64,000 nt of DNA from Pegea sp. RAD2-039 (lineage: Eukaryota; Chordata; Thaliacea; Salpida; Salpidae), in the NCBI GenBank assembly GCA_034620365.1, contig JAQGEQ010000084.1:2356001-2420000 (forward strand), given 5' to 3'. Below, piece by piece: positions 1 through 64,000 of the stretch. The notes below the pieces were generated by a model, which was not told where the DNA came from, did no database searches, and saw nothing but the letters and a program-made list of their open reading frames with translations. How positions within the stretch are numbered: position 1 is the first letter of the stretch; every line of letters begins with the position of its first letter. The translations under genes were made by a program, and so were the position numbers.

Positions 1-753
1 ATCCTGATCATCTTTACTTGATCCTCATCATCTTCACTTGATCCTGATCATCTTCACTTGATCCTGATCATCTTCACTTGATCCTGATCATCTTCACTTG
101 ATCCTGATCATCTTCACTTGATCCTCATCATCTTCACTTGATCCTGATCATCTTCACTTGATCCTCATCATCTTCACTTGATCCTTATCTTCTTCACTTG
201 ATCCTGATCATCTTCACTTGATCCTCATCTTCTTCACTTGATTCTCATCATCTTCACTTGATCCTGATCATCTTCACTTGATCCTCATCATCTTCACTTG
301 ATCCTGATCTTCTTCACTTGATCCTGATCATCTTCACTTGATCCTGATCTTCTTCACTTGATCCTGATCATCTTCACTTGATCCTGATCTTCTTCACTTG
401 ATCCTCATCATCTTCACTTGATCCTGATCTTCTTCACTTGATCCTGATCATCTTCACTTGATCCTGATCTTCTTCACTTGATCCTGATCATCTTCACTTG
501 ATCCTGATCTTCTTCACTTGATCCTCATCATCTTCACTTGATCCTGATCTTCTTCACTTGATCCTGATCTTCTTCACTTGATCCTGATCATCTTCACTTG
601 ATCCTGATCTTCTTCACTTGATCCTGATCATCTTCACTTGATCCTGATCTTCTTCACTTGATCCTCATCATCTTCACTTGATCCTGATCTTCTTCACTTG
701 ATCCTGATCATCTTCACTTGATCCTGATCTTCTTCACTTGATCCTGATCTTCT
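1..753. repeat. 20-bp minisatellite in a DOCK intron
   Basis: About 37 head-to-tail copies of a 20-bp unit (consensus ATCCTGATCATCTTCACTTG) run from the window edge to the polypyrimidine tract of the first visible DOCK exon. The strand shown is pyrimidine-rich, so the last copies merge with the splice acceptor (TTCTTTCACAG at 753-763). Units differ mainly at two sites (GATCA/GATCT and CTGATC/CTCATC). From about 300 onward the A and T variants largely alternate, giving a 40-bp dimer and a longer periodicity. The unit is not a multiple of three and has stops, so it is not coding. The array continues beyond the left edge. Confidence 0.97.
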
Positions 754-763
754 TCTTTCACAG

Positions 764-3700
764 GGCAGATATGTGGCTTGTCTCATTTCTTTTCTCCGTC
801 AACTCGATGAAACTCATTATGACATGTATCTGAAGAGTTTGGGATTAAAAATCGACATCATGGTGAGAGCAGTGAGCATCCGACAAAAAGATCTTATCCC
901 ATTTTTCAACAGGATTTTCTGATGGAAACATTTCAAATGTTTATCGATCTCATTCGTACTCCAGCTTATCGAGAAGATTGGATTACGATGTTCAATATTC
1001 AAAACATGTAAGTCTGAACCACGTGACTGCCGTCAAACCACGTGACTACCTCGAACCACGTGACTGCCGTCGAACCACGTGACTGCCGTCGAACCACGTG
1101 ACTGGCATCGAACCACGTGACTGGCATCGAACCACGTGACTGGCATCGAATCACGTGACTGGCGTCGAACCACGTGACTGCCGTCGAACCACGTGACTGG
1201 CATCGAACCACGTGACTGCCGTCGAACCACGTGACTGGCATCGAACCACGTGACTAATAACATTTTACATTGATAGAACTTTCATGAGAGCTATCAAATT
1301 TTTCACCAAATCACTTACCAAATTATTTTTAGATGAAAATTCGTTCGAACATCAGGTGACCGTCAACTATATTACATCACGCCACTTACTTTCCATATCT
1401 ATTTCAGTTGTGGGACACTTTTTTCCATCTTGGAGTTCATTTTCTCACTCAAGAATCAATTCAAATTGAAAAGTTGTCTCCAAATAGAAGACGTTTAGTG
1501 AAAAAGTGAGAAATCTGAAGATGATCGGATGTTGATCTCATTTCTGTTTTAGATTCGGAGAGAAAGATCTTAGATGCGTGATGGGATTTGAAATTAGAAA
1601 CATGTGGTTTAATTTAGGTGAGATTTTGATCACTAGGTGGCGTTTGTCAGCTTGATTATTTGCTCTTTAGGTCAGCATAAGATCAAATTCATCCCTTCTT
1701 TGGTTGGTCCGATCCTAGAGATGACTCTGACTCCTGAAAATGACCTCCGGCGAGCAACAATCCCTATCTTCTTTGACATGATGCAATGTGAACTTCACAA
1801 TTATGGAAATTTTAAACAAGTAACTAATGAGCCACTATAGAAGTGGTCACGTGACCTTCGTGTTGATCTTCAGTTTGAAAATGAAATGATCACAAAACTG
1901 GACAACCACGTCGAAGGTGGGAAGGGAGATCGTGATTATCAGGACACTTTCAGCGAAATGTAGGTCATTTACTGGTTTCTCTTCGTCTTTAACCATCTCT
2001 GTCGACTACAGCATGTCCGACTGGTGCAAAAAACACCAGTTCCTCAAAAAAGACGGTTTAGAATTTGTTAATCTGGTGGTTCGTTTATTTGGTCGCCTTC
2101 TCGATTATCGGGATATTATTCGAGATGAAAATCGTGATAATCGAATGAGTTGTACCGTCAACTTGCTGGTGAGTTGCTGGTGATGACGTCATCACCTCAC
2201 GTCACTATCTTCTTAGAACTTTTATCGAGAAATCAATCGAAGCGAGATGTATGTGAGATATTTACATAAATTATGTGACCTTCATCGTGAATGTGATAAC
2301 TACACTGAAGCAGCTTTTACACTTCTACAACATGCGAGATTACTAGCTGTAAGTTGTCTGTTAGTTTCTCCACCAAAAGTGACCATGTCATGTTTGCAGT
2401 GGTCAGACGAACCAGTGACGGTCACTTATCAAGGTTTTGAACATGCAAAGACTTATCGGCAGCTCAAAGAGTCTTTATACTATCAAGTGATAGAGTTATT
2501 TGAAGCTGGTAAGATGTGGGAAGAAGGAATCAAATTGTGTAAAGAAATTGCGATTCAGCATGAAAATGAGACATTCAGATATAAAGATCTTGCCGAGATA
2601 CTAGTGAGTACCATTTAACCATTCACTACTGGTGTTTAACCATTCACTACTGGTGTTTTAACCATTTACTACTGGTGTTTAACCATTCACTACTGGTGTT
2701 TAACCATTCACTACTGGTGTTTAACCATTCACTACTGGTGTTTTAACCATTCACTACTGGTGTTTAACAATCTTAATTTGGTGTTTTAGAAGCGGCAAGC
2801 GAAACTTTATGAGAACATCACAACTATTGTACGGCCGGAACCTGAATATTTCTTCGTTGGTTTTTATGGAAATGGATTTCCATCTTTTCAAAGAGTGAGT
2901 TCATTTCAACCTTTAGTGGTAACTAATAGCAACTGATGACGTCACTGTGACGTGTACAGAATCGAACTTTTATCTACCGCGGAAAGGAATATGAAAGATT
3001 AAGTGACTTCACTAATAGAATCCTCAGTTTACGTCCTGACGCGAAAAAGATGAACACAACAGCGCCACCTGATGACAATATTTTGATGTCAAATGATATG
3101 CGTGAGTAAAAAATCTAATTGGTGATTGGACGATTTTATCATGTTTATTTTAGATATTCAAGTGTACACAGTAGTGCCAGTAATGGAAGAACCAAGTCAC
3201 TTCCGTGGCAAAAGCATTGATGACCAAATAAGGAGGTGAGTTATTTGAATCGTTGATATTTTCTTGAACTTTTTTGTTTTCAGTTTCTACAAAGTGAACG
3301 ACGTTCAGAAGTTTCATTATTCAAAACCATTCAGAAAAGGTCCAAAAGATAAAAACAACGAGTTTGCGGTGAGTACTCTTCTTCTATTTCATCCTCTTAT
3401 TACTTCAATCAAATCTTAGAACATGTGGATTGAGAGATCAACTTTCAAGATCTCAGCTAAACTGCCTGGAATCCTCCGGTGGTTTGAGATCACTTCAACA
3501 ATTCGGGTATCATCTTCAAGACATATGTGAGGTCCTCTACTAACCGTCCAATCACAGACAGAGTTTAGTCCACTCGAGAATGCGGTGGAGTCGATGAAGA
3601 CAATCAATCAGGACCTAAAGAGCCTGTTGATGAAGTATTTGAAGAACAATGATGAACCAATCAATCCGTTGTCCCTCAAGTTGAATGGTGTGGTCGACCC

Positions 3701-5445
3701 AAGGGTCATGGGTGGCTTTACCAACTACGAAAACGTGATAACTGACTCATGACGTCATCAGTGACGTCACATGCTTCTTGTGCAGGCTTTTCTCACTGAG
3801 AGCTACTTGGAGCAACATCCAGAGGATGAGAGCAAGATCTTGGAGTTGAAGGAACTAATTGCGTCACAAGTTCGAGACTTCTTTCTTCTGATCTTTCTAC
3901 TAACATTCGTTTCTAGATTCCTCTTCTTGAAGAAGGAGTCCGCATCCATGGAGAACGTGTCTCTGCCGCTCTCAAACCTCTGCACGAGAACATGATGACG
4001 TCATTCAGCGAATTGAAAGCCTACGTGGTGCAAAAGTACGGATCTAAAGTAAGTGACCCACACTGCTGGCCACGGGGACTGACCCACACTGCTGGCCACG
4101 GGGACTGGCTCACACTGCTGGCAACGGGGACTGACCCACACTGCTGGCAACGGGGACTGACCCACAATGCTAGCCAAGGGGACTGATCCACACTACTGGC
4201 CACGGGGACTGACCCACACTACTGGCCACGTGGACTGACCCACACTGCTGGCCAAGGGGACTGACCCACACTACTGGCCACGGGGACTGACTCACACTGC
4301 TGGCCACGGGGACTGACCCACACTACTGGCCACGGTGACTGACTCACACTGCTGGCCACGGGGACTGACTCACACTGCTGGCCAAGGGGACTGACTCACA
4401 CTGCTGGCCACGGGGACTGACTCACACTGCTGGCCACGTGGACTGACTCACACTGCTGGCCACGGGGACTGACTCACACTGCTGGCCACGTGGACTGACC
4501 CACACCGCTGGCCACGTGGACTGACCCACACTGCTGGCCACGGGGACTGACCCACACTATTTTTCAGCCCGCATTTCTCTCGGGACGAAATGTACATTTG
4601 ATACCTCCAATGATTCGAAAACTATCAACGAAACCTCGTCCGGAGTCCATCTTATCAATCGCTTCGAACATCTCATACACAGGAGACTCGTAAGATCTTC
4701 AACATCTTCATCAACATCATCAAAACTCCTCATCATTAGGGCTCCACCCCCGGAGATCCCAATTAAGCGTCCCAACTCGAGAACTCCGAGCTTGAATCGA
4801 TCTCAATCAATTATCTCACAAACATCAACATCCAGCGCTGATCCTCCTTCGATCAAATCAAACCGGAGGAGCAAACCAAGTGATTGGTTCAACACCAACT
4901 TCGGTGGCTCTACAAACTCACTTGAAAAAACTGGAAGTGTCATCGAATTGAAGGAAGAGGTTTGAATGTTGTAAGTCACGTGTAAAGATGACGTCATCGA
5001 TGACGTTTTTCAGCTGACACCAGCAAGACGTCCTCGACCAAAAAGTAGAACAAATCTTTCCACTACCGATATCTTACCACAAAGTAAGAATCTCATTTGT
5101 CTTCATCACTTCTTGATGATCTCATATATTCAGGATTCAACCCTTTTACTTCAAACAAGAAACCTCCCGCACTCCCTATGAAAGCGCAAAGTGACTACAG
5201 TAACCTGCCGAGTGATGAGGAAGTCCTTCGACGACACGAAGCTTCCTCACCTGCTCCTATTCCCGCCGGCAAACGGGTCAGTACCTCTCTCATCACCTCA
5301 CTATCTTCTCACCACCATATTTTTGTTCTTCATCAACTTTTATTTTGATCCACATCTTCTTCAGCCTCCACCACCGCTTCCAGTAAAGCGCCAGGAACCA
5401 CCGACGCCTCCCAAGAAGCCTATTCGACCCCCTAAAAGTCCCTGA
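764..5445 (+). CDS. DOCK-A family Rac guanine nucleotide exchange factor (DOCK1/2/5, CED-5), 3' part
   Basis: Twenty-three exons encode the last 897 residues: 764-862, 913-1007, 1277-1355, 1408-1505, 1553-1617, 1671-1819, 1874-1959, 2012-2168, 2217-2348, 2400-2603, 2790-2894, 2960-3101, 3154-3235, 3284-3368, 3420-3506, 3558-3734, 3786-3869, 3917-4048, 4568-4689, 4740-4959, 5014-5083, 5134-5276, 5365-5445. All join in frame. Family blocks include [15 protein letters not shown] (exon 6), [18 protein letters not shown] and [10 protein letters not shown] (start of the DHR-2 exchange domain), [13 protein letters not shown], and the nucleotide-sensor region [15 protein letters not shown]. The N-terminal SH3 and DHR-1 domains lie off the left edge. 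After DHR-2 comes a Ser/Thr/basic tail ending in PPPPLPVKR and PPTPPKKP, typical Crk/CED-2 SH3 ligands. DOCK-A proteins with ELMO activate Rac in engulfment, migration and myoblast fusion. The MMQCE block favours DOCK1/2/5 over DOCK3/4. Most introns are 45-60 bp. Confidence 0.95.
1018..1256. repeat. 19-bp minisatellite carrying 13 CACGTG E-boxes
   Basis: Thirteen copies of a unit close to GAACCACGTGACTGGCATC (19 bp) fill almost the whole intron 1008-1276 of the DOCK gene. Every copy keeps the palindrome CACGTG, while the spacer varies (GCCGTC, GGCATC, GGCGTC, ACCTC). The unit is more GC-rich than the surrounding intron sequence. Open frames across it are a by-product of the repeat. Confidence 0.95.
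2611..2786. repeat. 22-23-bp minisatellite in a DOCK intron
   Basis: About seven copies of TTAACCATTCACTACTGGTGT(T) lie between the donor after 2603 and the acceptor at 2789. The last copy has decayed (AACAATCTTAATTTGGTGTTTTAG) and supplies the polypyrimidine tract and the AG used for splicing. Confidence 0.95.
4055..4557. repeat. 26-bp minisatellite in a DOCK intron
   Basis: About nineteen copies of a 26-bp GC-rich unit (GACCCACACTGCTGGCCACG plus GGGACT) fill the intron between exons ending at 4048 and starting at 4568. Point variants include CACGTG, CAAGGG and GACTCA versions. Variant types are clustered, with GACTCA units mainly in 4320-4490, which suggests local duplication. The unit has no similarity to the other three arrays of this gene. 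Confidence 0.96.
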
Positions 5446-5915
5446 TGCGGATATCCGGCTTTTCCTCTCTTTGCACTTCCCACATTTCATCATCTTCTGT
5501 TATTTATTTTATTTCTTTACCCTGGTTCCCCTCTTCTCTTAAACACTCCTCTTATCATTCCAGAAATCATTAATTCGGAACACTTTTAAATTCAACAAAT
5601 AGAAGAAGAGCGCTCAAAAAAGCGCGACTTGATGACGTCATCATGTCCTTGCTTATTTATGCAGTTATACAAGACTGTCGAGCGCGTTTGCTTGTTGCTA
5701 TGGTAACCAGCAGCTAGTTCTTCTCATTGTTCTTCCGAAAGACTCTTTTAAAAAGAGTCCTACTTATTCCAGAAGAGCCAGCCGGAGATCACTGTATCGC
5801 TTTTTTGATTATTTAACATTTTCGCTGTTTTAAACCTCTTCTGTGCCTTGTAACTAATTAACAAGCAACGAACAAGCAGCTAATAAAAAAAAAACAACAA
5901 ACAATTTCTGTTTAT
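5446..5915 (+). other. DOCK 3' untranslated region and poly(A) signal, convergent with the next gene
   Basis: Non-coding sequence of moderate GC follows the DOCK stop. It contains one TGACGTCA palindrome (5633-5640) and an AATAAA hexamer at 5882-5887 inside an A-run. The gene on the minus strand ends at 5916, so the two 3' ends almost meet. Confidence 0.6.
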
Positions 5916-6888
5916 TCACGAGTTGATATCGAACGGTGGAATTGACGGAGGATTCCGCAGCGAGAACTCATCAAGATCAGTTGTGGTTCCAGTGGTTGAC
6001 CTGGCGCTGATGATAGTTTCGAAAGCTTTATAGCCACCATCACTATTAGCGTATGACGTGTCAGTGAAAGTCACTTCCGGCGCGCGCTCTTGCTTGATTG
6101 GTGAGTCATCATCAAGAGCGTTTGCAAAATCATCGAATGAAACAACTTCCTGAAAATCGTTGATGATATTAGAGAAGACCTCATGGATGTGATGTAGAAG
6201 ACTTACTGGAGGACAAATGAGAGGTTTTGTCGTGATAGATGATTGGTTTCGATTGTTTCTCGACTTTGATGTCTCATCTTTACAATTTACTCCGTTCATT
6301 TCATAGATTGTTCTCATTAATCTTTTCTTGATCTCAGCACTGTAGATAAAATGGTCAAATACAAAATGGAGTGATGTAGACAAGTTACTTTGAACGTTCA
6401 TTTACAACTGAACAAATTCTATTTAAGCTTGAACAGAATGTGCTGACTGCTTTTTTGAAAATTATCATTTCTGATGGTTCAATTTTGTTTCTGAAAAAAA
6501 TTAGAATCAAAATCAAATTTGAGCTTTAGTAGAGAAACCTAAAGTACTTACTCTGCTGCTAATAATAACATTTCATTCAAATTTTTGCAGAGCTCAGAGC
6601 ATTCAGCCAATAACTTGGATGTCTAAAAAGTAATGGATTTTTAAACTAATATATAAATGACAATACTTTAAGGTTCAAAGATAGTGGATAAATAAAATCA
6701 TGAAAGAAAAGAAAATATATGCTAAAAGATAAATTAAGAAAGAGTAAAAGGTAGTTAATATTTAAAAGTTAAAAAATTATTAAACATATTTTGAAATAAA
6801 AGAAAAAAATTCAATTATTGCATAAAATAGTTACAAAAAAAGTCAACTTTAGGAAAAATTAAAATACCTTTTCATTCATAGAAGTCAT
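5916..6888 (-). CDS. Unrecognised 186-aa protein with helical N-terminus and acidic tail
   Basis: Five exons on the minus strand join in phase: 6868-6888 (MTSMNEK), 6552-6622, 6389-6490, 6207-6339, 5916-6149. Total 561 bases, 186 residues. The start is the first ATG of the short first exon; a further upstream exon cannot be excluded. Residues about 8-85 look like a bundle of amphipathic helices with regularly spaced leucines and cysteines (KLLAECSELCKNLNEMLLLA and KKAVSTFCSSLNRICSVV). The C-terminal 77 residues are acidic and Ser/Thr-rich, with PIKQE (a sumoylation-type motif) and a proline-containing end (PPSIPPFDINS). There is no signal peptide or membrane segment, so it is probably cytosolic or nuclear. 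The splice sites and codon usage resemble those of real neighbours. I do not recognise the family and assign no function. Confidence 0.72.
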
Positions 6889-8797
6889 CTTAAGCTTGAA
6901 TTGAAAGAAAGTTTAAAAAAAGCAAACTTGTTTTTCTAAAATAGTTCTAAATTGGAAAGTATAATTTCTAAATTGGTTATGAAATATCATTATGAAAAAA
7001 TTAATCTAATACACAAAAGAAGACATTTATCATTAATATAGAAAATAATAAAACAGAAAAATTTCAAAAACTTTAAATTTACTTAAATATTATTATTATT
7101 ATATAATAACTTAACTTAGCTACAGTTATAACAGTTTTTCATGTTTTTTAGAAAAATTATCAAAAAATAACTAAATTTTTTAAGATGAAACTAAATCAAA
7201 AAACTTTAATTGTGTTTAATAGAAAACCTATCCAACTTGCTATGATAAACAAATAAAATCTGATCAAAATTTAATGAATATTTATAAAAAATATCACAAT
7301 GATTAATTCTAACCAAAAATTTTTAATAAAAATATTGATTGTTTTTAAAGTTAAATAATAACAATTAACTTTATAAAATTTCTAAACTAAATTTAATTAT
7401 GAACCATTTTTAAGTTAACAGAAAACTGTTAAATGCTAAATGCAAAAATAAAAGATTAAAATAAATAAGTTTAAAAAAGTTTGAATCAAAAATAACTGTG
7501 AAAATTTGATATTTAATAAATATTTTTTCGCAAAATCTGTTTCGCCCAAAATTTACCGACAAATAATTCACAGAATAGTTCAAACTTTTTATGAATCTTT
7601 GTAAAATAGATAAATAATTCATGTATCAATAAAAAAATAAAATAAAGCTAAGCTTTTTAACTAATGTTTTTTTCTAATTCTGCTACTAACTTTTTCCTGT
7701 AACTTTATGTTGTATTGATCAATAATTATAAAAATTATTTCAAAGATGTCAGCATCTAAAAGCAAAAACTTTTAAAAGACTTTAAACTAATCAGTGAAAA
7801 CATTTTTAATCGATTATTAGGCAAAGTAGTTAACAATGTAAACGAATTATTTTCAGAAATGATCTCATATTCCTTATGTATACAGTATTTGTTTACATTT
7901 ATATAATACGATATTTGTACGTTGATATTTGAAATGGGTAAGATCAGACGAATAAAAATGTTGCTTGCATATTCTTAGTTAAGAGTTACTAAACAAAATC
8001 ATAAAAGTATCCTCATACAAATACTAAAATAATAAAAGATTGTAATAATTTACATTTACGTATCCTGCTTCTTAGTAAAAACTATTTTGTTGAAAAAATT
8101 ATCCACTTTTAGCTTAAATATTTGATATATGATTAAAGCTGAAAAATAATTTCTTAAAATAATGACTCTAAAGATTCTTTATTGGTTTACAAGAAAAGGC
8201 TATATAAGACTATTGAAGTAAGGAGCACTTAAGCTTATCAATGACACAAAAGAAAAAGTCAAAATGATTCTCAACAACTTTTTCTTTTTATTGCTTTATT
8301 TTGTTTAACCGTTATTTTCATCCTTAAATGGAACACTTCAAAATATTTATTAACTTTTTATTTAGTCAGAGTAAATAAAAGTTTCTATGAATAGTATTTT
8401 TAAAATTTATGAAATATTGTTAGTATAAACAGTCACAAAAATTCAATATTTGCATTTATTCTTTTTCTCGAATTATAAGTTAATTATTGTTCAACTTTTA
8501 AAATGTGATTGAACTTCAATTGTATTTATTAAATCGATTTTTTCATGCAGTTGACAGAATTTTTTTGTAGGTTTTCTAGAAAGTATTGTAAAATTAATGT
8601 TATTTTTGCAGTGTTAAAATAGCTGCAGAAGTGAACTGTATTTATAATAAAAGATAAATAAAAGCTCTTAGAATGTTTTTCTAAATAATAGTAGAATCAA
8701 TATTTACTAATAACTTTTAAAATTATATGAAAAATTCTAATCAGTTTTATTTTAAGTTTTCTCAAACGTAATTTATTTATCTCAAAGTTAGGGTAAA
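6889..8797. other. AT-rich intergenic spacer between divergent genes
   Basis: Very AT-rich sequence with A and T homopolymer runs, and no open frame with coding character. It separates the minus-strand 186-aa gene from the plus-strand small membrane protein, so it must hold both promoters. I see no distinct motif. Confidence 0.6.
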
Positions 8798-9858
8798 ATG
8801 TTAAAAAGACAGTATCAAGTAAAGTTATAATTAGTAAATGTAAAATATTTTCTTCAATAATATCGTAGCTAAGTATTCAATTACAAAGTAAATGATTAAC
8901 TCAATGATAAAAGCTAAACAACTTTTTTCAGTTTGTATTAGTGATATCAATATTTTTCTCAAATATGGCAGGTATGAACACATTTTTAGTAAATTGTTTG
9001 TTTATTCATAGAACTGTTTGCTAAATACAAAATTTTTGAATCTTTATTAATTCCTTATGAACTAAAGTATTAATATTTTTCTTATTTCTACATAGTCGTT
9101 GTATAAATTAGAATTTATCAAATGGTTATGCTAATAATATTTAAAAAACTTTATGTAAACGTTAACTCTTTTTTTCCTTCAAAATTAACTTTAGTCATTT
9201 ATCAATTTTAATAAGGTTCAAACATGTAGCAGATAAAACTCAATAAATTTTTAAATCGTATTCATTAAGCTTCAAGACTTCTCTTCACTTAACAGTTAAT
9301 GGGTTTCTATAATGCACAAATGAAAAGCTACAATTTTAAATAAATTAGTTAAATACACTTATGTTGAACATACAGAAAATAAATATTTGCAACTAGTAAC
9401 AAAATGGTCGTTTACAGCTTCTGAAGTAGTACTGGACCATTGGATGGTCGGATTAATTGCTGTTGCTGGCTTTCTTGTTGTTGCATTTATTTTTGTCGTT
9501 TTCAACACTTATGTTTGTTCTAAATTGAAGTAATTTCTAAAGCTACGATTTAATCTATGGTTTAAGCTCTGATATTAATTTAGTGATAAAATGTGACCAT
9601 CAATTAAAGTGAAGCTTAAAGATATTCTTAGAATGATTTTCATGTTCAGAAACTTTTACAGCATCTATAATGAAGATTATGACGACGGCGAAGAAGATAA
9701 GATTATTGAAAAGGGATACACCAACACAATGGTTACAGAAGAGTCAGTATCCATTTGTTTAAATGTCAGCTTGTTTTTTATTTGTTAAATTTTGCAGAAA
9801 TATAAGGGTGTCAGAAGTTGGTACAAAAGACATAGAAATACTTACCACTGAACTTTAA
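8798..9858 (+). CDS. Small single-pass membrane protein, PDZK1IP1/SMIM24-like
   Basis: Five short exons join in phase: 8798-8818, 8932-8971, 9418-9529, 9662-9742, 9798-9858 (315 bases, 104 residues). Exons 1-2 give a basic start then a hydrophobic stretch ending in SNMA, a plausible signal peptide. Residues about 27-50 form one transmembrane helix with the core DHWMVGLIAVAGFLVVAFI, followed by NTYVC. This order (short lumenal part, W-M-x-GLIAVA helix start, Cys just after the helix) matches the PDZK1IP1 (MAP17)/SMIM24 family, which has similar length. The cytosolic tail is acidic (NEDYDDGEEDK), has a YTN motif, and ends TTEL, a class I PDZ ligand (T-x-hydrophobic) like the family's S/T-rich PDZ-binding ends. 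Family members bind PDZ scaffolds and modulate SGLT-type transporters in epithelia. Function here is inferred from that. Exon 1 is the least certain part. Confidence 0.75.
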
Positions 9859-10419
9859 TTCATTTTTATCAAATCATGTAATTTGTAGAAACCTTCTTAA
9901 TTTTTTGATAACTTTAAAATTATCTTTGATATTTAAAACTGCTCGTTATCTTTTCATGAAAATTACTAAACTTAAACAACTTTGAATCATTTAATCTCTA
10001 TTTCACTGAACTAAATAAATTGAAATGTTTCAATTGAAAAAATTTTTATTTCTAACAATAAAAATAACTATAAAAAGAAGTAAGTATAATAAGAAATCTT
10101 ATCATAAGCTTAATAGAAGTAAAAGAAGAAAGATACTTCTAAAATTTGATACATTTGATTTAAAAATGTTTAAAATTAGTTTATTAAAACATATTTATAA
10201 AATTGTTATCTTGTATCTCAACTCAAATTTAATATCTATGATTTATCTCACTAAAATTTAAAAAACTACCAACTTTGATATTGAAGTTGATTTTAAATAA
10301 ATTAGATAAAAAGAAATTTGTCAAAACAGCTTTAAAAGCTTTTAATTAAAAAAAGCTGAAACTAATTTACAGATTTGATATTCAAAATTTCTAGTTTGAG
10401 TCATAAAATAAAAATAAAT
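9859..10419. other. Convergent intergenic region, 3' UTRs
   Basis: AT-rich sequence between two convergent stops. An AATAAA lies near 10014 (CTAAATAAATTG) for the small membrane protein gene. A 78-codon open frame at 10025 is Lys/Ile/Asn-dominated and looks like chance. No other feature is visible. Confidence 0.55.
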
Positions 10420-13400
10420 TTAGGAAATATTAATATTCATTAATTTTGGAGTAATTTTTCGCCATTTCAAATATATTTGCTGAGCAACCAGAACAGAAGA
10501 TTCTATGAAAAAGAAATTCAGCAAAAAGATTTTTTGTAAAATAAAACAAACCTTTAAGAACCGTTGAATAATTTGTATATCTCTTATTCACAAAAACTTT
10601 TTCAATTTTTGTAAAAACTTCAGAATCAAACTTTTTTTGATGAAAATCTTCATTATTTTTCAGGGCTTTCAATAAATAGAAGTTAAACAATTCCCACCTA
10701 GGCCTAAAATCAGAGTTACAGTTTATGAATGCTATAAATAGTCTTTTGAAACGAACTTATAGTAATATAGCATCAACGAAGACCACTGCTTATCAGCATA
10801 ATCAAGAATTTCTCCATCAAGCCCCCATAATGTAATTTGTAGTTTTGCATTTAGTTCATATAAATCAGCTTCCTAATCACATTTTAATGAGTATTTTAGA
10901 GAATTTTCAATTTTTGTGGTATAAAAACGTTCTTTATATTTCCTAGTTACTCTTAAATTTAAAGCAATTTTGCTGAAAATATTTGAATAATTCGGAAATA
11001 GATTCTTCAATTCAATTGGAAGTTATTTTCAACCAATTAAAACTATTGACAGAAACGTCAAGTGTAGAAATTCACCTTTTGATTAGTTGCTAACTTTTTT
11101 GCACTTTCTATCCATTTTTCAAGCATAAAATGCTCGTTAGTTGCCAATATTCTATCCATGTCAACAAACAGACTTGACATTAATCCACTAAATTTCCGGA
11201 CAAGATCAACTGAATACTTTTTCTTCAACTCAAAAGCCTAAAAATTGAAATCTATTTTTGACTATTTTCAAACGGTACTTAAATGTGACTCAATTTTTTT
11301 TGATCATTACAAGTAATAGCTTCACTGACGTCTAATTTCCTATTGATATCGTAATCGAAACGAAATGCTTCTTAGTTTAGCATACCATCGACTATTTTTA
11401 GATATTCAAATATAAATAGCAATCAGTCACCTGTATAATATTGTAATAAAGCAACCGATGAAGGTCTTGTAGCATTTGTCTCGTAACATCAACGGCATCG
11501 TACTGTGTAGTTTCAATATCAGGCAAATGGGGTAGAGATTTGATAAATTTGTCCCATGCTTCAACTTGACTTCAAATCAATAATAGTTTGAATCAACCAG
11601 CGAGTAATTTGATGAAATACCTGCTCATATTATACCAGGTCGGAAAGCCAACTATTTTAACAGAAGGTCTTTTAACAATTGGACCTCGTAGTAGAACTTT
11701 ACTGGAAGGTTTTCCTTCTTCTTTATCATTAAAAACTGTTTGAGAAAATAACTTCCAACTTTGAATAGCATCAGAGTTATTCACTCCATATCTGTAAGAT
11801 AATTCCAAACAAATTTTTAGGACTGATTACATTCGAGTAGAAACCTTCTTTCCACAAAATCTTCAATCCATTTATTCGTATCAACAGATGTCATCGAGTA
11901 ACCAACTTCACTAAACAACTCATAAACGAAATAATTCTGGTTGATACCTTCGGGTGTCAACCCAATTCCAACCATTGAAGAATTCTTAAAGTTGAAAGCT
12001 TCTATGGGACCCTGGACAAGTTAAACTGAACACGTCGATCACGTGACCATCTGACAACTGACTTTATTTAATTGGTCGAGTTTTCCGTAAAATCCCAAAT
12101 TTCCGCCAAAGTTGTTCAACATACACCAAATAAATGGCTGGCCATAAAAGGATTTAGTTGTTTTATAAACCGGATATGACTCAGCAAATAAATCCAAAAC
12201 TATTATTTTACCCTGAGTAATATCAACAAGTTTTCTGCTGAGTAATAACAAGTAATTGAAGATTACTTGAGGAACAGCTGTCAGTAAGGCTCGGATTTGC
12301 TCATCTTTCCAAAAGTTTGATGAATGGTAGAACATCCACCCTTGCATCAACCTATAAGACTTCAGAATTGGTGAAAGATATAAATTTTCAATAATTTACC
12401 AGTAAGATTCGGGGTCAGCAGCAGTGATGGCCCTGTACACAGCTTTACTTGTACTTGCTAAATAACTTGGATCTGAAGAAGAAGGAATCATTTCATTAAA
12501 GACATCTGTGTTATAAATATGATTGGTTCCATTATATTCTCTTATTTGTTCTTCGATAAAAAGTTTTCCAATTTTTCTGTTGAAATTTTCAAAATATTTA
12601 TTTAATTTTTAAGTGGTTACAAATTTAACCTGAATAAAGGATCATTTGGATCAAGAAGAAGAGTACATGAAAAGGAGCAGTTGAATTTGGACCAAGGGCT
12701 CAAACTTTGATAAGTTGCCTTTTAAAAAAAGAAATAATTGAAAAATATTGAAGAGATGAAACTTGCTGAATTACATTTGGAAACAATTTAGCCAAGCCCA
12801 CAGGAACATGACCAGCAAAAGCTGGAAGAACGGGAATCATTCCTAAAGATCTCATACGAGAAATGATTTTGTGTTGAAGATTTAACTGCTGAATCTTCCA
12901 AGATGCAGGGAGCGGTCCTCCAAGTTTTTTTAGATTTCCCATTCTACCCCTAAAACACAAACTAATCAGAACTTACAGATAACAATGCCATGTAACTAAC
13001 CATGCCAAATATGCTGGTCCAGTAAAATGCTCATCCATATCCTCATCAGTACATCCAAGAGATTTATAAACTCGATCCCAAATTGCTTCTTGGCCAGTAA
13101 AAGCAAGAGGCAAGTTAAAACCGTTTAAAGCCATCCAATCAATCTCTTTTTCCCATCTGGACACATTTTGTTATTGTCTTTTACCCCTCGTCAACCTACC
13201 ACCTTTCCCAACTCCACCACACATATGAGTAACTTGATACACAAACATTTTGATAATACCGAAGCTTTGACTTTACCTCAAATCTCATCTTTGCTTTAGG
13301 CAGAGGACTCGGTATTTTCCCCACATTACTACCTGCCCATGAAATATGTTTCCTGAAATAGGAGTATTCATCTGAGCGTGGGATAAAATAATCATTTTAG

Positions 13401-13781
13401 AAATATACCTACACAAGTATTTTAAGTAATAATTTAAAGCATATGAGGCATCAACAGCAGTTCCAGCTTGAATCTGTAGATATCCTTCTTTTGTTTGAAT
13501 CTTTAAATTTAAATCAATTTTAATAAACTTTATTTAGAGATTACTTTTAAATCTTAATTACTTACATATGTAAAGCGTGAAAATTTGTTGCTAATTTCTC
13601 CTTTAATTAGGTGATTATCAGACTTTTCAAGGATTCTTTCTACAAGACCTTGAAAAGCTTTTTGCTGCACTTTCTGGTCTTCTTCTCTTATCAAATTTGT
13701 AAATTCAACTTCAGAAGTTGCTTCATGCAGTAAATATGATAAAAAAACTAGAAAATAGGTTAAATTATGCAAAAGCTTCAT
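10420..13781 (-). CDS. NAGLU: Alpha-N-acetylglucosaminidase (NAGLU), GH89
   Basis: Sixteen exons on the minus strand give 763 residues: 13566-13781, 13409-13500, 13203-13352, 13001-13156, 12763-12949, 12630-12718, 12400-12576, 12267-12351, 12063-12212, 11845-12011, 11621-11791, 11431-11569, 11076-11237, 10757-10872, 10552-10703, 10420-10502. Human NAGLU has 743. The start gives a signal peptide ([20 protein letters not shown]). Blocks match the family throughout: [93 protein letters not shown]. The two catalytic glutamates are present, in TDVFNEM (about residue 325) and LTPEGINQN (about 455), 130 apart as in human E316/E446. The enzyme removes terminal alpha-GlcNAc from heparan sulfate in lysosomes. 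One intron (12213-12266) is in frame and stop-free, so an unspliced read-through is possible on paper. The preceding and following exons show it is spliced. Confidence 0.96.
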
Positions 13782-15251
13782 CTGTTCTTCTAAAAATCAT
13801 ATGAATAACATCATAAAAGCAAATATAAATATTAGTTAAAGCTAAGAAATGCAGATTAAGTAAATGGAAAAAGTAGAAATAAAACTTTGATATTGAAATT
13901 GTTACCAATGATTAAAAATTTAAAACTTTATAATTCTACTAACTTTACATTATTACTTTTAAGTCAAAATAAAACACAATAATTAAATATTGACAACTAA
14001 TAAATAACAAAATATATTCTTATTACAATTAAATTTTTAAATATACGTTTTTATAAAAAAAGATATTAGAAAAAATTTAAACTAAGTCATAAAATTTTCA
14101 GTTTTTTATTATTGTTTTGAGAATTGCAATTTCATCATTTATTTACCAAATCCAAAAATCAAAATAATTTACAAAATGGCTTTTTTATGATAAAAAATAA
14201 CATTAAAATGTTATAATATTCATTTGACTAATTGTACCAAAAACAAACATTGTACTTATTTGTAATGTTTTTCATCAATAACTCACCAAAAGGTATTATT
14301 TTAAACAAATAATCACAAATACTTTATCTAAAATAGCTATAACGCTTCTTAATTAACAGCGTACTAATATCTAGCTGGTTTTATATTTTAAAAATATACT
14401 TTAGAAATTTAATCCCTAACCCACACAGAGGGATATTGCAGGAAGCAATTGCCTTTAATGATATCTGTTTTCATAGTATCATTTTGAAATTGAATAACAC
14501 CAATTAATAGCTACCTGTCAAAGTTTTTATCACAAGCAAAGCTATGTATACCATACTATATATCATTAGTTTGCTTTGTTTCAGTATAAAACTAATTATG
14601 TGGTTATATATTTTTCTTAAATTAACTCTTAAAGTTTTTTTAACATAATCTGTATATAAATATCTCATGTAAATTATTATTTTACTGATTTATATAAAAG
14701 CAAATATTTTGCAAGGTATTACATATATATAAACTGAAACCTATAATTAATTGTAAGGCCTCACTTAACATCACTAGAATTTTGTTATTTTAACGTTGTT
14801 TTCAGCCTTGTTGCACAAAAGAAGAAATCTCAAAACAAAATCATTTAATTTTTATTAAAATTCTTGAACATTTCACAAATCAAACGAAGCTGAAAATTTA
14901 ATGATCAGTTCTAATATTTTTGTAGGAAGTAAATAATATAATAAAGCGTTTTTATTGTCATAAACTGTGATTTGGAGTTTTGACAAATATTTGAAATAAG
15001 ACTCCAAAAAATTCTATGAAGTTGCGATTTAATCGAGTAGCAATATGGATTCCACATCACCCACACTTTAAATCATTTTTAGTTCTCGATAAAAAACAAA
15101 ATAAACTGAAATTTTAGATAAAATTTGGATTATAGGATGATATAAAAAATATACAATAAAAACAAAAAGTTGTTTTTCATAAATCTTCTTTAAACTTGGA
15201 TCCTGAATCAGTATTTAACTCAAAACTACTTGAAACTTGTTAGTTTCTTTT
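13782..15251. other. AT-rich spacer between NAGLU and the UGM-like gene
   Basis: It holds the presumptive NAGLU promoter and the 3' flank of the UGM-like gene, both on the minus strand. It is nearly all A/T with one less AT-rich patch near 14410-14470. I find no open frame or RNA gene. Confidence 0.55.
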
Positions 15252-17114
15252 TTAGTCAGTGTCTTCATTGTCAGAAAATACTGAAGACCTGTCACTAGAT
15301 GACGCACTACTAAACTCACTTGAATCACTTTTATTGTCTGATACAGAATCTTTCAAATGATATTTGGGCATACAAAGCTTGGTACCAGCATGAAAGTCTC
15401 CATTCAAGTTGTGTTCAGGAGACCCGTGTAGAATGTGGTCCACTGCTTCCACGCCCTGGATGAATCCTTCATCCACTTTGCTAATTCTTTGACTGAAAGC
15501 CCCAAAACGTCCTCTACTCAACACATCTTTCGATTTCAGCCAATCAAGAGTCTCCTTTAACTATGAGACGCGTGTGATGAGAAATCTGACCCTAGAGGGC
15601 ACTCTCACTTACTTTCTTCTCGAGATCAAGAGCAGGGAGTGGACAGCTCATATTCTTCTGGATTAAATGCATTGATACAATTTCATCGCTCTCTTTTAAC
15701 AGCTTGATAGTGCACGCGTCTTTTATCACATCTTCCACTAAATTGAAGTCATAATGAGTCACATTACTAGATGATATTTAGGACTCACCAATTGTGTGCT
15801 TGTTGACATTTTTTAGCGGTCCATGAGTAACTTCTAGCATAACTGACCAGTACGGACCACATTGCTGACCATCTTCATCAACCTTACCTTGTGAACCAGC
15901 AACACGGATCGTAGAAAGAGTTTTGGAAGCTTTTGGGACACTAGTAGAGTCAAAAGATGAGATAAAGCACGCTCGATGAAAGATTACATTTGCTTCCGGG
16001 AAGTAGATACATCCTACAAAATATTAGTGATGACGTTATCATCGCCTTTAAACACGATCTTGACCTGTGATCTTCGGATGAGGATTGGAACCTCGAATTC
16101 CAAGACAAATGACAAAAGTTGTTGAACTCTCGAAGCTGTTGTCTTCTCGATTTGCTAATCTTAAGAGGGATGTGAATGGGATCGTACTGATCAGATGCTC
16201 ATATCTGAAGATGAAGATGACGTCATGATATGAAATCTAGAAGACTAGCTGGGACCTGATCTCTGTTCCATTCTTAGTTGTAATCTTTTTATTTTGGAGA
16301 TCAATTTGTTGAACTTTTGTATTGAAATGAACTCTTTCTGTTTGAAGACTTCGAACAACTCGACTCCAAAGATCTCCGATCCCATCTTGCTTCGGATACC
16401 TCACAGTACTCTCTGTGTTGTCAGTCCCTTCATCATCACTTGATCGGTTGCTTAGCAACTGATCCATCATCTTAACGACATCAGTATTAGGAATCTTTTG
16501 AGTTATCCACTCATGGCTCATCTTTTCAGTGGGAAATGCTCTCGATTTGTAAATATAAGGTCGAAAAAACAGATTACTTAAATTTTCTCCCCATTCTGAT
16601 ACTAAATAGTCGTTTAAGCTTTTCGCCACTAGTTTCTCGTTGCTGTGTAACTTTTTGAGACGAGCTACTGCTAAATCTGAAGCACAATCCACTTTTTGAG
16701 GATTAGGTAGAGATGACAAATGATTCTGAATTGGGTAGGGGACTAATTGGTCCTGACAGAGAACAGCGCTGATAACTTTGATGTTCTCGAAAATTTCATG
16801 CCCAGTTCGCCGCTCCAGTGACTCAAGAAGTTTATCAAAGTATTCATAGCGACTTTTCAGTGCCTGGTAACTGTGGTCAAAGCGAAAACCTTCGGGCGTA
16901 GTTGCTGATCCATAAAAACCACCTGGGGCTTCGTCTGCATCTAGAAGCAACCAATCATCTGAATCGTATTGCTGAAGTCTATCAAACAGAAATGACATCA
17001 TCAAAAGTCATGATTAATCTATCTTTACCTGTAAGCTGCCCCTAGACCTGCTGGGCCAGCTCCTATAACGACCACTTTGGTTTTTACCTCACCCCCGCTA
17101 AGTGAGCTCCCCAT
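15252..17114 (-). CDS. UDP-galactopyranose mutase homologue with divergent active site
   Basis: Six minus-strand exons give 535 residues: 17029-17114, 16256-16978, 16065-16204, 15789-16013, 15613-15737, 15252-15560. The FAD-binding GAGPAGLGAAYR (residues 18-29) is followed by the eukaryotic UGM order: DADEAPGG, TTPEGFRFD, LVPYPIQNHLSSLP, NLFFRPYIYKSRAFPTEKM, RYPKQDGIGDLW, CLGIRG, CGPYWSVMLEV, SRGRFG, GVEAVD. UGM interconverts UDP-galactopyranose and UDP-galactofuranose. However, the family's flavin-facing GGH is SYQ here (residues 65-67), the RWKYEVGNQDHS-type block after GRFG is AFSQRISKVDEG, and the YHRRFDHGYP-type block is MHLIQKNMSCP. The two Arg positions (FRPY, GIRG) are kept. A 31-residue acidic, Ser-rich tail is added at the C-terminus. 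The N-terminus MGSSLS fits N-myristoylation. It is either a pseudoenzyme or has altered activity; the fold assignment is firm, the reaction is not. Confidence 0.9.
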
Positions 17115-17929
17115 TATAAATTAATTAGCTGAAAAAATAAAAGTGACGTCATAATAACTTCTATAAACGAGCTGAACGCGTTTCGTTCAAAACTTTGTTT
17201 AATTAACCTTTATAACTAAAATAATAGACAAAGAAAACGTTATACTTCTAAACCACAAAAAACTTAACTTATCGAAGATAAAATGTCTAACTCGTTACCA
17301 GCGATTGAATAATATTAAAAAGTCAAAACTTATGGAAGTTTAAAAAATATCTTTGAGTTGATAAACAAGAGTTTCAACTTCGGATTTTGTAAACATAGCT
17401 TCACGCTTGAAAATCTTGTTTTCACTATTTCACAAATATTCTTTTCAACTCAAACGTAAAGCCATAAGCCTTCGCCTCATTCAGTTTATTCCCTAAAAAA
17501 CTTTTAAACTAATATCTCTTAAAATGTTATTATTTAGTTAATTTTTTATCTTTATAAACATTGTAAAATATATTTTCATCAAAACTGTTAAAGAATAAAA
17601 TGATTAAACAAGTTTTTCTAGAATACAAAACTGAAATTTTAGTCCAATCATAAAATAATTAAGAAGCCTAACTGAAATATTCTTATTTAACCTTAAATTC
17701 AGTTTCGAATTTATTTCTTTAATTATAAAATTTCAAAATGAAATGAAGAACGCCTAGAGGTATTTCAAATTGTTTTCAATTTTATCTGAAAAACTTTAAA
17801 TCTTTTTTAAGTTCATCTAAGATCTGATATTCAGACTCAACCGACTCAAATTTTTTCTTGAAAAGTGACATCATAATAGCTAAAATAAAAAAACTATTCT
17901 TACAAAAAGATTTCGTTTAAGTTTCAAAA
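17115..17929. promoter_or_regulatory. Shared promoter region of the divergent UGM-like and AMPD genes
   Basis: An 815-bp gap between two opposed start codons. A perfect TGACGTCA (CRE/ATF palindrome) lies at 17144-17151, about 30 bases upstream of the UGM-like ATG. The rest is AT-rich. No TATA box can be picked out with confidence in this background. Confidence 0.5.
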
Positions 17930-20900
17930 ATGGGGTCTGCTTGTACTAAAAGACAAACTGTTATTGAAATAAATACAGGTAAATATTTGAATTCTTTTCA
18001 TGATAACCTTTTTGAAAAGTCTTAAACCTATAAAGATTACAGAAAAATGCTCATTCATCTTAATTTACTGGTTATAGAAATGATCTGGAAAATTTGTTCA
18101 ATAGTTTATCAGCTCATTTGTATATTTTCAACTTTAATTATATGAAAATTTAAATTTAGGTAGCTTCTAGAAAATTTAACAACATTTTGCTAATTTTGTG
18201 GTGTTTTGAAAAATTTATTTTTTCTATACAGAGAAGATTAACATAGAAAATCAAAACGCATTTAATGAAGAGGAAGATAAGTTAAAACCCGAAGATGGTC
18301 TTTCTATGTTTGCAGAAAGATACTTTCTCGTAAGTTTAATATTAGTTTCAATAAGATAAAAAAGATTGACAGAATTTGACTGAAAAATAATTCAATAATT
18401 TACAAAATATTTTTGATATCATTAGAAAAAAAAAAGCTTTCAATAAAAGTATTTCAAAAGTTACATTAATCATAAGTAGATTAAGTTTGGTATTTAAATG
18501 ACTTAATACAAAAAGAAAAGAAAAAATATGAAAAAAATTCTCTAAATTTCTTGTAACAATGTTATAGTCAAATAGGTTTCAAATATTTTCTAAAGTATAT
18601 TATTTCTCACAAAGATAAAAAACTTTTTTAATTATATCATATGTAACTAAGTTGAAGATTACACTCTAAAATGATTGGTCACAAAACTCTAAAGAAATCT
18701 TGAAAAACTTGAAAATTCTGACTAATAGTTTAACAATTTGAATAATAAAATTACTGCCTGTAAAATCAATTGTGAGTTTTAAATTTTTTTGGTGACGTCA
18801 CCAATGTGAATAGCGTTAAAGCTACGCTTCTGTTATTAAAAGACTAAATGAAAAATAAAGAAATTGAGGTTCAAACTAAAAATATTTTTAAATATAAATT
18901 TTTTTTAGCAGAACTGTAAGCTCATAGGTAAAGATGAAAGTCTCGAATGTGAGTCAGATAGTCCTATTCAAAAAGAAGAAGAAAAGACTCGCAGAAGACT
19001 TTTAAAGTCGCGCGTTTCAAAGCCAAAGGAATCAAAAGAGAAACTTTATGAAAATGGCTCTAAGAAACAAATTTATAACAAGTTAGACATTTTGTCGAAT
19101 ATATTTATTCTAAAGTTCCCCTTTCGTTGTTAGTGGTTTTCTTTTCTCATATTTTTTTAAGCAAAAGAAAGTATTCTTTCATCACCAACTTCTCAATATG
19201 TGCTCTTATCCGGTTGGAGGCGCTGTTATATTAATAGAAATTATCGATATGTTTTGAGGAACTGATAAATCAATGTCTCTTTTTGCATCAACAGAAAACT
19301 AAAAATTGTTGATAAATTAAAAAAACTTTGTTGAAAAGTAGTCAACAGTTTAAATGAAAACCTTTGAATAATTTTTATTATTTTTCATCAGAAGTTCGAA
19401 ATCTGACGAAAACTTAACCAGCCAATCTAAAAGATCATCCTCTTTCGAAACAAGAATTCATGAAGATTCACAGTTTCAACGACTTGTTATAGAAGGGAAA
19501 GATGAGGAGTTCTTAAACGAGGTCTTGCCCTTCTTTTAATCATTTGACCCATAAATATTAAATTATGTAACCTACCTACCTACCTATCTACCTGTTTATT
19601 GCTATGAAAATAGTCTTCACTTGTTTTTGAAGCAAGTCAACAAATCTTTTGGAGTATTCTTTAATCTAAACCTTCAACTAAGGAATCAATCCATCCAATT
19701 TTTTCCTCATATTTCCGACCCAATTGATGCAATCGAAAATTTTATTTTTTTTTCAAGATACTGTGTCTTCTTTAACTTCATTTTTAGAACAAACTATATC
19801 CATCTAAATTTAAGGCGCCAGTTGCATGATTGGGATGTAAATAAATTCTAGTTTGCACAAACACCCCTGCCAGTGAAATGATGATGTAGTTGGCACGTAT
19901 CTGGTTGTTGGTGATTGTAATAACTTCCGGAAAATTTTATCGATATTTTTAGATAAATTCTATCTCACCTTTATTACGAGAGAACCAATTATGGAAAAAA
20001 AATAGTTTAGAATCACTAAACTAATTTTCAAAAAATAACTTTGGCAATTTTTTGATTCTAATTTAATTGTTTTTAAGGAATATTTAGATATCAGTAGCTC
20101 CTTGATGGCTGCTTTACAAAAAAGGGAGTTTTATATGAAGATTTCTCAACAAAGTTTTGGAAAAACAGCCGCAAAATCATTATTCAAATTTTCCAATGTT
20201 CCGACTGAAACTGTGTATCCAGGTTCCAGATTCCTGATAATGAAATTATCAGAATCATTAAAAAATATCGATTTATAGTTGTTTGGTCAGAATCTAGTAA
20301 AGAAGTATTTTTCTCTGATGTGAATGCAGCTAATATTGAAATTATCAAAGGAGTGATTAAAGTTGAAGGTTTTAACTTGCCTGAAATTGATAGGAATCTT
20401 TTCATTCATCACAGAAACCAGTTGTACACTTTAATTGCTGGTGGTCAGCTGTAAGTAATAATTTAAGCTCAGTTCATCTTGAAATTGTATGCAACCGATT
20501 AGAAAAAGTTTCTGTTATCGCCGATTAAGCTATTTACGGAATAAATTCAGTCTTCATCTTCTACTCAACGAGAACCTCGAAATGGAAGATTTAAAAGACA
20601 CAAATAGAAAATGTAGAAGAGACTTTTACAACGTTCGCAAAGTAAGTTTCCTGTCAGCCAAACAAGTGCGTCATCTAGCGATTAAAACTAATTGACAGGT
20701 CGATACACACATCCACTCGGCGGCATGTATGAGTCAAAAACAACTTTTAGGTTTTATAAGGAAGAAATATGAAGATGAAGGGGAACGAGTAGTTTTAGAG
20801 AGGAATGGAAAAAAGATCACTCTCAATGAGGTGGGTGAGATGGCCACTTCCTCGTCACCAATGACGTGACTAGCGCGCTATTACGCTGTGACGTCACTGA

Positions 20901-23405
20901 CCTTAAGATTTTATTTGAAGGTCTTTCAAACGCTAAATCTTGATCCAGTTTATCTTAACGTTGATTCACTAGACATGCACGCGGTAAGTGACGTCATCGA
21001 TACTTAATGCTCACTACCAGCTAATTGTAATGTTTTGTCAGGGAAAGCGAACTTTTCATCGTTTTGATAGATTCAACAACTTATACAATCCCGTAGGAGC
21101 AACTGAGCTCCGAGAAATCTTTCTTAAGTCTCACAATTACATCAATGGACAGTATTTTGCTGAAATTCTTCAGGTGAATTTTATTTGGATGAAATGAAGT
21201 GTATACGTTGATGCTGCGTCTTAATGGATGATTTCATTTACAAGATATAAAAATCATAATCTTCTGATTCGGCAGATGTTAAAAAAACTTCCTTTTTTGG
21301 GCTTTTCGCTCAAATATTGAAAACAAAACAACCAGAATTTTTTTTGTTGATTTAGCTTTATCAATCTTTTTGATATTCAAAATTTAAGTTAATTGTAAAG
21401 TTTTTGGCAGAAAATAAACGAAAACCTGGTAGAACAAAAATATCATTATCTTGAATTACGAATATCAATTTACGGAAAGAATAGGGATGAATGGTACAAT
21501 TTGGCAAATTGGTTCAAAATAAATAAGTTGCAAGGCTCGCATATTCGCTGGCTGATTCAAATACCTCGCTTGTAGTGAGTTGAAACTGTTACTTGTCAAT
21601 GAATTCAGTTCTTTTCTCCTACAGTGACGTCTACAAAGAAAAGGGGGTCGTTGATAATTTTCAGGAGATTCTTGGCAATATTTTTGTACCGTTATTTCAG
21701 GCAACACTGTTTCCAAATAAAAATAAAGAAATATTTTCTTTTCTCAAGTAAAAATATAAACAAAAAATTAATTTGAAAAGTGACCATTTTTTCATTATAG
21801 ATACGTCTTAGGCTTTGACAGCGTTGATGATGAATCGAAAGCAGATATAAGTTTCTTTAAAAAAAGTACCCCGAGTCCTGATGAGTGGACGAGACCAGCA
21901 AACCCGCCCTATACCTACTACCTTTTTTACATGTTTTCAAACATTGCGCGATTAAACCATTTAAGAAAGCAAGTTTTTTGTGGATAAATGTATCTACAAC
22001 ATAAGCTGTTGTACAACAAGATTTAAATGATCAATAAGAGCATGTTTAGTAATGCGTGACCTGTTTGTGTTTTAGGGAAAACTGATGAATCATTTTATTT
22101 TTTAGTGCTCGAGGAATGAATACATTTACTCTGAGGCCCCATTGTGGAGAAGCTGGTCATCATGATCATCTTCTTACAGCATTCCTTTTAGCAGAGAATA
22201 TATCTCATGGATTGTTGTTGAAAAAAGTTCACTTTCAATTTATTATTTTTATTTTTTTCATAATACTTTTCATAGCAATTAAACCGTTTAAATTTAGCCT
22301 TTCATTATAATGCCCATAAGTTTAAAACATCAATTGATCTGTTTTTAGATGATCAACCATCTTATTAGTTACACATTTTTGAAAACTTATATTTATGATT
22401 TTTTGTTGCTTATTGTAAAATAATTAGAATAAAACTTTATAAAGTATTTGAATAATATTAAATTTCTTGTATTGATTGAATCCTTGTTTTAATTTCTGTT
22501 TAAAATTGAAGTTTTTTTTCTACTATTTCAAGTTCCACTTAAAAATTTTGAACTAATCAATAAGATCTTCTTCAAACTTTCTACTTGAACTAAATCAAGT
22601 CAAGTTTTAAATCCTCTTAAGTTCAACAAGAACAATGAAAACTATAAATTAAAAAAACACTTTCCTATTTGACAAATTTCTTTTCAATTTCGTTTTTACC
22701 ATCACTCAGATCCCGGCACTTCACTACCTCTACTTCCTCGCACAAATTGGCATCTGTATGTCTCCGTTAAGCAACAATCGTCTTTTTTTGGAATACAACA
22801 AAAACCCTTTTCCAGAATACTTTTACCAGGGCATGAATGTCAACCTGTCCACTGATGACCCAATGCAGTTTCATTTCACAACTGAACCTTTGATAGAAGA
22901 ATATGCAGTTGCTGCCCAGGTCAGGTAGCTTATGGTTATTAAAATGGTCCAAATTGACGAGAAGTATTCTACAGGTTTGGAAGTTGTCTGTTTGTGACAT
23001 GTGTGAAATCTGCCGTAATAGTGTCCTGGTCAGCGGCTTTCCACATTCAGATAAGCAAAAATGGCTTGGAGAGAATTACAGGTTTAAATAGTTCTTTAAA
23101 AGATAACTCGAATTTTGATTGGTAAACTTTCAATAATTTCTGATGGATCATTTAATACTTCTTAATAATCAGTTGATATTTGTGATTTATTTGAGATGAT
23201 AATTTCGATAATTTATTTTTCTGTAAAAGTCGAAAAACTTTTAGTCTTTTAAAAATTGATAAATAAAATAATTTGCAGATCTGATACTTATGATGATGAT
23301 CAACTCAGCAAAACTAATGTTTCTAAAATAAGAATCATTTATCGGCAAGAAACACTTGATAAAGAATTTGAGTTTTTGCTCAGCTTTTTACTCGAAACAA
23401 ATTAA
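17930..23405 (+). CDS. AMPD: AMP deaminase
   Basis: Seventeen exons give 745 residues: 17930-17978, 18232-18329, 18912-19081, 19392-19521, 20078-20222, 20291-20450, 20503-20641, 20699-20830, 20921-20983, 21042-21173, 21411-21574, 21625-21747, 21801-21968, 22106-22226, 22710-22919, 22975-23081, 23279-23405. AMPD deaminates AMP to IMP in the cytosol (purine nucleotide cycle). Catalytic-core motifs are intact: [11 protein letters not shown] (zinc-binding HxH), [104 protein letters not shown]. The first 200 residues are variable, charged and Ser-rich, as in other AMPDs. The start MGSACTKR suits N-myristoylation plus palmitoylation at Cys5, unusual for this enzyme. Intron 21969-22105 must begin with GC (AA|GCAAGT) to keep phase. 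Exon 3 has a TAGCAG tandem acceptor that could add one Gln. An AATAAA follows at 23632-23637. Confidence 0.96.
19570..19594. repeat. CCTA microsatellite in an AMPD intron
   Basis: Six tetranucleotide steps (CCTACCTACCTACCTATCTACC) in the intron after exon 4. The following 250 bases are less AT-rich than the rest of the intron but show no recognisable coding sequence. They may be an old insertion. Confidence 0.8.
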
Positions 23406-26400
23406 AACAATCAGCAAAGACTTTTTCGAGCTTGCCATTAAAGTTCATTTGCTCAAAGCATTCAAATACAATTTCAAGATCTTTATCTAAATTTCTCTTT
23501 TGATTATTGTTTGATTTTAAAATCAAGCTTTTACAGTTTCCATTTAAAAATTGGTTTAATTGATGTAATTTCGAACCATTTTTAATGATTCTACAAATAC
23601 ACCGATGTAATTTCGTTATTCATTCTGTGCAAATAAAAAGTATAATAATATTTTTCAAATTGTAACTATTTATTATAACTGAAAAAAAAAACTATTTTCA
23701 GACATTTCAATAACATTTGAAAATACGGTCATAACTTAAAAAGCTTTTCAGAATAAATGATCAATATTAGCGAAAATTCTTAGAGCTGTGCAAACAAATC
23801 CTTAGAAATTGATATAATTTCATAAATCTTGAGTTGCAAACAAATCATTTTTGTACTATCCAAGCAAATTGAACTTGCTTTTTAAGTTAGCTTTTAATAA
23901 GATTTTTGTTCAACTTCAAAAGTTCTATTAATCAGTTTTATAAAGTGGTTATATAAATTATACAGAATATTATTTTGTGGTAAGATTAATTAAAAAAAAG
24001 AAATAGTAATAAAAAAATTGAAATCTTTATATTAAAAATATTTGAAATGTTTTAAGATAAAAGTTAAATGAATAAAAGGTCGCAAATTGTCTCAAGAAAT
24101 TTTGAAAAAGGAAAATTTTTAGAATTGTTTAAATTGTTCTCTAATTTTTAGAATTTAATCAAAATGAATAATCTAGGTGAAAGTTAAAGTCATCAAGAGG
24201 AAGTCACATCGAAATGAAAGATGAAAGAGGTTTTTGCAGACACAATAAAGAATGAAAATCCTTAATGAATAGATTCAAAATGCTATTGTTTTAAAAAGTT
24301 TTTGTTTGTAAACCCTAAAATTATTGCAAATAATTTCGAAAATTCAAAAATAAATAACACTTTTAGAAAAATCTTTAAAACCCTAAATTGATCAACTAAT
24401 TCAAAAGTTCAAGTTTTCAATGAATCAATTTTAGAAATGTCGAAACAAGAACTTCTAGATTTTCTTTTTTTTTGATCTGTCAAAATATTTACTTAATACT
24501 ACTAATAACTCAATCACAATTTCAAAGTTGTTTTCTATTAGTTATTTTAATTTTTCGATCTTATTTACTTTTTATATTTTGAAAATCCATAAAATAACAA
24601 AACAAAAAAATAGATTACAACAAATGATAAATTTATTGTTTAAAAAACAACCAGATTTTTTATCTGACTCCTTGACTCAAACACTCATGATTCCTTTTAA
24701 TTCTTTTCCGGATTCTCATGCTTCTTATTGATTGCTAAAAAGACTTTCGAATAAGATGTTTTTAAGCATTGTGATCCTCATTTGTATTTAAATATATTCA
24801 TAACTTTTTTTTAACAATTTAAATTTATTATAAAAATATTGTTGATTATAAGTTATTATTAAATTGTATTATAAAGCGAACTGAAATATTATTTCTATAG
24901 AAGTTCAGATAAATTCTTAATAATAGAAATTATCAAAACAATTTGTTTATTTTTATAGCGTTTATTGATATTTTTTGTCTTTTTGGATGAATTGACTATT
25001 TAAAAATTTTTAAAGGTATAAACGTCATGATGACGTTTTAGCTCTTCAACCAATCAATTACTCAATTATATGTGTTCAAATAAAAATGACTCAAACTTTT
25101 AGCCAAAAAATAGAAATTAAATGGGGAATTTGCATATTTAGAATTGTCTCTTAACATATTAGGGTCTACCTAAAATAAGATTTCTATTTGAATAATCAAA
25201 TAGTTTAAACAAATTTCACTTCCACTATTTGATTCCATTGATTATTTTTAGACTTGATCTTATTTTAAGTAAGCTATTGAAAATATTTTTAGAAAGTTCT
25301 TAAAAAGTTAAACTTCAATAGAAACACAATATCCATACGTTTATTTGATTTTTTGAAAAGATTTTAGAAAGAAATATTATTTATAAAAATCTAAATACTT
25401 AACAAATTGTACATTTTTTCATTTTAAAAAGTAATAAATTCTTTAATATTTAAATAACTTAATTACTTTGGTATCTTGATAAAAACTATTTTTTAAGGTT
25501 CATTCATAAATTTGTTTACAACTTTTAAGAATCATGTGATATTATCATTCTTAGTTGTTCAATGTTTTGCAAATTGAAAAAAAAGAATTTTATTAAAATT
25601 TTGTTAAATGTTTTTATTGCAATTTCATTATTTAATAGTCAATTTATAAGTGCTGGTTTATTTAATGAATCATTGTCAATAAAATTTTGTTAAAGTAAAA
25701 AGATTTTGAAAACTTTCAATTAAAGTCTTTTATAATAATTAAATCTTTTCTTAAAAAAGAATGGAAAAAACTAGATGTAAACGGATGTCTTAATTGTTTT
25801 TTAACAATTATAAAAAGTTTAGTCAACTACTATAATGTTACAAGCCATATGCCTACGGGCATCGTCTCTACTTGACCGAATTCAGTAATTTATCTTATAA
25901 ATTCCAATTTTAAGTTTTTCATAAAAATCCGTTTTGACATGTTCAATTATTGCAATAAATATTTTTAGTAATTATTCTGATTATCATTAAGATGAAAAAC
26001 TTTAAATTTGTTTTTAGATTTTAACAAGTTGAATGAAACTAAATACGTTGACTTAGAAGTTCTAATAAAATTATTTTCAAATTACTTCTAGCACTTTTAT
26101 GCGATGAGAAAAAGTGAAAAAAATTAACAGCCTTTTTATTAAATCACAGTTTCAAGTAAAACTGGATTCTTTAAACTATTTATATTTATGAAGTTATAAA
26201 CAAATTATCTTAGTCATCAAAAATCTTATTATATCATTTCATTATTTGCATAATAAATTTTTTAAAGTTTATAAATAAAATTTTTATAGATAGTAAAAAA
26301 TTTTATCATTGTTTTAAAATTTTGTTTTGGTTTTAGTAAACAACATTGAAGCTGAATCATTGATGAACCTAAAATTTTTAACCATAAAATACCTTTATCT

Positions 26401-27853
26401 GTAATACACATTCGATAATAGATAAATAGCAAACGTCAAATATATTGGTACTAACTTAGGAATGACAAGTTAATTGGTACCCAAATGTTAAAAGTTTGAT
26501 TTTTATTTTGAACTCACTAAAAGCTTTACATTTTATTATTAATAATCATAAAAATGTTTTCATTTAAAATATCCAAAACCCAACTTTAACATGAAACTTG
26601 TATTAAATCCAAAGAACCTAAAAATAGAGAAAATTGGATTGTTTGCATCAAAACATTATTTTATATTTGAAATAATTTAAATTTTGTAGAAGCTTGTTCT
26701 AGTTTGTGATAGTTTTTGCTTTTGATAAAAAACTATTTTAAGGTAAAAAAATTTACATCAAAACAATAAATTAAAATTAGCGCTAAAGTTTTGAAAAGTG
26801 TTACAAAATCGAAATATTATTTTTCAAAAAGTTTTTATAGTTTATTTTTGACTTAAAAGTTATTAATTTGTAAAAGCCACTCATTAATGATTTCACATAA
26901 TTAGTATAATTTACTGGTTTTTTGTCAAATTACATAACATAACAATTTTCAGTAATTTGACATTTCTAACTTGAAATTATTTTTCATGTTTTTATTCCGT
27001 GTAATGACGTCAGCTGGTGACATCAGAAAGTGCAATCTTTATTAGAATTTTAAATATAGTCATAATTTGAAGTTTAAGTTCCTCAAATTGTTTCTTAAAA
27101 ACTCAAAAATTGTTGAAAACGTTTTCGTAATGATAAGTAGTCGAATTAAAACTTGTATTTTGCTTGTTTTGAGTGATTAACATTTTTTTAATCTTCTGCT
27201 TTCTATAAAACTTTCAAAATCCATTTTTTAAGTTAAATTCGTATTTTGTTGAAACTAATAATTCAAGAATTGTTATCTCTTACCACTGCTAGTTTGATGC
27301 AATCAATTTTACGTAAATTTTTATCGCATTAATGTATTTTGAAATAATATAATTAAATAGAAACCATTTGTCATCTTCAGCTTCTTTTGCTTCAATCTTA
27401 AATGTATTCCAATAGTTCTATTTTTATTGAACTGTATTTAAAGGAAAGTCATTCCTAAGAAATCAACTGATAACTGCAACAGATAGGTGACGGAATTTCA
27501 ATCTTACAATCATTCAAGTGATGTATTTTTAACCTATGAAGATTTGTTAAAATAAATAAATATATTTTTAGATTGATGAGTAGAAGCTAAAACTAAATAT
27601 AGTTCAATAGGCGACATGCATAAATATAATTTCATCTGTAAAATCTCGGCGGCTTCTTTGATAGTAAGATAGAAGTTTATAAAAACATTTGAAGAGTCGC
27701 CACCCCGACTTGATATTATCATTTTGATTCCTATCTTAAAACTTTCACAGATATTTTCATTCTTTCTGCTTTCGATCTTTAAATTTTTCAATAAAATATG
27801 AAAACATGTGTAGTGGGTGGCTAAAAGATCCAATTCTTGAGAGCTGTCAGATC
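23406..27853. other. AT-rich intergenic region downstream of AMPD
   Basis: AMPD 3' UTR with AATAAA at 23632-23637, then about 4 kb of A/T-rich sequence with poly-A/T runs. A TGACGTCA lies at 27005-27012 and a short perfect hairpin (ATGCC-TAC-GGCAT) sits near 25848. No convincing exon or RNA gene was found. A 99-codon minus frame at 27534-27833 has no family resemblance. Confidence 0.5.
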
Positions 27854-28130
27854 GAATAGAGATAACTACAAGCTGAATAGAGATAATTACAAACTGAATA
27901 GAGATAACTACAGACTGAATAGAGATAACTACAAACTGAATAGAGATAACTACAAACTGAATAGAGATAAGTACAAACTGAATAGAGATAACTACAAACT
28001 GAATAGAGATAACTACAAACTGAATAGAGATAAGTACAAACTGAATAGAGATAATTACAAACTGAATGGAGATAATTACAAACTGAATAGAGATAACTAC
28101 AAACTGAATAGAGATAAGTACAAACTGAAT
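27854..28130. repeat. 21-bp minisatellite downstream of MEF2
   Basis: About 13 copies of a 21-bp unit (AATAGAGATAACTACAAACTG) with few variants (AACTAC/AATTAC/AAGTAC). Because 21 is a multiple of three, long open frames appear on both strands (repeats of RDNYKLN or CNYLYSV). Neither has a start context, splice partner or family match, so I read it as non-coding. Confidence 0.93.
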
Positions 28131-28909
28131 GACAACAAAAGTTTTTCAATCCAGAGTTTATTTGTTTGATTTGAATGACAGAAATGAGAAGCAACTATCA
28201 AATGGTGATTTAAGCTGTTTCAAACTTTCCTAGTCTGAATAAAATAAAACTGTGTAAAGAATGATGAAAATAGAAGAAGAAACAGGTTAACGCGAGACAC
28301 ATTTTGACCGCTAGCGAGTTATGGTGATACCACGTGGTGGCGATCGAACTTTTTACAAACCGTTTCATCAACACATCGAATCATGTAATTACAAGAACAA
28401 CAAAAAGCGAGAAGCAACAACGACAACAACAAGTGATTGGGTTGTAGCGGAGATAAAAACAAGAATTTTATTTGATATAAAATTTGATTATTTCGAATTA
28501 TTTACAAGAGATTAAAAAGAAACGAGAAGTTAAAGAGGTTTTCAACCGCCCGTCTGTCCAGCTAGTCACGATGGAATAGAAATGGTTTTTCGCAGAAGAC
28601 GCGCGCCCGATTCATTGATTATAGTCGAAAAGCAAACACAACGACCAAAAAAGGGAGTAGCGGGTAAGGGCAGGGCACGATTGAAAGGATACGACCACTG
28701 GGCCGCGGTCACATTATCTAAACTTAGGTCAAAGGTTGAAGCCCAGTTTTGAGCAAAACATATACAAAATTCTTCAAATTCATTGACTTCATCTCGTCTA
28801 TCGTCAGCGCGTTCCCATGACGACCACAGCTCGCGGCTTCAGATGACAGCGATGAAGCGCCCGAAGCCAGTGACGACCGTCGACGGCCACTCATCACGCC
28901 ATGACATCA
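28131..28909 (-). other. Probable MEF2 3' untranslated region
   Basis: Sequence after the MEF2 stop on the minus strand. From about 28300 to 28900 it is clearly more GC-rich than the flanking desert, which suits a transcribed 3' UTR. TTTATT (AATAAA on the minus strand) occurs near 28158. Small plus-strand open frames here overlap the UTR and look accidental. Confidence 0.5.
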
Positions 28910-31994
<3,085 letters not shown>

Positions 31995-34529
31995 ACTTGA
32001 TTAAAATAAACACTAGCTTAAGTTTTTAAAGCTACTAAAATTTTACTTTTCTGAAAAAATATTTAGTTTAATGTATAAATTGAATGTTTCTTCATTTTAG
32101 TATAAACTACACAATACTTCTATTGATGCAGGCTAAAACAATTTACTCTTCGGCAGTTTAGCAGGAAACCAAACAGAAAATGACAAAAACAAGAAACTAG
32201 AGAAAAATAGTAAGTAAAGTAGGTAGCTAATATCAGTTATATACAAATAAAATACTTTTATATTTCATACTTGTCATTAGCGACAACAGCAAATTAAAAT
32301 TAGCTCAACATCAAAATCATTTGAAGCTTTTTTAACTTGGGTCACGCATGAATGAAACAGAAGGGAAAATTCAGTAGAAGTAAAATGTCAGTCAGGTAAA
32401 CTAGCCAAGAAATATCAGAAAATGAATTCAAAATATTGATATAAAATTAGAATCTTATACTATATAGCAAAACTTTCTACTGTAAAAATAACTTGAGAGT
32501 AAATAAAAAAAGATATAAAAGGTATGACGGCCATTTTGAAGTTAGGTGAAGTTAATTAAAGCGCCACACGTGTAAATGATAAGACCAGAATACATTTGAT
32601 CAAAATAAATTTATTCGACATTTAAATAAATATATTTTAAATGATTTTAACAACATCGGTTTGACAGCATGTTAACATACGAACTGTAATTACAGACTTA
32701 TTTAGTAGATTTTGATTCAACTAAAAGCTAACTCAGTAAAAAAAGTTTGTGATATTGTTCATATTATCAGAATCAGTTTTGTAATGATAGCTGAATTATA
32801 GCTTCAAGCTAAATTCAATCTTGCTATCTTACTTAAGTGTAAATGAGAATACAAATGTAGTTATTATATATTAAGCTTCATATTATTTACTAAATACAAC
32901 TTGGCATACTAAAATCTTACAAAGTGTTTATTTACAAAAATAATTTTTAGGTGTTAGATCTTTATATATATAGATGCCTATAGTGTTGCCACAAACAATA
33001 ACTAAAAAAACAATGTGTCAATTTTAAAATATTTCTAATAACATTTCATAAAAACATTTAGAATTCAATGTACAATATTTTACTAAAAATAGTTTTTATT
33101 GATAAAAAGATTTATTTTATTTAGATACAAAGGTAAACTTATAAAAACTTGTCATGACAGTATGAATAAACTGCTGTAGAATGGTTGCAGTAGAGGTAGA
33201 AAAATATACTTTATAAAAATGTTTGCTTTTGAATAATATTCAAATATATTTATTTGAATTGAACAACCAAGTTTATTGTCATCATAAATGAAAATTAAAA
33301 TAATAAAAGCTAAAAAAGAATTAAATTGAAATAAGTTAAAAAAATTAAGGTAATTAGTTGAGAAACTAATAATTTCTAACAATAAATGTTATTTTATTTT
33401 AAAATATAAAAAATTTATCAATTAAAATAGAGATAAAGAATAAATTAGGAAAAGAAAGTTACATTATAACATGAAGTAAAATTCTTGTTAATACAATTAA
33501 ATTCAATAATTGTAGAAATAAATCTAAAAAATATTTTTATGAATAATTGAAGTAAATATCTAAAAATTAAATCAATATCCATAAAATATTTTATAAAAAT
33601 TCTTATAAAATATATTTATAGAAAAAAATAAAAAAAGTATAATGAAAAACATTATAAAAATCTATTTTCAAAATCACTAAATTTCATTGACTGTTTTTTA
33701 TAATTATATCTAAGGGGAATGTGGCAATAATATCTAATAATTAAGTAATAATTACATAAAAATATTTGAGTTTTGCAAAAATAACAACTTTATAGGAAAG
33801 GCATCAACATTATTTAAACAACAACTAACTTATTTTAAAAGCAAAATACAAAACATATACTAAAAAACATATTTTGATTTTTTTAAGTAAAATCTATAAT
33901 AGTCAAAATTAAAAATTAGTTATAAATAATATAAAGATATTTTACCTTAGTAATTTAAATAATCCTTAAAAATCGAATGACTAATCATAGTTATGAATTG
34001 TATGCAAGATGTATTTTAAACTATTATAATAAACATTTTAGATAAAAATAAGAAAATTTGAGTCAAAAATATAATCATATCTTTCTATAAATAATCTAAA
34101 TTAAACAAGAAAACACATTTTTATGAATGTGAGTCAAAACTAATAATCTAAAACACTTTAATGATAAATTACCTGACTATACCATTAAAAATTAATATTT
34201 AATTACAATCAACGTATTTTTTTCAATATTTATATTTATTTATAAGAAGTGGCCATGAATTAAACAAAACCTGTAAACTGTTTAATCAAGTAATACTAAA
34301 CAAAATTACCAAAAGTTATTTTAAAATTTTCAAAAATTTTATTACTAAAAGTAAAAACTTTTTTAGAATTGAATGTCGTTTGATAAAAATAGAAAAAAAT
34401 GTTAAATTTAAAAAAATTCAAAAATACGAAAAAACATAAATAGTATACAACTAATAAAAGATAAAATTTAAACTAAAGTTTGTTTAAACATAATATACAA
34501 AAGTTTAACAAGTTACAAACTTTAATTAA

Positions 34530-34697
34530 ACTTATCCTTACATCTGCCATCTGAAGAAGAGAAGCCAAAAAGTTGAAGCATTTGAAGCTAACAAGCAAAT
34601 AGATGTGACAATGATGATGGCGAACGAGAAATTGCAATCTAAATATGAACACCAGTTGTATGGAGATCACAAGCGCTACCTAGCGGATAATTTATAA
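34530..34697 (+). pseudogene. Orphan coding-like fragment, 55 codons
   Basis: A short open stretch, from a stop at 34527-34529 to a stop at 34695-34697, translates to charged, coding-like sequence (TYPYICHLKKRSQKVEAFEA, then DVTMMMANEKLQSKYEH and GDHKRYLADNL). Its base composition is much less AT-rich than the 2 kb on each side. No family recognised. It could be an exon of an unfound gene or a relic of an insertion. An acceptor-like CTGAAG lies at its start, but no donor is evident. Confidence 0.3.
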
Positions 34698-37600
34698 ATG
34701 TAATGATGGTGTATTTTTAATTCAACGGTAGTATATGAAAATCAGTGTTTATTTGCAAAAAGATCAAACTATTCAAAGTAGTAAGCAAATAACTGTATCA
34801 TAAACTGGTTACATAGTTAACATGAGTTACAAATTTATTATAGATTTAAGTTATCTCAAAAGGATAGTAAGATTTAGCTAAGGATTTCAAATTTTAAAAT
34901 CCCACCCACAAAAATAAATGAGCTGGTTACATTTGAATGTTTTAATTTCAAGGATTTCAAGCTGAATTGTTTATTTATAAAACTTTAAGAACGAAAAAAT
35001 AGTGACAAATTCAAACAAAGCGATTTAAAGGCCTCTTTTCAACTAAAATGGTCACCAAAAACATTTGCAAGCTCTAACTAACTTAAACTTTTTAGAAACA
35101 AATCTATTCACACCTCGAATTTTAAGTTATCCAATAGATTTAGGAATGACAAAGTATCTTTTTTTAACTAATGATAAAATTGATAAAACTTAAAACTATA
35201 TAAAAATCTAATATCTAATATGTTAACATAATGTTTTTAAAACGAAATATTTACAAAAATAAAAATCTTTATAAATTGATATCTATCTTTGATTTTTTTA
35301 CATTACCTTTTTAAATCATACAAGTGACAACAATTGTTTTAGATCCACTACCAAACTTGACTGCAAAAAGATTAAGTTTAAAGGTATCTTAATTTTTGGT
35401 AAAGCTGATAGCTAACAAATATAAAAACTGCACTCCCGAACAACACCTTAAAATAGATCCAAATTGAAACAATTACAGACCAAATAAAAATGAATAAATT
35501 TAGTTGTTTCAAGGAGCAAAAATAAAATTTGAAGCAAAAATAAATCTGCTGACTTTATAGATCAATTATAGGATACTAAAAATCAATTAGTTTATTTGTA
35601 AAGAAACTTATATCCAATTAAATATTTTCTAAAGTATTAGAAACATATCATCAAAAATTTAATAAATGAATATCTGATTAGTCTACATAAAGATACTTTT
35701 TATACTTGTGTTGTTCGAAATGTTTACTGTTTGATAACAATTTAATTAACTATCAATTACTGATGTGCTTAATATATAGAATTTTAATCATTTATTAGTT
35801 TCTAATACGTTTAGTTATTCATTTATGGCTTATATTTACTAAAAGTAATAATATTATCTAGATTGTAATTTAATAAAGATGAAGTTTTTAATTTATTATA
35901 TTTAATGAATTTCATTTTTAGTAAATTCGTTTTAAATGTTGTATACATCACCAAAAACAAACTTTGTATACCTTTTAGTATTTTATCTTTCAATAATATT
36001 TCTGTAACATTGTATAAAACTATGTATAAAGACTAAGTTGCTGTTTTACAAAACCTAAAAGTAAAAGGTAGAATAAATTGGCGAAGGTACAATGATGACT
36101 TCACTGCGTTATTTGACTATAAAGTAAAACATAAAACTTTTTCAATAAACTAAAATAAAATTATGCTAAACCAGCTACACTACTTTACAACAAAAAGTAT
36201 TTAAAACAATTAATACAAAATTTTAAACATAAATTGCAGCTTTTTATTTAAAGTAAAGCTAACTTAACTTATAAGAAAACGTTAAAAAAGTTTGTATAAG
36301 CAGAAAGAAATGTATAACCACTGAATTTGGAAATGCTTTCAAGGAGAATTAATAACACTCTTTTTTTTAATTTAAGAAAACAGCAATTTAAAAGCTAGCT
36401 ATAAAGTCTTGATCATAATTTATTTATTTATCGAAATTGTAACTCAGTATTAGGTAACATTGTTCATTTACAAGCTTTTCAAAATTGAAGATGAAAAGTT
36501 TAAGGTGGAAAAATTATAAAATTAATTAATCGAAAATAGAGTTTAATGGCAATCTATTAAAAATTGTTGAATGGAGACATGAAAATTAAACAAAGATACA
36601 AATCACTCACTATTACAAAACGATTTTTCCTTTATCGTTGTTTCATAATTGTAAAATTTCATATAAAAAACCGTTTTGTAACCTTTTATTACTAGAAATA
36701 TTGTATTTAATTTTTGATGTAACACTAAAGAATATGGAAATATATTTTCACCGTAAATAAGAAACAAGTAGCTGGAAAAATGGGTTTGAAATTTACTTAT
36801 TCTAATTCTCTAGTTAGTTTAGCAAGGCAGAAACAATGATTACTATCCTATTGTTTTTATCAGAATTTCTGCTGATTGATTAACTTTGTAATGTACTACA
36901 TACTGTACGCATTAGGCTTTACCAATATAAATATTTCAAACTTAAACTGATTAAAACATAACTGCTTTTGCTTAACTAAAGAAAATTTAGAGTTATCTAT
37001 TGGGACTATTTGAACATTTAATTATTGATTAACATGCTTATAAATGCAGTATAAAAAAGGTTATCAAGAAAAGAAGATTTTAAAGCTGAAAAAATAAAGC
37101 TGTGAGCTACAGAAATACACCAACACTAACTGTTATTTGAAGATAGGATGATATTTTTTTGTATTTCCGATTTAGTTAAGAATCGGGCATCAACTTGAAG
37201 ATTATGTATTTTATAATCATATAGTGTTTCAAAGTTTTGAAACTTGAACTGGTAAAATCGAGCTCTGTAATTTAACACAATATCCTGTATAATTATTTTT
37301 AGTACTAAGCAATAAAATGATTCTTCTAAACTATTGATTTACTATTGGTTGATTTTAACAAAAAAATAATTAATAGATTTAAATCTTTTATCGTAAAATC
37401 AAATTAAACTTAGCTAAATGGTTTTTCATTCGGTTATACAAAGAATCAACGCGCTTAAGTATACAAATTTATATATTTTATAGTATAGCTATTTGAAGTA
37501 AACTTAGACTTGCGTTAAAATAAATATGTTTCAAAAAATTATTATTGAAATAAAAAGAGCAACAAAGTTATTGTAATATAACTTAAAAAACTACTAATAT

Positions 37601-37796
37601 TACTTAAAACTTTAGTCAAATATTTGAAACAGTAATTGCGTTTGATGGTTTCCAGTTTAGTTATTTTGAGAAGAGTTAACATTTTGTGTCATTCCTTTAA
37701 GAGTGACATGATTTTTGCTTAAAGTCAAACTTTCATTAAATAGTATTTGCATTCGAATTATATATAAAATATATTATTATATATAATATTATTTGT

Positions 37797-37876
37797 GAGA
37801 ATGTGTGTTAGCAAGAGATACTCTTTTCAGGCACCATCTTCGGATTTATTGTAATAAATAAATAAATAAATAAACT
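37797..37876 (+). mobile_element. Isolated LINE 3' end
   Basis: The sequence GAGAATGTGTGTTAGCAAGAG, followed by TACTCTTTTCAGGCACC and an (AATA)n tail, is nearly the same as the last 70 bases of the LINE at 57370-61109 (61038-61109). It is a severely 5'-truncated copy, the usual product of target-primed reverse transcription. Confidence 0.8.
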
Positions 37877-39659
37877 AATAATAGAAAATTTTTCCTCAAT
37901 TATAGTAAATTTTATATAAATAAAAATCGGTATTCATTTATAATGTAATAAATAAATAAATATAGATAAAATGTAAACAATAAAATATAAGAAATTTTTA
38001 TAATATATATCTTTGCTTTACATGAAGTTAGTAAAGTAAAAGAATAAATGTTAAAGTAGTTTTTATTACAAGTTTTGTTTTGAATAATATTATAACTCTG
38101 TCAACAAGTTTTGTAAATCTTTCTAACTATTTTATAATAAGAGTATGAAAATATTTTTTATTTATTTTGTAGGCTGTTATATTAGGAGCTAAAACTTAGT
38201 AAAACTTTCAGTAAGCGTTTTCAACGATAATTAAAGAAATCAATATAAAATTACAAGGTGTCAAAATTTTACAGGTTACATACTATGTTTAATTACTTAA
38301 AATATTTTAAGGTTATTAACGGAACCAATAGATTTTACAGTTTCAGAAAAATAAGTTTAAATTTTAAAATTTGACAAAACAAAAAGAAAAACTTCTTGAC
38401 AAATGTAGATAGTTTATCAATTTATGTAAGAATGACCTTAAATGTTTTATGAATTTAACTTACTCAACTAATTGGCAAGATAAACATCGATTTACCCAGA
38501 TAATAGTATTTTAATCGTTATAAAATTCTTTCTCAAACAAAAAATAATTTTGTTTATTATAATGCATTCAATAAATTAATCAAAAACTTAATATCTAAAT
38601 ACTTAGCAAATCGTCTAACATAAAATTATAGTGTCTATTCTAGTATTCTATTCCTCAAAGTCAACATAAAATAAAACTGATGTTATTAAAAAGCTAGTTT
38701 TTCTAAAAAAACAGTTTTTTGTTTTACGGTGTCATTATAAATTGTTTCAAATTAAATTATTGATTTATGTGACTTAAATTTTTTTAGAGATATGTATAAA
38801 GCTTTTGAACAATCCTTAGATTAAGAAAATAACTTTAAAGTATATTGATTAAGTCATATGTTGAATCATGTATGCAGTAAAAGTAATATACTAAAATCAA
38901 AATTAAATCTCAAACCTTTATAGTTTATTCAATCAAAATCCTTATAGAAAAGAAAATACTTTATATAAGAGTTAATTCAATGAATTAGTTACACATGAGT
39001 AGTTTCAGAGTTTATTTGATCTACTTTTTAAATTACGAATAGCTTTAGCAAAAACTTTTGACAAGTTAAAAAGATGATGTTGATAACTGGTAATAAACTA
39101 ATTGATTGGACTACTCTTGTGAGATTATTGAACTTACTGCATAAGCTAAAGCTGTTGTTGTTAGAAGCAGTGAAATGACCTTGGTAATCTATTTAGCTGG
39201 GCTTTTGGATATCTGAAAAATTTAAGCAGTACAATAACAAAGCACTTTAATGAATATTTTCAAATGTTGTAAATATAAAAAAACAATTTTAAATCTATAT
39301 TTTTAAACTGTTTAAAATGATAGTCAATTTGATTTAATAACATTAAAGAAGCCTGTGATTACGTCATAAGATGTTTAGCTGTAGCTTCTGAGCTGGAATA
39401 AACCCAACACTAGTTACAACATTAGAAAACATTTGGTACATAAAGAAACACTACAAGTTATAAAATGAGTTAAAGTACTAAAAACTACAAAAGAAATACT
39501 TCCTTTTTAGTATTCCCATAAAAAGTCAGTTTGTTTTTATAAAACAAAAGAATTAGAAAACAAGTTGTATAAAGCTTATAATTTGCTAATAACTCACTCG
39601 ACAAAAGTGATAAACTACTAAACGATTTTAGAACATCTTAATCAAATTGTAAAGAACAA

Positions 39660-40020
39660 AACTCACTCCGAAAAAGCATCATTTCCATACTTAAAGAAGA
39701 CACTTTGAAACGTCCTTCAATGTGCAATGGGAAAGATAATGAAAACTTATCAAGACTTCGCGAATAAGAGAAAGTAAATGAGATGTCGGCGATGAGAAGA
39801 AGCTTCTTTCTTTTTCATTTTGCTAATCTGTGCGTTTGCCTTTGCAGCACACACACTTGGCCTATCAAGCCAATGGTTTTTGTCAAGCAATAAACGCCAC
39901 ACACACGAAAATTCATCAGAAACATTGACGTCATACACATAGTGTCATGACAACAGCAATGTCCGCCTAAATGACAGCTGCTGCTTCTACTGCTGTTGTT
40001 GCCACAAACTAATGATACAA
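39660..40020 (-). promoter_or_regulatory. Candidate MEF2 promoter or 5' non-coding exon
   Basis: A roughly 350-bp block of balanced composition in the desert. Read on the minus strand it has CAG/CAA triplet-rich sequence (near 39960-40010), a TGACGTCA at 39926-39933 and a donor-like CGGAGTGAGT near 39664. Composition, orientation and donor would suit a 5' UTR exon of MEF2 about 8 kb upstream of its coding start. This is inference only. Confidence 0.35.
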
Positions 40021-41128
40021 CTTCAAATTTCTTTTTTTCAAATTTTCAAGCTTAAACTTGAGTTGCATCACGTGACATTTTCTTGCCATTTTATCTAAAA
40101 AATATAATTTATATTTTCAAAAGTATCTCATCAGAACGTTTGACATAAATTCAAAGGTTTTATCTTTCAGTTTCTGTATTTTTAATGAGTATTTTTTTCA
40201 TTATATTTTACCAAGAATAGTTTATTTTTTCGACTTTAGATGTACATTTTTGATGTTAATTTATTACTTATTTAGTAAACCAATCTATGATTTAACTACA
40301 AATAACTGTTTTTTTAAGACATCATTTTCAAAGCTAACTGGAGTAAAAATGGTGCATAGATTAAAAGACTAATTAAAGATGTTTGAGATCAAAGTATGAT
40401 TTAACTACAAAAATATCACTTTGAACATAGTTTTTCAAAAAACTCTTTTTTTATTTATTGTTTAAATCTTTTATAGTAGCAAATTTAGTTTTACAATCAA
40501 ACTTTCATTTTTATGAATGAAAGTCTTTTTAAAAGTTAAGATTTTAGATTGTTTATATTTTCTTACAATTTATCACAATATTTGTTAAAGCTGTAAAAGG
40601 TACATTTGTTGAGAGTATCTTCTGTAGATAGATCATAATTAATTATTTTTTCAGCCAAGCTATTGATTCTTTATATCGCCAATTTTTAATTCTCTTTTTG
40701 CAGCAATCAAAAACAAAATATAAATTTTATTTTCTATAAATTTATATGTTTTTACCAAAAACTATTAGATCTTGTAAACTGATTCATATAAAAATTACTG
40801 ATAAAAACAATTTCTGAAAAATAAATTCTACATAAACAAAATTAAATTAAAACATTTTTATTCGGTAGTTGACATTATTTCTAAAATAATCTCAATTACA
40901 ATTTTCTCTTCAGTGATAATTCACAAATTTCTACTTGTCTAGTTGCCTATATTTTCAATGATGACGTCACATGCTTCGAATCGCGTGAGGTTACAATTTT
41001 AAGACCACAAATAAGAAATAGAGATTTGAACAATTTGTCTTACTGCTTAAAACTTAAGAAAATAATTAGAAAAATGTATATAAATGATGTGTATGTGATG
41101 AGGGACTTTTTATAATCAACAGATTAGA

Positions 41129-44100
41129 TTAAAGATCATTCCATTCATCTTCACAGAATCCAGTGAAGACTGGTTCAGCTCTAATCCCGCGACTAAAAAC
41201 ATCAAATCAAATTTAGTTTGATCAAAAGTTGAAATTCAATAATGAAAAATGATTAAAACATAAAACTCGATATGACTTGGCAAGTAATAAGCGGATAGAA
41301 AATTTCATTGAAGACATCCTTATATCACTGCTTCAAAAAAAGCCAATTTGTCGCAAAATAGATGACAGTAGCAAATAGAAATAAAATGAAAATTTCCATC
41401 ACTTTACATAAGACATCTTACGAAATGTAAATGAACAATCTAGACTGACATAATGATAACTTACGTAAGTAACTTGCATCTTTCACTGTGCAATCTCGGG
41501 TAAGCTTGTTTTACGTCATTCACATCAACAGAGCTCCATAAACGCTCAGCTACTGCGAGAGCACGAGGCCTGAATAAAGTTGTTTATTGATTTCAAACAA
41601 TTTTCATATTTTCAATAATAATCTGTTTGTTTCATGAATGGGAAATAACCGCAGTTGAAATTTGTATTGCAACTAAAATCGATTGATATTTTTACAATGA
41701 AATATTGACTTAAAAATATTTAGGATAATAGCGACATCTAGTAAGCGGTTGAAAACGAGCTGAAACCCACCAGAGACGGGATTCTATATTGGTTGAGTCG
41801 ACATACTCTCCCCACATACACGCTTCGCCTCCAAGAACTAACTGCTTCTGTTGGTCTGTTCCTGAAAAGAAAGTTTCAAATGAAAATATAAAGTATCGAC
41901 GAACAACGAACCTTGAAAATCAAGAGGTTCATATGAATAATATCGCTGCCAGTCCTGACCATAGGAGATGAGGTTCAAGTACCATGGCTGTGTGACTATA
42001 ACCTTGTATCCCATCTTTGTAATTCGTGCCATTTCTAGTTGAACAATTCCCTTCCACACTTCAACTACAGTTTGGTTGTTAGCCTTCAAATATAATTTCT
42101 AATTTGTGATGGTTTCAAATGAGATGAAAAGTTGTTACTTTCACTCCGTTATCTATCACTTCTTGCCAGACAATATAATTCAAGTTGTAATGTTCATTTA
42201 TATCAATGACTTTTTGAATATACAATTCTTCTAGCTTCGAGTAGCTGCTTATGTTGTGATTCTTCATGAATTCAGTGATCTGAGGATTGGACTTCCTGGA
42301 AGTTATGAAAAGATAACATTCAAAAAAATACATCAGGAAGTTACCAGCAGGTGAAGTCAACTTCATCACCACCGAGATGAAGATAATTATCTGGAAACAC
42401 TTCATTTATTTCTCCCCAAAAACGTTTGATAAATTTGTAAACATCTGGGTTTGTTGGATCGATCGGACCAAACTTACCGTTTGGTTTGCCATCTGAAATA
42501 TTAGTTGATCAGAAAAATAGTGATTAAGATGAAGAACTAACTCGAGTAACAAGAGGTTAACAGCTCTGGTTTTGATTTCCCCCATGATTGAGTATGTCCT
42601 GGGGAGTCAAACTCAGGAATCACTCTAATTCCTCTCATCCGGGCAAACTCAATGATCTTCTTTACATCAGCAGGTGTATAGATGTGTGTTGATGGGTTGT
42701 AGGCTCCCTAGAAGGAACATATCTCTTTTTATTTTATTATAATTTTGTGGAAATATTTGAGAATTAAATTGAGGTAATTGTTTGAGTTTTAATTAATCAA
42801 TATAATGAAAGTGAAAAGAAACAGAAACACTGAAAGAATATCACAACACAAAGATCACTTCAAGGAATCAAAAAGTGGGTCAAAGGTGATCTTTCACTTA
42901 TATCAAACATTTTCAGTAACTTCTCTACTAGAATGGAGGTTTCACTTAAATTTAATAGATTTGTTGAGGAATTCCTACAGCCTGGGAGGCAATGGAGGCA
43001 ATTATCATTTATCAAACTGTTTTACCCCAACAGATATTGATTTAAAACTATTTAAAAAATTTGAAAACATTTTACGTAAGTCTTTAGTAGTGAATAAAGT
43101 TACAAATTATTTGAAATAACTTCAGTATAAGTAGAAGATCGAATGTTTTTGTATTATATTATGATTTTATTAAATTAAGAATGCTTGAACTGAATGCAAG
43201 TGGAATGATTTTGATAAACCTATAGTTAGATTTAAGCGTACTAACAATTAGTTTTCTAGAGGAAAGTAAAAAGAATAAAAGGTAACTTATTAATCATGTT
43301 GTCAGTAATGGCGAAGAAAAAATATCATGAGATCTTAATACATTTCACTAAGTATTAAAATAAAATATTTGATTAAAATAAAAATTCTGATTTACATAAT
43401 AATCCATTAAAAAACATAAAGTATAAGATTAGTTTGATTGTTAATTCAATTAAATGGTGTCTTAAAAATTTAATTTTTGAAACTTACTCAAGTTTAATAA
43501 ACTTATTTAACTTGAAACAATTAAGAAATAATCAAGACAAATTACAAGTCCTTAGAAATCAACAAAAGTGAACTTTGTGACCATAAAAATAGACTTTATT
43601 TGTTTATAATTCAAACTTTAACCACAATTTTATTCTCCTTCCTTTACAATAAACGTTTGAGAGTATAAGTTCTTTATAAAAATTATCTATATGTATATAA
43701 ACAATTTATATAATTTATAAATGATCATCTCTGAATGAAACTATTAAAATTTATGATTATTAATAAAAATAAAACATTAATAATCTTTTAACATTCATCT
43801 GAACAAAAATTATCTAAATCTTTGATTAGAATTTTTATAAGATTTCAAAATGAAAAACAAACTTAAACATATTCAATTTTAGAAATTTAATTTTTTTAAA
43901 ACTAAAATAAAAACCTTTAGATGTAGTTCAGGAAAGAGTTGACTAACAAAAGGAAATGAAGGACTATCAACTATATGCCAATGTAAGACATTGAACTTGC
44001 TGTAAGCCATAATTTCCTACAAAATTCCAATGTTAATATATCAGTAAGAAAATGAACTAATAAATAATTACCAAAGTCCTAAGGATTGTTTTAACTGGAA

Positions 44101-45020
44101 GATAATGCCGAGAAGTGTCAATTAAAACTCCTCTATAAGTAAATCTTGGAAAATCCACAATACTTGAGATATTCACCATTATCTATAAGAAAATTATTTT
44201 CTTTTTAATTAATATATTTATTTTCTTACTTTTCCATTTGTATCTTTCCATAAAAGCTGAGAAAATGTTTCTAATCCTGTTCAATAATATTTTTTACAGC
44301 TATATGTTAAAAACTCTAACTATTAAATCATCTTACCTCGTAAAACTCCCCAGATAGACTCAGAATAAATCAATACACTTCTCAAGCCTATATCCAATGT
44401 GTCTAAAAATGAAAGAATATAAATTAGATTACATTAAATTGATTTGTCAATTGAACTTAATTAAATTAATTTGCAAAAAGAGTTTATGAATTTTTTTTTC
44501 TTTGAATATATTTTTAAAATGTTTTTGTAGTTACATGATTCTTGCATTTTTTCTCCAGGAAACTTTTCACATTTTGAAGCTAAGTGAACTTTAACAGAGC
44601 TGATGTCACCTGATGATGAGCTAAAAAATTAAAGACTTAAATAGTTAAAAATGAAATATATTACCTGTTGCTTACCTTGAATTTGAATTTTTAACATTTA
44701 ATATCGACTTAATCAACTTTTCATATCTAATAAAAGCTTCAAATAAAATATCACAGGTATGAGAATGATGATGAGGAATAAACCTAAACTCTTCAATATT
44801 GATTGAAGAAGTCTTAAGATACAAGGATACTGATTAGCTTAGGAGTAAACACAATTAATAAAAAATAAAATATTTTTTACAAAAGTTTACTGACTTTATC
44901 AGATGTGAAAAATTCTTGAGGTTGAGGCCAAACTGAACCTTTTAATTGTTCAACAACTTCACAACTAGAATAGTTGATAAATAAAAAGAAACCAAAAATA
45001 AGTCCAGCAAAAAGCTTCAT
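41129..45020 (-). CDS. Lysosomal beta-N-acetylhexosaminidase (GH20)
   Basis: Fourteen minus-strand exons give 532 residues: 44891-45020, 44676-44829, 44535-44620, 44337-44402, 44230-44276, 44072-44182, 43915-44016, 42542-42707, 42345-42492, 42139-42295, 41912-42083, 41771-41861, 41465-41569, 41129-41192. Human HEXA/HEXB also have 14 exons and about 530-556 residues. A signal peptide ([20 protein letters not shown]) opens the protein. Family blocks: [80 protein letters not shown] (catalytic Asp-Glu pair), [51 protein letters not shown]. It removes terminal GlcNAc/GalNAc from glycoconjugates, by substrate-assisted catalysis. Alpha- or beta-subunit type cannot be fixed here. The 1.2-kb intron 42708-43914 is AT-rich with a 104-codon antisense open frame of no recognisable content. 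Confidence 0.96.
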
Positions 45021-47774
45021 AATATTTTAGATAAGTTTCTAAAAACTTACAATTAAATTTAGAGTTAAAAAATGTTTAGACTCATATGAGCTATTCGTTG
45101 AAAAAACTTTCTTTTTATATAAAATGAAATTAAAGTTTATTAAGCAATAATTAATTTAAGTTGAAAGGTTTTTTCATAACTATCATTAATTAAAAAGTAC
45201 ACTAATTTAAATTTTAGTAAAATGAATTTAATGATTATTTAAAAACACATTCTTTTAAATAACAAATAATATTAATTAAATTCATAAAGTTAAGAAATTT
45301 AAATTTTTTTAACAACAAAGTGATATTGACATTTTAGACAAAATCAAAATACATTTCTGAAAACAATGTAAAACAACAAAGTAGGGGTTGACCCAAATAA
45401 CAGTTATTTTTTAGTATTAAACCATAATGTCGTTTTGAGTTAAGTCAAAGATAAACAAACAGAACAATTTAACCATTTATCGAGTCTACTGATGTTGCAG
45501 AAGTCTTAAAAAAACTTGTATGACTAAGAAATTAATAAATTTCTTTCTATAGTTCATCTTCTACTTTAGTGGCTCCTAATTTTTCCAGTAGCAAGCAAGT
45601 TTTGAGCTTGTATTGAAGATCTGCAGGCTCAATATATTTATTGTAATTTATGTATTAATTAGTTTATATCTATTTTACAACAATGATAAGAAACTATTTT
45701 CTATATTTTCTGTTGTGATTTATTTCAAGGACTTTCAAAATAAAAGGTCTATTTTTCTGCTCCTATTTTTTGTTTGTTGTTATTGGAGAAAATTTAATTG
45801 AAGGTAAGATTTAAATAATAAACTTAAAAGTTTTACATTATTACCATAAGTATAATCAAAATAATTTTATGCGTAGCTTAATTGATCCAAGCCAATTAAA
45901 TAATTTTTTGGCTTATAGATAAAAGAGCAAAATTTGATCAGGCATGTTATGGTTTTATTATAAACTGATTATTACATCAATTATTTATGATATTTTTTAA
46001 CGCTTATCAATTTAAATATTTAAACATTGGAAGCTCGAAAAGGAATGACAACTGATGATCGGTAAAATTTCTAACCAAAGAGTTACTAATGAAAATAGTT
46101 GCAAAAAGAACTAGAGATCAACCTGAAAAAGAAAGTGATTGGGTCTTAAAGAGTTTTGTTTTGACTTTTGTCAAGTTTTTCCAAGAAAAATGCTCTTGCT
46201 ATAAACTTAATTAATAAGGTATTTCACTTTTATATAAATGAACAACTTGATATAAACCCTTAAAAGCTGTTTAACTTGAAAAATTATACTTTGTTTGTAG
46301 AGTTTTAGGGATACGATGTACAATGTAAAATTTGTAGGAGTTTTAGATTTTCTAGGTAGTTGTTAATATACTTCTTGCTGGGCGTGTCAGTCGTTACTAT
46401 CTTGTAAAGTTTCTATAAGATTAGTAATAGAATAGCAAACTTTGCAGTTTTAATTACCCATTTATTAAAGTCATAGGTTCAGTGAGAGATTGTAAAATTT
46501 AATCGAAATTAAATCGAATTCTACAGATTTAGAAATAATAAAAAGTATTGTTATTAAAACCTTTTAACAGTATACAATTTTTAGTTGTAAGAAAAGCTAG
46601 ATACAAATTTAGACTAATTGAAATTTTATTGAAGACCTGTTGATATTTATATTAAATTCCTTTAAAAAAATATTGATAAAAAAGTATAACCTTTCTTATC
46701 ATCGTATGGGTCTTTGTAATATGCCAAAACCCTATAAAAAATTCCCATGAATTTCTGAAAATAAATGAACAAATAGGAAGTAATCTTTCAAAAGTACCAG
46801 GTACTGAGTGGATTTATTAGTAATTAACATTTGAAAAAGGACTTCATTTTTGAATTATGACTTAAAATAACTTGTAAACTTCTTTTGATACTGTATTTAG
46901 AGCTCACTTAAGATTTACATCAGTAGTTTGATAAATTTTTTCTTGTAAATAAACTTGATTTCAAAAGTTATTCATAGCTTTTAATTTTGTAACTTAGATA
47001 GGTTATTATTTCAATTCTATAAATTATTTTAAGAAGACTAGATATCAAAATGTATTGTAATGGTTCAGAATCATCTTATAATTTGCTCTTGAAACTTCTC
47101 AAATTTTTTGTGCAAATTTCTGTCATGAAGTTATAAAGGTTCTTAGAAAGATTTAGAATTTAATCAAAAAACCTTAATTTATTGAATTTACTTTTGAAGA
47201 TTTAAAGAAATTAGAAGTTTTTTTGTAATATATCTTCTAGTTAAATTGTAAATACACTTTTTCATTTGCCAGGTTTCAACTTCAATACATTCAAACAGTA
47301 TTTAAATTAGAAAGTAGATACTATTTAATTTTACTTTTTCATAGAAAATAATGTTTGCTGAGAATATTACTCACTTTTAATCTATATTTAATCAGTTTTT
47401 ATTGAAAAAAGCACATCAGTATAAAATTAACAATGAGTATTCATTTACTTCTATCATGAAAATTATTAGAAACAACATAAAAACTGGTAGAAGGCTTCTA
47501 AGTCTAATTAATTCACAATAACTTGGAATTTTAACCTGTAGAGTTTTCTCTAATTTCTACAAGAATTTAATCAATTAACAACATTTTACTTTAAATTACT
47601 TTTACAGCCAAACTCATCTTAAGCTCTCAACAATGTTTGGATCAAAATATGATTAGATTATGTCATATACATCCAAGCGTAAGTTTTTTTTTTAACTTTA
47701 GAGTTTTTTAAGCAATATTAAAAAGATATTAAAACTAAACTTTATAAATACTAAAATAAAATGAGTTTTTTTAA
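45021..47774. other. AT-rich intergenic region upstream of the hexosaminidase
   Basis: It presumably carries the hexosaminidase promoter at its left end. The rest is A/T-rich without coding character; the hydrophobic 62-codon frame at 45613 is typical of random AT-rich DNA. I see nothing else. Confidence 0.55.
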
Positions 47775-47936
47775 TGATAATGACTCTTTATATAAAGCTT
47801 TATTCAAACTATTATGACGGCTAACAACAATGATAAGTATACTAACGATACTCGTTACCTACAACTAGTTAACCCCCGAATGACAACCGGATAAAACATT
47901 TACGTCAGCGGTAAAATACTTTACTGTTATTCTACA
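47775..47936 (-). repeat. Left LTR of the decayed element (3' LTR in element sense)
   Basis: About 162 bases, TG...CA bounded. It shares TGATAATGACTC, AAGCTTTATTCA and TTACGTCAGCGGTAAAATAC plus TTTACT with the right copy. The polypurine tract abuts its inner end. Confidence 0.65.
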
Positions 47937-48612
47937 TTCTCCCCAACCAAATAATTGGGCCGAACAGTAAATATCGAACTTTGTCTCATTGTGGCCATCA
48001 AAGGCAATTAGTCTCAACCGTAGCACTTTGGAGGTATACACTTTAAATATAGAGGATATACTTTAAATGATATGTTGGACCGCCGAATCTACACGCCGCC
48101 GTTTCGCCCGCTTTTCGGGCTGACGTTACCACTCCTGGTACTCAAACCATCAAAGCTTGTCCTTTCGTCATTAGAAACCTGCACACTAGACTAACTCAAA
48201 CACCACTCTCGTATGAGTTCTAAGAAAGTCCCTTCTCAGCACTATCTCTACACCTAGGCCCTCTTTCATGACAAACAGATTTATACTTCTGTACTGTTTC
48301 TTTAACAGATGGAGGTTGACCTTGCAAAATCTATTTTTTTCTGAAAATCTTAGACGACTAGGTAATCTCTACTTTACATTTATTTCGAGTTTCGTAAATC
48401 TTGAAGTTCCGAGCAATCTTTTCCACTTACAAAGCTCTTCGAGGATCCGATATCAACAAGAGACATAAATAACTTGCCTGCAATAGATACATCGCTTCGT
48501 TCAATTGGTTGGAAAATTGAGTAAGCGCTACTTTAAACATTTGGCTAGTTATTGCAGATCTATCCATTCTTTGACTTTCTGACTGTTTCTTGGTAGACTT
48601 TTTCTGAAGATG

Positions 48613-48654
48613 ACATACTCGACTATAGTATCCCTTCTTCCCACATTTGAAACA
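48613..48654 (-). pseudogene. Zinc-knuckle relic of a gag-like protein
   Basis: Minus-strand translation gives CFKCGKKGYYSRVC, a CCHC knuckle (C-x2-C-x4-H-x4-C) in which the histidine is tyrosine. Basic residues follow (KKSTKKQ). The frame is broken on both sides. Confidence 0.6.
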
Positions 48655-49439
48655 TAAACTTGAACCAGCTCGGCTTCTTTTAAAATGATGAAGCTTGCTC
48701 CCTTCACAGTTTACTCAATCTCCTTTCATGGCCGCTACTGTTGGTTACACTTGATCGTCCTCCTTGAGTTTCATCGAATTCACTGCTTCTCTCACGCTCT
48801 AAAAACCTTTGTCTTATACCTGATGAAGTTAATCCATCTACAGATGAGTCCCTGATCTTCTGAGTCACTGATTATCTCTGTGTTCTGCTGCCATGACACT
48901 CTTAAAATGAAGGTTATTGTCTAGACGTACCAATGTTTACCAAAAGTCTTCTATAGACTAACTTGGCTTCTGTCTTTGTGTGCGTAACAGATGACGCAGA
49001 AAACATTCATTTGATTTCTTTATATACAACTGCTCCAGCGTTGCTTCAGCTTCTACATAAGCCTGACAGATCTCAAAGTACTAGTGCACCTCTGGAGCTA
49101 CAGAATTCACAAGCAAAGCTTTAAAAAAATTAACAGTTTAAGAAAATGGTAAAAGTTTTCTTCCAGTGACGCCACTCCATAGCTGCCGACAAATTATTTG
49201 GGTGTATGGATAGTTTTCCTGGTTTCAACAGCTGATCCTTTTCTCTCATTAAAAAACTCGGTTGCAGTAAAAAAACTGGACATACTTATTCGAATAGAAT
49301 CTTATTATATAATAAGGTATGCAAAAAGAAACTATTTTAACCGTTGCTAAGCTTTGACTACGCTAAGCTTCAACAACGCCACAAGAACTGGCAACAATTT
49401 GCCCAAGAAATAAATTACATTAATTTGAATAAATTGTAA

Positions 49440-49612
49440 TGATAATGACTCGTTATATCAAGCTTTATTCAGATCATTAAGACAACTAACAATAAACATG
49501 TAACGATACACACTACCCACAAGACAGTTTATTACCGGATGACAACGGTCTATACGAGAATGACATTTAGCACATTTACGTCAGCGGTAAAATACTTTAC
49601 TAGTGTACCACA
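49440..49612 (-). repeat. Right LTR of the decayed element (5' LTR in element sense)
   Basis: About 173 bases. It is homologous to 47775-47936, with several substitutions and small indels (for example an extra ATACGAGAATGACATTTAG segment), which indicates that the insertion is old. Confidence 0.65.
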
Positions 49613-50476
49613 GGGACCAAGTTTAAAATCAAATTTAGTTGAATTGGCGTTTAAATTTCATCAGATACAGCCACTGAAAACAAACTTCATGTACAAGTTA
49701 CACAGTAGTACAATTTGTTTGTTTTAGGCTTCAGCTAGTTGCAGTTTACTTACAGATAAGAATAAAAACTATGAAAGTTTTCTTAAAAATAGACTTTATT
49801 AACAAATAATATCAATTGTTGTTTTTTCATTTAATGTTGGCTACAACTTCTATATTATAAGCATAGTTAAAAGAGATAGACTAATCAAGGAATGATTTAA
49901 CTGTTTACATAGTCAGTAAATTTAATGGTTGTGTACATTGTTGAGTATCTAAATCTTTTAAATAAATAAATCTGAAAGGTTAGGCTATTTTTCTAGTACT
50001 TTTCTAGTATTTTTCTACTTAAATATTCTTAGATATGCACAGAAACTTTTAAAGGTAGGATAATCTAAAGCTGAGATTATGCTATAAAAGTGAAAAACAA
50101 TTGCTGTTTATTTGAATTTAGTTTAATCATTTATTTTCAAGGTTTATTTTTTAGCTTGTTTTATTTAGACTTTATGAACTAATTTACTTTGTGAATTTGT
50201 TTAATAAGTTACGGATTTTATTGACCCGAACAACTGGGATTCAGAATAACAAACTTGATTGTTCATTTTTACATGCTTTATCTATTTATATAGAGTTGAG
50301 CTCATTTAAGGTTCTCAGTAAACGTTGTTACTCAAAAAAAGTATTTGAAATTTTTTATATATATTTGTTTTATTTATAAATAAAGCTAGTAGTCATAAAA
50401 AATGATTAAAGCAATCACTTTAGAAATATTTATCTAACCTCGTCATTCTTTCTGTTGCAAGTCTACAAGTTTAAGA
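49613..50476. other. Spacer upstream of the SLC23 gene
   Basis: AT-rich sequence between the LTR relic and the transporter start codon. It should contain the SLC23 promoter and 5' UTR (AAGTTTAAGAATGG at the start codon). No specific motif stands out. Confidence 0.5.
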
Positions 50477-53400
50477 ATGGAAGAGGAAGGTAATAAGCTA
50501 ATAGGAAATCAGGAACCAGTTGAAATTGAGATGGAAACTTTGAATGTAAATGAACCAAGTAGCAATGATGACAAGGAAGAAATAGCATCTAACGATAAAC
50601 AAGAAGAGGAAACATCCCAAAAAAACAGCAAACTTTTATATGGGGTAGATGAAAGACCAGATTGGATTGTCTGCTTTCTTCTTGGTTTTCAAGTGAGTGA
50701 AAAATTTCTTTGAATTTGAACAAATCTTTCAATTCAATTTGATGCTTTGTAGCAATACTTAACGATGTTTGGATCAGCTCTCTCCGGACCTTTATTTCTT
50801 GCCGACGGATTAGGAATAGAAAACAATCCTCAAGCTCTTGGAAAACTGATAAGCACAATGTTTGTTGTATCAGGAATTGTCACACTGTTACAGACTTCCA
50901 TTGGAAGCAGGTCAGTACCACAACTTACTTAATCAAGCTCGCGTTTTATTATTTTGTTCTTTTTTAAATACACGCATATCTCTTGTGATATTGTCCTATA
51001 CTGTCTGACTGATTAAGTAGAAGGTAGCTAATTTTCATACATCAGTTTTCAAGAATTTAGCATAAAGAGAACTTCACTGCTACAGAAGATTGTAGCGTGA
51101 TTCTATCAAAGTAAAAAGTTTCTGTACTTTTTGTACATACATTGAATTCATTCGTTCATTAGAAATAAATTAACATATTTAAAAAATTTTGGAAAACTTA
51201 TTTATTGTATTTCTTATTATATGATTTTGTAAATGACTGTAACTTAAAAAAAAAATCTTTAAGACTTTTTTTAATTTCATGATAGGTGGAATAGAAAAGT
51301 ACGAACTTAAATAAGTGAGAAACCAGTTTTGTCTACAGATTTAACTAATTAAATCACCAAAAAATCAATGTATAGAGTATATTAAAGTCAAAATACAAGA
51401 ATCATATAACACTTTTGAGAACTAAAAAATTACAAAATTGTTAGATATTGTTTTTAATAGAACATAATTCTTGAATTAAGAGTTATAATATTGCTTGAAT
51501 TAAAAAAAAAGAAATTTCTAAGCCCCTTTAAATTTCTAGTAAGTTACTACTTTTTATCTATTAAAGGTTGCCAATTGTACAAGGAGGTACATTTTCTTTA
51601 CTTATACCTGCAACTGCTATTCTCAGCGAAACAAATAATAGAATAAATAATATTCAAATGATAAATGAAACAAATTCAACAATTATTACTGAATCTTCAG
51701 AAGAGCTATGGATAGAAAAAATTCGAATGGTAATACTATACTCTTATAAGTAGAATAACTGATAAATAAAACAATCAGTTTATCAAAAACAATAAAACTA
51801 ATACTCAATTTTAGCTTTCTGGAGCTATTGCAGTTTCGTCAACAGTTCAACTTATGATCGGAATAACTGGGTTACCTGGGTTGATGATGAATTATATTGG
51901 CCCTATTACTGTTGGACCAACTGTAGCTATGGTAGGAATGGGACTTTGGTTACCTGCAGTCAGTTATGCCAGTGAAAATTGGCCCATTTCAATCTCGTAT
52001 GATAAATTGTTTTAATTTGTTTTAATTTTGTTAATATAAGTTGAGTTACAAAAGTAGCTTAGTGATTGTGAGTGTTTGCTGATTGCAGTTGTTATTTGTG
52101 TTTGATATTTACTTCAAACATTTAATATCATGGTAAACACAGGATGATTGTGGTACTACTATTATTTTCTCAATACTTGATCAATTTCAAATTAAAAATT
52201 CCTTGCACAAATATTTCTATCAGCATTTTCAGACTATTTTCTGTGAGTAGAGGTTTCAATGCAAGCTAACTTCAACAACTAATTTATCTTTTAAATTTGT
52301 TATTTATTTCCAGGTCATATTATCAATAATCTTTATTTGGGCTATCCACTTAGTTCTGCAATTTACTGGAGTTGTTGAACGTCCAGACTATGAAGAAATT
52401 AACCGAACACCTTGGTTTCAAATGATTTATCCAGGTGAGTCGATCAAGTTACTGTTGCTTGAAGAACATTCACAAAATATTAGGATACTTCAAGAACAAG
52501 AGTAAAAATTAAAGATCGATTCTATAGTATTAGATAATAATTCGCATCATGAACGAGTAAAGTTGGAAATTATTTATAATTAAATTTAGGCCAGTGGGGC
52601 ACACCGATTGTGCATTGGCCAGCGGTAGCTGGGATGATCAGTGGAGTTTTAGCTTCAATTATTGAATCTATTGGTGATTACTATGCTTGTGCGCGATTGT
52701 GTGACTTACCACCGCCTTCAAAAACTGCAATTAACAGGTGAAGCCCGTTAATACTTGTTTTTATGCACGCTATATAAACAAACATGTTTGAAAAATCCTT
52801 TGCTGACTGTGATGTTGTGGTAGCGTTCAACGTTGTTGCTATTTGTCTTTAATATTGAATAGTTAATAAAGAGTTGTTATTATTATAGTATGTAATATAA
52901 AATGTTAATACTAGAAAGCTAATTGAACTTTTCAAAAAAGTGTAATGATTCGTCACAGAAGATCTTATTAATAACTCTGAAAACATTTCTATTCACTTAA
53001 AACTGTTGTTTGTATAAAGATTGTCATAGATGTTTAATAATAGTTTTTTCAAACAAGAAGACTTCAGGTAGATGTAAACTCATAAGTAATATGGTATAAG
53101 AATTGAGGTGCTGGCTAGTCAAGCTAAATGTTGCAGCAAAAAGTTTTATTTATAGAATTTTGTTGCGGTAGTATTTTGATAATAAAACCTAAGTTAATAA
53201 ACATAATAAAAGTATAAAACAAACTTTGAGTTAATCTTTAAAGAATATTTCGTAGGCTTTTGTTTTTCAAAAACAGTAAAAACAAATGTTTACTCAACTA
53301 AAATAGTAAACTTAATTAATTGAAGTATTGAAAATCAGCTATTTTTCAAAAGTCTAAATACTTGATTTTTATAACTTTAAATAATATCGTTAATTGTAAT

Positions 53401-56400
53401 AAACATTGTTGAGTATCAATGGATTAAAATACAGCTACAACTTGCAGCCTATAACTCACTGTTTAATATTGTTTAAAATAATATTAAAATAATCAACTCA
53501 ACTCAATTCACTTCAATAAATCACTTCCATTCTATTTGAACAAGTGCTTCAGAAAAACGTGAATATGTGTAAGAAGAAGTCATTACCAATCTAACCTAAG
53601 AATACTCAGATTAACCAATTTTGAAAATTAGTATTAAGAGAAAGCAAATACGTTACTTCTTACTAAAGAGTTGGAGACTCATTGGTAGATCTTCGTTGTA
53701 CTAATTGTTACTCGGGCAGCTCCTGCAACGTCAGCTTACAGTCTGTCTGTTCCGCTGCATACCTTGTTGACATAAAAAGTGGAATTTTGCTGTATGGGCA
53801 ACAAATGGATCTTCATAACTACTGTCCTGGCTCCGTGCTCTGGATTGGTCACTCCAGCTTCGCCCATAAGCGTATGAAACAGCAAAAGTTTGCTTACAAG
53901 AGACCCAATTTTAAACTGGGAAGTTGGAGCGTCTGTAGCATGACGTTATGAATGGTGATACCTGGTTGTAGTGTTTGAAAAACTACCATCAATAACAACC
54001 ATCTTGATCTTCTAATTGACGTCTTTCAAGATAAGCACCGTCTAAGGCTCTATAAAACAAAAAGATTAAAACTTTCTCCAGCAAGGAAGGCCTACAGTCG
54101 AAAGAAGGGAGCATGATGTAGGTTTCTTCTGTCAAGAAGATCCTACTACGACTAATAGTCATAGGTTTGGATGGCAACGAACGTATAACAACTCTCCCCA
54201 TATGCATCAAAAAGACACAGCAACCCTAGTAAGCGTATACTCGCACACCTTGTACGTTGCTGATGACGTCAAAGACGCGTCCTATGAGAAACTCAATCAT
54301 TTTCAATGTTCCTAAATTATAGTTCAGAGTGACTTCAATGCATGTGTAAGTACTGATCACCATTCTTCGATAACTTGTCTTGAAAATTTTGGTTTTGGTA
54401 AGATTAATTCTAACGGACAACGCCTTCTTGAGATTTGTCTCTCTCTTTTTTCTAGACCAATCAAAACACAAAGCTTTGTGGAGAATTCCACGTTTTAAGC
54501 ATTGGCATCAGCTACAAGTCATGAAGGCGATGTCCTATTGACAAGATAATACCACAGTACTGATTGCAACAGTGATTACTCTCTAGCATGCTGCAAATTA
54601 CATCTTTGTAATAAGATAATGTACAAGTTGATAACAGTAAATATACTACATGTAGACACCATAGCCATGCACCTACCAGAAAAAGTTGTACAATTCTTTA
54701 CTATAAAGGTCAACACAAGCGTCAAAAACATCTATAAATACCTCTTTGACTTGTTCTAAAGTGAAAGTAAAGATAGTGCACCAGAAATTTTCGAAAAGAA
54801 GGATTATAAGAGGAATTGGTTTGAAAAATGACATCGTTGCTTCCCCTCGCTGAGCAGAAGCGTCAAGCACGTGTACAACACCAGTATGAAGCTAGCCAAA
54901 CAACACTAAGCAATTTGAGTGAGGATGGAAGACATTTTGCAGAGCTGTAAGAAAATGTGCTGATAAGTTTTGACTTTGCACAAATATTATTCAGATGAAA
55001 CCAAAAGACCTACTATTTACATATCAACAAAACAGTTAGGAAGCTAATTTAATATATGTTGAAATAAATTATTCAGTCTCAAATAACAATAATTTTCTAA
55101 AACTCCTGATCAGATCCTTGCTTGGTTTATAAAAACAAAACTACTACTTCTCTATCTCTATCGCTTTAACATCAATCTTAACCAAGAGAGAGTTCTTCAA
55201 ATTTGCAAGAACGCTATCATTACTCCTGTTCGTAAACATGATCCCAGAAATACTGCACTTAACTACAGACCAGTTTCACAGACCTCAGTTACGTTTAAAA
55301 CTGAAGAATAATTTATTCACAGCCACATGACTAGTCATTTAATAAAGCACATTCTAATATCTGAGTATAGCTTTGTGAAACGGAGATCTTCCTGAATTCT
55401 TCCTTAACAAGCAAGACTATTTTCTCATCTACAATGATACATTCAAATCTAGTTAATGTGCATTTATTATTGCCGTGTTTTAGTTGTTTTGATTTAATTA
55501 CTTATATATGATTGAATTATGTTTTACTAATCAAAATTTTTCATCTAAGGGGAATTTTTGTTGAAGGCATTGGTTGCTTTTTGGCGGGAATGTTCGGCAA
55601 TGGAAACGGAACGACTTCTTATAGTGAAAACATTGGAGCAATTGGTATTACAAAAGTAAATTGAATGCCGCTTTGTTTTACTACAAGTATCAGGTTATGA
55701 ACTGTTGATTTACACAAAGGTAGCAAGCCGTAGAGTTATTCAATGTGGTGCATTGTTCATGATTTTATTAGGAGTAATCTCAAAATTTGGAATCATTTTT
55801 ACGTTTATTCCAAAACCAGTTGCTGGTTTGTATATTCAAATATCCATAATTTCAAAGTTAAAAACAGGTTTGATCTTCTTAGGAGGACTCTTTTTTGTGT
55901 TGTTTGGAATGATTACTGCTGTTGGAATATCAAATATGAAGTTTGTTGATCTTGACTCTTCCAGAAATCTGATCATTATTGGCCTTTCAATATTTGTTGG
56001 TTTAGCTATTCCTGGTTGGGTGACTGCAACGAATCCTCAGATTTCGACAGGTCCTATCTTGTTTAACAAATCAAAACAATTTGAAAAGATAAATCTTTGA
56101 AACTGTATCTCATTAGGAACCTAAAAATAAATAAAGTTACTAGAAAATTGAAGATTTTCCATCAAAAACATTTGACCTTTTCAGGTATCAGTCAGTTGGA
56201 TCAATTGATTTATATCTTTCTCAAAACAAGCATGTTTTTGACTATGATAGTAGCATTTGTACTCGACAACACTATTCCAGGTTTTTGATTGCTTACAGAG
56301 TGATATAACTCCTTATAAACTTACTTTTATTCTGATTAAGTTACTTAATAAATATTTTATTCAAAACTGCTAATTACTGTTAGTTTAATTCACTATAAAT

Positions 56401-56889
56401 GTAATAACAAATTTGATTTTAATTTAGGAACTTTGAAAGAAAGAGGCTTGACAAAATTGAATAATGAATCAAATTCATTAAACATCGAAAATTCTCGATG
56501 CAAAGTATATGATTTACCAGGTGAAAATTATTTGAGCTGTTATGCATTTTGATTGTATTTATTTACTTTCATATGCTACAACTATATTGATTTAGATTAT
56601 AACTTCGCTTAATGTGGTTGTAGTATAAGTAAAACATAAATTTTGTTTATGTTGTTACTTGTTTATTAAAGAAAATAACTTAAAAAATAACAAAATACAT
56701 TTATTAATGTCCCATAGAAGACTTTATACATTTTTTTGTGATGGTTGATTGGGTGATGCAATATTACCTTAATACTTTTTATAAAAAATGAATGTTTATT
56801 TTTATATAGATTGTATACAATCACTGATTGTCAAGGTCAACTTCTTCAAGCTCATACCAATATCACCAACTTACCGATCTGACCACTAA
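50477..56889 (+). CDS. SLC23-type nucleobase/ascorbate transporter
   Basis: Thirteen exons give 578 residues: 50477-50692, 50753-50910, 51567-51729, 51815-51996, 52143-52242, 52314-52434, 52590-52737, 55550-55655, 55720-55825, 55883-56050, 56185-56280, 56428-56520, 56810-56889. Human SVCT1/2 have about 600-650. After a 60-residue acidic cytosolic start come [107 protein letters not shown] and [10 protein letters not shown], all core helices and signature motifs of the SLC23/NCS2 family (sodium-coupled uptake of ascorbate or nucleobases across the plasma membrane). Human-type GGMFC is GGLFF here. Substrate cannot be decided from sequence. The intron 52738-55549 is swollen by LINE fragments. 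The short intron 55826-55882 has no in-frame stop, so it could be misread as coding. An AATAAA lies at 56937-56942. Confidence 0.95.
53680..54120 (+). mobile_element. Endonuclease-domain fragment of a second LINE family
   Basis: Inside the SLC23 intron. The translation [17 protein letters not shown], then after a break [17 protein letters not shown] plus DKHRL, resembles the opening of LINE AP-endonucleases (K-L-x-T-W-N-V-R-T-M ... K-x-x-x-I-x-x-E-L-x-x-x-x-I-D-I-x-x-x-Q-E-T-R-L). The WNVRT and QETRL signatures are degraded. The surrounding 53640-54960 is less AT-rich than the rest of the intron and is probably all insertion-derived. Confidence 0.5.
55110..55400 (+). mobile_element. Truncated LINE copy (reverse transcriptase segment)
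   Basis: Closely resembles 59480-59750 of the longer LINE. Shared runs include ACTTAACTACAGACCAGTTT and CTTTGTGAAACGGAGATCTT plus CC. It spans the RT region that encodes AIITPxxK ... NYRPVS. It is broken by stops and lies in the SLC23 intron, in gene sense. Confidence 0.85.
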
Positions 56890-56936
56890 AACAATACATA
56901 AGCTTGACTTTAAAGTTTAAATTTTAAAGAATAACA

Positions 56937-56942
56937 AATAAA
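56937..56942 (+). terminator. Poly(A) signal of the SLC23 gene
   Basis: AATAAA 48 bases after the stop, in an A-rich 3' UTR. A second AATAAA-like hexamer follows within 15 bases. Confidence 0.6.
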
Positions 56943-57369
56943 GCTCAAAATAAAAGGAATCTGAACTTCATGTATCAAGTCTTTTTCAAAAATATCTTAT
57001 TATTCAAGTTTACTGTCTTATAATTTTCACTAACAACTTTGTAAATGTCATTTGAAATAAAAAAAATGATTTGAAATTTTAGAAATCATAATATTTATTA
57101 TTAAGAATAAAGGTTTTTCAAAAGCTTCGTTTTGACAATCTTGAAAAAAGAATTAGATTTTGTTTTACCCAAGGAAAAATTTAACTATACAAAATAATTT
57201 TTATTTTGTAAACTCTAGAAAAGGTCGGTTTAATTTTTACAAATTTTCATCTCAGCTGTTATTAGATTAACTTATATGAAGTTTTTTTATATGAATTTTT
57301 CTAAAAAATGAATTGTTATCTAAAAAATGGTAATTACTAGTATGAGAAAATAAATTGATTTCATAGATC

Positions 57370-60300
57370 TAGCCTGAGCTGTTTACAGTATTTTAGAACA
57401 AAATAATGGGATTTCAATGGTTTTGCAAATCTGTATACGCTGAATTGAAATTGGCAACGATGTTGCCAAAATCAACAAAAACATTGTTAGTTTGTCTAAA
57501 TCAATGGATAAACTGGATGCCTCTACAAAGAAACATGTCACATGAGCCTCGGTGGTCGGTGATTCCGATTCCGACAAAAGTTCTAGGATAGTGCAGCTTC
57601 TTGTCAAGAAGGTCACCGCCACGCACAAAAACTAACTGTGAACCGTGAAGACAGAGAAAACAATGTCATCCTAATGGCTGTGAGACTAATAAAGATGATG
57701 ACATTAAGGTTTTTAATTAATATGTTCTCTCAAAGCCTTGAGTTTGTGAACGTTCCAAAGGTATCAATGATCAGACTTGGAGCGAAAAGCTCATATCTGT
57801 GTGAAGATGATCGCTTAGAAAATAAGCGTCTTGTAAAAGAGGCGTATAACCGAAATCAAAAAGAGCAACCAACTGATTTCAAATACAAAGTTGGAGGTCC
57901 ACCATGAGCTTGAGAATTGTCAAAGTTATTTTTTTAAAAAAAAGAAAGTGGCAAATAATCACCGGACCCATATCTTCTTTTTTCAAAATCTCTCTGCACA
58001 AAATTGTGAATAACATCCTTCCAGCCCAAGATATCAATTTACAAAAGTCTTTCATCAAGTCTCACAAGCGTCAAAAAGACAATTCTTCTATTACATTAGC
58101 TATGTTCTTCAACGCGCGGTCGATTATTAATAAAGGTTGCCAATTTAAAGCTCTTTTGCATTCTTAAGATTTCACATTTGTTTTTATTACTGAAACTTGG
58201 TTGAAACCGTTTTATCCTGATTCTTTTCTGGTTGATTCTTTTTATGTTTTGCGTTGTGACGTTGTGTATGATAGAGGCGGCGGTGTTTGCGTAATTTACA
58301 AGACATCGCTTGCACCAAAGATCTCCAGAATTCAGATCGAAGCCATTAATTTTTCAAGATTTGAGATTATCGCTTTCGATTTTCTTTACTCATAGTCCAA
58401 TTTTTCTCAATTTATATGTACCTACCAACCTTTAAAATTAATGACGGGGTTACTGTTAAAGCCTTATTGAAAGTTTTGAAGAGTATTGTGTGTCATGAGT
58501 TGTATATTTTTGGGGGATTTTAATTTTAGTAAAATTGATTGGAATAACCCAAATTCAGCATTTATGGGAAAATCGTTTAACTTGGATAGCGATAATACTA
58601 ATTCACCCTTTCCAAGTCATGCCTTTGTAAGCTTCCTCAATGCCAATAATCTATCTCAGATGGTTACTTTTCCGACCCAAGTTAGTGGTAATACTTTGGA
58701 TCTTCTTATCACATCAAAACCTGAGAACATTATCTACGTTGAGCAAAAAGAACCTTTTGCTCTGACATACGATCACAACATGATTGAATTCAAGCTCCTT
58801 GAATCAAACTTTTTCCATGAACGTTAAGACTTCAAGCAAAAGTAGTTTTTATCGTGGAAATTATAATGATATAAGCAAGTTTCTATCAAGTGTTGACTGG
58901 ATTTCTGTTCTCAACTCTTCCGAAAACATCAGTACTATTTACTCAAGGTTTACTAACATCGTTAAAGATTCAATTGAGAAATTCATACCTTTTTATCGAG
59001 TCAGCAGAAAACCACATTTGCTCAAATATTTAAGGAATTTACAACATTAAAAAAACCTCGTTTACAAACAAACTAAAGCGGACCCTTCCATCAAATCTCT
59101 GTACAAAGATCTTTGTGTAGTTTACAAGAAATCTGTTTCTAATTTCTATTTAGGAAGTGAAAGTGCAATCTTATCTTCAACTAACAAGAATCACAATAAT
59201 CTCAAGTTTAGGGCGAGATCTCAAATACCTCCCTAATTTGACAACAGCGACCAGCTTGTGATGGAACCAGAGAATAAAGCTGAGTTGCTAACCAACCTAT
59301 TTAATAGCGTTTTCATAACCGACGATGGCAATACTTCTTCTCTCTCCTACTCCGACATCTTTACAAATGTCTCTGAAATAATCTATCTTGACATAACGGT
59401 CGATATAGTATCTAAGGCTCTTTCTTCTTTAAAATCATCACTTTCCAACACAGATCAGATCCCTGCTTTGGGTTTAAGAAAAACTACTTCCTCTTTATCA
59501 CTACTGTTTAACATCACTCTAAGGCGAGGAAAAGTTCCACAAATTTGGAAAAAAGCTATTATTACTCCAATTCATAAAAGGGTCCCAGAAACATTGCACT
59601 TAACTACAGACCAGTTTCGCTGACTTCAGTTATCTGCAGAACTCAAGAGTATATCATTCACAATCATATGACCAGTCATTTGATGGAACACCATCTAATA
59701 TCTGATGTCCAATATGGCTTTGTGAAACGGAGATCTTCCCTGACTCAACATCTCACGTTTCCTTAATGAGCTTACATATCCTCCTTGTGATATCATATAT
59801 CTCGATTTTGCTAAAGCGTTTGATTCTGTCCCACACACTAAGCTCATTACATTACTGTATTGAAAAAAATAAAAATCAACAGCTTTATCTTACAGTGGAT
59901 TGAAAATTACTTATCAGGTAGAACCCTATAAACTCGTGTAGAAAGATCTTTATCTACTCCTAGTCAAATCACTAGTGGTGCTCCTCAGGGTTCCGTTCTG
60001 GGTCTCCTTCTCTTTTTAATTTTCATTGAAGACCTAATCAGAAGACTAGTAGCAGTAGATGATGTCAGTGTGTTTGTATATGCAAATGACATTAAGGTAT
60101 TATCTTGCAATCCTTCAAAACTTCAAACTGCACTACACACTGAATAAAACTGGTCTATGAGCTGGCAGCTCAGAATCCAGCCTACGAAGTCTGAACTTAT
60201 ATTTTTCTTCCGTAAACCAGCTGCAAATTCCTTGAACCAATATTCCATCAATATATTTATTATTCAACGAATATCTTCGGTCCTAGACCTTTGCATTACT

Positions 60301-61109
60301 CTACCATCTGACTTTAAATGGCACAATTATGTTTCCAAAATTTTTGGAAAATTAGTCAACTTTATCTACCTCATTATAAAGACCGTTAATTCTAAGGATC
60401 CATACTTTTTTATCAATCTTTTCCGATTGTACGTACGTATAATTCTTGAATACAATGTCAGTGCATGGATGCCATATCAAGTTAGTGATATCAATAAAAT
60501 AAAATCTGTTCAGGCAACATTTACGATATTGGTATGCAGGAAACTTAATATTAAATACGATAGTTATAAACATCGTCTCATCTTCTTCAATTTAGATACT
60601 TTGGAAATTCGACGAATTAAATACGACTCAATTCTTATTTTTAAATTTATCCACAATTTAATTGACCTTTAATTTGATGATTTCTTTACCATTAGTCCTT
60701 TCCTCAGGTTATATCAACTCAGACGACACACATTACATCTTAATAAGCCCATATCACATGGTACATTAATCAAAGCGAATTTTTTTCTCATACCGCGCAA
60801 TTAGTACATGGAACCAGCTGCCATCAGACATTGTCATGTCAGAATCACTCGTGTTGTTCAAGCAGAAGTTGAACCATTATAATATTGCCAACACTGCCAT
60901 TTCTAAACTGTGATTTTTTTCACTTTTTTATATTATTAACATTCTATTGTTCACTGTTATATGCTTTGAGGGCTACTGAAATTCCATGTGTTACATCTTT
61001 TACTTTCTATATTTCTAGCTTAATAGAAGTTATTGGTGAGAATGTGTGTTAGCGAGAGGTGCTCTCTTCAGGTACCCTCCTTTGCATTTATTTTTTATTT
61101 TCAATAAAT
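57370..61109 (+). mobile_element. Inactive CR1/jockey-like LINE retrotransposon
   Basis: A nearly full set of LINE parts on the plus strand, broken by many stops and frameshifts. In order: ORF1-type coiled coil (NKNIVSLSKSMDKLDASTKKH) and NREDRENNVILM with a later RLG (57450-57900); AP-endonuclease (FNARSIINK, TETWLKPF, RGGGV, FLGDFNFSKIDW, YDHN; 58090-58830); reverse transcriptase (AIITPIHK, IYLDFAKAFDSVPHTK, GAPQGSVLG, VYANDIK; 59450-60110); and the C-terminal domain ending AISTWNQLPSDIV (to 60900). The catalytic YADD/FADD is YAND, so even an intact frame would be dead. It ends with GAGAATGTGTGTTAGCGAGAG and an AATAAA-type tail (61038-61109), shared with the solitary tail at 37797. Confidence 0.88.
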
Positions 61110-62312
61110 CCATTTCAGAAGTCTTTTATTTGAATCACAGAAATTCTATAAATTTTAACCTATTAGATTCAGCTCTAATAATTGTTATGTACAAAAATAT
61201 TTGTAAAAGGTTTTTTTTAAACAGTGTTCAAATCGTTTTTACCAAATATTTTCAACAAAGTTTCAGAAAAACAGATTATATGAAACATTTATTTAATGGT
61301 TTATTTATCTGCTCATTCTACAATTTTGATTATTTTGAATGTTTTAACAGCTTAACTCACCGCTTCCGATTTATGATAATATTGATACATATATTAATTA
61401 CTGATTTACTTGTACTCAAGCCACACAAAAAATAACAGTCTTAATGAAAAAGATCTTTAAAAATCTTTAAAATAAATTCAATTGAAAGTCATATAAAAAA
61501 TGTCTTACAAATATTTCGCCATCAACCAAACTTTGCTATATAATAACCGTTTATATAATGTAATCACTGATTTAATAACTATATTTACAAAGTCTGTGAG
61601 CCACTAGATTTTGAGAGATTAAAGTTTTGATTTCTTTGTTATAATTTAACTGTCAAAATTTCTGATGAATTGAATAAAGAGCTAAATGAAAAGCCTACTT
61701 TAAACTAATACTGCTGCTAAAGTTGAAGCAAGCAAGATGTTGATACTTATCAAATAATTATCTTAATAAATCTACTTAAATCATTTAAAGTTAAGCTTTC
61801 AAAACAAAGTATTCCCGAGAAAGATTAGAAAATTCATTTAAAATGTTTAAAAATTATTTGACATCAGAAAACTAATTACGTAAAAAAGTTGTGGAAACAT
61901 ATACATCCTTCAAACTTTAGATCAGAACTGATATTCAGATTTAAACGTAAATAATCCATAGAAAATTAACAAAAATCATCAAGATCATGATGTTCGGTAC
62001 AGCTCGCGAAACTCCACTATCTACCAAAATAATTCTTTCATAAACCAATTCGTATTACTTTTTACAAATCATAGACTTTGAGAAAGAACAAACTAGAAGA
62101 TTTAGTTATTGCAAAGAAATAATGCTGAAACGTAATTGTTGGAATAAAGCTACAGATACAGATATAACAAATTATTGCAACATGAATCTGCTCTCTGGGT
62201 TTTTACTTATAAACAAAAACAAAGAACTTTATAGCACAAGATGAATTATAAAAGTATTTTTAATTAAATATTATAGTTAATATCTAAAAGTAGATTTTAA
62301 AACAAAATAACT
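61110..62312. other. AT-rich intergenic region
   Basis: 3' flank of the last minus-strand gene and sequence beyond the LINE tail. A 129-codon open frame at 61046-61435 begins inside the LINE tail and is Phe/Ile/Asn-dominated, so it looks accidental. Confidence 0.5.
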
Positions 62313-63488
62313 TTATGATGATTTACTTAATGAACATCCAATCATGTCCAAATTAGCTTTAGCTTCATTCATAACCATTTTAACAATTTTTGTGGCACCT
62401 CCAAAAGTTGTATTTTGTAAGAATGTTTGAGACATTGAGATTGTTGAGTTAAGGACATTTGTTGAATAGATCGTATCCACTAAGAGACTTGTTTGGTTCT
62501 TGAAAAAACTTGAAAATAAATTTAAATACCAAGTTTGTATGATTAAAATATTCTTCAATTTTGGTTTTATGAAATTGCTTTCATTAGCTGTCTCTTTGAA
62601 TTAAGTTTAAAAAATATATAATATAAAGTTTGTAAGTGAAGTAATTTTTATCTACAAGGATAGAATAAGGAAAATAATTTTCTTAACTATTACGCGTTTC
62701 CTGACTGATGCATAATAATATTTGTAGATTTGATAAATATTTAGAACTTTTAAGTTACTAAGCTTCCGCCAAACTGATTATTGGGCGTGGTAAAGTAAAT
62801 GTCAAAGAGATCTAAGATATATTCTAAAGATAAAGAAACTTAAACATATGAACATAAGTCTTGAATTCAAGAGTTTATGGATAAAGTGATTAACGATTTT
62901 TGTTACATTTTAGATTAAAAATTATGTAAACATCTTATTAAATATTAGAAATTAACAAGTATTGTACATAAAAAAGATTTCAAAATAGCAAATAGATAAA
63001 AAGGAATGCTTTTTACTTGTTACAAATCTTATATAAATGAAGTTTGCTCTTAAAACTTACTCGCAATTGCTTACTCCAACCGATTTTGTTTCATAAGCAT
63101 CTTTTGATCCTAGCAACATTTTCAGAACTTGTTCTAAACTTTGTGCTACTTTTCTTAAATGTGTTGGTAGAAAGTTTGAAGCTCCTTTAAGAGTATTCAA
63201 CAACTGTTGCACTTTTTCGTTAAACGGACACACTTCAGCCCAATAGTGATCCAGAGAGCTTAATAAAGCTTTAATGTCGCTTTCACTGATATTATATGTT
63301 GCAAATAACTCAGCAAGAGTAATTTTCTAATAAAGAATACGATTAAAATTGTTCTTTTAAGTTTATAACAGCTTACTTTAGGGTCTTTTATCTCCAAAAC
63401 TTGGTACAGTAAATTATCGTTACAGATTCCATCAATGCATTTTGAAACAAAACCATAAAGCTCATCAAAAGTTTGTTGTAATTTAGTC
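62313..63488 (-). CDS. Unrecognised, probably secreted helical protein, 3' part
   Basis: Three exons on the minus strand join in phase: 63377-63488, 63061-63326, 62313-62508 (about 190 residues plus stop). The upstream exon or exons are not certain; one candidate is an ATG at 63839 with a donor in matching phase, but it gives no clear signal peptide. The visible part has five spaced cysteines (CIDGIC, EVCPF, SNCED, IGCSL), three N-glycosylation sequons (NQT, NST, NTT) and regular hydrophobic heptad-like spacing, for example ESDIKALLSSLDHYW and HLRKVAQSLEQVLKMLL. Cysteine and sequon content suggests an extracellular alpha-helical protein. I know no family that fits. The first intron is 50 bp and the second is 552 bp. 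Confidence 0.65.
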
Positions 63489-64000
63489 CTGTCAGTTATT
63501 TAAAATCTACTTATTTATTTTAGTAGTTAAATATTCGAAGAATTCTGAAATTTGATATCGAATTTTCATCTATTATAAAACAGTTGTTGTTTTATAAAAT
63601 AATCTTTGAAAATATTTACTAGCTAGCAGTTGTAGTGACTTTGTTAGTATGGTCAATATACGCTGCACTTGTTATTTTATAATCGGGGCGTATTCATTAA
63701 CACACAAGTCTTTTTTTATAAGTTGTCACTAAACATTGAGAAATGGCTTTATCTTATTCATTCGTTTTATGAAACTTGCAAGCACGTAAAAAGGAAAACC
63801 ATTAAACTTGCCTAAAGTTTGTTTGAAGACAAAAATCATGATAGAAAAATGAATGTTGTTTGATATTTTATGAAAAGTTAAACATTAAAATATTTGCTGA
63901 AATGATTTCAATATATCTGCTCTTAAAGTAACTTTCAATAGTTTTTAATAATCAAAGTTTCTTTATTTTTATTTTTTATTAACTATCTTATTTTATTTTT
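63489..64000. other. Right end of the window, probable 5' part of the last gene
   Basis: AT-rich, with a stretch of mixed composition at 63640-63860. The first exon of the minus-strand gene may lie here or beyond the edge. The only phase-compatible start I see is the ATG at 63837-63839. Confidence 0.35.

Follow-up and report, generated by a model that had tools for sequence, protein, structure and literature searches.

A gene of the eukaryotic UDP-galactopyranose mutase family with a changed active site: a candidate pseudoenzyme

The gene and its surroundings

The window considered here, the whole stretch of 64,000 nucleotides that was analysed, carries on its minus strand (17114-15252) a gene related to UDP-galactopyranose mutase (UGM), the six exons of which are spliced to give an intact, stop-free protein of 535 amino acids. 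The uninterrupted frame of 535 residues and the coordinates given in the initial annotation are therefore correct, with the gene on the minus strand. An in-frame TAA begins 9 nt upstream of the ATG. The five introns are each 50-52 nt long and each run from GT to AG: intron 1 (16979..17028, 50 nt), intron 2 (16205..16255, 51 nt), intron 3 (16014..16064, 51 nt), intron 4 (15738..15788, 51 nt) and intron 5 (15561..15612, 52 nt), all on the minus strand.

Exon 1 (17029..17114, minus strand, as are all the exons) holds the start codon, the N-terminus MGSSLSGGE, which we take to fit the N-myristoylation consensus (G2...S6), and the dinucleotide-binding motif GAGPAGLGAA. Exon 2 (16256..16978) encodes PGGF, the tripeptide SYQ instead of GGH (residues 65-67) and the retained uracil-site residues Y110, Q113 and F166, along with replacements, relative to the UGM of A. 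fumigatus (AfUGM), of N163 by I171, W167 by R175, R182 by K190 and N207 by D215. Exon 3 (16065..16204) is a segment ending at GIRGSNPHPKIT, whilst exon 4 (15789..16013) encodes C-IYFPE, in which W315 is deleted and Y317 kept, the retained R327 (R330) and GPYWSVMLEV. MSCPLP stands for HGYPTP in exon 5 (15613..15737), with Y419 replaced by C423; exon 6 (15252..15560) keeps SRGRFG (including R447), has FSQRISKVD for WRYEVGNQD, keeps GVEAVD and then passes into a Ser/Asp-rich tail (residues 489-535), which has a pLDDT below 50 in an AlphaFold model. From the exon lengths, SYQ, MSCP and FSQRISKVD are all internal to exons 2, 5 and 6, away from the splice junctions. None of the peptides GGHV, YEV[GS]NQD, GYPTP, YNFKVWA, WGPN and SHY.YFD occurs in any frame of the window, so that no alternative gene model there would bring back the canonical motifs; such a model was ruled out.

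Intron 2 also contains the palindrome TGACGTCA, which has 19 copies in the window against 0.47 expected (for example at 16218-16225, 3750-3769 and 20989-20996), many of them, by eye, within short introns and close to the 3' splice site. Among the introns of the UGM-like gene, intron 2 has an exact copy, 13 nt from its splice site; the best copies in introns 1, 3 and 4, lying 14, 17 and 6 nt from theirs, respectively, each carry a single mismatch, and intron 5 is without a copy. A further locus, L091, tankyrase-like by eye and picked because it holds several sites, has 18 copies of the palindrome in 6.1 kb, and the longer form TGATGACGTCATCA occurs at 1972 sites in the 105.7-Mb genome as against none for the reversed pattern. 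An intron-borne element and a splicing signal are the candidate readings.

Elsewhere in the window, Pfam matches were obtained to a DHR-2 (DOCK) exon, NAGLU, AMP deaminase, GH20 and a nucleobase permease, a set that makes an animal the probable host. Searches for COX1, a rotifer spliced-leader sequence and nematode SL1 gave no match, with SL1 detected in no control genome either, and do not decide the matter. Two glycosidase genes lie near the UGM-like gene: a NAGLU gene at about 11430-13396 (minus strand; Pfam match at 12042-12395, the remainder by eye) and a GH20 hexosaminidase gene at 41713-42707 (minus strand; Pfam match at 41713-41919, the remainder by eye). G+C-rich tandem repeats at 1002-1281 and 4004-4621, in or beside the DOCK-like gene, translate as repeated VTWFD or SPWPAVWV, and a simple tandem array at 27534-28194 reads through without stops in several frames of both strands and is a source of false ORFs. 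A zinc-knuckle-like stretch at 48430-48714 (minus strand) is gag-like by eye and without a Pfam match; a region at about 58480-60672 (plus strand) is LINE-like by eye, and 59932-60144 matches the reverse transcriptase family PF00078.

Family membership and predicted fold

The protein was matched by phmmer to AfUGM over residues 10-490 (313 bits, E = 2.5e-92; 36.7% identity) and to the UGM of T. cruzi (TcUGM) with 218 bits. Pfam returned only general domains of the dinucleotide-binding, pyridine-nucleotide and amine-oxidase types. The C-terminal domain of GLF (PF03275), the prokaryotic-type UGM, was not detected in the protein at E 0.001, and no GLF-family match was obtained in the genome, the same search being positive in 4 of 14 control genomes. 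No NCBIfam model reached its cut-off, the best being PRK07208 ('hypothetical protein') with 106 bits against a cut-off of 389.

The AlphaFold model has a mean pLDDT of 81.2 and a pTM of 0.82, although its likeness to UGM is partly built in, as the input alignment consisted of 27 UGM homologues; confidence is low from residue 489 on, and the mean pLDDT of the altered loop that faces the flavin (residues 451-460) is 60. When the model was compared with the PDB using Foldseek, the first 34 rows were all eukaryotic UGMs (TM by target 0.83-0.88, best E 6.3e-50), followed by a putative protoporphyrinogen oxidase (E 9.7e-22), and the neighbours also include monoamine oxidase. PRK07208 and protoporphyrinogen oxidase belong to the same FAD-binding superfamily, but the former falls short of its cut-off and the fold of the latter is more distant.

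The phmmer alignments, the predicted model and the Foldseek comparison together support the earlier proposal of UGM-type alignment along the length of the protein and of a UGM fold. In sequence, homology to eukaryote-type UGM extends along the protein. With the eukaryotic enzymes of known structure (AfUGM, PDB 3ukk and 3ute; TcUGM, 4dsg) it has in common the same predicted fold, the GxGxxG FAD-binding motif, the uracil-site residues Y104, F158 and Q107 (AfUGM numbering, used from here on for reference positions), Y317, R327, R447, SRGRFG and GVEAVD, whereas GGH, F66, N163, W167, R182, N207, Y419, Y453, N457 and Q458 are changed, W315 is deleted and the Ser/Asp-rich tail is added at the C-terminus. 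In a tree the protein adjoins AfUGM with support of 93/89, a placement that is unsafe given the long rows and an end branch of 10, which may be the program's limit.

A yardstick for conservation was obtained by scanning one genome per prokaryote species (84,980 species), which gave 156 confirmed relatives of eukaryote-type UGM; the best 80 of these (L009-L088), from Bacteroidota, Sumerlaeota, Verrucomicrobiota and others, were kept. The set is biased in two ways, in that the 80 retained were the best-scoring of the 156 and candidates had matched one of two peptide patterns, one spanning residues 66-73 and the other ending at Y104, so that conservation at the residues covered by the patterns (F66 and H68 among them) is partly built in. 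These prokaryotic homologues belong to the same family and can be aligned over most of the protein. The 80 by themselves give 137 positions with conservation of 95% or more, of which AfUGM keeps 121, TcUGM 128 and the UGM-like protein 73; when presence in both AfUGM and TcUGM is also required, 114 positions are left and the UGM-like protein keeps 66. All 80 homologues agree with AfUGM and TcUGM at GGH, N163, W167, R182, N207, W315 and Y419, and 79 do so at Y453 and N457, the remaining one having a gap; of these, GGH, R182, N207 and Y419 set the prokaryotic proteins apart from the UGM-like protein, which has none of them.

Residues lost and kept at the active site

In canonical UGM, according to the account in PMC3624792, N5 of the reduced FAD attacks the anomeric carbon of the sugar, and the histidine loop touches the reduced flavin and aids its stabilisation. 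This loop, G61-G62-H63 facing flavin N5, is S65-Y66-Q67 in the UGM-like protein. The alignments reproduce the three replacements on which the initial annotation had based its claim of lost active-site motifs, namely SYQ for the GGH found in AfUGM and in every homologue of the yardstick set, MSCP (421-424) for HGYP and FSQRISKVD (455-463) for WRYEVGNQD. That claim is borne out by alignments and contact counts, and the loss is wider than first noted: F66K, H68R, R91V, N163I, W167R, R182K, W315 deleted and Q458V are further changes, as is N207D, a substitution that is less sure because it depends on the alignment, its column lying beside a 3-residue insertion and a low-confidence stretch (211-215).

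The pattern of loss differs between the parts of the ligands. With the contacts taken as they are given in PMC3624792, three uracil-site residues are kept (Y104, F158 and Q107, as Y110, F166 and Q113) and F106 has become Ile112; for the diphosphate, Y317 (Y320) and R327 (R330) are kept, and R182, Y419 and Y453 are replaced by Lys, Cys and Gln. None of the galactose contacts R182, N207 and N457 is kept, and N163 and W167 have changed as well; overall, R182, N207, Y419, Y453 and N457, which serve Galp or the diphosphate, have become K, D, C, Q and K. Of the FAD contacts in the same source, D38 (D42), V242 and R447 (R451) are kept, and G62, H63, V64, Q458, L46, T18, S39, G456 and S461 are changed, T18, S39, G456 and S461 being variable in the reference proteins too. 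Counted over Table 3 of PMC3624792, the UGM-like protein keeps 5 of 13 substrate contacts, as compared to 13 in TcUGM and 11-13 in the 80 homologues, and 3 of 12 FAD contacts, as compared to 9 and 5-11, which is just somewhat under the range of the canonical homologues, since these themselves go down to 5. For the NADPH positions listed in PMC7662398, a list that prints Asn57 where our alignment shows Leu, the corresponding numbers are 3 of 8 for the UGM-like protein, 7 for TcUGM and 5-7 for the homologues; S93, Y104 and Y317 are kept and F66, H68 and R91 lost.

A reaction-centre set of 11 residues (G62, H63, V64, N163, W167, R182, N207, Y419, Y453, N457 and Q458), all within the 114 conserved positions but chosen after inspection of the data, has none kept (P = 3.5e-5). 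When no residues are picked by hand and the Table 3 contacts (PMC3624792) within the 114 are taken instead, 6 of 18 are kept as opposed to 60 of 96 elsewhere (two-sided P = 0.035). In these alignments the loss is concentrated at the active site, yet it is not confined there.

It is improbable that the protein is still a working UGM in which the changes are tolerated through compensating residues, although several observations point that way. R327, Y317, R447 and the three uracil-site residues are kept, and R327 was the most critical residue in the AfUGM mutant study, where R327A had no detectable activity and R182A retained 6e-6 (PMC3893270). In that report R182K, the change seen here, left 0.10 of the activity and H63N was partly active in vivo, and the H63A mutant of AfUGM forms a covalent FAD-galactose in PDB entry 5hhf. 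On the other side, R182A is nearly inactive and, as reported in PMC4192007, H62A in TcUGM lowers activity by 98%. On what is given in these sources, no single change is proof of inactivity, and this, together with the retention of R327 and R447, is an argument against a pseudoenzyme. However, a working mutase would have to accommodate the changes at GGH, N163, W167, R182, N207, W315, Y419, Y453 and N457 all at once, at positions that are all but invariant in the homologues. With the histidine loop, the galactose residues, two diphosphate tyrosines and the NADPH-docking residues all changed, it is very unlikely that the canonical UGM cycle runs in this protein.

A retained pseudoenzyme, decay or a new chemistry

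That the gene is a pseudogene, or in early decay, is likewise improbable. Consistent with decay are the 48 of 114 conserved positions that have changed, the very long branch in the tree, and the 123 moderately conserved sites, at which the UGM-like protein matches AfUGM in 37, whereas TcUGM matches AfUGM in 62; this last comparison also indicates that erosion is wider than the active site. Against it stand 535 intact codons and five GT-AG introns, with no disrupted frame or splice site found in the six-exon gene, and the behaviour of the most variable sites. Over 168 such sites the UGM-like protein is identical to TcUGM in 38 and to AfUGM in 48 (28.6%), the latter being not below the 39 (23.2%) shared by AfUGM and TcUGM, although the comparison is flattered if the host is an animal, AfUGM then being the nearer relative, as fungi are closer to animals than trypanosomes are; the median identity to the 80 homologues at the variable sites is 16.7%, as compared to 20.4% for AfUGM and 18.6% for TcUGM. 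The freest sites thus resemble those of a working enzyme in this comparison, whilst the conserved and moderately conserved ones are eroded. Long neutral decay would be expected to have erased the similarity at variable sites too and to have disrupted the reading frame; altered function under relaxed constraint is the better fit. Firmer ground is given by the intact spliced frame, and it is chiefly this, and less firmly the site rates, that supports the earlier statement that the gene is not a pseudogene.

The suggested search of the same genome for another, canonical UGM was run with three protein queries on the assembly of 105,744,746 bases (387 contigs), and none was found: the window protein gave 5 matches, AfUGM 2 and TcUGM 2, all of them pieces of this locus. 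Searches were run exon by exon with the best candidates scored, so that a UGM in very small exons could escape; as AfUGM and TcUGM detected even the divergent gene, a canonical UGM should have outscored it unless it is absent from the assembly or divided into very small exons. With no further UGM detected, it is probable that the organism has abandoned the making of UDP-galactofuranose by a UGM. No viral relatives of the window protein were found, and a viral search with the canonical alignment A2 gave two loci, both with GGH, WGPN and YEVSNQD.

A rather unlikely but more serious alternative is a flavoenzyme of changed chemistry, in which the protein would bind FAD together with a nucleotide substrate, UDP-linked or otherwise, and a rebuilt junction (SYQ, K70, K190, Q457, K461 and V462) would catalyse something else, such as an oxidation of the kind seen in the amine oxidase/protoporphyrinogen oxidase superfamily. 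In its favour, GxGxxG, D38 (D42), R447 (R451) and the three uracil-site residues are kept, and several lost positions are now bulky or charged, so that the pocket may have been remodelled and not emptied; the superfamily, moreover, covers many reactions and supplies the nearest structural neighbours outside UGM. However, neither GGH nor Q458, both in contact with the flavin, is preserved, F66, H68 and R91, which dock NADPH, have gone, and the profile libraries offer no more specific family than the general Pfam domains, with no NCBIfam model at its cut-off.

On balance we consider it somewhat probable that the product of the gene is a pseudoenzyme descended from UGM, which would act in binding or as a scaffold without catalysis. 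We lean to this reading because the residues around flavin N5 and its ring, around Galp and at the NADPH dock are hit together, whilst three uracil-site residues and several on the ADP half stay. The choice left by the initial annotation, between a pseudoenzyme and an enzyme of changed specificity, is therefore narrowed towards the former as the more probable of the two. As a pseudoenzyme the protein would fold like UGM. To judge from the residues retained, which could grip the outer ends of two dinucleotide-like ligands, a uridine nucleotide may still be bound, and perhaps FAD or ADP in a structural role; the N5-flavin-sugar cycle could not run, and the ancestral UGM gene would have been retained for a new role as a non-catalytic binding or scaffold protein.

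As mammals have no UGM, the enzyme is under study as a drug target in fungi and parasites; a gene of the UGM family is readily read as a sign of galactofuranose. Galactofuranose itself is reported in PMC7278926 from C. elegans, sponges and starfish, which makes the presence of a UGM in an animal unremarkable in itself; what is strange is a sole UGM-family gene without its reaction centre. Among the matches listed from the open-access literature, judged by title and the opening of the abstract, there was no description of a UGM-family pseudoenzyme. A fuller picture, which we put forward tentatively, is of an animal non-mutase of the eukaryotic UGM family in which the body of UGM and the outer parts of both ligand sites persist, the chemistry where these sites join is gone, and the protein works as a regulator responsive to UDP-sugars or dinucleotides in a lineage without galactofuranose synthesis. 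If true, this would be a pseudoenzyme derived from a flavoenzyme in which the loss of the junction and the retention of the outer ends of the ligands are directly legible, and a natural test of which UGM residues are needed for folding and which for catalysis. As the sole UGM-family gene of a genome may have a destroyed reaction centre, the annotation of galactofuranose from such genes can mislead.
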